Part shown: positions 1-64,000 of the stretch, piece after piece | How the letters are laid out: every line of letters begins with the position of its first letter | How positions within the stretch are numbered: the first letter of the stretch is position 1 | Assembly: GCF_016901575.1 (NCBI RefSeq) | Contig: NZ_JACJKQ010000008.1 | Location: forward strand, 1-64,000 | Direction of reading: 5' to 3' | DNA length: 64,000 nt | Source: Enorma phocaeensis | Lineage (GTDB): Bacteria > Actinomycetota > Coriobacteriia > Coriobacteriales > Coriobacteriaceae | The notes under the pieces: model-generated | Database searches by the model: none | Seen by the model: only the letters and a program-made list of their open reading frames with translations | Told to the model about the DNA's origin: nothing | Made by a program: the position numbers and the translations under genes

Positions 1-66
1 GGAGGGCAGGGCGCCGCTGGCCGGTGGGCGGCACCGGGCCGGGAGGCCCCCGAGGGGGCCGTCGGA

Positions 67-87
67 GGGGCCCCGGGCCCCTTTTTT
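67..87 (+). terminator. Rho-independent terminator of an upstream gene
   Basis: GGGGCC at 67-72 pairs with GGCCCC at 76-81 and is followed directly by six T residues (82-87). It probably ends transcription of a gene lying left of the window. Bases 1-66 are very GC-rich, and I see no gene in them. Confidence 0.75.
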
Positions 88-114
88 CATGCCGGGGCGG
101 GGCGCCCCGGGGTT

Positions 115-146
115 TTGAATGCTTTTATTCGTCTTGACGCTACAAT
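115..146 (+). promoter_or_regulatory. Possible promoter of acpS operon
   Basis: A good -10 hexamer TACAAT lies at 141-146, about 50 bp before the acpS start. The best -35 candidate, TTGAAT at 115-120, gives a long 20-bp spacer; TTGACG at 134-139 is too close. The -10 is credible but the -35 is weak. Confidence 0.35.
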
Positions 147-197
147 AGATTTCGTTTGAGTCTCTTTCCCGTGCGTTAGACGTCTGGAGGTGTTCGT

Positions 198-761
198 ATG
201 GCGCAGGCTGGCATCGGCGTTGATATCGTTGAAATTCCTCGCATGGAGGCCATTCTCGAGCGTACCCCTTCGTTTGCTTCTCGCATGTTCACCGAAGAGG
301 AGCGTGCGTATTGTGATGCCTCATCTCGTCCTGCCGCTCATTATGCTGCCCGTTTTGCTGCCCGTGAGGCTGTGCTCAAGGCGCTTGGCATAGGGTTTGG
401 ACCAGGCGTTGGACGAAAAGATGTCTCTGTCACTCGTGATTCTCGTGGTCGTCCGCAAGCTGTCTTAGCTGGTGGCGCCCTTAAGGCGGCTCAGGAGGCA
501 GGCATAGTCGAGGTCGCCCTTTCACTCTCTTTGACGAGTGGGCTCGCTGTTGCCAATGCAATGGCCATGACCAGCGACACGCGTCCAAAGCCAAAGGAGT
601 CTCCGCTTGACGAGCGGGCTCGTATCGCCCTATCTTTTCGCGAGGCGCGCACGGTGCTCGATGAGCTTGAACGTGCCCAAGATAACGGTCTGGTTGCAGA
701 TGCGGCGTCGGATGATGGCCGCACAGTGAGGGGTGACGATGAAACCGGTTCTCAGCACTGA
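198..761 (+). CDS. acpS: Holo-[acyl-carrier-protein] synthase
   Basis: AcpS transfers 4'-phosphopantetheine from CoA to the serine of acyl carrier protein, activating fatty acid synthesis in the cytoplasm. The 187-residue product starts with the family signature GIGVDIVEIPRM (Mg ligand D9) and carries AAREAVLKALG with the second acidic ligand E57. The ATG follows GGAGGTG at a normal distance. Typical AcpS proteins are about 120-130 residues, so roughly the last 60 residues, acidic and rich in Arg/Glu/Asp, are an unexplained extension. The 3' end overlaps nnrD/E by 23 bp, so the two genes are translationally coupled. Confidence 0.93.
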   Translation: MAQAGIGVDIVEIPRMEAILERTPSFASRMFTEEERAYCDASSRPAAHYAARFAAREAVLKALGIGFGPGVGRKDVSVTRDSRGRPQAVLAGGALKAAQEAGIVEVALSLSLTSGLAVANAMAMTSDTRPKPKESPLDERARIALSFREARTVLDELERAQDNGLVADAASDDGRTVRGDDETGSQH

Positions 762-2352
762 TGAAGTCGTTCGGCTTGAGGACATCATCGAAAAAGAAGG
801 TACCTCGAAAGCTGAGTTGATGGAGCTCGCCGGCGAGTTTGTCGCGCAAGAGGTCGAACGCCTCAAGCCGCGTCATGTCTTGATTCTCACCGGTTTTGGC
901 AACAACGGCGGTGATGGCTGGGTGGCGGCCGACGTGCTCTCGCAGAAGGGCATTTCGGTTGATGTCGTCACTCCGGTCGAGCCTGACGAGATTCCTGCCG
1001 TTCTTGCGCGCCATGTGGCCCGCAGGACGGCGGCTCGTGACGTCAGCCTGTATGTGGGCCCCTCGCGCGATGAGCTTTCCGCCCTCCTGGAAAAGGCCGA
1101 TGTCGTCGTCGACGCCATTTTGGGAACGGGGTTCCACGGCAGCTTGCGCTCCCCGTTCTCCATATGGATTCGCACTGTGAACGACGCCTCGCCTGTCGTA
1201 GTCTCGGTCGATGTGCCCTCGGGCCTGGATGCTCGGACGGGGCATGTAGAAGACGACTGCATTCGCGCGGATCGCACCGTGACCATGCTCGCACCGAAGA
1301 TCGGCCTCTACAGCGGCGATGGCCCTGAGTATGTGGGAGAGCTCGTCTGTGGCGAGCTCTATGAGAAAATGGACGAGGTTATCGGCGACGTCGAGCATGC
1401 CGCTGAGATTGTCGAGCCTGCAGACATCGTTGATTATCTCCAGCACCTCCCGGCAAATGTGGACAAGTATTCCCGCGGTTCCGTATTGGTTGTGGCGGGC
1501 TCTACGCAGTATCCGGGCGCGGCCATCATGGCCGCCAAGTCGGCGGCGCGTGCCGGTGCGGGATATGTCTGCGTTGCGGCTCCCGAGCCTTGTGCCAACA
1601 TCATTCGACTCGCACTCCCCTCAATTCCTGTTGTCGGCATCCCGTACGATTCGCGAGGGTCGTTCGGAGCTGCCGCGCGAAGTGCGGTGTGCGACCTTGC
1701 TAAGAAATATAGCTGCGTTCTCTGCGGTCCTGGCATGACGGTGTCCGCCGGCGGCATGGATGTCGCGCTCGGGCTGCTCGAGCTCGACGTGCCCCTCATC
1801 CTCGATGCCGATGCCCTGAACTGTTTGGCAAAGGCCTCGATCGGGGGAATCGACCAGACGCCCGAGATGTATCGTCGCGAGGCGCCCCTTATCATGACGC
1901 CGCACTATCGTGAGCTGTCTCGACTGGTGGGTGGCGACGAGGTGAGCGACCTGGTGTCCGCCATCGATGCCGCGCAGAAGATTGTCTGGGCCGCCGGTTC
2001 GGACAACCTCGTGGTCGTTGCAAAGGGCCCCACTACGGCCGTCGTGGGGGTGGAGAAAGTGCTTCTACCCATGTCTGGACCAGCGTCCCTTGCGACCGCC
2101 GGCTCGGGAGATGTGCTTGCTGGCATTCTGGCGGGGTCTATGGCCTTGTGGGCAGATCAGGTCGATATCTGGGAGCTGCTGGTCTCGTACGCCGTGGCGA
2201 TTCATTCTTATACGGGTTTTGCCGCGGCCGAGGAATACGGCGAGAAGAGCGTCATCGCTACCGATCTCATCGACCTCATCGGTCCCGCGATGCACCTTGC
2301 TGGTGACGAGGCCCTGCGTAGCTTGGGCCTCCTTGATGGCGAGGGGGCGTGA
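739..2352 (+). CDS. nnrD: Bifunctional NAD(P)HX epimerase / ADP-dependent NAD(P)HX dehydratase
   Basis: This enzyme repairs hydrated NADH and NADPH. The N-terminal YjeF_N domain (about residues 1-215, with GNNGGDGWVAADVL) epimerises NAD(P)HX. The C-terminal ribokinase-like YjeF_C domain (about 240-537) dehydrates it using ADP; GPGM and the anion-hole/catalytic segment GSGDVLAGILAG are visible near residue 455. I chose ATG 739, which sits six bases after GAGGGG; an in-frame GTG at 733 is possible. The gene starts inside the end of acpS and alr follows 4 bp later, so it lies in one operon. The nnrE/nnrD fusion is common in bacteria. Confidence 0.93.
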   Translation: MKPVLSTDEVVRLEDIIEKEGTSKAELMELAGEFVAQEVERLKPRHVLILTGFGNNGGDGWVAADVLSQKGISVDVVTPVEPDEIPAVLARHVARRTAARDVSLYVGPSRDELSALLEKADVVVDAILGTGFHGSLRSPFSIWIRTVNDASPVVVSVDVPSGLDARTGHVEDDCIRADRTVTMLAPKIGLYSGDGPEYVGELVCGELYEKMDEVIGDVEHAAEIVEPADIVDYLQHLPANVDKYSRGSVLVVAGSTQYPGAAIMAAKSAARAGAGYVCVAAPEPCANIIRLALPSIPVVGIPYDSRGSFGAAARSAVCDLAKKYSCVLCGPGMTVSAGGMDVALGLLELDVPLILDADALNCLAKASIGGIDQTPEMYRREAPLIMTPHYRELSRLVGGDEVSDLVSAIDAAQKIVWAAGSDNLVVVAKGPTTAVVGVEKVLLPMSGPASLATAGSGDVLAGILAGSMALWADQVDIWELLVSYAVAIHSYTGFAAAEEYGEKSVIATDLIDLIGPAMHLAGDEALRSLGLLDGEGA

Positions 2353-2356
2353 TCGC

Positions 2357-3511
2357 ATGGCAGGAAGCAGCCGCCGGCCATTGACCAGGTGGGCATGGGT
2401 CGAGATTGATCGCGGCGCCCTGAGGCGAAATACCCGAGCGTTTAAGAACTTGCTCGGACCGCGGCAGAAGCTTTGCTGCGTGGTCAAAGCCGACGCCTAC
2501 GGGCACGGTGCGATTGAGTGCGCAAAAGTTATGCAGTCCACGGGCGCCGACATGTTTGCCGTCGCCACGGTCGACGAGGGCGTGCATCTGCGCGAGGGCG
2601 GCATCAACGCGCCGATCCTGGTGCTATCCGAGCCCCCGCTCGAGACGATTCCCATGCTGCTTGAGCATCGCATCATGCCGTCTGTCTATACGTCCGATTT
2701 CGCGCTGGCGTATGGTGAATACGCCGTGCAGGCGGGTACGGTGGGCAGGTACCACCTTGCCATCGAAACGGGCATGAACCGCATCGGCGTCCACTATACC
2801 GAGGTGCTGGATTTTCGTCGCAGCATCGATTTTCATCGCGGAATTGTGTGCGACGGCGTGTTCACGCATTTCGCGACCGCCGACGACATCGACGGCTGGG
2901 ACTATAAGCTTCAGCGTCGACGCTTTGACGAGGCCGTGGCGGCACTTCGAGATGCGGGGATGGAGTGCGGCGTGGTCCACTGCGACAACACGCCCGCATC
3001 GATCCTCGATCCGGAGTCGCATCACGACATGATTCGTGCAGGCATTGGCCTATATGGCTTGCAGCCCTGTGACGCGACGCGCTCGCGTCTTGCGCTCGAG
3101 CCGGTCATGAGTGTCAAGGCCCGCGTCACCCGCACGACGCATCCTGCCATGGGGGAGGGCGTGGGATATGGATTTACCTATCGTGTCCCGCGCACGACGG
3201 TGCAGATCTGCACCCTGCCCATCGGCTATGCCGACGGCCTTTCTCGTACGCTCTCGAACCGCATGGACGTGCTGTATCGTGGCGAGCGCATGCGGCAGGT
3301 GGGCAATATCTGCATGGATCAGTGCATGGTCGCCGTCCAGCAGACCCCCATCCATCAGATTCGCGAGGCCGAATACGGCGACGAGATGACGATCGTGGGC
3401 CGTGACGGCGATGAAGAGATCACCATGGACGAAATGGCACAGCTGCGCGGAACCATCAACTACGAAGTCGCCTGCGGGTTTGGCATGCGGCTTGAAAAGG
3501 TCTATCGATAA
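2357..3511 (+). CDS. alr: Alanine racemase
   Basis: The PLP enzyme interconverts L- and D-alanine for peptidoglycan. It is 384 residues, the usual length. WVEIDRGALRRNTR opens the TIM-barrel domain, the PLP lysine is K44 in VVKADAYGHG, and the C-terminal beta domain carries GVGYGFTYRV with the catalytic tyrosine and the substrate-site segment NICMDQCMV. The start is ATG 2357, four bases after the nnrD stop. The open frame extends upstream inside nnrD but has no family similarity there. The placement beside acpS and nnrD/E matches a conserved actinobacterial and firmicute arrangement. Confidence 0.95.
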   Translation: MAGSSRRPLTRWAWVEIDRGALRRNTRAFKNLLGPRQKLCCVVKADAYGHGAIECAKVMQSTGADMFAVATVDEGVHLREGGINAPILVLSEPPLETIPMLLEHRIMPSVYTSDFALAYGEYAVQAGTVGRYHLAIETGMNRIGVHYTEVLDFRRSIDFHRGIVCDGVFTHFATADDIDGWDYKLQRRRFDEAVAALRDAGMECGVVHCDNTPASILDPESHHDMIRAGIGLYGLQPCDATRSRLALEPVMSVKARVTRTTHPAMGEGVGYGFTYRVPRTTVQICTLPIGYADGLSRTLSNRMDVLYRGERMRQVGNICMDQCMVAVQQTPIHQIREAEYGDEMTIVGRDGDEEITMDEMAQLRGTINYEVACGFGMRLEKVYR

Positions 3512-3520
3512 GGAGCCGCC

Positions 3521-4207
3521 ATGGGTGTCATGCATATTCCGGGACATACGCATCAGGCCCCACGTGAGGTGAGCCTCGAGGAGATTCGTGCCGTATTGGG
3601 CGACTGCCGCCTATGCGAGCTCTGCCAGACGCGTACAAACATCGTATTCGGCGTCGGCAACCCCCATGCGCGGGTGATGTTTGTGGGCGAGGCACCCGGT
3701 AGAAACGAAGACCTGCAGGGAGAGCCGTTTGTGGGGCGCGCCGGAGAGAATTTGAACGGCGTGCTGTCTTTGGCGGGACTCACGCGGCAGGAGATCTATA
3801 TCGCCAACGTACTGAAGTGTCGCCCGCCGGGAAATCGCGATCCAAAGGCGGACGAGGTGCTTGCCTGCGCCCCGTTCTTGCGCGAGCAGATTCGGAGCAT
3901 CTGGCCCGACGTGATCGTCACGATGGGCAATCCTGCGACGCACTTCGTGCTCAAGACCGAGACGGGCATCACCAGGCTGCGCGGCAGGTTTCACCAGATG
4001 GGCCACTTCGTGGTCATGCCCACCTTCCATCCGGCGGCTGCGCTGCGCAATCCGGCGTGGCAGCAGCTGCTTGAAGAGGATTTCCGCATGCTGGGGGACT
4101 ATCTGGCGCGTCATCCCGCCGCGGAGCCTGCGGGCGCGCTCGGCGTAACGGGGGCTCCCGCGGCATCGGCGGGGTCGTCAGAGGCGCTTCCCACCGTTGG
4201 TGAGTAG
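3521..4207 (+). CDS. Family 4 uracil-DNA glycosylase (4Fe-4S type)
   Basis: It removes uracil from DNA as the first step of base-excision repair. The 228-residue protein has the family 4 motifs GEAPGRNEDLQGEPFVGRAG, NVLKCRPPGNRDP and TFHPAAALRNP. Cysteines in the N-terminal CRLCELC segment, in KCRPPG and about 17 residues further on (LACAP) fit the four iron-sulfur ligands. The ATG follows AGGAG by six bases. The last 25 or so residues are Ala/Gly/Pro-rich and probably disordered. It lies 9 bp after alr and 2 bp before tsaE. Confidence 0.9.
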   Translation: MGVMHIPGHTHQAPREVSLEEIRAVLGDCRLCELCQTRTNIVFGVGNPHARVMFVGEAPGRNEDLQGEPFVGRAGENLNGVLSLAGLTRQEIYIANVLKCRPPGNRDPKADEVLACAPFLREQIRSIWPDVIVTMGNPATHFVLKTETGITRLRGRFHQMGHFVVMPTFHPAAALRNPAWQQLLEEDFRMLGDYLARHPAAEPAGALGVTGAPAASAGSSEALPTVGE

Positions 4208-4209
4208 CC

Positions 4210-4731
4210 ATGGCGCTGACGAGGGAAGGATGCTGCCGCTACCATAGCCAGGGACAGCAGGATACAGAATATCTGGGCGAAGTCATGTCGACGGCGCTCG
4301 TAGACGGAGACGTGCTCGTGCTCACCGGCGGGCTCGGGGTGGGGAAGACTCACCTTACCAAGGGCGTCGCGCGCGGACTTGGCGATGGGCATCCGGTGAC
4401 GAGTCCCACCTTTGCTCTCATGGCGGTCCATGACGGAGGGCGAATCCCGCTGTTTCACTTCGACCTCTACCGTCTGGAGCATGCGTACGAGCTTGAAGAT
4501 ACCGGCATTTTTGATGTGCTGGGCTACGAAGGCGCCTGTCTGCTTGAATGGGGAGAGCAGTTCCAAGACGAGCTGACCGACGAATATCTGTCGGTGACGA
4601 TATCGCGCATCGAGGGCGAGCCGGACGAGCGCGCAATCGAGCTCGTCGCACATGGCGCGCGCCCCGCAGAGCTTGCGCGGGCCATAGATGGCGCCGTGTG
4701 CGACGCGCTCGGCATCGCCTGCGAGGGCTGA
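4210..4731 (+). CDS. tsaE: tRNA t6A synthesis ATPase TsaE
   Basis: TsaE is the P-loop ATPase of the complex that puts threonylcarbamoyl on A37 of ANN-decoding tRNAs. The 173-residue product has Walker A GGLGVGKT at residues 40-47, the SPTFALM switch, HFDLYRLE and LLEWGEQF, all typical. The N terminus (about 20 residues, with CCRYHSQ) is slightly longer than in E. coli. It is followed 48 bp later by the fusion gene encoding TsaB and TsaD, so most of the t6A machinery is produced together. Confidence 0.93.
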   Translation: MALTREGCCRYHSQGQQDTEYLGEVMSTALVDGDVLVLTGGLGVGKTHLTKGVARGLGDGHPVTSPTFALMAVHDGGRIPLFHFDLYRLEHAYELEDTGIFDVLGYEGACLLEWGEQFQDELTDEYLSVTISRIEGEPDERAIELVAHGARPAELARAIDGAVCDALGIACEG

Positions 4732-4779
4732 GCCCGCACAATCGCATCAGACAGGCAGGGTAAGGGAGAGGAACAAGCG

Positions 4780-7200
4780 ATGGCAGAACGGCGCGACAGC
4801 ATGGTTGTTGTGGCGGTCGACACCTCGACGGATATGTTGGCGTGCGGCGTGGGCCGCGTGACGGGCGCTCCAGAGGGGGGTCTGGAGATGCTGTCGTCAG
4901 GAGACCATCTGTGTCGGCGCCATGCAAACGTTGAGCTTGTAAACACGGTCGATGCCGCGCTGAAAGGTGCAGCTCTCACGATCGATGACGTCGACGCCCT
5001 CTTGGTGGGGCGTGGGCCCGGGTCGTTCACGGGCGTTCGAATTGGCATTTCGACGGCAAAGGGCATGGCGCGAGGCGCAGACCTTCCGCTATTTGGCGTT
5101 TCAACCTTGGATGCCACGGCGTGGACGGCATGGCGCGCAGGGACGCGGGGTCTGCTCGGGGTGGCCGCAGATGCCATGCGCGGCGAGGTCTACCCGGCTG
5201 TCTATCGCCTGGACGATGCGGGGGCGCACCGCCTCTTCGACCGCGAGCGAGTTGTCAAGGCTGCCGTCGCCGTTGCTGGGTGGGGCGAGCGTCCCGACGC
5301 GGCAGAGCTGCAGCTGACCGGAGACGGGCTCGTGCGTCATGGAGCCCTCTTCGAGGGCGCCGGGCTCATGGGGCGGGCGCTCGACCGCGAGTTGTGGTGG
5401 CCGACGGGCGAGGGCTTGCTTCTAGCGTGGGCGGCGTCTCATGGGAGGACGGGCGGCGCGGGCGAAGACGGCGACCCGGCGCTCGTGCTCCCCATCTATA
5501 CGCGCCTCTCTGATGCCGAGGAGAACGAGCGCAAGCGGCTTGGACTCGAGCAGAGCCCCGCGAGCGAAGTGACCGGCGTCGCCGACGAGCTCGCCGGGCG
5601 ACACCTTCAGCTGCGTCCCATGGGGCCTGCCGATGCCGAGGCGGCGTCAGCGCTCGAGCAGACGTGCTTCGAAGGGTCCGGCCATACGGCATGGACGCCT
5701 TCGCAGTTCCTTTCAGAATTTGCCGCCGATGTCGCGGTGCCGCGCTCCTGGTGGGTCGCCCACGACGACGGCGAGCTTGTCGGCGTGGCGGGCGGCATGA
5801 TGGTCGAGCACGACCTGCAGGTGCTCGACGTCGCGGTGGCGCCCTCGCGCCGTCGCGAGGGAATCGCGCGCAAGCTGCTCTCGCATGTGAGCTATGATGC
5901 GCAGATGCTGGGATGCACCACGGCTTCTCTTGAGGTCGAGGCTGAAAACGAGCCTGCGCGCCTGCTCTATGAGGCGCTTGGATTTGCCCGGGTGGGCGTG
6001 CGCCGCGGCTATTATGGCGCCGGTCGCGACGCCCTGATCATGTCGGCCCAGCTGCCCCTCGTCCTGCCCCTCGACGCCTCCTCGCCCGAGCCCACCGCCG
6101 CGTCGCGTCGCGCATGGCCTCTTCCTGCGCCTCGGCGTACGGATGAGGAGCGATCCGAGATCGCCTCCCGTAGGCTTGTGCTTGCCATCGAGAGCTCGTG
6201 CGATGAGACGGCGGTCGCCATCATCGATGCCGAGGGCAATCTGTTGGCGAACCAAGTGTCGACCCAGATCGATTTCCATGCGCGCTTTGGCGGCGTGGTT
6301 CCCGAAATCGCATCGCGCAAACATGTCGAGGTCATCGTGGGCGTGGTCGATGCCGCGCTTGAGGAGGCGACGTCGGCGTTGGGGCTCGGCGGTGGCGCGC
6401 TCGCGCCCGGAGAGCTCGCGGCGGTCGGCGTGACCCAGGGCCCCGGCTTGGTTGGCGCGCTCGTGGTGGGCGTCGCCTTTGCCAAGGGCCTGGCCTGGGC
6501 GGCTGGGGTCCCGCTTATCGCGGTCAACCATCTCGAGGGCCACCTCTATGCGAATCTGCTTACAACGCCCGACCTCAAGCCTCCGTTCATCTTTACGCTC
6601 GTGTCCGGCGGTCACACCATGCTCGTGCACGTGAAGGCCTGGGGCGCCTACGAGGTGCTGGGCGAGACGCTGGACGACGCGGTGGGCGAGGCGTTTGACA
6701 AGGTCGCGAAGGCGCTGGGGCTCGGCTATCCCGGCGGCCCGATTATCTCTCGCCTGGCAGAGACCGGAAACCCCCACGCCATCGAATTCCCCCGTGCGCT
6801 CAACCGCAAGGGTGACTACCGCTTCTCGCTGTCAGGTTTGAAGACGGCGGTGGTCACCTATATCGAGCAGGAGACTGCTGCCGGCAGAGCCATCCATCTT
6901 CCCGATCTTGCGGCGTCCTTTGAGGCGGCGGTGTTTGACGTGCAGTACAAGAAGGCGCGCAACGCCCTGCGAGAGACGGGTGCTCGCGAGTACTGCATCG
7001 GGGGCGGCGTGGCGGCAAATCCCCACCTGCGAGCGATGATGGTCAAGAAGCTCGGGCGCCAGGGCATTCGGGTGACAGTTCCTCCTCAAAATGCGTGTAC
7101 CGACAACGCCGCCATGATTGCCGAGGTCGCGCGCCGCAAGCTCGCCGAAGGCGACTTTGCCCGCTTCGACATCGACGCCGATCCCAATATGACGCTGTAG
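4780..7200 (+). CDS. tsaD: TsaB-RimI-TsaD triple fusion (tRNA t6A synthesis plus GNAT acetyltransferase)
   Basis: One 806-residue protein joins three normally separate proteins. Residues 1-240 are TsaB (VAVDTSTDMLACGVG; GRGPGSFTGVRIG). Residues about 274-435 are a GNAT domain like RimI, the S18 N-acetyltransferase, with the acetyl-CoA loop RRREGIARKLL. Residues about 465-806 are TsaD, with LAIESSCDETAVAI, the metal-binding HLEGHLYAN and DDAVGEAFDKVAKALG. The frame is uninterrupted through both linkers. The ATG follows AGAGGA. TsaB and TsaD form a heterodimer in other bacteria, so fusion fixes their stoichiometry. RimI is often a neighbour of these genes. Confidence 0.93.
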   Translation: MAERRDSMVVVAVDTSTDMLACGVGRVTGAPEGGLEMLSSGDHLCRRHANVELVNTVDAALKGAALTIDDVDALLVGRGPGSFTGVRIGISTAKGMARGADLPLFGVSTLDATAWTAWRAGTRGLLGVAADAMRGEVYPAVYRLDDAGAHRLFDRERVVKAAVAVAGWGERPDAAELQLTGDGLVRHGALFEGAGLMGRALDRELWWPTGEGLLLAWAASHGRTGGAGEDGDPALVLPIYTRLSDAEENERKRLGLEQSPASEVTGVADELAGRHLQLRPMGPADAEAASALEQTCFEGSGHTAWTPSQFLSEFAADVAVPRSWWVAHDDGELVGVAGGMMVEHDLQVLDVAVAPSRRREGIARKLLSHVSYDAQMLGCTTASLEVEAENEPARLLYEALGFARVGVRRGYYGAGRDALIMSAQLPLVLPLDASSPEPTAASRRAWPLPAPRRTDEERSEIASRRLVLAIESSCDETAVAIIDAEGNLLANQVSTQIDFHARFGGVVPEIASRKHVEVIVGVVDAALEEATSALGLGGGALAPGELAAVGVTQGPGLVGALVVGVAFAKGLAWAAGVPLIAVNHLEGHLYANLLTTPDLKPPFIFTLVSGGHTMLVHVKAWGAYEVLGETLDDAVGEAFDKVAKALGLGYPGGPIISRLAETGNPHAIEFPRALNRKGDYRFSLSGLKTAVVTYIEQETAAGRAIHLPDLAASFEAAVFDVQYKKARNALRETGAREYCIGGGVAANPHLRAMMVKKLGRQGIRVTVPPQNACTDNAAMIAEVARRKLAEGDFARFDIDADPNMTL

Positions 7201-7342
7201 GAGCCGCTCCGTCTCGGACACGGACAAGTATTGAGGGGCGAGCCGTATGCATATGGGTGGCCTCCGAGCATGGGGGCGGCCCATACCGCATCGCAGGTTT
7301 GCGGGCATCTTGCTGAAGCCTGGCAACAGAGACGTAACAAAG

Positions 7343-7371
7343 TTGACTCCACTACGATAAAGTCGCACAAT
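7343..7371 (+). promoter_or_regulatory. Promoter of the leader peptide-cstA transcript
   Basis: TTGACT (7343-7348) and CACAAT (7366-7371) are separated by 17 bp. An alternative -10, TACGAT at 7353-7358, lies in an 18-base segment that resembles two segments upstream of histidine genes. The rest of 7201-7342 shows nothing recognisable. Confidence 0.5.
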
Positions 7372-7437
7372 GCCCCTTGGCCTTACAGGGGATGCGGCGC
7401 GTCCGCATCGCAACGTGAATGACAGAGGAGCCAACAC

Positions 7438-7488
7438 ATGAGCCTGCTATCGATTATCGCGATTGAGATTATTACCAAGCGCGGGTAG
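7438..7488 (+). CDS. Ile/Leu-rich leader peptide upstream of cstA
   Basis: ATG at 7438 follows a strong ribosome-binding site (AGAGGAG) and opens a 16-codon frame, MSLLSIIAIEIITKRG, ending TAG at 7486-7488. Seven of the 16 residues are Ile or Leu, five of them Ile. The stop is 7 nt before a GC-rich hairpin, and a terminator-like hairpin follows before cstA. This is the layout of a translation-sensing attenuator. The peptide is too short for homology, and its role is inferred from position and composition. Confidence 0.6.
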   Translation: MSLLSIIAIEIITKRG

Positions 7489-7495
7489 CGGGAGC

Positions 7496-7574
7496 GCCGC
7501 CCGCGCTGATGGCGGGCGGCCCATGACGTTGCTTTTGTAGAGGGCCGTCGACGGTGAGCGACGGTCCTCGTTTT
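7496..7574 (+). promoter_or_regulatory. Attenuator-like hairpins between leader peptide and cstA
   Basis: Stem 1 is 7496-7504 with 7512-7520 (GCCGCCCGC/GCGGGCGGC, perfect). Stem 2 is 7540-7550 with 7559-7569 (11 bp, one G-U) followed by GTTTTAT, which looks like a terminator. CGGCCC at 7517-7522 can instead pair with GGGCCG at 7542-7547, which would break both stems and act as an antiterminator. Confidence 0.55.
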
Positions 7575-7626
7575 ATATCTGGCCGTCTCGCCTGGCCTGC
7601 TCCCTGTGGTTCGGAAAGGGATGAGT

Positions 7627-9474
7627 ATGAACGGAATGGTGATCGTTGTAGTCGCGGCGGCGGTGCTCGCCGTCGGCTACGTGGCGTACGGTCGGTGGCT
7701 CGCCAAGACATGGGGCATCGATCGCGAGGCGCTCACGCCTGCAAAGCGCATGATGGACGGGAAGAACTTCTCGCCTGCATCCTGCTTCACGGCGTTTTCG
7801 CATCAGTTCTCTTCCATCTGCGGCGCTGGCCCCGTGACGGGCACCATCGCCGCGATGATGTTCGGCTGGCTGCCGGTGCTGCTGTGGGTGCTCGTGGGCG
7901 GCATCTTCTTCGGCGCCGTGCACGACTTCGGGGCGCTGTATGCAAGCGTGAAGAACAACGGCAAGTCGCTCGCCCAGCTCATCGAGAAGTACATCGGGCG
8001 CACCGGCCGCAGGCTGTTCCTGCTCTTTAGCTGGCTTTTCACCATCATCGTGATCGCGGCCTTCGTGGACATGGTGGCAGGGACGTTCCGCGTGATTCCC
8101 GACGCGGCGGGCGCGGCCGACTACGCCGCCTCCTATGCCGGCGGCACGGCGGGAACCATCTCGATCCTCTTCACCTTCGTCGCCATCGCATTCGGCTGGA
8201 TCTGCCGCCGCTTCAAGCTTTCGGGCGTGCGCGAGCTGGCGCTTGCAGTGGTGCTGTTCGTGCTCATGTTCGCCGTCGGCATGCAGTTCCCGGTATACCT
8301 GGATAAGAACGGCTGGTTTGCCGTCATCGTGGTCTACCTCCTGTTTGCGGCCGCCATGCCCATCCAGACGCTCAAGCAGCCGCGCGACTATCTGACGAGC
8401 ATCATGATGATCGTCATGATCGTGTGCGCCGTCGTGGGAATCTTCGTGCTCGGCACCGCCGGCGAGGCCCAGATGACCGCTCCCATGGTTGCCGACATCT
8501 CCGCGCTTGCGGAGGGCGGAAGCTATCTGTTCCCGCTCCTGTTTGTGTCGGTCGCGTGCGGCGCCCTTTCTGGATTCCATAGCCTTGTGTCCACCAACAC
8601 CTCGTCCAAGCAGGTCGAGAAGGAGCAGGACATGCTTCCGGTGGGCTACGGAGCCATGGTGCTCGAGTCCTTTGTGGGCGTGCTTGCCATCGTTGTCGCG
8701 GCAATCATGTTCTCGGACCTCAACACCGCCGGCACGGGAGCCTTGAACAACGGCGTCGCGGCGACCCCGTTCTCCATCTTCTCGCAGGGCGTCGCACGCG
8801 GCATGACCGCCTTCGGAGTCGATTCCACGCTTGCCACGGTATTCATGACCATGTGTGTGTCGGCTCTGGCGCTCACCTCGGTAGACGCCGTTGCGCGCAT
8901 CGGCCGCCTGTCCTTCCAGGAGTTCTTTGCCACCACGAACGACGCCGCTGAGGAGGCCGGTGCCGGTGCGACCGGTGCGGTCAAGGTGCTTTCCAATACC
9001 TGGGTCGCCACGGTGCTCACCCTGGCCCTTGGCCTGGCGCTTGCCTTTGGCGGGTACAACAATATCTGGCCGCTCTTTGGAGCCTCAAACCAGCTGCTCG
9101 GCGGCATGACGATGATCACGCTCGCCGTGTTCTGCAAGTGCACTGGTCGCCGCGGCTTTATGCTGTACGTTCCGGTCGTGTTCCTGCTGGTGTGCACGTT
9201 TACCTCGCTCGTTCAAAGCACGTTGGGATGCATCGCGGCCCTTCAGGCATCTGGCGCCGCGGTTATCGCCACCTCGGGCCTGCAGCTCGTCTTTGCCATC
9301 CTGCTCATGGTGCTCGGCGTGATCGTGGCCTATAGCTGCCTGAAGGAGTTCTTTACCAAAGAGTCCGGCTCGCTTCCTGACGAAGAGCCCGAGTGGTCGC
9401 AGGAGGGTCGTGCCCGCTACGGGCACGGAGACCCCGTCGAGGCCCCTTCTGATGGTGTGAAGGTTCGCGGGTAA
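7627..9474 (+). CDS. cstA: CstA family carbon-starvation transporter (pyruvate/peptide)
   Basis: CstA proteins are polytopic membrane transporters. E. coli CstA is induced by carbon starvation and linked to peptide and pyruvate uptake. The roughly 615-residue protein has the hallmark ASCFTAFSHQFSSICGAGPV and GAVHDFGALYASVKNNGKS near its N terminus, many hydrophobic helices, and GFHSLVSTNTSSKQ in the middle. I chose ATG 7627, six bases after GGAAAGGG; ATG 7621 is too close to that site. Expression is probably set by the leader and hairpins just upstream. The substrate cannot be read from sequence. Confidence 0.9.
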   Translation: MNGMVIVVVAAAVLAVGYVAYGRWLAKTWGIDREALTPAKRMMDGKNFSPASCFTAFSHQFSSICGAGPVTGTIAAMMFGWLPVLLWVLVGGIFFGAVHDFGALYASVKNNGKSLAQLIEKYIGRTGRRLFLLFSWLFTIIVIAAFVDMVAGTFRVIPDAAGAADYAASYAGGTAGTISILFTFVAIAFGWICRRFKLSGVRELALAVVLFVLMFAVGMQFPVYLDKNGWFAVIVVYLLFAAAMPIQTLKQPRDYLTSIMMIVMIVCAVVGIFVLGTAGEAQMTAPMVADISALAEGGSYLFPLLFVSVACGALSGFHSLVSTNTSSKQVEKEQDMLPVGYGAMVLESFVGVLAIVVAAIMFSDLNTAGTGALNNGVAATPFSIFSQGVARGMTAFGVDSTLATVFMTMCVSALALTSVDAVARIGRLSFQEFFATTNDAAEEAGAGATGAVKVLSNTWVATVLTLALGLALAFGGYNNIWPLFGASNQLLGGMTMITLAVFCKCTGRRGFMLYVPVVFLLVCTFTSLVQSTLGCIAALQASGAAVIATSGLQLVFAILLMVLGVIVAYSCLKEFFTKESGSLPDEEPEWSQEGRARYGHGDPVEAPSDGVKVRG

Positions 9475-9510
9475 GCTTCCGTCTTTCCGATTCATGCGTC
9501 GGGCTGCAAG

Positions 9511-9620
9511 GAGGTGCCGAAGGCGGCCGCGCCGCAGCCGACTTCGGCACCTCGCGGCAAGGGGCATGCGTCTCTTATGGGTTTGGCCGCCCCGGCCGGC
9601 AGCACGCCGGTCGGGGCGGC
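9511..9620 (+). terminator. Two strong hairpins after cstA
   Basis: GAGGTGCCGAAG (9511-9522) pairs perfectly with 9542-9553. A second 15-bp stem, 9586-9600 with 9606-9620, has one G-T pair and a five-base loop. Neither has a long T tract. They lie between the convergent cstA and PRD regulator and probably stop or stabilise transcripts. Confidence 0.45.
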
Positions 9621-9682
9621 AGCCATATCTGGGCATCGGGCGGCCGACGTGCCCGCAACATCGGGGCGCGCTCTTCACTCAT

Positions 9683-9810
9683 TTCGGTTTTATGCAGATT
9701 GTTTCTAACATTCCGAGTAGACTCCGTATTTAGGCTCTTGCGACCTGCGGTTTTATTCTCAAAAAAGCGGGTCTACTCACGGGGTCCGGAAAAATCTGCA
9801 TAAAACCGAA
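9683..9810. repeat. Mirror-symmetric intergenic repeat (locus 1)
   Basis: An 18-bp block TTCGGTTTTATGCAGATT (9683-9700) recurs perfectly inverted at 9793-9810. GAGTAGAC (9715-9722) recurs inverted at 9771-9778. The 14-bp spacers between the blocks are equal in length on both arms but differ in sequence. The TTATGCAGAT core resembles the 19-bp element found at 22.7 and 62.4 kb. Confidence 0.7.
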
Positions 9811-9843
9811 GCGAATGGATTTCGGGCCCGTGACAGGCGTCTC

Positions 9844-11817
9844 CTAGCGGTATGTGGCGGCGTTCAGCGAGGCGTTGTCGAGCGCGGCGAGGAGCTCCTC
9901 AAAGGTGCGGCAGCGAACGATTTCGTGCTGCAGGTCCTCGTTGTTGGCGATCTTGACGATGAGGTCGTAGAGAAGCTCGATCTGGTCGGACATCTGCGGC
10001 TTCATGGAAAGCAGGAAGACGATCCTCACGTCCTCATCGGAATCCCCTTCCGGCCCCTCGCCGCTCCAGGTGATGCCCTGGCCAAGGACCGCCACGGCGA
10101 CATGGGTCTCCGTGGAGCAGAGGCGGATGGGGTGGGGGATGGCGACGCACTTGCCGATGGCGGTGGTGGAGAGCGCCTCGCGCTCCAGCACCAGGTCGAA
10201 GAGGTGCTCGTCGACCGTGTGAGTGGCCACGATAGACGAGCACATGCGTCGAAGCAGCTCGTCGCGCGAGACGGGCTGCTTTTCAAAGAAAAACATCTCC
10301 TTGTCGAAGATGCCTTCCAAGCGACGGGAGATGCCGACCGCCTTCTCCTCGAGCCAGTGGGTGATGAGTTTCACATCGTCCTCGAGCAGGCGGAAGTCGA
10401 CGGTGATCGACGGGATGCGGGAATCCTTGATCGATGAGGTGGTGAGGATGAGGTCGGTGCCGTCGAGGGCGCTGTCCTCAAGCAGGATGAGCTCCTGGCG
10501 GGAGAGGCAGCGCTTGACGCTCAGCTTGTTGTTGAAGAGCAGCTCGACGCGGGTCTGCATGACCTGCTGGGCGGCCTTGCCGGCATCGCAGCAGATGAGC
10601 ACGTTGAGACGGGTGTCGTAGGCGGACTTGCGGCGCTCGATGGCCGCTCCGATGTGCAGCGCGATATAGCTGATGTCGTCTTCGTTGAGCGCATAGATCG
10701 GGTCGCACAGGACCTCGTTGCATACCGACAGCGCCACCTCAAAGGCCAGCGGGAAGCTCTCCTTGACGGTCTTGAGCAGGGGATTGTTCTGACCGGGCTG
10801 GTTGCCGCTGCGCGACTCATAGATGGACTTCAGGTGCTCATAGATGCCGTGGCGCAACACGTTGTCGTAGGAGAGGTCAAAGCCGTAGCCGCGGCGGATA
10901 GCCTCGATGATGCCGTCGGTGAGCGCCTGCAGGCGCTTGGGATCCACCGAGCGGGTGGCGATGTTGGAGTATGAGATGAGCAGCGGGTGCAGCCAGCATT
11001 TCTCGGCGGCGGGCACCGTGACGCCGAGCAGGCTCTGGATGCCCGAGATGATGGCGTCCGCGGTCTCGCAGATCTCTGCGGGCGGCTCGGCGAGCACGCT
11101 CGCCTCGATGATGTTGCCGCTCTTCACGCGCTTCGCCATGAGCAGCACGTTGAGCAGCAGCGAAGTGAAGCCGTAGTCGCTCGCGGTGACGCCGGAGCTC
11201 GAGAGGGCCTCGGCGAGCATCTTTTCGACCGGCTTGACGTCGATGCCGGCGAAGATCCGCAGCGCGTCGCGCCCGATGCGCCGTCCCCGCTCCTCCTGCG
11301 ATTTCATGATGATCTCGTTCATGTAGCACAGGCGCTTGTCGTGCTCGGAGCCAAAGACGCGGACGCCCTTCATGCGGTTGGTGACGCACTCGAGTCCATA
11401 GCGCTCGAAGACGATGCGCACGTCGCGGATGTAGCCCTGGGCGGTGCTCTCGCTCACGAGGGCGGCGTTGGCGATGTCGGTCGAGGAGACGTGGCCGTTG
11501 GCGTCAAGCAGGATGGACATGACGGCGCGCAGGCGGTCGGTCGAGGACGACAGGTCGTAGGTCTCTCGGCTGCTCTCGCTCTTGTTGGAGACAAAGGCCT
11601 GGTAGGCGTCCTCGTCGAGGACCTCCACGTGGTAGCCCACGCCGCGCTTCAGCAGCACGCGGGCGCCGTGGCGCTCGAGGACGGCATTGATGGACGAGAT
11701 GTCGTTGCGGATGGTGCGGTCGGTTACGCCAAAGGTCGTGGCGAGCTTGCTCACGGGCGTGTACGGGACGTTCCTGATCAGCGAAAACTCCCGGTCCAGC
11801 CTGTCAAACCCAAACAT
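9844..11817 (-). CDS. PRD-containing transcriptional regulator with C-terminal PTS EIIA domain (BglG/MtlR type)
   Basis: The 657-residue protein has an N-terminal winged-helix region (VSKLATTFGVTDRTIRNDIS), a second HTH, two PTS regulation domains in the middle, an EIIB-like stretch near NVLICCDAGKAAQQV, and an EIIA-like C terminus with KCVAIPHP. Such proteins are activated or inhibited by phosphorylation of PRD histidines by PTS components. It is divergent from the PTS-mannosidase-fucose genes, which are its likely targets. The ATG at 11817 follows AAAGGGG on the minus strand. It is expected to be a DNA-binding activator rather than an RNA-binding antiterminator, because it has DNA-type HTHs. 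Confidence 0.88.
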   Translation of the reverse strand: MFGFDRLDREFSLIRNVPYTPVSKLATTFGVTDRTIRNDISSINAVLERHGARVLLKRGVGYHVEVLDEDAYQAFVSNKSESSRETYDLSSSTDRLRAVMSILLDANGHVSSTDIANAALVSESTAQGYIRDVRIVFERYGLECVTNRMKGVRVFGSEHDKRLCYMNEIIMKSQEERGRRIGRDALRIFAGIDVKPVEKMLAEALSSSGVTASDYGFTSLLLNVLLMAKRVKSGNIIEASVLAEPPAEICETADAIISGIQSLLGVTVPAAEKCWLHPLLISYSNIATRSVDPKRLQALTDGIIEAIRRGYGFDLSYDNVLRHGIYEHLKSIYESRSGNQPGQNNPLLKTVKESFPLAFEVALSVCNEVLCDPIYALNEDDISYIALHIGAAIERRKSAYDTRLNVLICCDAGKAAQQVMQTRVELLFNNKLSVKRCLSRQELILLEDSALDGTDLILTTSSIKDSRIPSITVDFRLLEDDVKLITHWLEEKAVGISRRLEGIFDKEMFFFEKQPVSRDELLRRMCSSIVATHTVDEHLFDLVLEREALSTTAIGKCVAIPHPIRLCSTETHVAVAVLGQGITWSGEGPEGDSDEDVRIVFLLSMKPQMSDQIELLYDLIVKIANNEDLQHEIVRCRTFEELLAALDNASLNAATYR

Positions 11818-11929
11818 GTCCGCCCCTTTATCCGCCTGCGGCCGCGCGGCGCAAGCGCCGATGTGTCCATAATAAGTATTTCAGCATAGTAACGTAGATT
11901 TCCCTATCGCTCCGATTTTCTTTTAGAAG

Positions 11930-12065
11930 CGGAAAACCTTGCGTCATGGGTTTCCGGCATTTCCGGATAAAGCGGAAGCGCGCCGGCGCCGCATCTTCTG
12001 CCGCTTCCGATTCAAATCGGAAGTGCGGTTTCCGGAAGCCGTCCGGATTTCTTTTCCAACCGGAA
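11930..12065. promoter_or_regulatory. Operator-like cluster of TTCCG/CGGAA sites in divergent promoter
   Basis: Nine copies of TTCCG or its complement CGGAA occur in 136 bp, at 11930, 11952, 11961, 11973, 12005, 12018, 12030, 12033 and 12061. The centre, CCGCTTCCGATT with AATCGGAAGTGCGG, is a near-perfect palindrome. The cluster lies between the PRD regulator and the PTS operon and is a likely regulator-binding region. TAGAAT at 12099-12104 is a candidate -10 for the PTS operon. Confidence 0.5.
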
Positions 12066-12147
12066 GACGCCCCCGGCGGGTTTGCCCGCGGCCGCCCGTA
12101 GAATCTTTGGGCGAACAGGAGGCGAACCCACGAGGGGAGGAAGAAAC

Positions 12148-12600
12148 ATGGAAAACCTGCTCACCAACGACCAGATCATGCTCAACACCGTGTGCTCCAC
12201 GAAAGATGAGCTGTTCGACATCGTTTCCCAGCGAGCGTTCGAGCTTGGGATCTGCGATTCTGCCGACGGCGTGAAGGCCGACCTGCTGGCTCGCGAGAGC
12301 GAGATGGCGACGGGCATCAACTGCGGCTTCGCGATTCCTCACACCAAAAGCGCGCACGTGCAGCATCCTGCGGTCATGTTCGTCCGCACGACTGCTCCGC
12401 TGGAATGGGAGACCCTGGACGGCAGCGAGGTCACGCGCGTCATCGCGCTGCTCGTGCCCGAGAGCGGTCAGAACACCCACCTGAGGATGATCGCGCATCT
12501 CGCATCGAGCCTCATGGACCCTGAGTTTATCGAGTTCCTCTCCGCGGAGGAGGACGTCGACGCCCTGAGAGAGAAGATCTCCGAGCGTCTTTCCGAGTAA
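12148..12600 (+). CDS. PTS EIIA component, fructose/mannitol family
   Basis: EIIA passes phosphate from HPr to EIIB during sugar import. The 150-residue protein has the PTS_EIIA_2 active site CGFAIPHTKSAHVQ, with phosphohistidine H65. ATG 12148 follows GAGGGGAGGAAG; upstream in-frame residues are not family-like. It heads an apparent operon with separate IIB, IIC, GH38 and fucose genes. In E. coli the mannosylglycerate transporter MngA carries the same three fructose-family domains in one chain. Confidence 0.92.
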   Translation: MENLLTNDQIMLNTVCSTKDELFDIVSQRAFELGICDSADGVKADLLARESEMATGINCGFAIPHTKSAHVQHPAVMFVRTTAPLEWETLDGSEVTRVIALLVPESGQNTHLRMIAHLASSLMDPEFIEFLSAEEDVDALREKISERLSE

Positions 12601-12653
12601 CGACAGGCTAGAGCGGCGCCCGCGGGGCGCCAGGAGACAAAGGAGCAAGAAAG

Positions 12654-12962
12654 ATGAAGGTTGTTGCTGTAACCGCTTGCATCTCGGGCATCGCCCACAC
12701 CTACATGGCCAAGTCCGGCATCGAGAACGCCTGCAAGGCCATCGGCGCTTCCTGCCACGTTGAGACCCAGGGCGCCATGGGCATCGAGGACCGCATCCCG
12801 CAGGACGAGATCGATGCTGCCGACGTGGTCATCTTCGCCGTCGACACCACCGTCACCGAGCGCGACCGCTTCGAGGGCAAGAAGGTCCTCGAGGTCGGCA
12901 CGAGCGAATGCGTGAAGGACGCTGCCGGCGTCGTCGCGCGCGCCATCGAGCTCGTCGGCTAA
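12654..12962 (+). CDS. PTS EIIB component, fructose family
   Basis: The 102-residue cytoplasmic EIIB carries phosphate on cysteine C9 in the P-loop VTACISGIAHTYMAKSGIE, which matches the fructose-class CxxGIAHT signature. The protein is the usual single-domain length. AAAGGAGCAAGAAAG precedes the ATG. It sits 53 bp after IIA and 38 bp before IIC. The residue after the phosphocysteine is Ile rather than the common Pro, a minor variation. Confidence 0.92.
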   Translation: MKVVAVTACISGIAHTYMAKSGIENACKAIGASCHVETQGAMGIEDRIPQDEIDAADVVIFAVDTTVTERDRFEGKKVLEVGTSECVKDAAGVVARAIELVG

Positions 12963-13000
12963 TTCTGCCTTTTGTTAGCTGCAAGGAAAGGAGAAACGCA

Positions 13001-14047
13001 GTGAATGCCAAGCAGCTAGGAAAGGACATCATGAGGCACTTCAGCACTGGTGTGTCCTACATGGTTCCTGTTGTCGTTGCGGGAGGTATCATCACCTCCG
13101 TGGCCACCATCATCGGCGGCCAGGGCGTCTGGACGGAGACCGAGACGTTCTGGGGCGTCATGCGCATGATTGGTCAGACGGGCCTGAACTTCGTCGTCCC
13201 GATGATTTCCGCGTACGTCGCCTACTCCATTGCCGACCGTCCCGGCCTCGCGCCCGGATTCATCACCGGCCTCATCGCCTTCACGATGGGCACCGGCTTC
13301 CTCGGCGGCATGGTGACCGGTCTGTGCTCCGGCTACCTCGCCAAGGCCCTCAAGGGAATCAACCTGCCTGCGCGCGTGCAGTCCCTCAAGGTCATGTTCA
13401 TTATCCCCATTGTGACCACGCTTTGCATCGGTTTGTTGCTGTGGTATGTCGTCGGCACTCCGATCGCCTGGCTCACCACCTCCCTTGATGCCTGGCTGAA
13501 CAGCCTCCAGGGTGCCGCTGCCGGCGCCATGGGCGCGATCCTCGGCGCCATGATGGCCTTCGACATGGGCGGCCCGGTCAACAAGATCGCCAACACCTTC
13601 GGCAACGCCGCGTTCGTCGAGGGCGCCTATCAGTCCTCCACCCTGGTGCTAATGGCCATCTCCATCCCGCCCACCATCGTGTTCCTCGCCACCCTGCTCG
13701 ACCGCAAGAAGAAGCTCTACTCTGACGCCGAGCGCGAGACCAGCGTGACCGCCATGATCATGGGCCTGTGCGGCATCACCGAGGGCACCATCCCGTTCGC
13801 CCTGGGCGACCCCCTGCGCGTCATTCCCTCCATCGTTGTGGGTACGTCGCTGTCCTGCGCCCTTGCCGGCATCTTCGGCATCGTCTACCCGGTCCTGCTG
13901 ACCACCTACATGGCTATCCCCTTCGCAAACAACATCCCTGTGTACCTGGTTTGCGTCGCGGTTGGTAGCTTGGTCGGCGCCTTGATGCTCAATGCCCTCA
14001 GAACCCTCAAGCTCAAGAAGCAAGAGGCTGCCGAGGCCACTGAGTAA
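13001..14047 (+). CDS. PTS EIIC permease, fructose family
   Basis: This is the membrane channel of the PTS. It is 348 residues with about eight or nine hydrophobic helices, beginning HFSTGVSYMVPVVVAGGII and containing AMMAFDMGGPVNKIANTFG and GITEGTIPFALGDPLRVIPS, conserved in fructose-type IIC. I chose GTG 13001, seven bases after AAAGGAGA; the frame continues upstream into IIB but is not family-like. A terminator-like hairpin follows, so downstream genes may be expressed less than the PTS. Confidence 0.92.
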   Translation: MNAKQLGKDIMRHFSTGVSYMVPVVVAGGIITSVATIIGGQGVWTETETFWGVMRMIGQTGLNFVVPMISAYVAYSIADRPGLAPGFITGLIAFTMGTGFLGGMVTGLCSGYLAKALKGINLPARVQSLKVMFIIPIVTTLCIGLLLWYVVGTPIAWLTTSLDAWLNSLQGAAAGAMGAILGAMMAFDMGGPVNKIANTFGNAAFVEGAYQSSTLVLMAISIPPTIVFLATLLDRKKKLYSDAERETSVTAMIMGLCGITEGTIPFALGDPLRVIPSIVVGTSLSCALAGIFGIVYPVLLTTYMAIPFANNIPVYLVCVAVGSLVGALMLNALRTLKLKKQEAAEATE

Positions 14048-14060
14048 CATCGGCAAGCTC

Positions 14061-14099
14061 GAAGGGCGTCTGCACCGCATGCAGGCGCCCTTCATTTTT
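14061..14099 (+). terminator. Terminator/attenuating hairpin between PTS IIC and GH38 gene
   Basis: GAAGGGCGTCTGCA (14061-14074) pairs with 14080-14093 with one G-U, followed by ATTTTTA. The next gene begins 33 bp later on the same strand, so this is likely a partial terminator. Confidence 0.7.
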
Positions 14100-14125
14100 A
14101 AGAAATGCGACGCGAAAGGCTAAAG

Positions 14126-16735
14126 ATGGCTAACACGCATTTGGTTCAGAACACGCACTGGGACCACGAGTGGTACTTCACGGCCGAGGATGCCCGCCTG
14201 CTGAGCGACCAGGTGTTCACCGAGGCGATCGAGGAGCTGAAGCGCAACCCGCGCGCCCACTTCTGCCTCGATGGCCAGTCCTCAATCGTGGACGAGTATG
14301 TGGAGCTCAACCCCGAGCGCGCCCAGGACATCAAAGACCTCATGGCTGCGGGCCGACTCGACGTGGGCCCCTGGTACACTCAGACCGACGCGCTCCTGGT
14401 GGGCCCGGAGTCCATCATGCGCAACATGATGGTGGGCGTGCACGACATCCGCACGAAGTACGGCGAGCCCATGATGCTGGGATACCTGCCCGACACCTTC
14501 GGCTTCAACGCCCAGATTCCCTCGATTCTGAACGCCTGCGGCATCGACACCTTCATCGGCTGGCGCGGCATCGACTACGAGAACCAGGCCGGCGCCCCCT
14601 ACTTCGTGTGGAAGTCCCTGGGGGACCATGCCGTGTATGCCGCCAACATGCCCCATGGCTACTCCATGGGCGTCATGCCCGTCGACGCGCTCGAGCGCAT
14701 CGACGAGTACGTGAAGGTCAAGCTCGATCCCGAGGTCGCCTTCGTCCATGACGTCGCCGGCGACGAGGAGATCCTCATGCCCTCCGGCATGGACCAGAAG
14801 AACATGATCATCGACTACGACAAGGTCGTGGACGAGTACAACCGCACGAGCGAGAACACCTGCATTCACTCCACCTTCGGCACCTTCATGGACGTCCTGC
14901 GCAAGCGCGGGGGCCTGCCGGAGTACCGCGGCGAGATGCGCGAGCCCGTCTACGCGCGCGTGCACCGCACCATCGGCTCGGTCCGCACCCAGATGAAGCA
15001 GGCTGACACCGCCCTCGAGCAGAAGCTGCTCCGCCGCGTGGAGCCCCTCATGGTGCTCGCCGAGTCCTGCGGCATCCGCATCTCCAACGGCGCCCTGCTG
15101 CGCGCGTGGAAGAAGCTGCTGGAGAACCAGGCGCACGACTCGATGGGCGGCTGCGTGTCCGACAACGTCGCCGAGGACATCTTCCACCGCCTGAAGGAGG
15201 CCAACGAGATCGTCGAGGGCATCGAGAACCTGGTGGTCAAGCGCCTAGCCGACGATATGGGGCTTGCTCCCAACGAGGTGCTGCTCATCAACACCGACCC
15301 CAAGCCGTTCTCCGGCGAGAAGACGGTGCACGTCGTCGCCGCGAGCAAGAACCTCACCTTTGAGGGCAGCGACCACGCGGTGCTCGAGTCCGAGCGCTAC
15401 TACCCGGCCCGCCAGAACGTCATGATGTGGGGGCCGATGGGCCTGGAGTGCACCGAGGAGCCGCCCTACTTCGAGCTCGACGTCCGCCTGCATGTCGAGA
15501 TTCCCGCCTTCGGCTATCGCGTGATCTCCTTCACCGAGGGCGAAGGCGCCCTCGAGGAGTACGTCGAGGAGAGCTCCGCGAGCATCTCCAACGACGCCTA
15601 CACCGTCTCCTTCGAGGAGGGGCATGTGAAGCTCACCTGCGCCGGCGGCCGCGTGATCGAGGACTTCTTGGCGCTGACCGACATGGGCAACGACGGAGAC
15701 ACCTACGATTTCTCGCCCATCGCCGGCGAGCCCGAGCGCGTGCTCTCCTTTGACTCCGCCATGGTGCGTCGAGCCACCGGCCGCTCCGAGCTGGTGCTTT
15801 CCGGCTCCGCTGAGCTGCCGTGCGACCTTGCCGACCGCATGGTCGAGGACGGCAAGACCGCCGAGGTGGCCTACACCGTGGCCCTGTCGCTCGGCGAGAG
15901 CGAGACCATCGAGGGGCAAATCTGGATCGACAACACCGTGCTCTCCCACCGCATGCGCCTGAAGGTGCGCACCGGCGTGGATAGCGACGCGTCGATCGCC
16001 CAGATCCAGGGCGGCTTTTTGGCCCACACCCGCGTGGTGGCGCCTGAGACGTGGGCCGACCGCTATGTCGAGAAGCCCTCGCCGCTCGAGATCTTCGACA
16101 AGAGCGCGTCCGCCGAGACGACCGACGGCTACCTGACGGTTTTCGCCGACGGCATCAAGGAGTACGAGAAGGACGGCGACGCCCTCCTCATCACCCTCAT
16201 GGGCACCACGGGCCAGCTCGGCAAGCCCGACCTGGCTTGGCGCCCGGGTCGCGCGTCGGGCGACACGACCTTCGCCGGCCACATCATGATGGAGACGCCG
16301 CTTGCCCAGGAGGTCGGCGAGCATGTCGTCACCTTCGGCATCGCGATCGCAGGCGGTGCGTTTGACGAGGAACGCGTGGCCAAGCTCGCCGAGGAGCGCC
16401 TCGTCCCCACCGTGAGCTACCAGCGCCAGAACCTGAACCTGTTCATCAACCGTCTGGACAACAAGATCTGGCCCCAGCAGTTCCCGGTCGAGCGCCCGCG
16501 CGAGCTCTCGCTGCTCGACCTCGGCGAGGACTGCATCGTGTCGGCCATCATGCCCTCGCTCTACGACAAGCGCAGCTTCGTGGTCCGCTTGGTGAACCCC
16601 ACCGCCAAGGAGGCGACGGTTCCCGCCTACCTCCTCGAGCACGCCGAACGCGTGAACGCCCTTGAGGACGCCGTCGAGGCCGGCGAGACCATCGAGGCCT
16701 ACGGGTTTGCCACCTTCAAGCTTCCCATCGCGTAG
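14126..16735 (+). CDS. Alpha-mannosidase, GH38 family (MngB-like)
   Basis: GH38 enzymes hydrolyse alpha-mannosidic bonds with retention. The 869-residue protein begins with NTHWDHEWYFT (zinc-site His/Asp) and has YLPDTFGFNAQIP, whose Asp near residue 123 is the expected nucleophile, then the beta-sandwich C terminus. There is no signal peptide, so it acts in the cytoplasm on an imported, probably phosphorylated substrate. ATG 14126 follows AAAGG; ATG 14105 lacks a site. Directly behind a fructose-family PTS, it resembles the E. coli mngAB pair, which uses 2-O-alpha-mannosyl-D-glycerate. The real substrate is unproven. Confidence 0.92.
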   Translation: MANTHLVQNTHWDHEWYFTAEDARLLSDQVFTEAIEELKRNPRAHFCLDGQSSIVDEYVELNPERAQDIKDLMAAGRLDVGPWYTQTDALLVGPESIMRNMMVGVHDIRTKYGEPMMLGYLPDTFGFNAQIPSILNACGIDTFIGWRGIDYENQAGAPYFVWKSLGDHAVYAANMPHGYSMGVMPVDALERIDEYVKVKLDPEVAFVHDVAGDEEILMPSGMDQKNMIIDYDKVVDEYNRTSENTCIHSTFGTFMDVLRKRGGLPEYRGEMREPVYARVHRTIGSVRTQMKQADTALEQKLLRRVEPLMVLAESCGIRISNGALLRAWKKLLENQAHDSMGGCVSDNVAEDIFHRLKEANEIVEGIENLVVKRLADDMGLAPNEVLLINTDPKPFSGEKTVHVVAASKNLTFEGSDHAVLESERYYPARQNVMMWGPMGLECTEEPPYFELDVRLHVEIPAFGYRVISFTEGEGALEEYVEESSASISNDAYTVSFEEGHVKLTCAGGRVIEDFLALTDMGNDGDTYDFSPIAGEPERVLSFDSAMVRRATGRSELVLSGSAELPCDLADRMVEDGKTAEVAYTVALSLGESETIEGQIWIDNTVLSHRMRLKVRTGVDSDASIAQIQGGFLAHTRVVAPETWADRYVEKPSPLEIFDKSASAETTDGYLTVFADGIKEYEKDGDALLITLMGTTGQLGKPDLAWRPGRASGDTTFAGHIMMETPLAQEVGEHVVTFGIAIAGGAFDEERVAKLAEERLVPTVSYQRQNLNLFINRLDNKIWPQQFPVERPRELSLLDLGEDCIVSAIMPSLYDKRSFVVRLVNPTAKEATVPAYLLEHAERVNALEDAVEAGETIEAYGFATFKLPIA

Positions 16736-16740
16736 GTGAG

Positions 16741-18231
16741 ATGATGAGCGTGAACGAGAACACCGGCGCCATCCATGTTGCCGCCGTCGACCTCGGTGCC
16801 TCGGGTGGCCGCGTCATCGTGGGCACCTATCGCGAGGGCCAGCCGCTCGCGCTCGATGTGATCTATCGCTTTGACAACGGCCCGGCGGATGCGCCGGGCC
16901 CCCTGCGGTGGGACATCGACCGGCTGGTACGCGAGGTGCGCCGCGGCCTCGATCTGGCGGCGGAGCGCTATGAGCTCACGAGCGTGGGCATCGATACCTG
17001 GGGCGTCGACTATGGAATGCTGGACGCCGAGGGCGAGCTGCTCGAGGCGCCCGTGCACTACCGCGACGCGCGCACCCAGGGCATGGCCGACGAGCTCGCC
17101 CAGCAGGGCGGCCTCTACGACCTGTTTGCCGCCACCGGCACCCAGATGATGGACATCAACACGGCCTTCCAGCTCAAGGCGGCACTCCGAGACGACCCCG
17201 AGCTCGAAGGCAGGGTGGACTCCATCCTGCTCATGCCCGGCCTGATCGCCTACCTGCTGGGCGCCGATCGCGGGTGCGAGCCGTCCGAAGCCTCGACGAC
17301 GCAGCTCGTGGATGCCGCCTCCGGCACCTGGTCCGACGCCGTGTGCGACCAGTTTGGCATCCCCGTGCGCTGGCTGCCCAAGATCGCCTCAGAAGGCGCG
17401 CATGCCGGCTCGGTGGAGCTTTCTGACGGCGCGCACGTACCCTTCGTGCGCGTCTGCGGGCACGACACGGCGAGCGCGGTGGCGAGCATCTCGCTTGCCG
17501 GTACCGACGCGTTCGTGTCGTGCGGTACCTGGTCACTCGTGGGCGTGCAGCCCGCCTCGCCGGTGCTTGGCGCCGACGCCTGCGACCTCGGGGTATCGAA
17601 CGAGCGCGGCGCCGAAGGGTCGGTGCTGCTCCTGCAGAACTGCACGGGGCTCTGGATCGCCCAGGAGCTCAGGCGAGAGCTCAACGCGGCGGGGGCCGAC
17701 CTTAGCTGGGATGCGATTGTCGACCTCGCCGAGGCGGCGCCTGCTGAGGGGGCTCTGATCGACACCGAGTCGCCCGAGTTCGGCGTGCCCGGCTCCATGA
17801 GCGAGCGCATCCGCGCCTTCGCCGAGGCCCACGGCGAGCAGCCACCCGCAGGAGCGGGCGAGCTGTTCCGCTGCGTGTACGAGAGCCTCGCCGCCCGCTA
17901 TCACCTGGCGATCGAGGAGCTCGCCCGCGCGACGGACAGGCGCATCGAGCGAGTTCGCATCATCGGCGGAGGCTCCCAGAACCGCGTCATCTGCCAGCTG
18001 GTGGCCGACACCTGCGGGATCGAGGTCATCGCGGGCCCCGTGGAGGCGACCGCCATCGGAAACATCTTCGTGCAGCTCAAGGCGGCAGGCGTGGGCGAGT
18101 CCCTGGCAGAGGTCCAGGGGCGCGTCGAGCTTGCCGAGCAGATGCACGTCTACACGCCCGCGGCGGCGCCCTCGAGGGAGCGCCTCGCGTGGTACCGCAG
18201 CGCAATCTGTCATAAGGAGGCAGCATGCTAA
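16741..18231 (+). CDS. FGGY sugar kinase, rhamnulokinase-like; probable L-fuculokinase
   Basis: The 496-residue kinase belongs to the hexokinase-fold FGGY family. VAAVDLGASGGRVIVGTY and GIDTWGVDYGMLD are closest to RhaB-type rhamnulokinases; CGHDTASAV and IIGGGSQNRVICQLVADT complete the family pattern. Because fucU, fucI and fucA follow, it most likely phosphorylates L-fuculose rather than rhamnulose. The two start codons ATGATG at 16741 and 16744 follow GGTGAG. The 3' end overlaps fucU by 7 bp. Rhamnulokinase activity cannot be excluded. Confidence 0.85.
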   Translation: MMSVNENTGAIHVAAVDLGASGGRVIVGTYREGQPLALDVIYRFDNGPADAPGPLRWDIDRLVREVRRGLDLAAERYELTSVGIDTWGVDYGMLDAEGELLEAPVHYRDARTQGMADELAQQGGLYDLFAATGTQMMDINTAFQLKAALRDDPELEGRVDSILLMPGLIAYLLGADRGCEPSEASTTQLVDAASGTWSDAVCDQFGIPVRWLPKIASEGAHAGSVELSDGAHVPFVRVCGHDTASAVASISLAGTDAFVSCGTWSLVGVQPASPVLGADACDLGVSNERGAEGSVLLLQNCTGLWIAQELRRELNAAGADLSWDAIVDLAEAAPAEGALIDTESPEFGVPGSMSERIRAFAEAHGEQPPAGAGELFRCVYESLAARYHLAIEELARATDRRIERVRIIGGGSQNRVICQLVADTCGIEVIAGPVEATAIGNIFVQLKAAGVGESLAEVQGRVELAEQMHVYTPAAAPSRERLAWYRSAICHKEAAC

Positions 18232-18650
18232 AGGGAGTCCCCGCAGTCATCTCGCCGGAGCTGCTCAAGATCTTGGCCGAGATGGGCCATGGCGATGAGA
18301 TCGTGATCGCCGACGCCAACTATCCGGCGGCCTCGACCGCCAAGCATCTCGTGCGCGCCGACGGCATCTCGGCGCCCCAGATCCTCGATGCCGTCTTGAC
18401 CCTCATGCCGCTCGATACCTATGTGGAGGCGCCCGTCGCCCTCATGGCCACGGTGGGCGACGACCCTCGCCCGGAGATCTGGGACACCTACCGCGTGATC
18501 ATCGACGAGAAGGCTGGTGCAGACAAGGCCATCGAGCACGTGAGCCGCTTTGACTTCTACGACCGCGGCGCCAATGCCTATGCCGTCATCGCCACCGGCG
18601 AGCATGCGCTGTACGCGAACCTCATCCTCAAGAAGGGCGTCATCAACTAA
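18225..18650 (+). CDS. fucU: L-fucose mutarotase
   Basis: FucU interconverts alpha and beta L-fucose so that the isomerase has substrate. The 141-residue protein is full length and starts MLKGVPAVISPELLKILAEMGHGDEI, with the catalytic His and the DANYPA segment shared by FucU/RbsD proteins. GGAGG lies five bases before the ATG, which is inside the kinase stop region, so the genes are coupled. Confidence 0.92.
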   Translation: MLKGVPAVISPELLKILAEMGHGDEIVIADANYPAASTAKHLVRADGISAPQILDAVLTLMPLDTYVEAPVALMATVGDDPRPEIWDTYRVIIDEKAGADKAIEHVSRFDFYDRGANAYAVIATGEHALYANLILKKGVIN

Positions 18651-18686
18651 TCCGAACCTGAAGTTTGATACGAAAGAAGGATAACC

Positions 18687-20474
18687 ATGGTCAACTATCC
18701 CAAGATCGGCATCCGTCCGGCAATCGACGGCCGCCAGGGCGGCGTCCGCGAGTCGCTGGAGGAGCAGACGATGGGCATGGCGCTTGCCGCCAAGGAGCTC
18801 ATCGAGGCCAACGTCCGCTATGCCGACGGCACCCCTGCCCAGTGCGTGATCGCGCCCGGCACCATCGGCGGCCGCGCCGACGCCGATGGTGCCCGCCAGG
18901 CGTTTCTGGGCGAGAACGTGGTGGCCACGCTGACCGTGAGCCCCTGCTGGTGCTACGGTACTGAGACCCTCGATTTGGACCCCACCACCATCAAGGCCAT
19001 CTGGGGCTTCAACGGCACCGAGCGCCCCGGCGCGGTGTATCTGGCCGCCGCCATGGCCGCCCACGCCCAGTGCGGCCTTCCGGCGTTCAAGATCTACGGC
19101 CACGACGTGCAGGACGCCGACGACAAGACCGTGCCCGCGGACGTGCGTGAGAAGATCATCGACTTCGCCCAGTGCGCGCTGGCCGTGGGCCAGATGAAGG
19201 GCAAGGCCTGGGTCAACCTGGGCGCCTCCGCCATGGGCATCGCCGGCTCGCAGGTCTCGGTCGAGTTCTTCCAGAAGTATCTGGGCATGTCCGTCGAGTT
19301 TGTCGACATGACCGAGCTCCTGCGCCGCATGACGCTGGGCATCTACGACGAGGAGGAGTACGAGTGTTGCCTGGCGTGGATCCGCGCCAACTGCAAGGAG
19401 GGCCTCGACATCAACGCGGGCAAGGACCTGCCCGAGATCATCACCAAGTCCAAGGTCGTTCCGGCCGACAAGGACTGGGAGTTCATCGCCAAGCAGGCCG
19501 TGATCGTGCGCGACATCCTCTTTGGCAACGAGAGGCTCGCCGAGATAGGCTGGCTGGAGGAGGCACGCGGCCGCAACGCCATCGCCGCCGGCTTCCAGGG
19601 CCAGCGCCAGTGGACCGACTGGCTGCCCAACGGCGACTTCGTCGAGGCGATCATGGCCTCCACCTTCGACTGGAACGGCGCCCGCCAACCCACCGCCTTT
19701 GCAACCGAGAACGATACGCTGAACGGCGCCGCCATGTTGCTCGGCACGCTGGTGACCAACACCGCGCCGGTCTTCTCCGACGTCCGCACCTACTGGAGCC
19801 CCGAGGCTGTCAAGCGCGTCACCGGCTATGAGCTCGAGGGCAGCGCCGCCAACGGCATCATCCACCTCATCAACTCGGGCGCGACCGCCCTCGACGCCAC
19901 CGGCGCCGCCCGCGACGAGCAGGGCAAGCCGGTCATGAAGCCCTTCTGGGAGATGACCGAGGCCGATATCGACGCCTGCCTGGAGGCGACCGACTGGTGC
20001 CGCGCCAACTTCGAGTACTTCCGCGGCGGCGGCTTCTCGTCCCACTTCAAGACCGCGGCCGAGATGCCCGTCACGATGATCCGCGTGAACATGGTCGCCG
20101 GCGTGGGCCCCATGCTCCAGATCGCCGAGGGCACGACCTGCGTGCTGCCCGACGAGGTGCACCGCACCCTGGACGAGCGCACCGACCGCACCTGGCCCAC
20201 CACCTGGTTCGCCCCGCGCCTGGGTGCCAAGGGCTTCGAGACGGTCTACGACGTCATGAACCACTGGGGAGCCAATCACGGCGCGACCGTGTACGGCCAT
20301 GTGGGCGACAAGCTCATCACCCTCGCCAGCATGCTGCGCATCCCCGTCGCCCTGCACAACGTCGAGGACGAGCGTATCTTCCGCCCGGCCATGGTCGACG
20401 GCTTCGGCACCAAGGATCTCGAGGCGGCCGACGCCGCGTTCTGCCGTGCCTTCGGCCCGCTCTATAAGGCCTAA
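18687..20474 (+). CDS. fucI: L-fucose isomerase
   Basis: FucI converts L-fucose to L-fuculose and needs Mn. The 595-residue protein matches the usual length, beginning [20 protein letters not shown], with [14 protein letters not shown] and [18 protein letters not shown], typical of the family. Start ATG 18687 has AGAAGGA upstream. It lies between the mutarotase and the aldolase, and a GC-rich terminator-like hairpin follows it. Confidence 0.94.
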
Positions 20475-20485
20475 TTGAATCCATC

Positions 20486-20516
20486 GCGGGCCCGTCCGGG
20501 CGGGCCCGCCCGTTTT
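20486..20516 (+). terminator. Hairpin between fucI and fucA
   Basis: GCGGGCCCG (20486-20494) pairs with CGGGCCCGC (20501-20509), followed by CCGTTTT. It is a short-T-tract terminator inside the operon and would reduce fucA expression. Confidence 0.6.
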
Positions 20517-20542
20517 GTGCGACCACGCACCGAGGAGACAAC

Positions 20543-21187
20543 ATGTTCGACAAGAAAGCACTCGTCGAGTACGGCAAGAAGCTCGTGAACGCCGGCCTGA
20601 CCAAGGGCACCGGCGGCAACCTGAGCCTGTTCGACCACGAGCAGGGACTCATGGCGATCACTCCCTCCGGCATCGACTTCTTCGAGATCCAGGAGGATGA
20701 TATCGTCATCATGGACAAGGAGGGCAAGGTCGTCGAGGGCACGCGCACGCCGTCGTCCGAGTGGGAGATGCACCTGCGCACCTACCTGGCCCGTCCCGAG
20801 ATGAATGCGGTCATCCACGCCCATACCATGTACGCCACCGTGCTCGCCTGCCTGCGCCAGCCGCTGCCCGCGACCCACTACATGGTCGCCGTGGCGGGCA
20901 AAGACGTCCAGGTCGCCGACTACGCGACCTACGGCACCCATGAGCTCGCGGTGAACGCCGTCCGCGCCATGGAGGGTCGCAAGGCGGTCCTGCTCGCCAA
21001 CCATGGCATCCTTGCCGGCGCGAACGACCTGTTGAATGCCTTCAACATCATCGAGGAGGTCGAGTACTGCTCCAAGGTCTACTGCATCGCCAAGGCCATG
21101 GGCGAGCCCGTGGTGCTCGACGACGCCGAGATGACCGGCATGCTCGAGCGCTTCAAGACCTATGGCCAGCGCACCGCCCGCGACTAG
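20543..21187 (+). CDS. fucA: L-fuculose-1-phosphate aldolase
   Basis: This zinc class II aldolase cleaves fuculose-1-phosphate to DHAP and L-lactaldehyde. The 214-residue protein has the AraD/FucA fold: GTGGNLS near the N terminus, catalytic E73 in SSEWEMH, and zinc histidines H92, H94 and H154 (HAHTMYA; LLANHGILAG). GAGGAG precedes the ATG. It completes the fucose branch; no lactaldehyde reductase lies in the window. Confidence 0.93.
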   Translation: MFDKKALVEYGKKLVNAGLTKGTGGNLSLFDHEQGLMAITPSGIDFFEIQEDDIVIMDKEGKVVEGTRTPSSEWEMHLRTYLARPEMNAVIHAHTMYATVLACLRQPLPATHYMVAVAGKDVQVADYATYGTHELAVNAVRAMEGRKAVLLANHGILAGANDLLNAFNIIEEVEYCSKVYCIAKAMGEPVVLDDAEMTGMLERFKTYGQRTARD

Positions 21188-21196
21188 ATCTGCCAC

Positions 21197-21258
21197 GCCG
21201 CGGCCTCCCTTCCGGCAACGACGCCCAAGGGAGGCCGCGGCTGCCTTTTGGGCCGCGA
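21197..21258 (+). terminator. Terminator after fucA
   Basis: A perfect 15-bp stem, 21197-21211 with 21237-21251 (GCCGCGGCCTCCCTT), is followed by TGCCTTTT. It closes the PTS-GH38-fucose operon. Confidence 0.75.
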
Positions 21259-21402
21259 ACGTGGAATCTTTCTTGTTGTGGCTGCGCCGCGCCCTGCGGC
21301 ACGGACGGATGCCGGGCGTCTTGGTAGACTATAGACGTATATGGACGCAACGAGCGCGCTTACCCGCTTGGGCGAGGGCGTATCGATAGGGAAGGATTCC
21401 GC

Positions 21403-22305
21403 ATGGAGCCAATCGTCGCAGGCATGCGAGGCCCCGCCGTAGAGGACGTGCAGGCGCGCCTGACAACCCTGGGGTACCAGATCTCCCAAGATGAGGTCGC
21501 CTCGCAGCACTTCGGCCCCTCCACGGGCACAGCGGTGCGCGCCTTCCGCGTGGACAGCGGCCTTGCGGGAGACGACACGGTGGACATGACGTGCTGGAGC
21601 AAGCTCGTAGACGCCTCGTATCGTTTGGGTGACCGAACGCTCTACCTGCGTCTTCCCAACTTTCATGGGGCGGACGTCCTCGAGCTGCAGCATGCGCTCA
21701 ATGCGCTGGGCTTCTCGTGCGGTGAGGCCGATGGCTATTTTGGCCCGCATACCGAGGCGGCGCTGCAGCAGTTTCAGGAGAACGTCGGCCTCTTTGCCGA
21801 CGGCATGGCCTTTAGCGACACCTTCAGCTACATCGACCGGCTGCGCCATGTGTGGGAAGGCAAGCCGTCGGTGAGCGAGGCGGAGCTTCGTACTGGTTTT
21901 GCTCGCGCGGCGAGCGTGCTCGAGCGCTATCAGATCGCCGTGGTCGGCGAGGACCCCATTGCGCGCAATGTGGCGTCGCGCATGTGGAATATCGCTTCTG
22001 CCACCACCGAGACGAGCGGCATGCAGCTCTGCGACAACGAGGCTCCCGACAATGTGGACCTGGTGCTCGAGATTGCAAGCGAAGGCCTGCCCGACGACGC
22101 CGCCCCGCGAGCCACCATTGTTCTGGTGGAGTGTGTGAATGTGTCGCAGCGTATCCGAACCGCCCTCGCCGCCGCCGCGTCGCGTCCGGCCCGCCTGCGC
22201 ATCGAGCTCACCGGCATGACGCAATACGGCTCGTTCACCTCGAGCGATGCCCAAGGACTTGCCGTGATGCTGCTCGATGGCGTTTGCGATGCGCTGAGCG
22301 ATTAG
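21403..22305 (+). CDS. Peptidoglycan-binding domain protein with unknown C-terminal domain
   Basis: The 300-residue protein has two PG_binding_1 domains, about residues 5-65 (VEDVQARLTTLGYQ) and 80-140 (VLELQHALNALGFSCGEADGYFGPHTEAALQQFQ). Residues about 160-300 form a separate alpha/beta domain (YQIAVVGEDPIARNVASRMW; VDLVLEIASEG). It could be a diverged amidase-like or regulatory fold; I cannot assign it. There is no signal peptide, which is odd for a cell-wall binder. The ATG follows GGGAAGGA. The gene is monocistronic between a terminator and tRNA-Gln. Confidence 0.75.
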   Translation: MEPIVAGMRGPAVEDVQARLTTLGYQISQDEVASQHFGPSTGTAVRAFRVDSGLAGDDTVDMTCWSKLVDASYRLGDRTLYLRLPNFHGADVLELQHALNALGFSCGEADGYFGPHTEAALQQFQENVGLFADGMAFSDTFSYIDRLRHVWEGKPSVSEAELRTGFARAASVLERYQIAVVGEDPIARNVASRMWNIASATTETSGMQLCDNEAPDNVDLVLEIASEGLPDDAAPRATIVLVECVNVSQRIRTALAAAASRPARLRIELTGMTQYGSFTSSDAQGLAVMLLDGVCDALSD

Positions 22306-22312
22306 GTACACT
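22284..22312 (+). promoter_or_regulatory. Promoter of tRNA-Gln
   Basis: TTGCGA (22284-22289) and TACACT (22307-22312) are spaced by 17 bp. The promoter overlaps the end of the preceding gene and would start about 48 bp before the tRNA. Confidence 0.5.
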
Positions 22313-22359
22313 CTGTAGAGTTGCGACGCGGATTGAGTTAGTTGCGTCTGCGAACCATT

Positions 22360-22433
22360 TGGGGCATCGTCCAGCGGCAGGACCCCGGTTTTTGGTGCCG
22401 GTTACGGGGGTTCGAATCCCTCTGCCCCAGCCA
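22360..22433 (+). tRNA. tRNA-Gln (anticodon TTG)
   Basis: Acceptor TGGGGCA (22360-22366) pairs with TGCCCCA (22423-22429). The anticodon arm CCGGT-TTTTGGT-GCCGG carries TTG. The T arm contains GGTTCGAATCC. CCA is encoded (22431-22433). Its overall sequence is close to bacterial tRNA-Gln(UUG). Confidence 0.95.
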
Positions 22434-22442
22434 AGAAAAACA

Positions 22443-22483
22443 GCAGGTCAGACACGGTAAACGGTCTGGCCTGCTTTCTTTTT
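22443..22483 (+). terminator. Terminator after tRNA-Gln
   Basis: GCAGGTCAGAC (22443-22453) pairs with GTCTGGCCTGC (22464-22474) with one G-U, followed by TTTCTTTTT. Confidence 0.8.
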
Positions 22484-22492
22484 GTCCATTGG

Positions 22493-22524
22493 TGGGCCAA
22501 AACATGGGCCAAATGTGGGCCAAA
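22493..22524 (+). repeat. Three TGGGCCAAA iterons behind tRNA-Gln
   Basis: TGGGCCAAA occurs at 22493-22501, 22505-22513 and 22516-22524. Short direct repeats just behind a tRNA 3' end resemble recombinase arm sites or the decayed tail of an integrase gene. No integrase is present. Confidence 0.5.
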
Positions 22525-22532
22525 CATGCCGT

Positions 22533-22664
22533 GAGATAGCGAATAATCGTGTTCGTAGCGTCTTTAGCACCCTCGGCGTCCAGCCATGTGAGGGCCACGC
22601 ACGCCGCTGTCCTCGCGCCGGAATTGGACATGCCCATGGCCTCCGCCACCTCGTCCCACCTCAT
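22533..22664 (-). pseudogene. Possible relic of a phage/ICE HTH gene
   Basis: On the minus strand an ATG at 22664 opens a segment MRWDEVAEAMGMSNSGARTA... that looks like a sigma region 4 or ArpU-type helix-turn-helix. Family resemblance fades after about 44 codons and the frame runs on into the tRNA terminator region. Beside the tRNA and iterons it could be the remains of an integrated element. The similarity is by eye only. The rest of 22434-23020 holds the iterons and the repeat at 22732-22859. Confidence 0.25.
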
Positions 22665-22731
22665 GAGGGCTAGACAGTGGAGCCTCGGCGCCTCGGGCCC
22701 GCGTGCTGCCGTGCGGCATGCGGCCGGAGAT

Positions 22732-22859
22732 CTTCTGGTGCAGAATGGACGGCTCGGACAAGCCTCTGATGCAGAACGGCCGCTAAGGCCCCGTAATCGG
22801 CCTCTTAGCGGCCGTTCTGCAAAAGAAGCCCGCGATGGGCGTCCATTCTGCAACAGAAG
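22732..22859. repeat. Mirror-symmetric four-element array, 128 bp (locus 2)
   Basis: Four 19-bp elements lie at 22732-22750 and 22763-22781 (plus orientation) and 22810-22828 and 22841-22859 (inverted). The consensus is CTTCTTNTGCAGAAYGGMC. Gaps are 12, 28 and 12 bp, so the layout is exactly symmetric about 22795.5. Outer partners both end GGAC and inner partners both end GGCC. The same geometry and consensus recur at 62370-62497. Confidence 0.85.
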
Positions 22860-23020
22860 TTTGTCTGCCGGCCGCCGGCATGGCGCTCTTGAACCGTCGT
22901 AAAGGTAGGAATAATGTCGACAAAGCTCTGCCATGATAAGGGCAGGATGACGCCGACGCATGAGCCAGGCAGCGGGCCTGGCGAACGGCGGCGGTGCGGC
23001 CCCGTGGGATGGGAGTGACG

Positions 23021-23746
23021 ATGCAGGGCTCAAAGCGGCTGCTGATCGTGGACGATGAGTCCGCGATCGTGCATATGTTGGACGATTACTTTCGCATGGA
23101 GGGCTACGAGACCGTATGCGCCCTCAACGCAGGCGCAGCCCTGCAGGCGGTAGAGGCGGCGCTTGCGGGAGGGCGGGGCATCGACCTTGCCCTGCTCGAT
23201 GTCAACATGCCTGGGATGGATGGGTTTGAGCTGTGCCGCCGTGTCCGGGAGAGCCTCGAATGCCCCATCATCTTTTTGACCGCACGCATAGAAGATGCCG
23301 ACCAGCTCGACGGCTTTGCCGCGGGGGCCGACGACTACGTGCTCAAGCCGTTCTCGCTGCAGGTGCTGGGCAGCCGCGTGAAGGCGCACCTGGCGCGCGA
23401 AGATAGGCGCGACTCCTCACGCGATGCGGGCGTGCTGAGGTTTGGCGACGTCGCCATCGACTACGCTGCACGCGTCGCTACGGTCAATACGTCTTCGGGC
23501 GTCGTGGCGCTCGACCTGACGCGCACCGAGTTCGACATCATCGCGCTGTTGAGCAAGCATGCGGGCAGGGTCTACGACCGCTCGCAGATCTACGAAGAGG
23601 TGTGGGGCTGGGATGCCACGGGCGACCCATCCATCGTGCGCGAACACGTGAGAAGAATCCGCAAGAAATGCCAAGATGCCGGAGGCCCCGTGGACCTCAT
23701 CGAGACGGTGTGGGGCGTGGGCTATCGCTGGGCGGCAAGGTCATGA
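23021..23746 (+). CDS. OmpR-family response regulator
   Basis: The 241-residue protein has an N-terminal receiver (RLLIVDDESAIVHML, phosphoacceptor D60 in LALLDVNMPGMDGF, K in YVLKPFS) and a C-terminal winged helix (LTRTEFDIIALLSKHAGRVYDR). ATG 23021 follows GGGAG. The 3' end overlaps the histidine kinase by ATGA, so the pair is coupled. The regulated genes are unknown; the downstream VTT gene is a candidate. A CATGAT -10-like hexamer lies near 22932. Confidence 0.92.
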   Translation: MQGSKRLLIVDDESAIVHMLDDYFRMEGYETVCALNAGAALQAVEAALAGGRGIDLALLDVNMPGMDGFELCRRVRESLECPIIFLTARIEDADQLDGFAAGADDYVLKPFSLQVLGSRVKAHLAREDRRDSSRDAGVLRFGDVAIDYAARVATVNTSSGVVALDLTRTEFDIIALLSKHAGRVYDRSQIYEEVWGWDATGDPSIVREHVRRIRKKCQDAGGPVDLIETVWGVGYRWAARS

Positions 23747-25416
23747 GGGCGCAAGGCGGCGGGTCGCCGCACGCAACGGGGCGGGGCAAGATGGCCGGAC
23801 GCTTGCGCGCATGGTGGCGCGGGCTTCCTCTCATGCGCGCCTTTTTCTGCTATGCGGTCATATGGTTTGTGGCGTCAGCTTCCATCTCGCTGGTTGTCAT
23901 GGAGCTGCTGATGCATGCCTTCGACGCCGAGGTCTATGCAGCGGGCGAGCATACCGCGCAGGTGGACTCTGGACCGTATGTCTACGATGCGGGCACGGGC
24001 GAGCTCGTGCCCGCGGTTTCAATCGAGATGGGCGCCAGCCATGATCACATCGCCTTTTTGGGCATGCGGAGCGGCACCGGCAGGGCAACCGAGGCGGGCG
24101 ACGGCTATTCGCAGGAAACGTATGACGCGTCGACCGGTCAGCGCGTGGTGTATGCAACCATGGACCTGCTGCTCAGCGACACCTCGTTGCAGGTGATGGA
24201 TTGGGGAGGAAACTATGCCGAGGCGGACTATATTGCCGCGGGTGGCAACCCATACAATCCCGAGCCGATAAGCCCCGCATCGCTTGCCGACTATGATGCG
24301 CAGGAGCGCGCGGAGCGCGTTCCGGTGGACGGGGAGATCGCGCGCGTCGATGACGGCGACGAGGAGTTCGTGATTTCAAACGTGGGCTACTACGTGTCAC
24401 AAGACTCCGACCCAACCATGACGGGGGCTGCCGTCGCCTATCGAACGCTCGCGGTGGCGACGCCTTTCGTGGCGTGCGGCATCCTGGCCGTGGTGCTGTT
24501 TCGCAAGTTCTATCTCAGGCGCCTGTCCGGCCCCCTCGCGACCCTTCATGAGGCTGCGGATAATATCGCGGCGCAGAATCTCGACTTTTCGGTCGGAGAG
24601 GTGCCGGGCCGTGAGTTCGGACGCCTTGCCGAGGCGTTTGAGCACATGAGGGTCTCGCTCGTCCATGCCCACGCCGACCTGTGGCGCACCGCCGAGGACC
24701 GCCGCCGGCTCAATGCGGCATTCGCCCACGATCTTCGGACTCCGGTGACCGTGCTCAAGGGCACGCTCGAGATGGCGTCCCTGCGGTGCGATGAGGGGAT
24801 GTCCCCAGATGAGATCGAGGCGCTTTCTGCGCAGGTCAAGCGTCTTGAAGACTACGCCAACTCTATGAGTGAGGTCACCAAGCTCGAGGATCGCCCCGTG
24901 CGTCTCCAGCCGACCGATCTGTCCGAGCTGGCTTCAGACCTTGCGCGCCAGGCGCGCGATATGGCGGCCGCCAGCGGCCGCGAGGTCACCGCCGAGGTCG
25001 TGTGCGGCGACGGCTTCAGGGGAAATGAGCCCGATGCCGAGTTCTCGGTGGCACTTGACCGGCAGCTGGTCGAAGAGGTGGCGGGAAACCTGGTGGGCAA
25101 CGCCTGCGCGCACGCGGACCGCTCGGTTGTGGTTGAGGCGTGCCTGTTGCCGGCAGAGCGTGAGTCCGGTGCGGATGCATCTTGGACGCTGCGCCTGGTG
25201 GTGATGGACGACGGCCCGGGCTTCTCGCCTGAGGCGCTCCACCATGGATGCGACCCGTTCTTCAGCGAGGCGAAGTCGGCGGAGCACTTTGGCCTGGGGC
25301 TCAACATCGCACGCACCCTTGCGCGCCTGCATGGCGGCGACATACAGCTGGCGAACGACCCCGACGGAGGGGCGCGCGTCACCGCCACCTTCGCCGCGGG
25401 GGCATCGATGGCATAG
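23743..25416 (+). CDS. Membrane sensor histidine kinase
   Basis: The 557-residue kinase has a first membrane helix at about 27-49, a roughly 180-residue extracellular domain, a second helix near 236-256, a HAMP region, the dimerisation box AFAHDLRTPVTVLKG with phosphohistidine H329, and the ATPase domain with N box NLVGNACAHA, DDGPGFS and FGLGLNIA. The ATG overlaps the response regulator stop. The outer domain matches no ligand-binding family I recognise, so the signal is unknown. Confidence 0.92.
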   Translation: MRAQGGGSPHATGRGKMAGRLRAWWRGLPLMRAFFCYAVIWFVASASISLVVMELLMHAFDAEVYAAGEHTAQVDSGPYVYDAGTGELVPAVSIEMGASHDHIAFLGMRSGTGRATEAGDGYSQETYDASTGQRVVYATMDLLLSDTSLQVMDWGGNYAEADYIAAGGNPYNPEPISPASLADYDAQERAERVPVDGEIARVDDGDEEFVISNVGYYVSQDSDPTMTGAAVAYRTLAVATPFVACGILAVVLFRKFYLRRLSGPLATLHEAADNIAAQNLDFSVGEVPGREFGRLAEAFEHMRVSLVHAHADLWRTAEDRRRLNAAFAHDLRTPVTVLKGTLEMASLRCDEGMSPDEIEALSAQVKRLEDYANSMSEVTKLEDRPVRLQPTDLSELASDLARQARDMAAASGREVTAEVVCGDGFRGNEPDAEFSVALDRQLVEEVAGNLVGNACAHADRSVVVEACLLPAERESGADASWTLRLVVMDDGPGFSPEALHHGCDPFFSEAKSAEHFGLGLNIARTLARLHGGDIQLANDPDGGARVTATFAAGASMA

Positions 25417-25463
25417 CGGGGCCCGTTCTCGGACGCCGGCGGCGCGTCCCGTCGTGCGCCGAC

Positions 25464-25512
25464 AACCATCTGCCAGAAGGGGCCGCTTGCGATGTCGCTC
25501 TGGCAGATGGTT
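25464..25512. repeat. Inverted repeat (locus 3)
   Basis: AACCATCTGCCAGA (25464-25477) recurs perfectly inverted at 25499-25512 around a 21-bp centre. The block resembles TCTG..CAGA cores of other mirror loci in the window. No T tract follows. Confidence 0.6.
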
Positions 25513-25704
25513 CGCATGCGCGGCGGCGTTTTGGGACGCCCGGTCCGCTCCTGCGCAGGGCATGAGGGCTGCCGGCGCCGGCCGAGAAGTCTAAGCAAAC
25601 CTTAATCGTCCCTTTAGCACCGGTTAACGAGCTTTTCTCTACACTGTGGTCCGGCAGTTGATGCTGTCGGGAACCGTATGGCAGCTCGTCGGTGCCGCGC
25701 GGCG

Positions 25705-25731
25705 TTGACAAAACGTAGAGATTTGCCTTCT
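25705..25731 (+). promoter_or_regulatory. Candidate promoter of the VTT gene
   Basis: TTGACA at 25705-25710 is a perfect -35. Possible -10 sequences downstream (TTCTAG or TAGCAT) are poor. An earlier TACACT near 25640 is an alternative. The stretch 25417-25778 otherwise holds only the inverted repeat at 25464-25512. Confidence 0.35.
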
Positions 25732-25778
25732 AGCATGAGGCATGACGATAGATTCTGGGGAATTTGGAGGGGCCGGAC

Positions 25779-26543
25779 ATGTTGAGCGACGAGACGATGG
25801 AGCGTGCGCCGCTGGGCGCCGTGCCGAGCGCTTCGCTGCAAAAGGACGCCCCTCGGGATGTTTCCCGTTCGCTCGCGGTGCGTCGTGCGGCGGTTATCGG
25901 CATCACTGTCGGCTTGCTGGCGATTGTGGGCATCTGCTGCTGGCAATACCTTCCGGGTCTCTATGCGTGGCTCATCGATGCCGAGGCGGTCCACGCCTTT
26001 GTGGACGAGCATGCCGTGCTCAGCCGTCTCGCCATGGTGGGCATCAACATGCTTCAGATCTTTCTGGCCTTTCTCCCCGGCGAGCCGGTCGAGCTCGCCA
26101 GCGGCTATGCTTTTGGATTCTGGGAGGGCACCGCGCTGTGCCTGGTTGCCAGCGCAATCGGATCGAGCATCATCTATGCCGTGGTGAGGCGTTGGGGCTG
26201 GAATGTCGTGGGGCTCTTCTTTGACCGGTCCCATCTCGAGCGGTTTTCCTGGCTGCAGCACACGCGCCGCGTGGAGCTCGTCATGCTCATCGTCTTTTTG
26301 ATCCCGGGCACGCCGAAGGATTTTCTTACCTACTTCGCCGGCTTGGTGGGCGTGCGTTTTCCGGCGATGCTCGCCATAGCGACCATTGGGCGCGTGCCGT
26401 CCATTATCACCTCGACCATCGCGGCGAGCGCCTTTGGCTCGGGCGACTACACGGTGGCGATCATCGCCGTCATAGCTGCGGGCCTTTTGATTGTGGGCGG
26501 CACGGTTGCCTACAAGCAGGTCGAGGCGCGTTGCAAGCGCTAG
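25779..26543 (+). CDS. TVP38/TMEM64 (VTT, DedA-like) membrane protein
   Basis: The 254-residue protein has five or six membrane helices and the VTT segment FLAFLPGEPVELASGYAFGFWEG, followed by IFLIPGTPKDFLTYFAGL. The family is linked to lipid scrambling or flipping, but function differs among members. ATG 25779 follows GGAGGGG; an upstream TTG is less likely. It is a single gene, convergent with the prenyl synthase and downstream of the two-component system. Confidence 0.87.
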   Translation: MLSDETMERAPLGAVPSASLQKDAPRDVSRSLAVRRAAVIGITVGLLAIVGICCWQYLPGLYAWLIDAEAVHAFVDEHAVLSRLAMVGINMLQIFLAFLPGEPVELASGYAFGFWEGTALCLVASAIGSSIIYAVVRRWGWNVVGLFFDRSHLERFSWLQHTRRVELVMLIVFLIPGTPKDFLTYFAGLVGVRFPAMLAIATIGRVPSIITSTIAASAFGSGDYTVAIIAVIAAGLLIVGGTVAYKQVEARCKR

Positions 26544-26626
26544 GCGGCGCGCAAGGCGAGCCGCGGCACGGGGCCGAGGTCGCCGTGATAGAAAGCGCTC
26601 CGTCGCGGACGGCGGGTCCGCATGCA

Positions 26627-26658
26627 AGACGCCCCGGCATCGTCGTGCCGGGGCGTCT
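26627..26658. terminator. Bidirectional hairpin between convergent genes
   Basis: AGACGCCCCGGCA (26627-26639) pairs perfectly with 26646-26658, with a 6-base loop. It separates the plus-strand VTT gene and the minus-strand prenyl synthase. There is no T tract on either side. Confidence 0.5.
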
Positions 26659-26692
26659 GCCGTTGGGCCTCGCGATGGGGGCGTGACGGTTT

Positions 26693-27700
26693 CTAGCTCA
26701 GGCGTTCTACAAAGAAGTCCGCCATGGCGAACAAGAGGGCCTTTGCTTCAGGCTCGAGCTCCGCTGCGGCGAGCGTGCTCTTTGCCCGTGCGGTGAGCTC
26801 CAGGGCGTGGTCGCGCGCAAAGTCGATGGAGCCGCCGGCACGGAAGATCTCGACCGCGCGCTGCAGGGCGGCGCGGTCGCGCGTGCCGGCCGAAAGGATG
26901 GCGACGACCTCGTCATGCGAGTCGGGGTCGGAGAGGGCGTGCACCGCTACGAGCGTGCGCTTCCCCTCGGTGATGTCGGTGAGATGGTCCTTGTCGGAGG
27001 CGTCTCCCACCAGGTTGAGCAGGTCGTCCTGAATCTGGAAGGCGAGGCCCGTGTCCAGGCCGAAGGAGCGAAGCGCGTCGATCTGTTCCTTGGTTCCGCC
27101 TCCAGCGATGGCGCCGACGGCAAGGGGGACCGCCCCAGAATAGTGGGCGGTCTTGAGGGTTGCCATGGCAAGATAATCGTCGACCGTCAGGTCGAAGCGG
27201 CCGTCGCGGACCCAGCCCAGGTCGAGCGCCTGGCCTTCGACGGTTCGCTGCATCATGGCTGCCAGCTCGCGCAAGATGCGCAGCTTGCGCCCGTCATCGA
27301 GCACGGGGTCGTCCGCCACCGCGGAAGTGACAAGCGTGAGAGCATAGTCGCCGCAGTTTATCGCAGGTCCCGTGCCCTCGGTGAGGTGCAGGCACGGCTT
27401 GCCGCGGCGGAGCTGCCCGTTGTCGGCGATGTCATCATGGATAAGCGCGGCGGTCTGGAAGTGCTCGATCGCCGCGGCGCCGGAGCGGGCCTCCTGGGGG
27501 TTGCCGCCCACCGCTGCGGCGGCAAGCAGGCAAATGAGCGGTCGGTGGCGCTTGCCGCCGTTTTCGGAGAACGCCCGGAGCGGGCCATAGAGGTAGCGCT
27601 CGAGGTCTGCCCGATCGGTCTTCTCGCGAAAGAACGACTCCAGGTAGTCTTCGAGGTCTCCGTGATGCTTGTCGAGAAACTGGGCAAAGGCATTTGCCAT
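26693..27700 (-). CDS. Polyprenyl (farnesyl/geranylgeranyl-type) diphosphate synthase
   Basis: The enzyme condenses isopentenyl diphosphate units into a linear prenyl chain for quinone or undecaprenyl synthesis. The 335-residue protein has the first Asp-rich motif LIHDDIADNGQLRRGKP and the second, FQIQDDLLNLVGD. The chain length is not readable. ATG 27700 (minus strand) follows GGAAAGG; the frame begins a few codons earlier at TTG without a site. Confidence 0.9.
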   Translation of the reverse strand: MANAFAQFLDKHHGDLEDYLESFFREKTDRADLERYLYGPLRAFSENGGKRHRPLICLLAAAAVGGNPQEARSGAAAIEHFQTAALIHDDIADNGQLRRGKPCLHLTEGTGPAINCGDYALTLVTSAVADDPVLDDGRKLRILRELAAMMQRTVEGQALDLGWVRDGRFDLTVDDYLAMATLKTAHYSGAVPLAVGAIAGGGTKEQIDALRSFGLDTGLAFQIQDDLLNLVGDASDKDHLTDITEGKRTLVAVHALSDPDSHDEVVAILSAGTRDRAALQRAVEIFRAGGSIDFARDHALELTARAKSTLAAAELEPEAKALLFAMADFFVERLS

Positions 27701-27864
27701 GAGGGGCCTTTCCAAATCGTCTCAAGGGTGCCAAAAGAGCAGGCCGCGTCGGACGGCGGACGCAGGCCGGCGCGTCGTCTTCTTCGGGCGATCCGCGGAA
27801 TATAAGAGGACGGGGCCATCTTGCCCGTCAAGGGTCAAGACGGTCCCGTCACCACCAGGTCCGC

Positions 27865-28923
27865 TTATGCCGTGGCGAAGCCGTCGGGGTTCTGGGACTG
27901 CCAGCGCCAGGAGTCGCGGCACATGTCGTCGATGTCGAACTTGGCCTTCCAGCCCATTTCCTGCTCAGCGCGCGTGGCGTCGCACCAGTTGGCAGCGATG
28001 TCGCCGTCGCGGCGCGGGCAGATCTTGTAGGGAAGCTCGTGGCCGCATGCCTTTTCGAACGCGTGGATGACGTCGAGTACCGAGGAGCCGGTGCCCGTCC
28101 CCAGGTTGAAGATGCCCACCTCGGAGCGGCCGTTCATCCATTCAAGGGCCGACACGTGCCCGCAGGCAAGGTCGACGACGTGGATGTAGTCGCGCACGCC
28201 GGTGCCGTCGGGTGTGGGATAGTCGTCGCCAAAGACCTGGACGAAGGGGCGCTTTCCCACGGCGACCTGCGCCACGTAGGGCACCAGGTTGTTGGGGATG
28301 CCCTTCGGGTCCTCGCCGATGAGGCCCGAGGGGTGCGCGCCGATGGGGTTGAAGTAGCGCAGCAGCACGACGTTCCACTCGGGGTCTGCCGTGTGCAGGT
28401 CCATCAAGATCTGCTCGATCATCCACTTGGTCCAGCCGTAGGGGTTGGTGGCGGGCTTCTTGGGGTCCTCTTCGGTTACGGGCGGGTTGTCGGGGTCGCC
28501 GTAGACGGTCGAGGAGCTCGAGAAGATGATGTCTTTGCAGCCGTGCTCGCGCATGACGTCGCAAAGGGTGAGCGTGCTGCCGATGTTGTTGCTGTAGTAC
28601 TCGAGGGGCTTGTGGACGCTCTCGCCCACTGCCTTGAACCCGGCGAAATGGATCACGCGGCTGGGATGGTGTGTGTCGAAGATGCTGCTCAGGGCATCGC
28701 GGTCGAGAATGTTTGCCTCATAGAATGTGAGGTTGGCGGCCGCGTCGTCTCCCACGATCTGCTTGATGCGGTCGATGGCGACGGGGCTCGAGTTGGAGAG
28801 GTCGTCGACAACGACGACCTGATAGCCGCGTTCAAGCAGTTCGACGACGGTGTGAGATCCGATGAATCCCGCGCCGCCGGTGACGAGCACGCATGTGTCG
28901 GCGGGGGCAAGTGTTTGGGACAT
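27865..28923 (-). CDS. galE: UDP-glucose 4-epimerase
   Basis: GalE interconverts UDP-glucose and UDP-galactose using NAD. The 352-residue SDR protein has the NAD loop VTGGAGFIGSHTVVELLE, the catalytic SSSSTVYGDPDNPP and YGWTKWMIEQ (YxxxK), and the C-terminal substrate region ending QNPDGFATA. The minus-strand ATG at 28923 follows AAAGGAG. It is monocistronic; the strand switches upstream. Confidence 0.94.
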   Translation of the reverse strand: MSQTLAPADTCVLVTGGAGFIGSHTVVELLERGYQVVVVDDLSNSSPVAIDRIKQIVGDDAAANLTFYEANILDRDALSSIFDTHHPSRVIHFAGFKAVGESVHKPLEYYSNNIGSTLTLCDVMREHGCKDIIFSSSSTVYGDPDNPPVTEEDPKKPATNPYGWTKWMIEQILMDLHTADPEWNVVLLRYFNPIGAHPSGLIGEDPKGIPNNLVPYVAQVAVGKRPFVQVFGDDYPTPDGTGVRDYIHVVDLACGHVSALEWMNGRSEVGIFNLGTGTGSSVLDVIHAFEKACGHELPYKICPRRDGDIAANWCDATRAEQEMGWKAKFDIDDMCRDSWRWQSQNPDGFATA

Positions 28924-29190
28924 GGGGCAGCTCCTTTCGGGAGAGTTTTACCGCGTCAAGTATAGCGCACGGGTATATGGCGCCCGTGTGGCCGGCCGGG
29001 CGGCTCCCTCATGGGGGCGGACGGTTTTATCTGGCGGGTGCGCCCGCTGGGCGCCTGGGCGGATGGGACCCATAAGCCGCCTGTCACCGACAGGACATGT
29101 GGAGAATGGGCCGAGCGGCGCGATGTGCGGTATCCTTATACACACGACAGTCGGGCGACGACATATACACACACATCAAACGGAGCACGT

Positions 29191-30474
29191 ATGTCTAACA
29201 ACACCACACCCAAGCGGTCCTCCGATCAGGAAACCTCGAGGCTCAACAGCATACTTGCCGGCGCCTATCAGGCGGAACTTACGCGTCGCGACGCCCTGAA
29301 GGGGCTTTTCGCGGCGGTTGGTGCTGCGGTGCTTTTGGGCAATCCCGTGCGCGCGCTGGCGGAGCCCCAGGCGACCCAGGAGACGCTCAACGCGCTCTCC
29401 GACGCGCAGGAGAAGTACGACCAGACCAAGCAGCAGCTGGACGATATCGCCTCGCAGTACGAGGAGCTCAGCAAACAGCAGAGCGAGACGCTCTCTCAGA
29501 TCGAGGACGTCCAAGACCAAATCGACGCCACCCAGACGCAGATCGACGACACCCAGGAGCAGATCGACGAAAAGCAGGCGGAGCTCGAGCAGAAGCAGTC
29601 CCAGCTTGCCGACCGCGTGGCGTCAAACTATAAGAACGGCGGCAACACCGCGCTCGCGCTGCTGCTTTCGTCCACCTCGTTCGACCAGCTCATCTCCAAC
29701 GCCTACTATCTGGACAAGATCAACGAGAGCGACCAGCGCGCCATCGATGAGGTCCAGACGATCCAGGCCGAGCTCACCGCCCAGCGCGAAGAGCTCGAGC
29801 AGCAGAAATCCAGCCTGGAGAGCCAGAAGTCAGAACTCGAGACGCTTCAGCAGCAGCAGGCTCAGCAGCTTTCGGACATGCAGGACAAGCAGGCCGAGGT
29901 CCAGCAGGTCTTGAACGACCTCGATGACGACGTCAAGGAGCTCATGGCCCAGCGCGACGCCGAGATTCTCGCCGCGGCCGAGGCGGAGGCCGAGGAAGAG
30001 CGCCGCCGCCAGCAGCAGCAGGCAAGCAGCGGCGGGGGAGCCACCAACATTCCCGAGGCGGGAAGCGGCCAGGACTACGAGGCGGCAAGTTCGGCCCAGA
30101 AGCGCGTGGTGAACTCCTGCTACTACACCCCATCCCCGGGCGCGAACTACTGCGCCGCGTGGGTGTCGCGCGTGTTCCAAAACGCCGGCTTCGGCTATCC
30201 AGGCGGAAATGCGAACGACATGTACAACCGTTGGTGCACAAGTTCCAAGAAGGCGGACCTTCAGGTCGGCATGATCGTCGCCGTATCCACGTACAGCAAG
30301 AACTATGCCGGCCGCATCTGGGGCCATGTGGGCATCTATATCGGCGACAACAAGATCATGGAGAACATCGGCTACATCAACACGAACAACCTCGATAGCT
30401 GGATCTCCTATTACGGCGACACCGTGAGCCCGCGCTGGGGCTGGGCTCGCGGCATCGACCTGTCGGCACAGTAG
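29191..30474 (+). CDS. Secreted coiled-coil CHAP/NlpC-type peptidoglycan hydrolase (PcsB/RipA-like architecture)
   Basis: The 427-residue protein has a twin-arginine-like export signal (TRRDALKGLFAAVGAAVLLG), a long Gln/Glu-rich coiled coil from about 62 to 275, and a linker. The C-terminal domain carries ANYCAAWVSRVFQ (nucleophile C321) and WGHVGIYIG (H379), as in CHAP/NlpC peptidases. Such proteins cut peptide bridges at division, with the coiled coil inhibiting or docking to FtsEX. ATG 29191 is preceded by CGGAG. Tat export of a hydrolase of this shape is unusual and should be treated as tentative. Confidence 0.85.
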   Translation: MSNNTTPKRSSDQETSRLNSILAGAYQAELTRRDALKGLFAAVGAAVLLGNPVRALAEPQATQETLNALSDAQEKYDQTKQQLDDIASQYEELSKQQSETLSQIEDVQDQIDATQTQIDDTQEQIDEKQAELEQKQSQLADRVASNYKNGGNTALALLLSSTSFDQLISNAYYLDKINESDQRAIDEVQTIQAELTAQREELEQQKSSLESQKSELETLQQQQAQQLSDMQDKQAEVQQVLNDLDDDVKELMAQRDAEILAAAEAEAEEERRRQQQQASSGGGATNIPEAGSGQDYEAASSAQKRVVNSCYYTPSPGANYCAAWVSRVFQNAGFGYPGGNANDMYNRWCTSSKKADLQVGMIVAVSTYSKNYAGRIWGHVGIYIGDNKIMENIGYINTNNLDSWISYYGDTVSPRWGWARGIDLSAQ

Positions 30475-30519
30475 CGCGGCCAGACGGTTACGGCTGGCCG
30501 AGAGGCGCCATCGATGCAA

Positions 30520-30562
30520 CAGGGCGCGCCCGCATCGCCACAAGGCGAGCGGGCGCGCCCTG
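30520..30562. terminator. Bidirectional terminator-like hairpin
   Basis: CAGGGCGCGCCCGC (30520-30533) pairs perfectly with 30549-30562. It sits between the plus-strand CHAP gene and the minus-strand ECF genes. No T tract is present. Confidence 0.55.
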
Positions 30563-30620
30563 TGCTACCGCGGACGGGCTCGACGTCTGCGAGGCACGAG
30601 CGCCCCCAGGGGCGCCCATG

Positions 30621-31410
30621 TTACAGCGCGATATTGATGGCGGCGAGGGCCGCCAGATAGAGGGCCATAAGCGCGACCGCAAGCCCGTCGTGACGGGGAT
30701 CCAGGCGCATCACATGATAGTGGGTGCGCCCGGCGCCTCCCGTGTAGCAGCGGGCGTCCATGGCCCTGCCCAGGTTTTCGGCGTGTCGAAGCGCGCTGGC
30801 AAAAAGCGGCACCAAAAGCGGGACGCAGGCGCGCGCATAGGCGATCGCTCCCTTGTTTTCGAGGCTCGCTCCCCGGGCGGTCTGGGCGGCAACGATGTTG
30901 CGCGCTTCCTGCGAGAGGGTGGGCACAAAGCGCAGGGCGATCGACAGGACGAGCGTTACCTGGCTCACGGGCGCCCCCACGCGCTCGAGAGGGGCCAAAA
31001 GCTTCTCGGCTGCGTCGGTGAGCGCTACAGGCTGCGTGGTAAGCATGAGGAGCGATCCGGCAAGCAGGAGCAGGAAAAACCTCAAGGTATAGAGCAGCGC
31101 CGCCTCCATGCCCCCGGAAAACACGCGAATGGGCCCGAGCTCGACAAGGAGGTCGCCCGTTTGGACAAAGAACAGGTTGATGACCGAGGTCACCACCAAG
31201 AAGAGGACGATGGGACGAATCTGGGCGAGCAGCCTGCCGAGCGGCACGTGCGCCAAGCCGACGGCGAGGGCGACGAATGCCGCCGCAAGAACGAGCGCGG
31301 GCAGGTTTGAGACGAAAAAGCAGCTCACCATGAACACGACGGTGGCAACGAGCTTCACGCGCGGGTCAAGTGCGTGGATGGGAGAGGTGGCAGAGTAATA
31401 CTGACCGATG

Positions 31411-31427
<17 letters not shown>
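30621..31427 (-). CDS. ecfT: ECF transporter transmembrane component EcfT
   Basis: EcfT couples the ATPases to the substrate-binding S component. The 268-residue protein has about five or six membrane helices, the N-terminal SPIHALDPRVKLVATVVFM signature, and the two Ala-Arg coupling motifs (AQTARGASLE; DARCYTG). It overlaps the ATPase gene by 17 bp in an ribU-ecfA-ecfT operon on the minus strand. Confidence 0.92.
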
Positions 31428-33366
<1,939 letters not shown>

Positions 33367-33370
33367 TGCC

Positions 33371-33913
33371 CTATGCGTCGCCTCGCTCCACCTTGAGCGC
33401 ATTCATGCAGGGCGCAAGCAGAACTTGTCCGGCGACGGTGTTGATGACCATCTTGAGCACGTTGAACGGGATGAGGATGGGCACGATCATGGCGACCACG
33501 TCCATCATGCTCACCGCGGTGTACAGCGGCGTCACAAACAGGTTGAGCACGCATGCGACCGCCACCGAGACGACGGCACCCGTCACCATGCCGGTGACCG
33601 ACGCGGCGCGCGAACGATGCCCGCGGATATAGATGAGTGCGGCGGGAATTACAAACGCGCAGGTGGAAGCCATTCCCATAGGAGCCCCGAAGGGGTCGAG
33701 AAAGACGCGCGGAAGCCAGGAGATGATGGCGACCGCAGCGCCCAGCTTGGGGCCGAAAGCAAGCGCGGCGATGAGACAGACGATGCCCGAGGGGTCATAC
33801 ATAAGCCAGGGAGCTGCCGGGAAGATGGGAATCTGGATGAAGCTCAGCAGCAACGATGCCGCGGTGAAGAGGGCCGCCAGCGCGATGTTCTTGGTGTTGA
33901 TGGATGTGTTCAT
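33371..33913 (-). CDS. ribU: ECF transporter substrate-binding component, riboflavin (RibU)
   Basis: The 180-residue protein has five or six membrane helices (IALAALFTAASLLLSFI; LMYDPSGIVCLIAALAFGP). The S-component family is clear and the FMN riboswitch immediately upstream makes riboflavin the best substrate. GGAGG sits nine bases before the minus-strand ATG at 33913, next to the riboswitch 3' end, so control may act on translation. It is followed by ecfA and ecfT, giving a complete transporter. Confidence 0.88.
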   Translation of the reverse strand: MNTSINTKNIALAALFTAASLLLSFIQIPIFPAAPWLMYDPSGIVCLIAALAFGPKLGAAVAIISWLPRVFLDPFGAPMGMASTCAFVIPAALIYIRGHRSRAASVTGMVTGAVVSVAVACVLNLFVTPLYTAVSMMDVVAMIVPILIPFNVLKMVINTVAGQVLLAPCMNALKVERGDA

Positions 33914-33930
33914 GTGAAGAAGCCTCCGTT

Positions 33931-34100
33931 TCTTCCATCCGGACTGTACCGTCGGCCCCGGATTCTCACCGGATCAACCGCTTGATGCGGGTCGCGGGCT
34001 TCTGGCTGCGCGGCGCTGCGTGGAGCCGCCGCGTGAGGCCGGTCGTCATGCCGGCCCGCCAGTTACCGCCGGTAGGGAATTTCACCCAACCCTGAAACTG
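33931..34100 (-). ncRNA. FMN riboswitch (RFN element)
   Basis: Read on the minus strand, the RFN core GGGTGAAATTCCCTACCGG occurs near 34088-34070, then the variable arm, then GATCCGGTGAGAATCCGG and GGTACAGTCCGGATGGAAG, closing near 33931. This is the conserved FMN aptamer. The ribU ribosome-binding site begins within a few bases, so FMN binding likely represses ribU. The stretch 34101-34370 holds the divergent murB leader; TATAGT near 34272 may be the murB -10. Confidence 0.93.
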
Positions 34101-34370
34101 TGCGAGGTCACTATAGCGCTTTTGCGCACTGGTGAACAGCGACGATTCGAAGGTTCACGTTGCCAGGGCCTTCTCCTTTTGTCATGTCGATATTCCAAGT
34201 GGGAAAGACGGCCGAGGCGACACGTCTGCCCGCGGGCCCGGGCGCGCCGTTTGCGCGGCGGGGCATCGGGTATAGTCTTGGGGAATGTTTGCCGCGAAGA
34301 CGAGCCTGACGGGTGCGCCCGGGCGGGTTGACGCTTCGCTTTCGCTATAGAGGTATGTGAGGCGGTTTTC

Positions 34371-35330
34371 ATGCACGAGTACGACAGCTTTAACGAGGAC
34401 GTCATCTGCACGCTGGCTGCCGCGGTGGGTGAGGACGAGGTCGCGATGGTCGAGCCCATGAGCGCCCATACCACCTTCAAAATCGGCGGCCCCGCGGACG
34501 TGCTCGTGACGCCCCGCACAGAGGAGGCCGCGGCCCGCGCGCTCGACGTATGCGCGATCGCCGGCGTTCCGGTGACGGTGGTGGGCAACGGCAGCGACCT
34601 GCTTGTGGGCGATCGCGGCATTCGCGGCGTCGTCGTGCTTATGCGCGACAACCTGAGCAAGGCTCGTGTCGAGGGGACGCGCGTTATCGCGCAGGCCGGG
34701 GCCCTGCTCAAAGACGTCGCCATCGCCGCGGCCGACGCGGGGCTCTCGGGCATGGAGCCCCTGTGGGGCATTCCTGCCACGGTGGGCGGGGCCTGCTTCA
34801 TGAACGCGGGGGCATACGACGGATGCACGGGCGATGTGCTCGAATCGGTCTGCGCGTACGTGCCCGGTGGCCCCGACGGCGACCATGCGCGCTTGAAGGG
34901 CACGGTCCGCACCTTCTCCCGTGACGAGCTGGGGCTTGGATACAGGAAGAGCCGCGTGGCGTCGGATGGCCTCGTTGTGCTCTCGGCGACGTTTGCGCTT
35001 GCACCGGGCAACTCTGCCCAGATTCGCGCCGCCATGGATGACTACGCCCGCCGGCGCGAAGAGAAGCAGCCGCTCGATATGCCCTCTGCCGGGTCTACCT
35101 TCAAGCGTCCCGAGGGCTACTTCGCCGGCAAGCTCATCATGGATGCCGGGCTGCGCGGCGCCTCGGTGGGCGGCGCGCAGGTATCGACCAAACATTGCGG
35201 CTTCGTGGTCAACACGGGCGGCGCCACCGCGGCGGACGTGCGCGAGCTCATCAAGCATGTGCAGGACGAGGTTCGCGACCAGTTTGGCGTGGAGCTCGAG
35301 CCCGAGGTCCGCATGGTCGGAGAGTTCTAA
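34371..35330 (+). CDS. murB: UDP-N-acetylenolpyruvoylglucosamine reductase
   Basis: MurB reduces UDP-GlcNAc-enolpyruvate to UDP-MurNAc with FAD and NADPH. The 319-residue protein has TTFKIGGPADVLV, the FAD loop VGNGSDLLVGDRGIRG, IPATVGGACFMNAGAY, the active-site YRKSR and STFKRP-(x)-YFAGKLI near the C terminus. The order matches MurB type II enzymes. It is a single gene. Confidence 0.93.
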   Translation: MHEYDSFNEDVICTLAAAVGEDEVAMVEPMSAHTTFKIGGPADVLVTPRTEEAAARALDVCAIAGVPVTVVGNGSDLLVGDRGIRGVVVLMRDNLSKARVEGTRVIAQAGALLKDVAIAAADAGLSGMEPLWGIPATVGGACFMNAGAYDGCTGDVLESVCAYVPGGPDGDHARLKGTVRTFSRDELGLGYRKSRVASDGLVVLSATFALAPGNSAQIRAAMDDYARRREEKQPLDMPSAGSTFKRPEGYFAGKLIMDAGLRGASVGGAQVSTKHCGFVVNTGGATAADVRELIKHVQDEVRDQFGVELEPEVRMVGEF

Positions 35331-35396
35331 GGGCCTCGCGAGACGCTATGCCCAGCGTGGCGGCATCATGTGGCGTTCAATCGTAACTGCATATTA

Positions 35397-35655
35397 TTGC
35401 CCGTTAGATGTATCAAAACGGGCAAGCTCGGCATCTCCGACCGATTGCTTTCAAGACGAGTGGTCAAAAAGGTGCTCGATATAGCAATTTTCCGTCGATT
35501 GCGCCTGGTTTTTGGAACCCGGGGCAGCTATTTGGCTTGCCCTGGGAGGCGGGAGGGCTGTCCGGCGTGCCGATTTGAGCCCAATAGAGTGTTAATAATA
35601 TATACAGCACCGCGTCTGAAGCGTCGAATTGCTACATCAGCGGCTATTTTGACCA
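35397..35655. repeat. Intergenic repeat with TGGTCAAA-N11 elements (locus 4)
   Basis: TGGTCAAA-N11-TATAGCA lies at 35461-35486, and TGGTCAAA-N11-TGTAGCA is inverted at 35630-35655. Both continue with AATT. A weaker copy, TGTATCAAA...CTCGGCA, starts at 35409, 52 bp before the first. A 9-bp hairpin (TTGCCCGTT, 35397-35405 with 35417-35425) overlaps it. The stretch 35331-35789 is locally AT-richer than its surroundings and holds no convincing gene. Confidence 0.65.
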
Positions 35656-35789
35656 CACGTAGGTTTTCGCGCCGCGAGACAGCATGGCTTCTCTGTAAAG
35701 GGCTGCCCGTGGCATGTCGGGAGCCTCGGCGCGGGCGTCCATGCCCGCCTCGATGCGCTGCGGTGCCGCCATCACGCCGTGTGGGGCCG

Positions 35790-36854
35790 CTATGCCGCGG
35801 CGAAGTCGGTAAGGTCCTGCCAGCGCGAGCTCTCCGCGGTGGAGTCGTCGCGCAGCACGAAGTAGGCTGCCGTATCGTCGTAGGCGTCGACAAGTTGCGA
35901 GGCCCGGGCGCTGCCTGCCACAAAGAGCGTGGTCGAAAGCGCGTCCGCCTGGGTGGACGAGGGGCAGCACACGGTGACGCTCGCAATGTCGGTTTCTACC
36001 GGCATGCCCGTACGCGGATCCAAGATGTGCCAATAGGTCGCACCGTCCAAGGTGAAGGTGCGCTCATACAGCCCGCTCGTTACGAGCGAGCCGCCGCTGG
36101 TGCTCGCGGTCCCCACCAAGGTGGACCCGCCGGGGTCGTTGGGGTCGCGAATGCCTGTTTCCCATGGCGAGCCGTCGGGCTTTGATCCAAAATAGGCGAT
36201 GTTGCCGCCCAGCGAGAGCGCGGCGGCTGTGGCGGAGGTCTCTTCTCCCAGGGTGCGACAGAGCCGGTCGGCGATGTATCCCTTGGCGATGCCCCCCAGG
36301 TCGAGTTTCGCCAAGGGGTCCGCCAGCGTGATGGTGGGATGTTCGGGGTCGGTGTCGTCGACCGCGACGCCACGCCACCCCACATGTGTCAGGGCTTCTG
36401 CAATCGCGTCGTCGTCGGGGCGGATGCCCTCCTCGAAGTCCCAAAGGGTGGAGACGGCGCCGATGGTTATGTCAAAAAGCCCGTCCGCCTGCTCACACCA
36501 GGCGAGCGCCTGACGCACAATGTCGGCCGTGTCGGGGTCAACCTCTGTCGGCGCCCCGCCGGCGGCGTTGACGCGGGCGATGTCGCTCTCGTCGCTATAT
36601 AAGTCGAAGAGTCCGTCGTACCGTGCGCATTCGCGGGCAAGCAGGGCGGGGGCCGTCGCGTCGGCATAGACCGTAAAGGTGCAGTAGGTGTCGAAGGCGA
36701 AGGTCGAGCTCGTTGCGGGCTCTTGTCCCGAGTCCCCGCCTGTTGCATCCTGGGACGAGCATCCAGCGGCGAGCGCCGCCATGACAAGGCCCGCTCCTCC
36801 TGCAAGAAGACCGCGGCGCGAGAGCATGGGAGTGCGGGACGTCTGTCTAGGCAC
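35790..36854 (-). CDS. apbE: FAD:protein FMN transferase (ApbE/FmnB), lipoprotein
   Basis: ApbE covalently attaches FMN to Thr/Ser of target proteins outside the membrane. The 354-residue product has an N-terminal lipoprotein signal with lipobox LAAGC, then the ApbE domain with FDTYCTFTVYADATAP, LDLGGIAKGYIADRL and YWHILDPRTGMP. The GTG start at 36854 follows GGGAGG and overlaps the upstream gene by 8 bp. Surface ApbE lipoproteins flavinylate electron-transfer proteins; no obvious flavinylated target is in the window. Confidence 0.92.
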   Translation of the reverse strand: MPRQTSRTPMLSRRGLLAGGAGLVMAALAAGCSSQDATGGDSGQEPATSSTFAFDTYCTFTVYADATAPALLARECARYDGLFDLYSDESDIARVNAAGGAPTEVDPDTADIVRQALAWCEQADGLFDITIGAVSTLWDFEEGIRPDDDAIAEALTHVGWRGVAVDDTDPEHPTITLADPLAKLDLGGIAKGYIADRLCRTLGEETSATAAALSLGGNIAYFGSKPDGSPWETGIRDPNDPGGSTLVGTASTSGGSLVTSGLYERTFTLDGATYWHILDPRTGMPVETDIASVTVCCPSSTQADALSTTLFVAGSARASQLVDAYDDTAAYFVLRDDSTAESSRWQDLTDFAAA

Positions 36855-37377
36855 GTGGTCCTCCCTGTGGAACGGCGGCGACGAGGCTGCGTACGGCAAC
36901 GCCGATGGCGGCGCCGCAGATGACTCCCGAGAGGGCAAGCACCGGCGCGTTTACCAGGGCAACCTGGGGCGACAGCAGCAGCGCGACCATGATGAGCTGA
37001 CCGGCGTTGTGGGCGATGCCGCCGAGGACGGATGTGGCGATCGTTGAGAATAGCCCGCTTTTATGGGCAAGTGCCATGACCGCCCACGAAAGGGCGCCGC
37101 CGGCGAGGCTGAACACAAACGTCTGGGGGTTGGCGAACAGGATGGTCGAGCAGGTAACCTTGGCGAGCATGAGAAACGCCGCCGGTCGAGCGCCGAGGCG
37201 CTCGAGCGCGAAGAGCACGACGACGTTGCCGAGGCCCAGCTTCACCCCGGGCACGGTGACGGGTAGCGGCACGAGCATCTCGAGGTAGCCGGCAACGAGC
37301 GCCAGCGCCGTGAGCGCCCCGTACAGGGCGGCGCGCCGCGCCGGAGACGTCGAGGATGTCGGCCGGGTGTCGTTCAT
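36847..37377 (-). CDS. Gx transporter family membrane protein (heptaprenyl diphosphate synthase component I-like, EetB-like)
   Basis: The 176-residue protein has five or six helices (AALYGALTALALVAGYLEM; VPGVKLGLGNVVVLFAL; SVLGGIAHNAGQLIMVALL). It matches the family often mislabelled heptaprenyl diphosphate synthase subunit I, which resembles ECF S components; EetB of the Listeria extracellular electron transfer locus belongs here. It overlaps apbE by 8 bp, so the two are co-translated. The start is ATG 37377; the upstream frame is not family-like. Confidence 0.82.
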   Translation of the reverse strand: MNDTRPTSSTSPARRAALYGALTALALVAGYLEMLVPLPVTVPGVKLGLGNVVVLFALERLGARPAAFLMLAKVTCSTILFANPQTFVFSLAGGALSWAVMALAHKSGLFSTIATSVLGGIAHNAGQLIMVALLLSPQVALVNAPVLALSGVICGAAIGVAVRSLVAAVPQGGPRA

Positions 37378-37777
37378 GCGCTCCAGTATAGACGAGACCC
37401 CAGGCAGCGGCCACCTTCGAAATGAGGCGCCCCGGCGTTCGCCGTGGGCGGCGCGCACGCGATTCGCGTGAGGCACGCGTGTCTGCCGAGAACGTTACAC
37501 CTTGGAATATGCACGCGCTCGAGACGCTTGGGTACTCTAGTATGATAAAGTGCTAACGCCGATGCTGCCGATGCCGTGGCCTCGACGTGCCGCCTCGCGC
37601 GGAGACGACGGCGTGTCGCGCACGTGCGTTCGAACGCTTGCCGGGCGCATTCGTTTTTGCGCAAGGCGCCAGGTTCGACGGATATCGGCGACGAATGACT
37701 TCACCCGCCGCGGGACGGCCCTGCCGCCTCGCGGCGCGCTACGATAGGGCCATGGAGCGGGCCCGAGGGAGGATGCT
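37378..37777. other. Gene-free region upstream of hisZG
   Basis: This 400-bp stretch lies between the divergent Gx gene and hisZG. I see no T-box, histidine-rich leader or long hairpin. ACTCTAGTATGATAAAGT at 37534-37551 resembles segments upstream of hisD and of cstA and includes a -10-like TATGAT. A second -10-like TACGAT lies at 37739-37744. Confidence 0.4.
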
Positions 37778-39565
37778 ATGAAGGCAACGCCATGGGGGTT
37801 TCGCGACATCATGCCCGAAGAGGCGGCTGCGCGCGAGGCAATCGCCGACACCGTGAAGTCCTGTTTCAAGGAGGGTGGCTACCTGCCGGTCGAGACGCCG
37901 CTTTTGGAGGACAAGGCCGAGCTCGAGGGTGCCGGGCGCGTTGCCGACACCCCGTTCAAGCTGTTTGACGACGATGGCCGCCTCCTGGTGGTTCGCCCGG
38001 ACAACACGCTGTCCATTGTTCGGATGGTGACGTCGCGCATGCGCTCGACGCCCCTTCCCATTCGCCTGCGCTATGAGGCCCCCGTCGTGCGCCACCAGGC
38101 GCGCTTCGCGGGCGTGGCGAGGCAGTTCACCCAGCTGGGCTTCGAGCTTATCGGAGAGGGCGGAGCGGAGGGCGATATCGAGATGGTCTCGCTCGTGGCG
38201 CAGGTCATGCAGCGGCTCGGGTTGCCCGGCTGGCGCGTCGTGTGCGGCAGTGCCCGTCCCTTCATGGAGCTGCTGGGGCGCTGCGGGGATGCCGCCCTGG
38301 CGCGCGATGCCCTGGCGCTCATCCATGCAAACGACCTCGTGGGGCTCGACGTCCGCATTTCCCAGAGCGATGTCGATGCGAGCGTGGCGCGCGCGATCAG
38401 CGCGCTTCCTCGCCTGCACGGCGGCATCGAGGTGCTGGAGCACCTTGATGCCCTTCTGACCGAGGCCGGCGTCGACGTGAGGGCCACCGACGAGCTTCGC
38501 GCCCTGGCGCGCGGGCTCGAGCAGGCGGGCGGCAACGTGTGCGACGCGCTCTCCTTCGACTTCTCCATCATGAACTCGTTTGACTACTACACCGGGCTGG
38601 TGTTCAAGGCCTATGCGCAGGGCCTTGCCGACCCCGTTGGGTCGGGCGGGCGCTACGATGCCATTTTCGACGGCGCGTTCGCCGGGGTGCCCCATGTGCC
38701 TGCGGCGGGATTCGCCTTTTCGCTCGAGCGCCTGGAGGCTGCGCTGCAGGGGGCGGATGAGGCCGCGCCCGGCATCGTCTCGGGCGCATCGGCCGAGGCT
38801 CCCGACGCCGAGGGGGCTTCTGCGGGAAAGGAGGCCGGCTGCCTTGCGTGCGCACGCTTTGACGGGAAGGCCGGGCAGACGCCGCTTCGCATCGCCGTTC
38901 CCAAAGGGTCGCTCAACGAGGGGACCATCGACGTGCTCGAGCGCGCGGGGCTCGATGTCTCGGGCCTGCGCAATCCCGGAAGACGCCTTATCGTTGCGGC
39001 GCAGGACACGCGCGAGGGGGCGGGCTCGATTGGCCAGGTCGAGTATGTGATCGTGCGCGCCACCGACGCCCCGGCCTTTGTGGCGTGCGGCGGCGCCGAC
39101 TGCGGCTTCTGCGGCAGGGACTCGCTCATCGAGGCAGATCTCGACCTGTTGCAGCTGGTCGACCTGGGCTACGGGGCATGCCGCTTCATCGAGGCGGAGC
39201 CCGCGGGGCAAGGGGACGCGACCGAGCGCGCCTACGCACGGCGCGGCGTGCTGCGCGTGGCGACCAAGTATCCCCGCATCGCGGCCGATTGGTATGCGAG
39301 GCGTGGCATCGCCGCCGACATCGTGTCGCTCCATGGCAACATCGAGCTTGGACCCATAGTGGGCATGACCGACCGCATCGTCGACATCACTGCCACCGGG
39401 ACCACGCTGCGCGAGAACAACCTCGTCATAACCGGCGAGATCATGGAGTGCACCGCCCGCTTCTTTGTGAATCCCGGCGCTTCGCGCTTGGATCCGCGCG
39501 TACGCGAGCTCGGAGACCGCCTGGCGGCGCTCGTAGAGGAGCGAGCCGTACCCCGGAGCTCGTAG
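37778..39565 (+). CDS. hisG: HisZ-HisG fusion: ATP phosphoribosyltransferase regulatory and catalytic subunits
   Basis: This enzyme makes the first histidine intermediate, phosphoribosyl-ATP, and is feedback-inhibited by histidine. Residues about 1-335 are a HisRS-like HisZ domain (TPWGFRDIMPEEAAARE; RFAGVARQFTQLGFELIG; DYYTGLVFKAY). Residues about 369-595 are short-form HisG (LRIAVPKGSLNEGTI; GRDSLIEADLDLLQL; DIVSLHGNIELGPIVGM; DITATGTTLRENNL). An Ala/Gly-rich linker joins them. HisZ and HisG are normally two polypeptides forming a hetero-octamer. The ATG follows GAGGGAGG. Confidence 0.92.
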   Translation: MKATPWGFRDIMPEEAAAREAIADTVKSCFKEGGYLPVETPLLEDKAELEGAGRVADTPFKLFDDDGRLLVVRPDNTLSIVRMVTSRMRSTPLPIRLRYEAPVVRHQARFAGVARQFTQLGFELIGEGGAEGDIEMVSLVAQVMQRLGLPGWRVVCGSARPFMELLGRCGDAALARDALALIHANDLVGLDVRISQSDVDASVARAISALPRLHGGIEVLEHLDALLTEAGVDVRATDELRALARGLEQAGGNVCDALSFDFSIMNSFDYYTGLVFKAYAQGLADPVGSGGRYDAIFDGAFAGVPHVPAAGFAFSLERLEAALQGADEAAPGIVSGASAEAPDAEGASAGKEAGCLACARFDGKAGQTPLRIAVPKGSLNEGTIDVLERAGLDVSGLRNPGRRLIVAAQDTREGAGSIGQVEYVIVRATDAPAFVACGGADCGFCGRDSLIEADLDLLQLVDLGYGACRFIEAEPAGQGDATERAYARRGVLRVATKYPRIAADWYARRGIAADIVSLHGNIELGPIVGMTDRIVDITATGTTLRENNLVITGEIMECTARFFVNPGASRLDPRVRELGDRLAALVEERAVPRSS

Positions 39566-39655
39566 CGCTAGACGGCGCCGCAGCGCCGCCTCGTTTGCGT
39601 CTGTAACATGCCGGACACATGGCCCGCCGGCGAGGCCCGCTCGGTTGAGCGCAAG

Positions 39656-39721
39656 ACTTTAGCATGATAAAGTTCCCTCTGTGGACAGATGGGCGCGCGG
39701 TGTCATGGCCGCGCGCCCTTT
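39656..39721 (+). promoter_or_regulatory. Promoter-like motif and hairpin upstream of hisD
   Basis: ACTTTAGCATGATAAAGT (39656-39673) matches 16 of 18 bases of the element upstream of hisZG. A perfect 10-bp hairpin, GGGCGCGCGG (39691-39700) with 39709-39718, is followed by TTTC. The hairpin may terminate hisZG or attenuate hisD; TATAAC at 39727-39732 is another -10 candidate. Confidence 0.45.
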
Positions 39722-39792
39722 CGTGCTATAACGAACATATCGGGCCCGGCTCCGTCCTGTGCGCCCGCGGCCTCTCATAAGGGGGAACTGCC

Positions 39793-41295
39793 ATGAAGAC
39801 CATCACCCTTGCTCCCGGCGAACGACTGCAGGCGCCTCAGCTCACCCGTAAGGGGGTGCTGCCGGCAGAGATCGTCGAGGCGGCTCGCGGCATCGTCGAG
39901 GCGGTTCGCGAGCAGGGGGATGCCGAGGTGCGTCGATGCTGCCGCGAGTTCGACGGGGTCGATGTCCAGGCATTCCGGCTTCCCGCCTCCGCGCTCGAGG
40001 GCGCGCTCGACCACGTGGACGACGCGTTTCGTGCGGCGCTCGAGAAGGCTGCCGCCCAGATTCGCGATTTTCACGAGCGCGAGGTCCAGCAGAGCTGGTT
40101 CACCACGCGCGCGGACGGCACGATGCTCGGGGTGAAGGTGACGCCGGTCGCCGCGGCGGGCATCTATGTGCCGGGAGGCCGCGCGCAGTACCCTTCGACC
40201 GTGCTCATGAACGCCATTCCCGCCAAGGTCGCGGGCGTGCCGCGCATCGTCATGGTCACCCCGCCCCAAAAGGACGCCGATCCGGTGACGGGCGGCATCT
40301 CGCCCTATACGCTCGCCGCCGCCAAGGTCGCCGGGGTGGACGAGGTGTATACGGTGGGCGGCGCCCAGGCGGTGGCGGCGCTCGCCTATGGAACGGAGTC
40401 CATTCCCAAGGTCGACACGATCACAGGCCCGGGCAACGCATTCGTCGCCGCTGCGAAGCAGATCGTTTCGGGAGATGTGGGCATCGATATGGTCGCCGGC
40501 CCCAGCGAGGTCTGCGTGCTTGCCGATGCCACGGCAAACCCCATGGTGGTCGCGGCCGACCTCATGGCGCAAGCCGAGCACGACCCGCTTGCCGCGTGTT
40601 ATCTGGTGACGTGCGACACCGCGTTTGCCTCCCAGGTGGAGCGGGGTATCGACCTGTTGGTGGCGCAGAGCCCGCGGGCCGACATCACGCGCGCGTCGCT
40701 CGACAACGAGGGCGTGATCGTGGTCGCCTCCGACCTTGCGGCCGCGGTGGCCGCGGTGAACACCATCGCGCCCGAGCATCTGGAGCTGCACTGCGAGGAC
40801 GCGCTGGGGCTTCTCGGGTCCATACGCAACGCGGGCGCCATCTTCGTGGGCGCGTGGAGCTCCGAGCCGTTGGGCGACTACGTCGCGGGACCCAACCACA
40901 CGCTTCCCACGGGCGGCACGGCGGTGTTCTCGAGCCCGCTGTCGGTGGACGATTTCGTCAAGAAGTCGTCGGTGATATGCTATACGCCGACCGGCCTTCT
41001 GCGCGATGCGCCGGCGACCCAGACGCTCGCCCAGGGCGAGGGGCTGTGGGCGCATGCGCTTTCTGCGGCGCTCCGTCGCCGGTCGCTCGAGAAGGGCGAG
41101 ACCTCGGTGAGCTATGACGCGCTTGCCCGGGCGGACCTCACCGAGATTGCCTGGCCGCACGATGACGTCCAGACGGTGAGCCGCGGCGTCGATGCCGCGG
41201 CGCGTGCGGGCTCATCGGACGGCGTCGCTTCTGCAGGCGGTCTCGGCGGCGCGTCCGCCTCCGCGTGCCGGAAGCCCCTGCACGGGGAGGCGTGA
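39793..41295 (+). CDS. hisD: Histidinol dehydrogenase
   Basis: HisD oxidises histidinol to histidine in two NAD-dependent steps with zinc. The 500-residue product has VAAAGIYVPGGRAQYPSTV, GGAQAVAALAYGTESI, DMVAGPSEVCVLAD, the catalytic IAPEHLELHCED and GPNHTLPTGGTA. The last 40 or so residues (Ala/Gly/Ser-rich) exceed the family norm of about 430-440. It is followed one base later by hisC. Confidence 0.95.
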   Translation: MKTITLAPGERLQAPQLTRKGVLPAEIVEAARGIVEAVREQGDAEVRRCCREFDGVDVQAFRLPASALEGALDHVDDAFRAALEKAAAQIRDFHEREVQQSWFTTRADGTMLGVKVTPVAAAGIYVPGGRAQYPSTVLMNAIPAKVAGVPRIVMVTPPQKDADPVTGGISPYTLAAAKVAGVDEVYTVGGAQAVAALAYGTESIPKVDTITGPGNAFVAAAKQIVSGDVGIDMVAGPSEVCVLADATANPMVVAADLMAQAEHDPLAACYLVTCDTAFASQVERGIDLLVAQSPRADITRASLDNEGVIVVASDLAAAVAAVNTIAPEHLELHCEDALGLLGSIRNAGAIFVGAWSSEPLGDYVAGPNHTLPTGGTAVFSSPLSVDDFVKKSSVICYTPTGLLRDAPATQTLAQGEGLWAHALSAALRRRSLEKGETSVSYDALARADLTEIAWPHDDVQTVSRGVDAAARAGSSDGVASAGGLGGASASACRKPLHGEA

Positions 41296-41296
41296 C

Positions 41297-42421
41297 ATGG
41301 CGCAGCTTTCCGATCGTATGCGTGCGCTCGTGCAGCCTCATCTTGCGCAGATCGAGCCGTACGACCCCGCCTTCTCTCAGACGCGCATCAATCTTTCGGC
41401 AAACGAAAACACCTATCCGCCTCCGCCGGCCGTGCGCGCCGCGGTCGATGACGCGCTTGCCGCGACGCCGCTCAACCGCTATCCCGACCCCATGTCCAAC
41501 CGCCTGCGCGACCTCATCGCGGCTCGTGGGGGCCACAGCCGTCGGCAGATCTGCGTGGGCAACGGGGGCGACGAGCTGCTCTTCAACTTCATCATGGCGT
41601 TTGGCGGGCGGGGGCGCACGCTGCTCAACTGCCCGCCCGCATTCAGCGAGTACGAGTTTTTCGCGTCGGTGAACCAGACGCAGGTGAAGCGCGTGTGGCG
41701 CGATCCCGAGACCTTCGAGCTCGACATGCCGCGCACGCTCGAGGCGGCCTCGCGATCGGATATGGTGATACTCACCTCTCCCAACAACCCCACGGGCAAT
41801 CTTGTGGGCGCCCACGAGGTCGAGCAGGTTTGCGAGGCGTGCCCAGGCATGGTGATGGTCGATGAGGCATATATCGAGTTTGCCGACCCGGGATCGTCGG
41901 TCGAGTGCCTGCTGCCCTCGCACCCCAACCTGGTGGTGCTTCACACGCTTTCGAAGGCGTTCGGCGAGGCCGGCGTGCGCTGCGGCTATGTGGTGGCGGC
42001 GCCCGATGTGATCGATGTGTTTGCGGCGATCCGCCAGATCTACTCGGTCAACGTGCTCACCCAGGCGGCCGCCGAGGCGGCACTTCGCATGGACGTGATG
42101 TTCGATCCCGTGGTGCGGCAGATCCGCGCGGAGCGGGAGCGCATGGTCGCGGCGCTGCGCACGTTGCTCGCCGACGTCGACGCCCCCTCGGGAGACCTGG
42201 CGCCTGCAGTGTGGCCCAGCCAAGGCAACTTTGTGCTGGCGCGCGTTCCAGACGCCGCGCGCGTGCGCGAGCGCCTGCGTGACGAATATTCCATCTTGGT
42301 GCGCGACTTCTCATCGGCTCCGGGGCTTGCCGGGTGTCTGCGCATCACGGTGGGAACGCCTGAAGAGAACGACGAGGTGCTTCGTGCCTTGTCCCAGCTC
42401 ATAAAGGAGGATCGCTCATGA
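41297..42421 (+). CDS. hisC: Histidinol-phosphate aminotransferase
   Basis: This PLP aminotransferase acts on imidazole-acetol phosphate. The 374-residue protein has INLSANENTYPPPPAV, NGGDELLFNFIMAF, ILTSPNNPTGNLV, MVDEAYIEF and the PLP lysine in TLSKAFGEAGVRCGY. ATG 41297 follows GGGGAGG one base after the hisD stop; the frame upstream lies in hisD. The stop overlaps hisB by ATGA. Confidence 0.94.
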   Translation: MAQLSDRMRALVQPHLAQIEPYDPAFSQTRINLSANENTYPPPPAVRAAVDDALAATPLNRYPDPMSNRLRDLIAARGGHSRRQICVGNGGDELLFNFIMAFGGRGRTLLNCPPAFSEYEFFASVNQTQVKRVWRDPETFELDMPRTLEAASRSDMVILTSPNNPTGNLVGAHEVEQVCEACPGMVMVDEAYIEFADPGSSVECLLPSHPNLVVLHTLSKAFGEAGVRCGYVVAAPDVIDVFAAIRQIYSVNVLTQAAAEAALRMDVMFDPVVRQIRAERERMVAALRTLLADVDAPSGDLAPAVWPSQGNFVLARVPDAARVRERLRDEYSILVRDFSSAPGLAGCLRITVGTPEENDEVLRALSQLIKEDRS

Positions 42422-43080
42422 CGATCTACAAGAAGTCGAGCGCCGTGAAAGCCGCCGAAGAGGCCGTCTCGGCTGCGGCCGAGGCGGGCGTCGAGCCGCG
42501 CGTGGTGACGGTTCAGCGCACTACGGGCGAGACCGACATCACGCTTACTGTGAACATCGACGGCGTGGGCGCCTGCGACATCACCACCGGCGTGCCGTTT
42601 TTTGATCACATGCTGAGTGCGTTCGCGCGCCATGGCCTGTTTGACCTGCACGTGGAGGCGCTGGGCGACACCGACGTCGACGCCCACCATACCGTCGAGG
42701 ACACGGGCATCGTCTTGGGCCAGGCGTTTGCGCAGGCGTTGGGCGAGAAGCGGGGCGTGACGCGCTTTGCCGACTGCGCGGTGCCGCTCGATGAGGCGCT
42801 CGTGCAGGCGGTGGTGGACCTTTCGGGACGCGGCCAGGCCTATTGCGACCTGCCGCTGCCCACCCCGCGCGTGGGCGACTTCGACACCGAGCTCGCGGTG
42901 GAGTTCTTCTACGCGTTCGCGCGCGACGCCCGTCTGACCTTGCACGTGCGCGAGCTCGCTGGAGCCAACAGCCACCACATCATCGAGGCGGCGTTCAAGG
43001 CCGTGGGGCGCGCCATGCGGCGCGCCTGCGAGCTGGACCCGCGCGTTGTAGGGGTGCCGTCTACCAAGGGAAGCCTCTAG
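42418..43080 (+). CDS. hisB: Imidazoleglycerol-phosphate dehydratase
   Basis: The 220-residue monofunctional IGPD dehydrates imidazoleglycerol phosphate. It has the two Mn-binding motifs DAHHTVEDTGIVLGQ and NSHHIIEAAFKAVGRA, plus GVPFFDHML. Unlike E. coli HisB it has no phosphatase domain. It is preceded by a short charged N terminus of about 30 residues that is not family-like. GGAGG sits five bases before the ATG. Confidence 0.95.
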   Translation: MTIYKKSSAVKAAEEAVSAAAEAGVEPRVVTVQRTTGETDITLTVNIDGVGACDITTGVPFFDHMLSAFARHGLFDLHVEALGDTDVDAHHTVEDTGIVLGQAFAQALGEKRGVTRFADCAVPLDEALVQAVVDLSGRGQAYCDLPLPTPRVGDFDTELAVEFFYAFARDARLTLHVRELAGANSHHIIEAAFKAVGRAMRRACELDPRVVGVPSTKGSL

Positions 43081-43229
43081 ACGACCTGGCGCGCGGCGCG
43101 CTCGCCTGCCCGCGAGACGCCGCGGCGCGGCATGCCCGGCTGCGCCTGCGTGCTGTCGGCTCGCCGTCTTCGCACGGGGCGCTTCGCGCGAATCGCCGCC
43201 CGTTGCCGTTTGACCGAGAAAGGAAGGCC

Positions 43230-44045
43230 ATGGCATCTTCGCCACACATCGTGGTCATCGACTACCACAAGGGAAACCTTTCGAGCGTGGTGCGAGGGCT
43301 TGCTCGTGCCGGCGCCGATGCCGCGTCATCCGACGATCCCGCGGCCATTCGCGGCGCGGACGGACTCGTCTTGCCCGGAGTCGGCTCGTTCTATGACGCC
43401 ATCACCTTCATGCACGAATGCGGGCAGGATGGCGCCGTGCTCGACGCCATCGCCGCGGGTGCTCCCTTCTTGGGCATCTGCCTGGGGCAGCAGCTGCTGT
43501 TTAGCCGAGGCGACGAGGGGGTGCCCGCCGACGCCCCTGCCGTCCTCGCCGCCGACCCCTATGGCGCCGAGCTGAGCCCAGGGACCGTGTTCGAGGCCGA
43601 TGGGCGCCGTTGGGTTCGCGGCCTCGGCGTGCTCGAGGGGTCGTGCACCCTGCTGCCGTCGCGTCGCCTCAAGATACCCCACGTCGGCTGGGACCAGGTG
43701 TATCCCAACATGGATGGCCCTGCCTGCCCGCTGCTTGCCGGATTCGACGAGGGGGCAAACGTCTACTTCACCCACTCCTTTGCACTTGACGGCGACGTCG
43801 AGGCGTCGTGCGTGGCCGCGAGGACGCACTATGCGAGAAACTTCGCTTCGGTGACATGGCGCGACAACGTCTTTGGCTGCCAGTTCCATCCCGAGAAGTC
43901 TTCGCGACACGGGCTCAAGATTCTGGAGAACTTTGTGGGGATCGTCGCCCGGAGCACGGGCGGAGGGCCTGCGGCAGGCGTGCCCGCCGGGGCCGCCGCT
44001 GCCTCAGGCGGCGTCCCTGTCGCGTCAGGGGAGGTGGAAGCATGA
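43230..44045 (+). CDS. hisH: Imidazole glycerol phosphate synthase, glutamine amidotransferase subunit
   Basis: HisH supplies ammonia from glutamine to HisF. The 271-residue protein has the class I triad: C84 in FLGICLGQQLL and His/Glu in CQFHPEKSS. ATG 43230 follows AAAGGAAGG; the open frame extends far upstream through hisB in another frame. The usual length is about 200-215, so an insertion in the middle and a low-complexity Ala/Gly tail are extra. Confidence 0.93.
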   Translation: MASSPHIVVIDYHKGNLSSVVRGLARAGADAASSDDPAAIRGADGLVLPGVGSFYDAITFMHECGQDGAVLDAIAAGAPFLGICLGQQLLFSRGDEGVPADAPAVLAADPYGAELSPGTVFEADGRRWVRGLGVLEGSCTLLPSRRLKIPHVGWDQVYPNMDGPACPLLAGFDEGANVYFTHSFALDGDVEASCVAARTHYARNFASVTWRDNVFGCQFHPEKSSRHGLKILENFVGIVARSTGGGPAAGVPAGAAAASGGVPVASGEVEA

Positions 44046-44788
44046 TCGTGTTTCCCGCCATCGACCTGGTTGCCGGCAAGGTGGTTCGTCTGGAGCGCGG
44101 CGACAGGTCCCGGTGCAAGGTGTACTCCGATGACCCCGTCGCGCAGGCGCGGTCCTTTGCCGAGCAGGGCGCCGCATGGCTGCACGTGGTCGATCTCTCG
44201 GCTGCCCTTGAGGAAGACGAGGACGCCCGCAAGGCAAACTCCGATGCCATCAAGGCAATATGTCAGGTTGATGGGCTGTCGATCGACGTGGGCGGCGGCG
44301 TGCGGTCGCTCGCGCGTATCGACGAGCTCGCCGGGTATGGCGCAAGGCGCATCGCCCTCGGCACGGTGCTCGTGACCGAGCCAGGATTTGCCGAGGTCGC
44401 GGCACGGGGGTTTGGCGACCTGCTCGTGGCGGACGTCGCCGCCCGTGACGGTGAGGTGAAGGTGAACGGCTGGCGCGACGATGTGGCGCGTAGCGCTGAA
44501 GACGTGGTGAGCGAGCTTGCCAGCTTGGGATTCCGCCATCTGGTGTTTACCGACATCGCGCGCGACGGCATGCAGACGGGCATCGATGTCGACGCCTATC
44601 GTCGCGTGGCGTCGTGGGCGGGCTTTCCCGTGGTGGCGTCGGGCGGCGTGTCGTCCCTCGACGACATCCGCGCGCTTGCCGCTGCGGGCGACGATGCGAT
44701 CGAGGGCTGCATCGTGGGCCGCGCCCTCTACGAGGGCAACTTCGGCCTTGCGGACGCCCTGTCCCTCGCCGCCGCGCCCGTCGAGTAG
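44042..44788 (+). CDS. hisA: Phosphoribosylformimino-5-aminoimidazole carboxamide ribotide isomerase
   Basis: HisA is a TIM-barrel isomerase of the histidine pathway. The 248-residue protein has the first catalytic Asp in FPAIDLVAGKVVRL, the phosphate loop DVGGGVRSL and the second catalytic Asp in FTDIARDGMQTG. The start ATG overlaps the hisH stop and follows GGAGG. There is no sign that it also replaces TrpF. Confidence 0.95.
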   Translation: MIVFPAIDLVAGKVVRLERGDRSRCKVYSDDPVAQARSFAEQGAAWLHVVDLSAALEEDEDARKANSDAIKAICQVDGLSIDVGGGVRSLARIDELAGYGARRIALGTVLVTEPGFAEVAARGFGDLLVADVAARDGEVKVNGWRDDVARSAEDVVSELASLGFRHLVFTDIARDGMQTGIDVDAYRRVASWAGFPVVASGGVSSLDDIRALAAAGDDAIEGCIVGRALYEGNFGLADALSLAAAPVE

Positions 44789-44943
44789 GGCATGCGCGCG
44801 TCTGGCCTCGCCGAGCGTCGCCTGAGCGACCAGGGGCCGTCGCGCACGCCCTTTGATGGGCTTGCAACGAGATTCGTTCCGCAGGACCAGGTAGCGTGTC
44901 GGGGCGCCTGGCTGGCGGACGGGCCATACAGGAAGGAGCCGCC

Positions 44944-45726
44944 GTGCTCACCAAGAGAATCATTCCGTGCCTGGACGTGAAAGACGGGCGCGTCGTCAAG
45001 GGCGTGAACTTCGTGTCGCTGCGCGACGCCGGAGACCCCATTGAACTTGCCGCCGCCTATGACCGCGAGGGGGCCGATGAGGTGGTGTTCCTCGACATCA
45101 CGGCGACGAGCGATGACCGGGCGACGACCATCGACATGGCGGCGCGCGCCGCAGAGGAGCTTTCGATTCCCTATACCGTGGGGGGCGGATTTCGCGATCT
45201 GGCGGGCATGCGGCAGATGGTGGCGGCCGGTGCCGACAAGGTGTCTGTCAACTCTGCCGCGGTGCGCGACCCGTCGCTCATCTCGCAGGCCGCCGCCGCG
45301 TTTGGCAGCCAGGCGGTCGTGGCTGCGATCGACGCGAAGCGCGTGGGCGCCCCCGGTGCTCCCGGCGCGGATAAGTGGGAGGTATATCTGGCGGGAGGGC
45401 GCACGCCGACGGGCATCGATGCCGTGGCGTGGGCGGAGGAGGCGGCGCGCCGCGGCGCGGGCGAGATCCTTCTGACCAGCATGGACCGCGACGGAACCAA
45501 GGAGGGCTTCGACCTGGCGCTCACCCGTGCGGTCGCACGGGCCGTGCCCATCCCCGTCATCGCGTCGGGCGGCGTCGGGGAGCTCGAGCACTTCGCCGAG
45601 GGGATCATCGAGGGCGAGGCGGATGCGGTGCTCGCGGCGAGCGTGTTCCATTTCGGCACGTTCAGCATCCGCGAGGTGAAAGAGTACATGGCTGCCCAGG
45701 GGATTCCCGTGCGGCTTGACTTCTAG
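44944..45726 (+). CDS. hisF: Imidazole glycerol phosphate synthase, cyclase subunit
   Basis: HisF closes the imidazole ring, releasing AICAR. The 260-residue barrel has the first catalytic Asp in [29 protein letters not shown], and the second catalytic Asp in [14 protein letters not shown] chose GTG 44944, five bases after AAGGAG; the upstream frame to 44896 is not family-like. A 155-bp gap separates it from hisA. Confidence 0.95.
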
Positions 45727-45896
45727 GCCGCGGGCATCCCAGGCGTCCGACCCGTCCCTCTGCCTGCCGGGCGCGGCGTGCGAGGCATGCTCGCTTCTCG
45801 CCCGAGGCAATCGCAGGCATCCGGAACACCTGCGCGGCTCGTAGCGCACGCGCGCTCGAGCATGTTCGGCGTGCACTCGTTGAATAGGAGCTCAAC

Positions 45897-46214
45897 ATGA
45901 CCATAGACGATGTGAAATACGACGACCGGGGACTCATTCCCGCAGTGGTCCAGCAGTGGGACACCGGCGAGGTGCTCATGGTGGCGTGGATGAACGCGGA
46001 GTCGCTGCGCCTTACGCTTGAGACGGGGACAACCTGGTTCTGGAGTCGCAGCCGCAAGGAGCTGTGGAACAAAGGCGCCACGAGCGGCAACATGCAGCAG
46101 GTGAAGGCGGTCTATGCCGACTGTGACGCCGACACGCTGCTGGTGAAGGTCGACTCGCCCGGACCGGCGTGCCACACCGGCAACCGCAGCTGCTTTTTCA
46201 ACGCGCTTGCATAG
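45897..46214 (+). CDS. hisI: Phosphoribosyl-AMP cyclohydrolase
   Basis: This zinc hydrolase opens the adenine ring of phosphoribosyl-AMP. The 105-residue protein has [50 protein letters not shown] and the metal cysteines in [13 protein letters not shown]. It is a monofunctional form; HisE is separate just downstream. GGAGC precedes the ATG. Confidence 0.95.
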
Positions 46215-46253
46215 CGCAGACATCGGTTGGACTCGTCATTTGGGGGCATGACC

Positions 46254-46571
46254 ATGGGAGAACGTACGGCAAATGTGCACGACGGCGACATCGGCCGGAC
46301 CATCAAGGGGCTCGCGGAGGTGATTCGCGGGCGTCGCGGGGCGTCGCCGGAGGAGAGCTATACCGCGCGCCTGCTCGCCGGTCCTGAGGACAAGCTGCTC
46401 AAGAAGGTCGCCGAGGAGGCGACCGAGGTGGTGATGGCGTGCAAGGACGACGACCATGACCACATCCGCTACGAGTCGGCGGACCTCGTCTACCATCTGC
46501 TCGTGACGCTCGAGCGCTACGGGGTGACGATCGAGGAGCTTGCCGGCGAGCTTGATGCGCGCCATCGCTAG
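46254..46571 (+). CDS. hisE: Phosphoribosyl-ATP diphosphatase
   Basis: HisE releases pyrophosphate from phosphoribosyl-ATP. The 105-residue all-alpha protein has the MazG-like core KKVAEEATEVVMACKDDD and ESADLVYHLLVTLERYGV. ATG 46254 sits seven bases after GGGGG; ATG 46248 is too close and the TTG at 46227 lacks a site. It ends the operon; no histidinol phosphatase is in the cluster. Confidence 0.93.
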   Translation: MGERTANVHDGDIGRTIKGLAEVIRGRRGASPEESYTARLLAGPEDKLLKKVAEEATEVVMACKDDDHDHIRYESADLVYHLLVTLERYGVTIEELAGELDARHR

Positions 46572-46593
46572 CCCCGCGCTCTGAGAAGGCGCC

Positions 46594-46654
46594 TGTCGTG
46601 CATGTAGACATTTTTGCACGACATGATTGACCTGCGGAAATGAGTGCAAAAATC
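46594..46654. repeat. Competing hairpins / repeat (locus 5)
   Basis: TGTCGTGCA (46594-46602) pairs perfectly with TGCACGACA (46615-46623). TTTTTGCAC (46611-46619), which overlaps the second arm, also pairs with GTGCAAAAA (46644-46652). The two stems are mutually exclusive and lie between hisE and the LuxR-type gene. Confidence 0.6.
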
Positions 46655-46752
46655 AAGCAGATGAACGACAAGGCCATATCGGCGAGTGGGGGATACTCAC
46701 GATAGGCAGGGCGATGAAGGGGCTCGGGCCTCGCGCGGGAAAGGAGCTTGCC

Positions 46753-47208
46753 ATGATGCCAACAGGATTTGAATGGGTCGTCATCTGGTTCACGTTGTTC
46801 ATCAACGTCATCCTGCCCGTGGCGGCGATGATAGCGGTCATCGTGCTGGTGGTCCATCTGGTTCGGAAGGGGCGCAAGGGAGGCTCCTCGGCTGGCGCCT
46901 CGCCTGCGGTGCCCGTCGGTTCGCAGGCCGCAGGTGCGCCGCCCGCCTCGGCAGCGCCTGGGAGGCTATCTAAGGAGGCCGCTGCCAAGATCGATCGGAT
47001 GCTTGCCTCGCACAACCTCACCGACCGCGAGCGCGACATCTTGATGGGCGTGTATGCGGGCAGGACGCAGGCCCAGATTGCCGAGGAGCTGTTCTTGTCG
47101 CGCTCGACGGTGGGCACCTACTGCACGCGCGCCTATGAAAAGCTTGGCGTCGAGACCAAGGACGAGGCGTTGGCCCTGCTCGACCGCGCCGCCGCAGACG
47201 AGGCGTAG
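46753..47208 (+). CDS. Small membrane-anchored LuxR-type HTH protein
   Basis: The 151-residue protein has one N-terminal membrane helix (about residues 8-38), an Ala/Gly/Pro linker and a C-terminal LuxR/GerE helix-turn-helix (LTDRERDILMGVYAGRTQ; AEELFLSRSTVGTYCTRAYEKLGV). It has no sensor domain. ATG 46753 follows AAGGAG. The DNA-binding part would face the cytoplasm next to the membrane. Coriobacteriia carry many multi-pass LuxR proteins, but this minimal form is less usual. No target is known. Confidence 0.85.
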   Translation: MMPTGFEWVVIWFTLFINVILPVAAMIAVIVLVVHLVRKGRKGGSSAGASPAVPVGSQAAGAPPASAAPGRLSKEAAAKIDRMLASHNLTDRERDILMGVYAGRTQAQIAEELFLSRSTVGTYCTRAYEKLGVETKDEALALLDRAAADEA

Positions 47209-47376
47209 GCTCGCGTCGGCGGTCCGCCTGGGTCCTACATGCGACATCTGCGTCCCCGTGCGCCCCTTCGCCACACATGAGGGCGATCGGCGCCGTCGTC
47301 TGGCCCACCCCGGTACGCGTCGGCAGGAAATCTGCCACAATGGTCGTAGCGTAAGACCGCGTACAAAGGAGCAAGC

Positions 47377-47748
47377 ATGGCTGCCGAGCAACCCGTTCTG
47401 TTTGTTGAATATCCCAAGTGCACCACCTGCAAGCGGGCAAAGAAGTGGCTGGACGACCACGGCGTCGCCTATACAGACCGCCATATCGTCGAGGACAATC
47501 CCACCGCCGACGAGCTCGCCGACTGGCACGGGCGCTCGGAGCTGCCCGTGCGCCGCTTCTTCAACACGAGCGGCATGAAGTATCGCGAGCTGGGCGTGAA
47601 GGCTCAGCTCGATGCAGGTATGAGCGATGCCGAGGCCTTCGAGCTGCTGGCGACTGACGGCATGCTGGTGAAGCGCCCCATCATCGTGGCGGGAGACACC
47701 GTGCTCGTGGGATTCAGGGAGAGCGAGTGGGAGGCCGCGCTGCTGTAG
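47377..47748 (+). CDS. ArsC/Spx-family protein
   Basis: The 123-residue thioredoxin-fold protein has the YPKCTTCKRAKKWLDDHG active site near the N terminus (CxxC) and KRPIIVAGDTVLVGF at the C terminus. The CxxC resembles Spx and MgsR more than true arsenate reductases, but the conserved Spx RNA-polymerase contact is not clear. It could be a redox regulator or reductase. No arsenic genes are near. AAAGGAG precedes the ATG. Confidence 0.85.
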   Translation: MAAEQPVLFVEYPKCTTCKRAKKWLDDHGVAYTDRHIVEDNPTADELADWHGRSELPVRRFFNTSGMKYRELGVKAQLDAGMSDAEAFELLATDGMLVKRPIIVAGDTVLVGFRESEWEAALL

Positions 47749-47787
47749 GCGCCGGGCTGTCGGACGGCGTCGGGCGCAAAGCAAGCA

Positions 47788-47808
47788 CCGCCGCACGATG
47801 TGCGGCGG
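47788..47808. terminator. Hairpin between convergent genes
   Basis: CCGCCGCAC (47788-47796) pairs perfectly with GTGCGGCGG (47800-47808). It separates the ArsC-like gene from the minus-strand small membrane protein gene, with no T tract. Confidence 0.5.
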
Positions 47809-47877
47809 CCTCTTGCCCCGATGGTTTTGGTAGTTCGTCGCCGGCCTTGCCGCCAAGCCGTTGCCCGTGGCGGCGCG

Positions 47878-48204
47878 CTACTGCATGAGCAGCGTGAACT
47901 GATGGAAGTTATACGCGATCATGGCGACGAGCGCCACGTACACGGCGATGTTCAAGACGCCGAGCGCCATGCCCGCGATGGCGAGCGGCCGCTGCTGCGC
48001 ACGCTGGCGAATGGCGACGGCGCCGAGCGCGATCGCGGCCACGCCCGCGACGATCGCCAGCAGCCAATGGACGCGCAGGCCCGCCGGGATGGCGAGGGTG
48101 CCCATCGCGAGCGCGGCGATGGAAAGCGCGGGGCCTGTTTGCTGCGGGGGCCTGGCGTGATGTCCGCCACGGTTGCCCGCTGCTCCGTTGGTGTATGACG
48201 CCAT
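47878..48204 (-). CDS. Small membrane protein (DUF4190-like)
   Basis: The 108-residue protein has three hydrophobic helices (LSIAALAMGTLAIPAGL; LLAIVAGVAAIALGAVAI; IAGMALGVLNIAVYVALVAM) after a short Gly/His/Pro N terminus. The pattern fits DUF4190-type membrane proteins of unknown role. The minus-strand ATG at 48204 is preceded by GAAGGGGCGG. Operon partners are absent. Confidence 0.65.
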   Translation of the reverse strand: MASYTNGAAGNRGGHHARPPQQTGPALSIAALAMGTLAIPAGLRVHWLLAIVAGVAAIALGAVAIRQRAQQRPLAIAGMALGVLNIAVYVALVAMIAYNFHQFTLLMQ

Positions 48205-48374
48205 ATTCGCCGCCCCTTCTGTGTCCGGAACCTGCTTGGGATTTGTAGGTACGAGAACGAAGGATAGCAGGCCCGTGTGCCGATGGTGCGCAGCCGTTGT
48301 GGATTCCGCATCTCGTAACGTGACTTGGAGTGCACTTCATGTGGTAGCGTCTGGTGCGGTTGAAAGGGGATCGA

Positions 48375-49169
48375 ATGGATGCTGCCGACTTGAAGGCCCT
48401 GGCGGACGCGGTCGTTGCGGGGAAGCTCAGCCCGCAGGAGCTGGTCGATCGTGTGCATATGGATGCGGTGACGGACCTCGGCTTCGCCCAGGTGGACACG
48501 GGGCGCGGCCTGAGGACAGGCGTCTCCGAGGTGATCTACGGGGCGGGGAAGACCGCCGAGCAGATTGCGGGCATCGTGCGCGCGATGGAGGCCGCCGGGC
48601 AGCGGCGGATTCTCATCACCCGTCTGGACCAGCGGAAAGCAGACGCCCTCGTCGAGGCCGGATGCGACATGTCGTACGATGTCGATGCGCGCGCCGGCGT
48701 GGTGGGGGAGCTTCCCGAGCCCGACGGCAACGGTGACATCTTGGTGCTTACGGCAGGTACGAGCGATTACGCCGTGGCGGCCGAGGCCGTGCTCACGGCT
48801 CGCTTTATGGGCAACCGCGTGAGACTGGTGAGCGACGCGGGCGTGGCGGGAATCCATCGGTTGCTGCGCCATGCGGAGGACATCGCCCGCGCGCAGGTGA
48901 TCATCGCGGTAGCGGGCATGGAGGGGGCCCTGCCGAGCGTTGTCGGCGGCCTGGCGAGCTGCCCGGTGATCGCCGTTCCCACGAGCGTCGGCTACGGGGC
49001 AAATCTGGGCGGGCTCACCACGCTGCTCGCCATGGTGAACAGCTGCGCGAGCGGCGTTTCGGTGGTAAACATCGACAACGGTTTCGGCGCGGCGTACCAG
49101 GCCTCCCTCATCAACCACTTGCCGGGGCGCCGTGATGCGCCGAGTGAGGGGCCGGCGCGCGAAGAGTGA
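48375..49169 (+). CDS. larB: Nickel-pincer cofactor carboxylase/hydrolase LarB
   Basis: LarB carboxylates and hydrolyses nicotinic acid adenine dinucleotide, the first step towards the nickel-pincer cofactor of lactate racemase. The 264-residue protein has the AIRC-like core: LVLTAGTSDYAVAAEA, GMEGALPSVVGGL and VPTSVGYGANLGGLTTLL. ATG 48375 follows GAAAGGGG. larC follows 60 bp later; larE and larA are not in the window. Confidence 0.9.
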   Translation: MDAADLKALADAVVAGKLSPQELVDRVHMDAVTDLGFAQVDTGRGLRTGVSEVIYGAGKTAEQIAGIVRAMEAAGQRRILITRLDQRKADALVEAGCDMSYDVDARAGVVGELPEPDGNGDILVLTAGTSDYAVAAEAVLTARFMGNRVRLVSDAGVAGIHRLLRHAEDIARAQVIIAVAGMEGALPSVVGGLASCPVIAVPTSVGYGANLGGLTTLLAMVNSCASGVSVVNIDNGFGAAYQASLINHLPGRRDAPSEGPAREE

Positions 49170-49229
49170 TCCTCGGGGGCGCGGTGCGAGCCGCCTCCGC
49201 CTCCCCATGATTAGACGCAAGGAGACGCT

Positions 49230-50690
<1,461 letters not shown>

Positions 50691-50762
50691 CCTCCGGCGC
50701 GCCGTGCCTGCGCCGTAGCCGGGGCGGGGCGCCCAAAAAGATGGCTCAGAAAACCTGCCGGG

Positions 50763-50768
50763 TATAAT
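50763..50768 (+). promoter_or_regulatory. Consensus -10 (TATAAT) upstream of phosphoesterase gene
   Basis: A perfect TATAAT lies about 150 bp before the phosphoesterase start. No good -35 is at 16-18 bp, so it could be activator-dependent. Confidence 0.4.
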
Positions 50769-50917
50769 GGGCGTAGCCGCTCGCCGGCAGCGCGGGCGCG
50801 ATGCCGCGGGACAAGCGGTGCACGTCGAGACCGCTGCATCGGCAGCCCTGTCCCATATGCCCGTCATGCGCGGCGATGGAAAAGCCTTACGACCAGCGCA
50901 TGTTGAAAGGAACCATC

Positions 50918-51487
50918 ATGAAGGTGCTCATTGCTTCGGACATTCACGGCTCGGCCTATTGGGCCGGCCGCCTCATGGAGGCCATCGATGTCGAGCAGCC
51001 CGATCGCGTCGTGCTTTTGGGCGACCTGCTCTATCACGGGCCGCGCAACGACCTGCCGCGCGACTACGCCCCCAAGCGCGTTATCCCCCTGCTCAACGAC
51101 CTTGCCTCCTCCGGCAGGCTCGTCGCCGTGCGCGGCAACTGCGAGGCGGAGGTCGACCAGATGGTGCTCGGCTTCCCCTGCATGGCCGACTACTCCGTGC
51201 TGGTCGACGAGGCGGGGCGCGAGCTGTTTTTGACGCACGGGCACGTGTTCGGCGCCGGTTTCCACAACAGCGTGGACCATCTGCCCGCCCTGCCTGCGGG
51301 CTCGGCCATCGTCTACGGGCACACGCACGTGAAGGTGAACGAGCCCGTTCCCGGCGCCATGGAGGTCTGGGCATTCAATCCTGGCAGCGTCTCCATCCCT
51401 AAGGACGGGTCGCACAGCTACGGCATCTACGAAAGCGGCCGGTCGATTGCCGAGGCGTTTCGCCACGTGGTGCTCGAGGAGGCGTAG
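50918..51487 (+). CDS. YfcE-type metallophosphoesterase
   Basis: The 189-residue protein has the calcineurin-like metal motifs LIASDIHGSAYW, VLLGDLLYHGPRN, VRGNCE, TLTHGH-type FLTHGHVFG and YGHTHVKVNE. YfcE homologues are phosphodiesterases with unknown physiological substrate. ATG 50918 follows GAAAGG. It ends at the start of mazG, so the genes are coupled. Confidence 0.9.
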   Translation: MKVLIASDIHGSAYWAGRLMEAIDVEQPDRVVLLGDLLYHGPRNDLPRDYAPKRVIPLLNDLASSGRLVAVRGNCEAEVDQMVLGFPCMADYSVLVDEAGRELFLTHGHVFGAGFHNSVDHLPALPAGSAIVYGHTHVKVNEPVPGAMEVWAFNPGSVSIPKDGSHSYGIYESGRSIAEAFRHVVLEEA

Positions 51488-51492
51488 TGCGC

Positions 51493-52365
51493 ATGGAAGC
51501 AAATCTGTCCCACGCTGAGCCATCGCAACAAGAGGCGGCTCGCGACCGCTCGACCCGCTCCGACGCGCGTGACTCCTTGGATGCGCTCGTCGAGACCATC
51601 TGGCGTCTGCGCCAGCCCGACGGATGCCCTTGGGACCGCAAGCAGACGCATGCGTCCATTGCGAAGAACATGGTCGAGGAGGCCTATGAGGCCGTCGACT
51701 GCATAGAGGCAAACGACGCCGAGCACCTATGCGAAGAGCTGGGAGACGTGCTCATGCAGGTGCTGCTGCACGCTCAGATCGCGGCCGACGCCGGCGAGTT
51801 CACCATCGATGACGTGGCTCGGGGCCTCAACGAGAAGCTCATCCGGCGCCATCCGCATGTGTTCGGCGAGCACAATGCCGCATCGGACGCCGACGAGGTG
51901 CTGGGGATCTGGGATGCGGTAAAGCTTGCCGAGAAGGCGGGACGCGACGCTCAGGCGGCGCAGGCAAACGAGCGCCCGGCGGGACTTTTGGACGGCGTCC
52001 CGCGCGCGTTGCCGGCCCTTATGGAGGCCCAGAAAGTCTCGCGCAAGGCTGCCGCCGTGGGCTTCGAGTGGGATACGGTGGACGACGTCTGGGACCAGGT
52101 GGCGTCGGAGCGAGAAGAGTTCGAGCGCGAGGCCCCTGGTTCCGACGAGCGTGAGCTTGAGTTCGGCGATATGCTGTTCGCCATGGTAAACGTGGCGCGC
52201 AAGGAAGGAATCGACGCCGAGAGCGCCCTGCGTGCGAGCACGGCGAAGTTCCGCCGCCGCTGGGAGGCGGTCGAGAACCTCGCGCAGGAGGGTGGCTCCT
52301 CGGTAGAGGACCTCTCTACCGAGGAACTCAACCGCCTGTGGAATCAGGTGAAGACGAGCGAGTAG
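51493..52365 (+). CDS. mazG: Nucleoside triphosphate pyrophosphohydrolase
   Basis: MazG hydrolyses noncanonical NTPs to NMP and PPi. The 290-residue protein has two MazG-type halves: RLRQPDGCPWDRKQTHASI with EEAYEAVDCIE and ELGDVLMQVLLHAQIA in the first, and VGFEWDTVDDVWDQVASE with EFGDMLFAMVNVAR in the second. ATG 51493 and GTG 51487 are both possible after AGGAGG. The upstream 20 residues are charged and not conserved. Confidence 0.92.
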   Translation: MEANLSHAEPSQQEAARDRSTRSDARDSLDALVETIWRLRQPDGCPWDRKQTHASIAKNMVEEAYEAVDCIEANDAEHLCEELGDVLMQVLLHAQIAADAGEFTIDDVARGLNEKLIRRHPHVFGEHNAASDADEVLGIWDAVKLAEKAGRDAQAAQANERPAGLLDGVPRALPALMEAQKVSRKAAAVGFEWDTVDDVWDQVASEREEFEREAPGSDERELEFGDMLFAMVNVARKEGIDAESALRASTAKFRRRWEAVENLAQEGGSSVEDLSTEELNRLWNQVKTSE

Positions 52366-52408
52366 GCCTGCGCCTTCGCGGCCTGGGCCATTCGCGCGCG
52401 GCTTCGGA

Positions 52409-52706
52409 TGGTCAAAGTGGTCGCTGCCTGGGCAGGCTCCGCGCGCACATCGGTGGCGCTTGGTCAAAAGGTTGCCTGCCTGGGCAAGGGGGCGCGGCGG
52501 GTGCGTGTCCGTGGTCAAACGGGGCTTCCTCTGGGCAGAATGCTGCCTGCGCGAGCGCGTGCGGGTACGGTTCCCTGCCCAGGGCGACATGCTTTTGACC
52601 AGGGTGCTCTGCCGGGGCACGCCCCATATGCCCAGCGCAGCTGGCATATGACCATCGCTGGTTCTCGGCACCGTCTCATCTGCCCAGCGTGGCACATTTT
52701 TGACCA
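52409..52706. repeat. Six-copy mirror-symmetric array TGGTCAAA-N11-CTGGGCA (locus 6)
   Basis: Plus-orientation copies begin at 52409, 52461 and 52512. Inverted copies span 52576-52601, 52629-52654 and 52681-52706. Every copy is 26 bp: an 8-base block, 11 variable bases, then a 7-base block. One copy has TGGTCATA; the others are exact in both blocks. Copies are 51-53 bp apart. The mid-point of the array is 52557, and gap sequences are not conserved. The rest of 52366-52904 has no gene. Confidence 0.9.
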
Positions 52707-52844
52707 CGGCGCCAGGCCAAGAGATCGCGCCGGCGGCCGCGTCCGGCGCCACATCGGCCGCTTCCAGCGCCTCCGACTCCCAGATGCCCGGATGAAAATC
52801 TTCGGGCTCTCGCGTTATCGTGCCGTCAATTCGGGCATACTTAA

Positions 52845-54194
<1,350 letters not shown>

Positions 54195-54276
54195 CAGATG
54201 GGTGGGCGCGGGCGAGCGCAGTGCTCGGCCCGCCACCTCCCATGAACTTTCCTGTCGTGATGTCAGCCAAGGGGGC

Positions 54277-54326
54277 TCGGGGCCGGCGGCGCAAGCAGAA
54301 GGCTTGCCCGCCGGCCCCGACTTCTT
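54277..54326 (+). terminator. Terminator after eno
   Basis: TCGGGGCCGGCGG (54277-54289) pairs with the complementary arm ending at 54320, with inner stem GCAAGC/GCTTGC. It is followed by CTTCTT. Confidence 0.65.
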
Positions 54327-54360
54327 GCGTTTGTGATGGATGCGGGCGGCACCGTGTAAC

Positions 54361-54404
54361 TTGTGCAAAGCCTGCACAACTGTCGTTGGCGCGCATGGTA
54401 TAAC
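54361..54404 (+). promoter_or_regulatory. Dyad and -10 upstream of DivIC-like gene
   Basis: TTGTGCA (54361-54367) and TGCACAA (54373-54379) form a perfect dyad with spacer AAGCC. A -10 TATAAC is at 54399-54404. The dyad covers the -35 position, as a repressor operator would. Confidence 0.5.
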
Positions 54405-54446
54405 TGTAGGACAAACGCACACACACCCTAAATGCACAAGGCGTCC

Positions 54447-55676
54447 ATGAACGATCTTCGCAACAGCTCATATCGCGCAGCCTCCCCACGGGGCGGCTGG
54501 GGCATGCCGGCAGACGCCGCTGCTACGGGCGACCTCTCGGCCGCTCGTCAGGCGCTGTCGCCTTGGCGCGTGGCGGAGCAGTCTGCCGGGGGCAGCGGCT
54601 TTCGTGGCGAGGGCTATCGAGGCTCCTCCCGCGGCGGTCGGGGCGCGGCTCGCGCTCAGGGCCCAGGGCGATCTGGCGGCGCGTTCTCGCGTTCGAATGG
54701 CCGCGCTTCGCGAGGCTCTTCTGGACGGGGCGTGCGCGGCGGCGATCGTGCCGGTGCGGATGCTCGTCGGGCGGCTGCCCCTTGGACGGTGCGCGGAGGC
54801 GACGATGGGGCTTCATCGCGGAGGGCCTCGCGAGGCGTAGCCGAGACAGAAGGCTTCGGGTCTTTTGCCCGAAGCTCGCGCGCCGCGCGCCGCACAGGCG
54901 GTGCTTCGTACGGCGAGCGCGGGGCGTCACGTCGAGATCCGGCAGAAACGGCGGAGGAGGCCGCGTCGGCGCGCTCGGAGTCGCGGCGAAGCGGCTTCAT
55001 GCGGTACGCATCGGACAACAAGGTGGTTCAGGCGCTATACGGCATCACCACCGGCCCCTATAAGTACCTGCTGATATTGCTTGTCATCGTCGCTGCGGGC
55101 GTAAGCCTGTATTTCCCAATTCGCGACTACTACGTTGCGTATCGCACCAACGACATCCTTACGCGCCAGCTTCAGCTGCGCGAGGCGTACAACGAGAGTC
55201 TGCAGTCCGACGTCGATCAGCTGCTCTCCACCGAGGGCATCGAAAACGCGGCGCGCGAGAACCTTGGCCTCGTCATGCCGGGGGAGAAGCGCATCGACGT
55301 CGTCGGCTCCGTAGGGGATGGCGCAGATTCCTCCGACGCATCGACGGGCGAGGATTCTGGCGACGCTTCGGACGCCGAGGGTTCCAGCGGCACGCAAGAC
55401 GGCGGCGCCGACGCATCGGGAGGCGATGCCTCGCAGGACGACTCGTCATCCGGCTCGACGGACGCAGGGACCAGCGGGGATTCGGACGGCGACGCGACAT
55501 CCGATGACTCCGGCTCTGACGTTTCTTTGACACAAAAGGTGCCGACCACCTCTGCGGAGCTTCGCGAGGCGGAGGCGGCAATCGCCGAGGAGGCGCCGTG
55601 GTATATCAAGGCGCTTGACACGCTGTTCTTCTATCAGGGCGTCGATGGACAGAAGGTTTCCTCGACCGGAGAATAG
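54447..55676 (+). CDS. DivIC/FtsB-like septum protein with long disordered arms
   Basis: About 409 residues. The core is a membrane helix (YLLILLVIVAAGVSLYFPI) followed by a short periplasmic coiled coil and TEGIENAARENLGLVMPGE, matching DivIC/FtsB septum initiators. The N terminus, about 185 residues, is Arg/Gly/Ser-rich and basic; the C terminus is Ser/Asp/Gly-rich and acidic. Typical FtsB is about 100 residues, so both arms are large additions. ATG 54447 follows AAGG; ATG 54432 is an alternative. Confidence 0.85.
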   Translation: MNDLRNSSYRAASPRGGWGMPADAAATGDLSAARQALSPWRVAEQSAGGSGFRGEGYRGSSRGGRGAARAQGPGRSGGAFSRSNGRASRGSSGRGVRGGDRAGADARRAAAPWTVRGGDDGASSRRASRGVAETEGFGSFARSSRAARRTGGASYGERGASRRDPAETAEEAASARSESRRSGFMRYASDNKVVQALYGITTGPYKYLLILLVIVAAGVSLYFPIRDYYVAYRTNDILTRQLQLREAYNESLQSDVDQLLSTEGIENAARENLGLVMPGEKRIDVVGSVGDGADSSDASTGEDSGDASDAEGSSGTQDGGADASGGDASQDDSSSGSTDAGTSGDSDGDATSDDSGSDVSLTQKVPTTSAELREAEAAIAEEAPWYIKALDTLFFYQGVDGQKVSSTGE

Positions 55677-55708
55677 ACGGCGGAAAGCTGACCGATGGGG
55701 GTTGGGAC

Positions 55709-56719
55709 ATGATGAAGCAGACGATGGATGGCAGCGGGCGAATTCGCGTTGCCGCGATTGACCTGGGAACGGTTTCCTCACGCCTGTCGCTTGCCGAAAT
55801 CGAGGCGGGCGCGCCGGTGGGCGCGCGCAAGCACACGCTGATCACCGACCTCGGCGAGGGCGTTGACGCAACCGGGCGTTTTTGTGACGAGGCGGTTGGG
55901 CGCGTCGTCAATGCTTGCCGCACCTTTGTCGAGGAGGCGCGCGCCTTTGGCGCCACGTGCATCTGCACGACTTTGACAAGCGCCGCGCGCGATGCAGACA
56001 ATGCGCAGGTGCTGCTCGACCAGCTCTCTGGGCTGGGCCTTGTCCCGCAAGTCATTCCGGGCGAGGTCGAGGCTCGTCTCACGTTTTACGGCGTCGCTCG
56101 CGATTTTCCCGGCGAGCGCATCGCCGTCGCAGACTCAGGCGGCGGATCGACCGAGATCGCCGTCGGCGCCCTCTCCTCTGGGGGCGAGGTCGGCCTCGAG
56201 CGCGTGCAGTCGCTCAACATCGGGTGCCGACGCGTCACGGACCGATTCTTCCACGGAAACCCCCCGTCGTGCGTGGATGTGCAGGAGGCGGCGAGGTGGT
56301 CTGCCGACCAATTTGCAGCGTATTGGGCAGGCCTCGATGACCGTCCCGAGCGTCTGGTGGCGGTGGGCGGCACGGTGACCACGCTCGTCGCGATAACTCA
56401 TGAGCTTGAGCGCTACGATCCGGCGTTCGTCCATCTTCACGAGCTCTCTGTTGCAGAGATCGAGGGCTGCATCGATCGCATGAGGCCGCTGACGGTCGCG
56501 CAGATCGCACAGCTCAAGGGGATTCAGCCCAAGCGCGCGCACGTCATGCTCGCCGGCGCCGTCGTGATGCGCGAGCTCATGCGTGCTGGCGGCTACGATG
56601 TGCTCACCGTGAGCGAAAACAGTCTGCTTGCCGGCATGGCTGCGACCATAGGAGAGACCCTTGTGAAGGGGAAGACCGCCATCGGGTGGGTCCCGGAGCT
56701 GTCATATCTGGCGCACTGA
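55709..56719 (+). CDS. ppx: Ppx/GppA phosphatase family protein
   Basis: These enzymes hydrolyse polyphosphate or pppGpp. The 336-residue protein has the actin-like fold with AAIDLGTVSSRLSLAEI, VADSGGGSTEIAVG and VGGTVTTLVAITHELE. It is shorter than E. coli Ppx and lacks the C-terminal HD-like domain, as in actinobacterial short forms. It follows the DivIC-like gene by 32 bp, an arrangement seen in other Actinobacteria. Confidence 0.9.
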   Translation: MMKQTMDGSGRIRVAAIDLGTVSSRLSLAEIEAGAPVGARKHTLITDLGEGVDATGRFCDEAVGRVVNACRTFVEEARAFGATCICTTLTSAARDADNAQVLLDQLSGLGLVPQVIPGEVEARLTFYGVARDFPGERIAVADSGGGSTEIAVGALSSGGEVGLERVQSLNIGCRRVTDRFFHGNPPSCVDVQEAARWSADQFAAYWAGLDDRPERLVAVGGTVTTLVAITHELERYDPAFVHLHELSVAEIEGCIDRMRPLTVAQIAQLKGIQPKRAHVMLAGAVVMRELMRAGGYDVLTVSENSLLAGMAATIGETLVKGKTAIGWVPELSYLAH

Positions 56720-56807
56720 CGGCCAGGGGCGGTGGGACGCTGCGCGCCTTGCGGCGCGCAGCCGCTGCGGGCGCCGACTCGTTCCGCGGCGAACGCTCGC
56801 ACGCTCG

Positions 56808-56835
56808 CTGAGCAAACGCCCGCGCGTTTGCTCAG
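56808..56835. terminator. Hairpin after ppx
   Basis: CTGAGCAAACG (56808-56818) pairs perfectly with CGTTTGCTCAG (56825-56835), loop of six. There is no T tract. It lies between the convergent ppx and tRNA-Leu. Confidence 0.5.
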
Positions 56836-56915
56836 TCTCGCGACCCCAATGGGTTCGAGTCCATGTTCTGGGCACGGACGCGGGCGTTTCACTCGCTTGA
56901 TTCTTTTTCAACAGA

Positions 56916-57000
56916 TGGTAGGGGCGGTGGGACTCGAACCCACAATCCTTTCGGCCGAAGATTTTAAGTCTCCTGCGTATGCCAATTCCGCCACGCCCCC
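56916..57000 (-). tRNA. tRNA-Leu (anticodon TAA)
   Basis: On the minus strand the acceptor GGGGGCG starts at 57000 and the encoded CCA ends at 56916. The anticodon region GACTTAAAATC carries TAA. A long variable arm (CTTCGGCCGAAAG) and T arm GGTTCGAGTCCC are present. Its length of 85 fits class II tRNA-Leu. Confidence 0.95.
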
Positions 57001-57073
57001 TTGGGCTCGAAGCAAGTCTAGCAGAGACGGGCGTCTGCGTGGTTTGAAGTTCTGAGGGGCTGGCTGAGCGGGA

Positions 57074-57712
57074 TCAGGCATTCGGCGTGTCGGTGGCGTC
57101 CGGGGTCTTCTCGAGTCCGCCGTCGCGCTTGGCACGTGAAAGGTACTCGTCGCGCTTCGCATAATTGCCCGCGTGCTCATACTGCACGGCGAGCAGATAT
57201 TCGAGCTTGCCCCGCTGGAAGGTGTCGACGCTGTCAAGCTGGGATTCCATTTCGTCAATATGGTTAGACTTGCCGGCAACGAGCACGTCATAGAGCTGGC
57301 GGCACTCATATTTAATGGGGTCGTACTGTTGGCCCCAGCTTTCGATTTCTGCCAAAAGCTCGCGCGAGCGCTTGGCCTCGTCGGTGCCTACATAAAAGTT
57401 GAAGGCTTTGAGCACGAGGTCCATTCGCTGGCGTCGGCCGAGCTTGCGGCGCAGCATGCGGTCGAGAAGAACCTCGGTCTGCTTGTCATCGCCCTGCAGC
57501 ATGAGCGCATCGAGATTCATGCTGGCGAGGGTGTTGCCGGGGTAGAGGAGGCGCGTGGTTGTGGCACCGAGCAGGCGGTAGAACTCGGCAAACTGTCCTG
57601 TGGCGAGCAGTCGCTGGAGCGTATTGGTGCGGGCCCGACGTGCGATTACGGTTGCAACCCAGATGATAAACAGGATGATGACGAGCACGAGCGTGCCGTT
57701 CAAGGAATCCAT
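57074..57712 (-). CDS. Membrane-anchored helical-repeat protein of unknown function
   Basis: The 212-residue protein has one N-terminal membrane helix (TLVLVIILFIIWVATVIARR) and then an all-alpha soluble region resembling TPR-like repeats (MLQGDDKQTEVLLDRMLRRK; YLLAVQYEHAGNYAKRDEYLSRA). It has no catalytic motif I recognise. ATG 57712 on the minus strand follows AGGAGG. It lies alone between tRNA-Leu and the PTS IIB gene, so context gives no function. Confidence 0.7.
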   Translation of the reverse strand: MDSLNGTLVLVIILFIIWVATVIARRARTNTLQRLLATGQFAEFYRLLGATTTRLLYPGNTLASMNLDALMLQGDDKQTEVLLDRMLRRKLGRRQRMDLVLKAFNFYVGTDEAKRSRELLAEIESWGQQYDPIKYECRQLYDVLVAGKSNHIDEMESQLDSVDTFQRGKLEYLLAVQYEHAGNYAKRDEYLSRAKRDGGLEKTPDATDTPNA

Positions 57713-57881
57713 GGAGCCTCCTGTAAGGTCGTGTCGGGACGCCATTATCCCTCACCGTGCCGAGAAGTTCCAGCGCCGGCATGTGTGTCGTTTTCGGCGC
57801 TCTCTGATGATTTGCCTATTCAAACTGGGGCGGCGAGGAAGTAAACTACTGGTGTCGACATCTCGAAAGGAGACCTTTGTT

Positions 57882-58166
57882 ATGAAGAAGATCGTTCTGG
57901 CCTGCGGCTCGGGCATTGCCACCTCGACCGCGGTCGCGCAAAAGGTGACCGACCTCCTCAACAAGAATGGCTACGAGGGTCAGTTCAACATCGTTCAGTG
58001 CGCCATCGCCGAGGCGAAGTCGCAGTGCGAGGGTGCCGACCTGCTCGTCGCCACCACTGTGGCGCCCGAGGGCATCTCCTGCCCCTACGTGAGCGGTGTC
58101 CCGTTCCTTACCGGCGTCGGCCGCCCCGCTGCTGAGCAGCAGATTCTGGACATCATGGCCCAGTAA
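57882..58166 (+). CDS. Orphan PTS EIIB, galactitol/ascorbate-like
   Basis: The 94-residue protein has the P-loop VLACGSGIATSTAVAQKV with phosphocysteine C8, typical of GatB/SgaB-type EIIB. AAAGGAGA precedes the ATG. No EIIA or EIIC lies nearby, and a tRNA follows. A lone EIIB could serve a permease encoded elsewhere or act as a PTS-state signal carrier. Confidence 0.88.
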   Translation: MKKIVLACGSGIATSTAVAQKVTDLLNKNGYEGQFNIVQCAIAEAKSQCEGADLLVATTVAPEGISCPYVSGVPFLTGVGRPAAEQQILDIMAQ

Positions 58167-58235
58167 ATTTAATGCTTGCATGTTGAGGGCGGCTGGGATA
58201 AGATATTCTCCGCTTTCGACATAAGTCGTTGGCAC

Positions 58236-58322
58236 GCGGGCGTGGCGGAATTGGCAGACGCGTATGGTTCAGGTCCATATGGGGGCAACCCCGTGAAGGT
58301 TCAAGTCCTTTCGCCCGCACCA
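58236..58322 (+). tRNA. tRNA-Leu (anticodon CAG)
   Basis: Acceptor GCGGGCG (58236-58242) pairs with CGCCCGC (58312-58318). The anticodon arm ATGG-TTCAGGT-CCAT carries CAG. It has the long variable arm GGGGGCAACCCC, T arm GGTTCAAGTCC and an encoded CCA (58320-58322). Confidence 0.95.
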
Positions 58323-58332
58323 CAGCATTGAG

Positions 58333-58357
58333 AAGGCCCCGGTAACGGGGCCTTTTT
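58333..58357 (+). terminator. Terminator after tRNA-Leu(CAG)
   Basis: AGGCCCCG and CGGGGCCT form a perfect stem with a GTAA loop, followed by five T residues. Confidence 0.9.
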
Positions 58358-58484
58358 CGTGTCGCAGCGCAACGTGGCTGTGTTGGCCCGGCTTGACACG
58401 GCTGCACGACGTGGCGGAGCGATGCGGCAGCGCAAGGCGGCGCGGCGCATGATGGCGCAGGCCGCCGCGGCGGCTCGACTCTCG

Positions 58485-58542
58485 CCGTTGCTCGGTCTTG
58501 TTACGTTTTTTGCCTCAATTTTGTAAGAAAACCGAGCAACGG
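58485..58542. repeat. Inverted repeat (locus 7)
   Basis: CCGTTGCTCGGT (58485-58496) recurs perfectly inverted at 58531-58542. Continuations CTTGTTAC and TTTCTTAC (inverted side) are also similar. The rest of 58323-58735, between tRNA-Leu and the amidohydrolase, holds no gene. A 17-bp direct repeat GCCGATGCGTCGGAATG is at 58649-58665 and 58681-58697. Confidence 0.6.
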
Positions 58543-58735
58543 TGAATTTTGCTTTCGTCAAAGCTCGATAGTTTTGTAGCGACGGCGTTTTATGGCAAAG
58601 CGGCACGTGCCGGCGTGCCGGGACGCTGGAGCGCTGGAACGCCGAGGCGCCGATGCGTCGGAATGCCGCCACGCCGGGGTGCCGATGCGTCGGAATGTCG
58701 ATGCTGCGTTAATCTCAGGATGCCCGCCTGAGGCT

Positions 58736-60367
58736 CTAGTGTTCGAAGGCCTTCTCGCCGCGAATGTAGGTGGCGGCTGCGTGCACGAGGTCGATCTCGG
58801 AGGGGTCGATGGCGAGGATGTCTCGGTCGAGCACGACGAAGCTCGCCTTGTATCCGGGGCGAAGCATGCCCAGGCCCTCGAAGCCCGCCATGCGGGCGGC
58901 TTCACGCGTGTAGAGCGCCAGCGCCTCGGAGACGCAGATCGCCTGGTCTTGGCCAAAATCTGTCCCATCAAAGGCGCGGCGTGTCACCGCGGCCTTGATG
59001 TTGGGGAAGGGGTCCGACGGCGTCGCCCACGATGTTGCGGGAGCGTCGGTGGAGATGCACAGGTCGACTCCGGCGTCGAGGAGCGCGCGCAGCGGATAAT
59101 AGCGGCGGGTGCGCTCAGCGCCAAGGTTGGTGAGGTAGGCTCCGATTTCGGCATAGGGGAAGATGGGCTGCGTCACCACGGCGATGCCGTCACGCGCCAT
59201 CGTCTCGATCGCCTCTCGTGTAGGCGCGGTGACGTGCTCTATGCGTGCTGCGGGAGCTCCGGGCGCGAGGGGCACTTCCCAGAGGCCGGCTTTGTCGAGA
59301 CAGGCGACCACCCGATCGATGGTGCGCGTGCCCATGGCATGGGCCGAGAGCTGGCAGCCCGTGCGGCGGCAGAACGCGATGGCCGCGTCGATGTCCTCCT
59401 CGGTGCAGGTGGGCATGCCGCAAGCTTCGGGATCGCCCTCGTCGGAGGAGAGATACGGCTTATCAAACCAAGCCGTGCGCCCCGAGACGCTGCCGTCGCA
59501 TAGCAGCTTGATGCCCGCCATAAAGACGCGGTTGCTGCGGTCCATGGCCTCGGGAGCGATGGCGTACGAGGGATCGTCCTTTACGTAATCCCATAGCATG
59601 TAGGAGGCGATGTCCTGCTTGAGGCCTGCCTTGCCCGCGGCGCGCAGGGGAGGGAATGCGTCGCCTCCGTCAAGCGCGCACATGTCGGTGGCGGCGACGA
59701 TGCCCTGCGACGCCAGAAGGTCGCCAAGGTCGCAGATGTCACGCACCAGGTCGTCCTCGCCACGCTGTGGGAGCACCGAGCATACGAGTTCGCGCGCGTT
59801 CTCCTTGAGCACTCCTGTGGGCTCGCCGTTCACGTCGCGCTCGATCTCGCCGCCCTCGGGGTCCGGGGTGTCGCGCGTGATGCCGGCAAGCTCAAGGGCT
59901 CGGCTGTTCACGCAGCGAATATGCCCGCAGGAACGCATGATGCACACGGGGGCGTCGGGGCACCCCCGGTCAAGGTCCCAGCGAGTGGGCGAGCGCTTTT
60001 CTGCGAGCAGGCTCTCATCGTAGCCCCAGCCTAGAACCCAGGCGTCGGGGTCCTGTTCGGCGTGGCGGCGCGACACGGCTTCGACGAGCTCCTCGATGGA
60101 GGTGATGTCGGGGGGAAGGGCGGAGATGCGTTTGCTATAGTCGGCGAGCATGAGCGCGTGCATGTGTGCGTCCACAAAGCCCGGAATGACGCGCGCTCCG
60201 CCAAGGTCGACCTCGGGGCAGGCCGAGAGCCCTTGTGGCAAGTCGTGGCAATCGCCGATCCATAGGATGCGCTCGCCTTCGACGACAAGCGTGTCAGCTT
60301 GGGGGCGGTCGGGGTCGGCCGTCCAGATCTTGCCGTTGGTATAGCGCGTGCGGGTGGCTGCTGCCAT
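58736..60367 (-). CDS. YtcJ-type amidohydrolase (amidohydrolase family 3)
   Basis: The 543-residue metal-dependent hydrolase has the N-terminal beta element YTNGKIWTADPDRPQAD, the metal site GFVDAHMHALM, the middle QLSAHAMGTRTIDRVV and the C-terminal STDAPATSWATPSDPFPNI with the metal Asp. Substrates of this family vary and cannot be named. There is no signal peptide. The minus-strand ATG at 60367 follows AAGGGA. Confidence 0.88.
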   Translation of the reverse strand: MAAATRTRYTNGKIWTADPDRPQADTLVVEGERILWIGDCHDLPQGLSACPEVDLGGARVIPGFVDAHMHALMLADYSKRISALPPDITSIEELVEAVSRRHAEQDPDAWVLGWGYDESLLAEKRSPTRWDLDRGCPDAPVCIMRSCGHIRCVNSRALELAGITRDTPDPEGGEIERDVNGEPTGVLKENARELVCSVLPQRGEDDLVRDICDLGDLLASQGIVAATDMCALDGGDAFPPLRAAGKAGLKQDIASYMLWDYVKDDPSYAIAPEAMDRSNRVFMAGIKLLCDGSVSGRTAWFDKPYLSSDEGDPEACGMPTCTEEDIDAAIAFCRRTGCQLSAHAMGTRTIDRVVACLDKAGLWEVPLAPGAPAARIEHVTAPTREAIETMARDGIAVVTQPIFPYAEIGAYLTNLGAERTRRYYPLRALLDAGVDLCISTDAPATSWATPSDPFPNIKAAVTRRAFDGTDFGQDQAICVSEALALYTREAARMAGFEGLGMLRPGYKASFVVLDRDILAIDPSEIDLVHAAATYIRGEKAFEH

Positions 60368-60569
60368 GGTGGCGTCCCTTCGTGTCGAGCCCCATTGGCC
60401 CTATGATAGCCAAAGCGGCAGCGTGGCATCTTCTTTACCAGACCTTGACATATTGGTGGGCGTCCTGCATATTCCCTATGATTGTGTAGGAATAACAAGA
60501 TGCCCGTGGTACGATGACGCATGGGTGGGTCGACGTAATCGGAACCTCGACACTAGAGATGGTTGATCA

Positions 60570-60962
60570 ATGACATCAGCGAAACGAAGCATGTACGGCA
60601 AAGAGGTTCGCGAGCGAGCCATCGAGATTCTGGATGCCGGGGCGGGACACCGCGCCCTTGCCGCGAAGCTCGGCATTCCCGAGGCGACCGCGCGCCAATG
60701 GGCACGTGCCTACGCTGCCGGCGGCAAAGACGCCGTCTTGAATGCGGGCGCTCGACACCGGGTCTATGAGTATGACGTAAAGCTCGCCGTTGCCCGCGAC
60801 CGCGTCGAGCGGGGCAAGACGGTGCGCGAGGTCATGATCAAGTACAACGTCCCCAGCGAGTCGTCGGTCAAGGCTTGGTGCCGCCTGTATCGTGCCAAGG
60901 GCGCGGCGGCTTTGGTGGACAAGCCTCGGGGGAGAAAGCCCCGCAGCCAAAAAGAGCAGTAA
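60570..60962 (+). CDS. Orphan IS3/IS150-type OrfA helix-turn-helix protein
   Basis: The 130-residue basic protein has two HTH units, AIEILDAGAGHRALAAKLGIPEATARQW and VREVMIKYNVPSESSVKAW, as in IS150-like OrfA. There is no OrfB (DDE integrase) downstream, no inverted-repeat ends and no target duplication that I can see, so this is not a working insertion sequence. It could be a domesticated DNA-binding protein. The start is ATG 60570 with weak AGAGATGG upstream; ATG 60591 is an alternative. Confidence 0.75.
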   Translation: MTSAKRSMYGKEVRERAIEILDAGAGHRALAAKLGIPEATARQWARAYAAGGKDAVLNAGARHRVYEYDVKLAVARDRVERGKTVREVMIKYNVPSESSVKAWCRLYRAKGAAALVDKPRGRKPRSQKEQ

Positions 60963-61018
60963 ACGCGTAGCATTTTTCAGCAATCTGCGAACGGCCCTGT
61001 CGCACGAGTCGCGCGTGC

Positions 61019-61044
61019 TATGATAGGCGCCAGCAAACGCTGGC
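61019..61044 (+). promoter_or_regulatory. Promoter -10 and 5' hairpins of flavodiiron gene
   Basis: TATGAT at 61019-61024 is a likely -10; CTGTCG near 60997 is a weak -35. The transcript would begin with the hairpin GCCAGC-AAAC-GCTGGC (61029-61044), followed by CCGCT-GTG-AGCGG (61049-61061), which may protect the mRNA 5' end. Confidence 0.45.
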
Positions 61045-61077
61045 ATAGCCCGCTGTGAGCGGCAGAAAGGACGCATC

Positions 61078-62262
61078 ATGCTCAACGCGATCGAGATCTC
61101 GCCCAAGGTCTGGTGGGTCGGAGGCATTGACTGGAACGAGCGCTCGTTCCATGGCTACACCACCGAGAAGGGCATCACCTACAACGCCTACCTCATCATG
61201 GACGAGCAGGTCACCCTCATTGACACGGCGAAGGCGACCTTCACCGACGAGTTCCTGCAGCGCATCTCCCAGGTCGTCGATCCCTCTAAGATCGACATCG
61301 TTATCACCAACCACGTCGAGATGGACCACTCCGGCTCGCTGCCGGCGATCCATAAGGTTGCTCCCAACGCCAAGATCTATGCGTCTGCCGGCGCCGGCGT
61401 CAACGAGGTCCGCGCGCACTACGGCATCGAGGCCATCGGCGTGAAGAGCGGCGAGACGCTCTCCATCGGCGAGCGCACCCTCACCTTTGTCACCACCCCC
61501 ATGGTGCACTGGCCCGACAACATGGTTACCTACTCCGACGTCGACAAGATCCTGTTCTCCAACGACGCGTTCGGCCAGCACTTCGCCTCGACCAAGCGCT
61601 TCGACGACGAGAACGATCTGTGCGAGGTCATGAAGCAGGCCAAGAAGTACTACGCGAACATCGTGTGGCCCTATGGCATGCAGGCCAAGAAGGCGCTCGA
61701 CGTCGTGAAGACCCTTGACCTCAACTTGATCGCCCCGAGCCACGGCGTCATCTGGCGCTCCAACATCGACAAGATTCTTGAGAAGTATGAGGCCTGGACC
61801 ACGTATCAGACGGTCGACAAGGCCGTGGTGGTGTATGACTCGATGTGGCACTCCACCGAGTCCATGGCGCGCGAGATCACCGACGCCTTCATCAAGGAGG
61901 GCATCCCCGCCGAGCTCATCGATGTGAAGCACACCCACATCTCGGACATCATGCTCGAGCTCGCCGACGCCAAGTACGTCGCGGTCGGCTCTCCGACCCT
62001 AAACTCCAATATGATGCCCACCGTCGCGAGCTTCCTCACCTATATGCGCGGCCTCTCGCCCAAGAACGAGCAGCGCATCGGCCTCGCGTTCGGTTCCTAC
62101 GGCTGGGCCCCGCTCGGACCCAAGCAGGTCTACGCCGAGCTCGAGAACGCCAAGTTCCAGCTGCCCGTGCCGGTGGTGGCTCAGCAGTGGATTCCCAGCA
62201 AAGAGAACCTCGCCGAGCTTCAGGAGACGGTCTGCAAGATGATCGAGGCTGCGCAGGCGTAA
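61078..62262 (+). CDS. A-type flavoprotein (flavodiiron), FprA family
   Basis: Flavodiiron proteins reduce O2 or NO in anaerobes. The 394-residue protein has an N-terminal metallo-beta-lactamase-like diiron domain with HVEMDHSGSLP and a C-terminal flavodoxin domain from about residue 250 (VVVYDSMWHSTESMA; FGSYGWAPLG). ATG 61078 follows AAAGGA. It has no rubredoxin extension. This role fits an obligate anaerobe facing brief oxygen. Confidence 0.94.
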   Translation: MLNAIEISPKVWWVGGIDWNERSFHGYTTEKGITYNAYLIMDEQVTLIDTAKATFTDEFLQRISQVVDPSKIDIVITNHVEMDHSGSLPAIHKVAPNAKIYASAGAGVNEVRAHYGIEAIGVKSGETLSIGERTLTFVTTPMVHWPDNMVTYSDVDKILFSNDAFGQHFASTKRFDDENDLCEVMKQAKKYYANIVWPYGMQAKKALDVVKTLDLNLIAPSHGVIWRSNIDKILEKYEAWTTYQTVDKAVVVYDSMWHSTESMAREITDAFIKEGIPAELIDVKHTHISDIMLELADAKYVAVGSPTLNSNMMPTVASFLTYMRGLSPKNEQRIGLAFGSYGWAPLGPKQVYAELENAKFQLPVPVVAQQWIPSKENLAELQETVCKMIEAAQA

Positions 62263-62331
62263 CGGACGTCTGGATGGCGGACGCCTCTCGGGGCGCGCCG
62301 TCGCCGATGAAGGCTTATCTGCGATGTGAAG

Positions 62332-62378
62332 ATGCGGCGGCATGTTCCCGAAGGAGCGTGCCGCCGCATTCTCTTTTG
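62332..62378 (+). terminator. Terminator after flavodiiron gene
   Basis: ATGCGGCGGCA (62332-62342) pairs perfectly with TGCCGCCGCAT (62359-62369), followed by TCTCTTTT. The T tract is part of the first element of the mirror array at 62370. Confidence 0.7.
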
Positions 62379-62497
62379 CATTTCGGCCGCTTCGGAGAAA
62401 CTTCTTCTGCAAAATGGACGAATAGCCGCGTCTCAGGCGCTCTTAGCGTCCATTTTGCAGAAGAAGACCTTCGGAGGTGGCCATTCTGCATAAGAAG
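62370..62497. repeat. Mirror-symmetric four-element array, 128 bp (locus 8)
   Basis: 19-bp elements are at 62370-62388 and 62401-62419 (plus), and 62448-62466 and 62479-62497 (inverted). Gaps are 12, 28 and 12 bp, identical to the locus at 22732-22859. The first element is the most diverged. The rest of 62263-62762 holds a terminator and a possible -10 (TACAAT, 62702-62707) for the following gene. Confidence 0.85.
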
Positions 62498-62762
62498 TCT
62501 CGCCGGGCGTGACGGGATGGTCCCGCCGGGCGTGACGGGGTGGCCACGGCGGACATGACAGGGCGGCAAGTCTGCATATGCGTCCTATATGGAAAGCCTT
62601 GGCGGGCTCGGCGGGGCGTTTATTATTCGAGGGGCTGGATTTGGTGCAACCTTCTACCCGTATGCGTCGGCAATTATGCGACCGAGGTATGTAGATTCAG
62701 CTACAATACCATGGGTTATTGTCACAGGTTCTCTGTAACCTGGATACAAGAGGGGAAAGCAT

Positions 62763-64000
62763 ATGGGTCTCATAGCATTTCTCGTCGCCGTCCCGTTGGT
62801 AGCCGCCGTGCTGCTCATGCTGTTCCGTACGGACCAGCAGCGCTCGGTGATTACCGTCGTTGCGGCGGCCGCCACCGGCCTAGGCGCCGTGGCGTTTGCG
62901 GTCCAGCATCTGTTCGGAGGCTTCTCGATGTTCGAGCTGCCTCAGCAGACCAGCTACGCCATCACCTGGATCATGACTGCCGTGGATATCATCCTGTGCG
63001 CCGTGATTCTGTGGTCGGCGGTGCGCTATCGCAACCGTCTGGCCTTCGTGCTGGGCCTTGTCCAGACGCTGGGCGTCATCTGGTTTGCCAACATGACGCT
63101 GCCTGAGGGCGCCGAGCATATGCTCGAGATGCCGCTCTACGTGGATCAGCTCTCGGTGATCATGGTTCTCATCGTGGGCCTTGTCGGTAGCGCCATCTGC
63201 GTGTACGCCCTGGGCTACATGAAGGATTTCCAGCATCATGAGCCCGAAGGAGCTCCGGACCGCCGCCATTTCTTTAGCGCGCTCATGTTCTTGTTCCTCG
63301 CGGCCATGTTCGTGATCGTGCTCTCCGACAACCTGGAGTGGATGTTCACCGGCTGGGAGATCACCACGGTCTGCTCGTTCCTCATGATCGGCTACACCAA
63401 GACCGACGAGGCAATCAAGAATTCCTTCCGCCAGATCAACCTCAACATGATCGGCGGCATCGCGTTCCTTGCCGCGCTCGTGATTATCCATCTCACGGGC
63501 CTGCCCATGTCGCTGGCCGCCCTGCCGGTGGTCGCGAACTCCATGGTCGCCCCGCTGCTCATCTTCCCGATCATGCTCCTTTCGGTGGCCGGCCTCACCA
63601 AGGCCGCGCAGATGCCTTTCCAGAGCTGGCTTCTGGGCGCCATGGTCGCTCCCACCCCTACGAGTGCGCTGCTGCACTCCTCCACGATGGTCAAGGCGGG
63701 CGTCTTCCTGCTTGTGAAGCTCGCTCCGCTCTACCTTGCCTATCCGGTGGCGTCCTTCATGGTGGTCTCCATCGGCGGCATCACCTTCGTGCTCTGCTCG
63801 TTCATGGCCATCACCCAGAGCAACGCCAAGCGCGTGCTTGCCTACTCGACGATCGCCAACCTGGGCCTCATCTCCGCCTGCGCGGGCGTGGGCACCTCGG
63901 AGGCCGTGTGGGCTGCCATCTTCCTCATCATCTTCCACACCGTGTCCAAGTCGGTGCTGTTCCTGTGCGTGGGCACGGTCGAGCATCGCATCGGCTCCCG
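62763..64000 (+). CDS. NuoL-like proton-pumping membrane subunit (partial)
   Basis: The gene runs off the window end; 412 codons are visible. It is a polytopic antiporter-like subunit as in complex I NuoL, MrpA and membrane hydrogenases (EchA/HyfB). Visible motifs are YVDQLSVIMVLIVGLVGS, WEITTVCSFLMIGY with the helix-5 Glu, KAAQMPFQSWLLGAMVAPTPTSALLHSSTMVKAG with the pump Lys, and QSNAKRVLAYSTIANLG. ATG 62763 follows GAGGGGAAA. Whether it belongs to complex I, a hydrogenase or another complex cannot be told from this end. Confidence 0.88.
   Translation, partial: MGLIAFLVAVPLVAAVLLMLFRTDQQRSVITVVAAAATGLGAVAFAVQHLFGGFSMFELPQQTSYAITWIMTAVDIILCAVILWSAVRYRNRLAFVLGLVQTLGVIWFANMTLPEGAEHMLEMPLYVDQLSVIMVLIVGLVGSAICVYALGYMKDFQHHEPEGAPDRRHFFSALMFLFLAAMFVIVLSDNLEWMFTGWEITTVCSFLMIGYTKTDEAIKNSFRQINLNMIGGIAFLAALVIIHLTGLPMSLAALPVVANSMVAPLLIFPIMLLSVAGLTKAAQMPFQSWLLGAMVAPTPTSALLHSSTMVKAGVFLLVKLAPLYLAYPVASFMVVSIGGITFVLCSFMAITQSNAKRVLAYSTIANLGLISACAGVGTSEAVWAAIFLIIFHTVSKSVLFLCVGTVEHRIGS

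Follow-up and report, generated by a model that had tools for sequence, protein, structure and literature searches.

We consider it probable that the array of six 26-bp elements located between the housekeeping genes mazG and eno of the gut bacterium Enorma phocaeensis belongs to a set of about 15 platforms on which a cognate protein with a Vsr-like domain, P0001, docks; this protein would regulate its own gene, seed new platforms in a REP-like manner and have a structural role in the host. The dispersal of the arrays, their architecture, their helical phasing, the selection acting on them and their co-occurrence with the partner gene are shown by the sequences.

In the window, i.e., the whole stretch of 64,000 nucleotides that was analysed, the array spans positions 52409..52706. 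It begins 43 bp past the stop codon of its left neighbour mazG (51487..52365, + strand); eno is the right neighbour (52905..54194, + strand), preceded by a conserved upstream stretch (approximately 52795-52904) that is not part of the array and that the congener G001 retains. Three forward elements are followed by three inverted ones according to the pattern TGGTCAAA-N11-CTGGGCA, in which two fixed blocks flank an 11-bp core. The plus strand carries element 1 (TGGTCAAA-GTGGTCGCTGC-CTGGGCA, 52409..52434), element 2 (TGGTCAAA-AGGTTGCCTGC-CTGGGCA, 52461..52486) and element 3 (TGGTCAAA-CGGGGCTTCCT-CTGGGCA, 52512..52537), and the minus strand element 4 (TGGTCAAA-AGCATGTCGCC-CTGGGCA, 52576..52601), element 5 (TGGTCATA-TGCCAGCTGCG-CTGGGCA, 52629..52654) and element 6 (TGGTCAAA-AATGTGCCACG-CTGGGCA, 52681..52706). 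Blocks are perfect in five of the six copies, the remaining one, element 5, having a single change (TGGTCATA). Same-strand starts follow each other in steps of 52, 51, 53 and 52 bp, and the central forward-to-inverted step is 64 bp. All this agrees with the preliminary description, which had reported three forward and three inverted copies at a period of about 52 bp between mazG and eno, five of them perfect and one with a single change. The same description had presented the 11-bp core as variable; variable it is, but not wholly free, with Y-G favoured at positions 14-15 and C at position 18. The element consensus reads T-GGTC-R-A-W...CTGGG-Y-A, GGTC and TGGG being nearly invariant, and the blocks TGGTCAAA and CTGGGCA have no mutual complementarity. 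At up to three mismatches the window contains 8 matches, compared to a mean of 1.19 (largest value 5) in shuffled windows; the three-mismatch match at 52852, which overlaps the conserved region upstream of eno, was taken as chance.

The window genome (G000, 2.36 Mb in 108 contigs) holds 67 element matches at up to two mismatches, against 1 for a backwards control pattern, and these copies cluster into about 15 dispersed intergenic arrays. With the score cut used, G000 and G001 together yielded 31 arrays and 172 copies, and forward copies precede inverted ones without exception. Of 114 same-strand spacings, 112 measure 51-53 bp (the other two are 63 and 106 bp), and the central step is 74-75 bp in 22 of 27 arrays and 64, 126, 127, 138 or 190 bp in the others; the exceptional values 63, 64 and 138 are about one helical turn off the usual value or off the value expected with one copy missing. 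A four-fold TGGTCA with a 10-bp period, unlike the arrays, was seen elsewhere in the genome (contig C3, L044:1883-1918). The 26-bp architecture recurs in the genome and, as related arrays, in relatives, so the absence named in the preliminary description as its refutation did not hold, though the motif is absent from one congener, the third genome of the genus; some of the genomes compared are incomplete. In G001, whose MazG and Eno proteins are 88 and 96% identical to those of the window, the mazG-eno gap is about 219 bp long and has no array, so the eno array was gained or lost since the two genomes split. The window gap is longer by about 320 bp, close to the array length of 298 bp. Other arrays are orthologously placed in the two genomes, for instance close to a gene for a tRNA; their blocks and spacing are preserved, whereas the spacer sequences can hardly be recognised any more.

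A looser pattern, applied to 67 genomes of the family, revealed related arrays, sharing the first block but with different cores, in G036 (45 matches) and in G056/G057. Same-strand steps in G036 are 63, 73-74, 83-84 and 95 bp (103 bp once) and its centre is 75 bp (64 bp twice), and in G057 the steps are 51-53 bp and the centres range from 64 to 200 bp. The best period was 10.6 bp for the G036 spacings (R 0.97), 10.45 bp for the G057 centres (R 0.97) and 10.4 bp for the pooled centres (R 0.96), each beyond 2000 random sets, and 10.5 bp for G052/G054 (p 0.007), while the six distinct G036 values alone gave p 0.05; these p values are indicative, since the distances were entered by hand, with the 103-bp step omitted, and the arrays are not fully independent. 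In several species, the spacings are quantised in helical turns with a period of 10.4-10.6 bp.

Selection was assessed on 12 orthologous arrays, comprising 53 copies, in G057 and G056. Divergence amounts to 13 of 636 positions (2.0%) in the blocks, 18.7% in the cores, 27.1% in the spacers and 26.6% in the 150-bp flanks. Gaps, counted in one direction (in the second genome), affect 2 of 2165 aligned spacer positions versus 100 of 3500 aligned flank positions. Block sequence and spacer length are therefore kept, whereas the spacer sequence drifts like the flanks. Judging from these alignments, what selection appears to maintain in each array is a rigid platform for protein binding, rather than an RNA or a decaying repeat.

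The candidate partner gene of G000 encodes the 328-aa protein P0001 (C88:34996-35979). Its G001 orthologue has an array on either side. In G000, the array is immediately downstream of the gene and only a lone, eroded copy is upstream; in G036, G056 and G057 the related gene also adjoins an array. Close relatives of P0001 (E below 1e-50) were found in G000, G001, G036, G046, G052, G053, G056 and G057, and in the other eight genomes searched there were distant relatives only (seven genomes) or none (one genome). Members of the subfamily are present in 26 of the 67 family genomes. When scanned singly, 10 of 11 members matched PF18741 (REase_MTES_1575; best E 7e-7), P0001 itself being the sole one without a Pfam match, and four of the 11 matched DUF559 (best E 0.0014). 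D230 and E241 are invariant and K243 is found in 10 of 11 members, giving a conserved D...E-x-K; the N-terminal part of the family matched no profile. The MTES_1575 domain has been described as a restriction endonuclease of the Vsr family (PMC3710099). The identity between partner proteins is about 41% where that of the neighbours is 72-78%, and 60% where it is 92-96%, showing that the partner gene evolves faster than its neighbours, and it keeps its genomic place in the cases compared. No member gave a Pfam match to a Y1 transposase, no AbiEi model was among the Pfam, NCBIfam and PADLOC matches, and defence families gave no match of weight. The search against solved structures returned chance-level matches only, including the endonuclease-like 3hrl (E 0.82) over the expected region, and a single-sequence structure model was unusable (pLDDT 34). 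The partner is likely a protein that evolves fast and carries a Vsr-like PD-(D/E)XK domain (PF18741/DUF559) at its C-terminus, and its link with the arrays is likely too, given their adjacency and co-occurrence. A recombinase or nucleoid-type binder had initially been suggested; a Vsr-like PD-(D/E)XK protein as the likely partner settles the type of protein only in part.

The pairing of gene and motif extends to genomes in which no array was known. In G046, G052 and G053, the predicted pairs were found beside the gene, with different motifs, and the second paralogs of G000, G001 and G036 likewise have motifs of their own (one strong copy only at the second G036 gene), so that paralogs within one genome have different motifs. 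Most motifs start with TGG[TCA]CAAA. Inverted pairs that agree at 14 or more of 15 end positions occur within 750 bp upstream at 18 of 23 subfamily loci, not all of them independent as several species are close relatives, versus 3 of 142 unrelated stretches. Of the remaining five loci, three have a weaker pair (13/15), one of them, in G049, with a strong pair downstream as well; the fourth (G000a) has its array downstream and the fifth (G024) has none. A 15/15 pair lies downstream of the family gene in G053, G059, G049, G031, G000 and G001, repeats on both sides of the gene being a feature of some loci only. One such locus is L220 (G053), where the family gene has, on either side, an inverted pair with the motif TGGCCAAAA...GGTCGAAAAAGT. 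In a relaxed scan with no matched control, distant paralogs also tended to adjoin inverted pairs.

Three gene-adjacent motifs, from species in which the motif of the window was absent, were used in prospective searches for dispersed repeats in the same genome, and all three tests were positive, with zero matches for the control patterns in each. The G046-type motif occurs genome-wide 3 times in G046, 10 in G023, 7 in G035 and 4 in G036, and not in G002, G007, G024 and G061. The G052/G054 motif has 18 and 15 copies, one in G053 and none in five other genomes; the single G053 element (C13:119970-119994, L268), in a genome whose own gene has a different motif, is possibly a relic. A distant motif of the family has 9 to 12 copies in G007-G010 and none in four other genomes, and in G007 it occurs mostly within 20 kb of the gene. 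Pairs of this distant motif in G007 (L327/L328) have a 45-bp forward-to-inverted step and lie about 40-60 bp past the stops of several tandem genes; one pair in L327 seems split by about 1.5 kb (6730 and 8289). The array motif already known from G056/G057 was matched 44 and 82 times in these two genomes and not once in four others. Among the genomes and motifs searched, cognate repeats are abundant only where the partner gene is present, and from the sequences the specificity of the protein seems to differ from species to species, some tens of sites in the genome shifting with it.

The window contains a convergent pair of a second type, with the pattern TGGTCAAAA-N8-GAT[AG]TAGCA (35461-35655). 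Its forward element (TGGTCAAAAAGGTGCTCGATATAGCA, 35461..35486, + strand) fits the motif beside the second family gene of G000 (C19:2862-3818), and its inverted element (TGGTCAAAATAGCCGCTGATGTAGCA, 35630..35655, - strand) lies in the gap where a murB-like gene and a gene on the minus strand converge; the step of the pair is about 170 bp, compared to 160 bp at the second family gene. Other features of the window are an FMN riboswitch (33923-34103, minus strand) and a LarC-like protein with a long His/Glu-rich stretch (49230-50690).

Gene calls, usable for 35 arrays albeit rough, place 22 arrays between tandem genes, 10 between convergent genes and 3 between divergent genes; 42 of the gene ends facing arrays are 3′ ends versus 28, an excess that is not significant on its own. 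The neighbours include eno, a class I tRNA synthetase, RimP, MraZ, an Fe hydrogenase and a SpoIIE-like protein, with no common theme, and a metabolic regulon was rejected on account of these unrelated neighbours. It is unlikely, on these grounds, that the elements are operators of an ordinary transcription factor with a regulon of neighbouring genes, even if most subfamily loci have inverted pairs upstream of their family gene, several arrays are upstream of genes and AbiEi-type proteins autoregulate through 23-bp inverted repeats (PMC7319586): the neighbours share no function, only 3 of the 35 roughly called gaps are divergent, and the conservation of arrays located between convergent genes speaks against a general role in promoter control. 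Somewhat less doubtful, but still improbable in our view, is a non-autonomous mobile repeat of the REP/BIME kind, spread by the partner nuclease and having no host function. A gene beside or between inverted copies, dispersed intergenic copies, a species-specific motif, the gain or loss of the eno array and the fast evolution of the gene would all fit it, such features being reported for RAYT/REP (PMC2817692). However, orthologous arrays are kept block by block while their spacers diverge at fixed length, which is unexpected for decaying transposon copies, the gene stays at the same genomic position wherever this was compared, and 25 arrays gave no sign of target-site duplication (mean longest match 1.92 versus 1.90 for the null, although old copies could have lost such duplications). 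Purifying selection acting on individual arrays also sits poorly with a purely REP-like, selfish spread.

A defence or conflict module, in which chromosomal decoy arrays would keep a restriction-like nuclease inactive until an attack releases it, would account for the Vsr/DUF559-type domain with its conserved D...E-x-K and for the fast evolution. We hold it to be quite improbable, as the loss of one decoy out of 15 should be weakly selected, yet the examined arrays are conserved, no defence family was matched with any weight, and the system was not found on phages or in viral contigs. A phage or plasmid origin was rejected: the searches showed neither the array pattern in viral contigs nor a relative of the protein in viral contigs or phages, and just a distant relative on a 900-kb Collinsella record filed as a plasmid. 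Transposon ends, an idea taken from a likeness to the TnsB sites of Tn7, were discarded in the absence of a target-site duplication and of a transposase between the arms. Least credible of all is a transcribed structured RNA, which would fold into a long hairpin with interruptions as forward copies pair with inverted ones: the arms are inverted and the RNA fold z is -3.2, but the cores of nested partners agree at 4.33 of 11 positions versus 4.21 for non-partners, a quantisation at 10.5 bp is not expected of single-stranded RNA, and no Rfam family was matched at the array. A simple stem or RNA element was therefore rejected, bearing out the earlier view that the array is not a simple stem. The companion claim of that view, a protein reading both blocks from one face of the helix, is strongly supported by the helical-turn spacings, the fixed spacer length and the lack of partner-specific pairing.

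Returning to the docking platform for P0001, we infer the binding and cutting by this protein, the spread of the platforms and their role in the cell. One protein unit would read both blocks of the 26-bp element, which are about two helical turns apart, and further units would bind on the same face of the DNA at spacings of whole helical turns. The two convergent arms would then meet across the dyad, and a defined higher-order complex would assemble. Pairs or arrays beside the gene would imply autoregulation; upstream autoregulation is weaker as a proposal in G000, where the array is downstream and only an eroded copy is upstream. Over evolution, new platforms may have been seeded into intergenic DNA by a REP-like gain, of which the eno array may be an example, and then kept by selection. 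As for the host, the most likely role would be structural, as a chromosomal scaffold or a transcription boundary, and not that of a metabolic regulon.

The usual explanations for dispersed repeats in bacteria are remnants of transposons, hairpins or single operators. In the present case, the conserved spacing rule (whole turns, with spacer length kept and spacer sequence drifting) provides direct comparative evidence for a large protein-DNA assembly at many sites. A specificity that apparently co-shifts with tens of sites poses an evolutionary puzzle comparable to the turnover of centromeres or of the PRDM9 kind, and the motif-gene pairs of several species make the system directly testable.

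We could not match the pairing of array and protein to any described system, and found no description of these arrays in the open-access papers. The ends of Tn7 and Mu contain repeated transposase sites, several of them asymmetric and 22-26 bp long, facing from the two ends. The likeness lies in these several asymmetric 22-26 bp sites facing each other; the difference is that the arms here are separated by a centre of just 49 bp or of a fixed helical multiple, with no transposase genes in between. The Vsr, DUF559 and MTES_1575 REase-like proteins share the C-terminal domain with D...E-x-K, and array-forming cognate repeats are not described for them in the literature found. AbiEi binds 23-bp inverted sites at its own promoter, the distance of which shifts by about 10 bp between relatives (PMC7319586); inverted sites of 23-26 bp upstream of the own gene and a change in distance of about 10 bp between relatives are shared, whereas the family studied here gave no AbiEi match and its sites form arrays that are dispersed over the genome. 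In RAYT/REP systems (REPIN, BIME), the gene has inverted copies of its own repeat, dispersed repeats are abundant only with the matching gene, repeats and gene change together, and the gene evolves faster than its neighbours (PMC2817692). All four features are shared, but RAYT is an HUH/Y1 transposase and the partner here has a Vsr-like PD-(D/E)XK domain, REP repeats are hairpin palindromes and the elements here are bipartite with a variable core. In further contrast, the arrays described here are convergent, helically phased and individually under strong selection, and this selection on single arrays points to a host role. We see an even chance that the system is a non-homologous counterpart of RAYT/REP turned structural, with helically phased, individually selected platforms throughout the chromosome, whose sites would have changed together with the specificity of the protein several times within one family.
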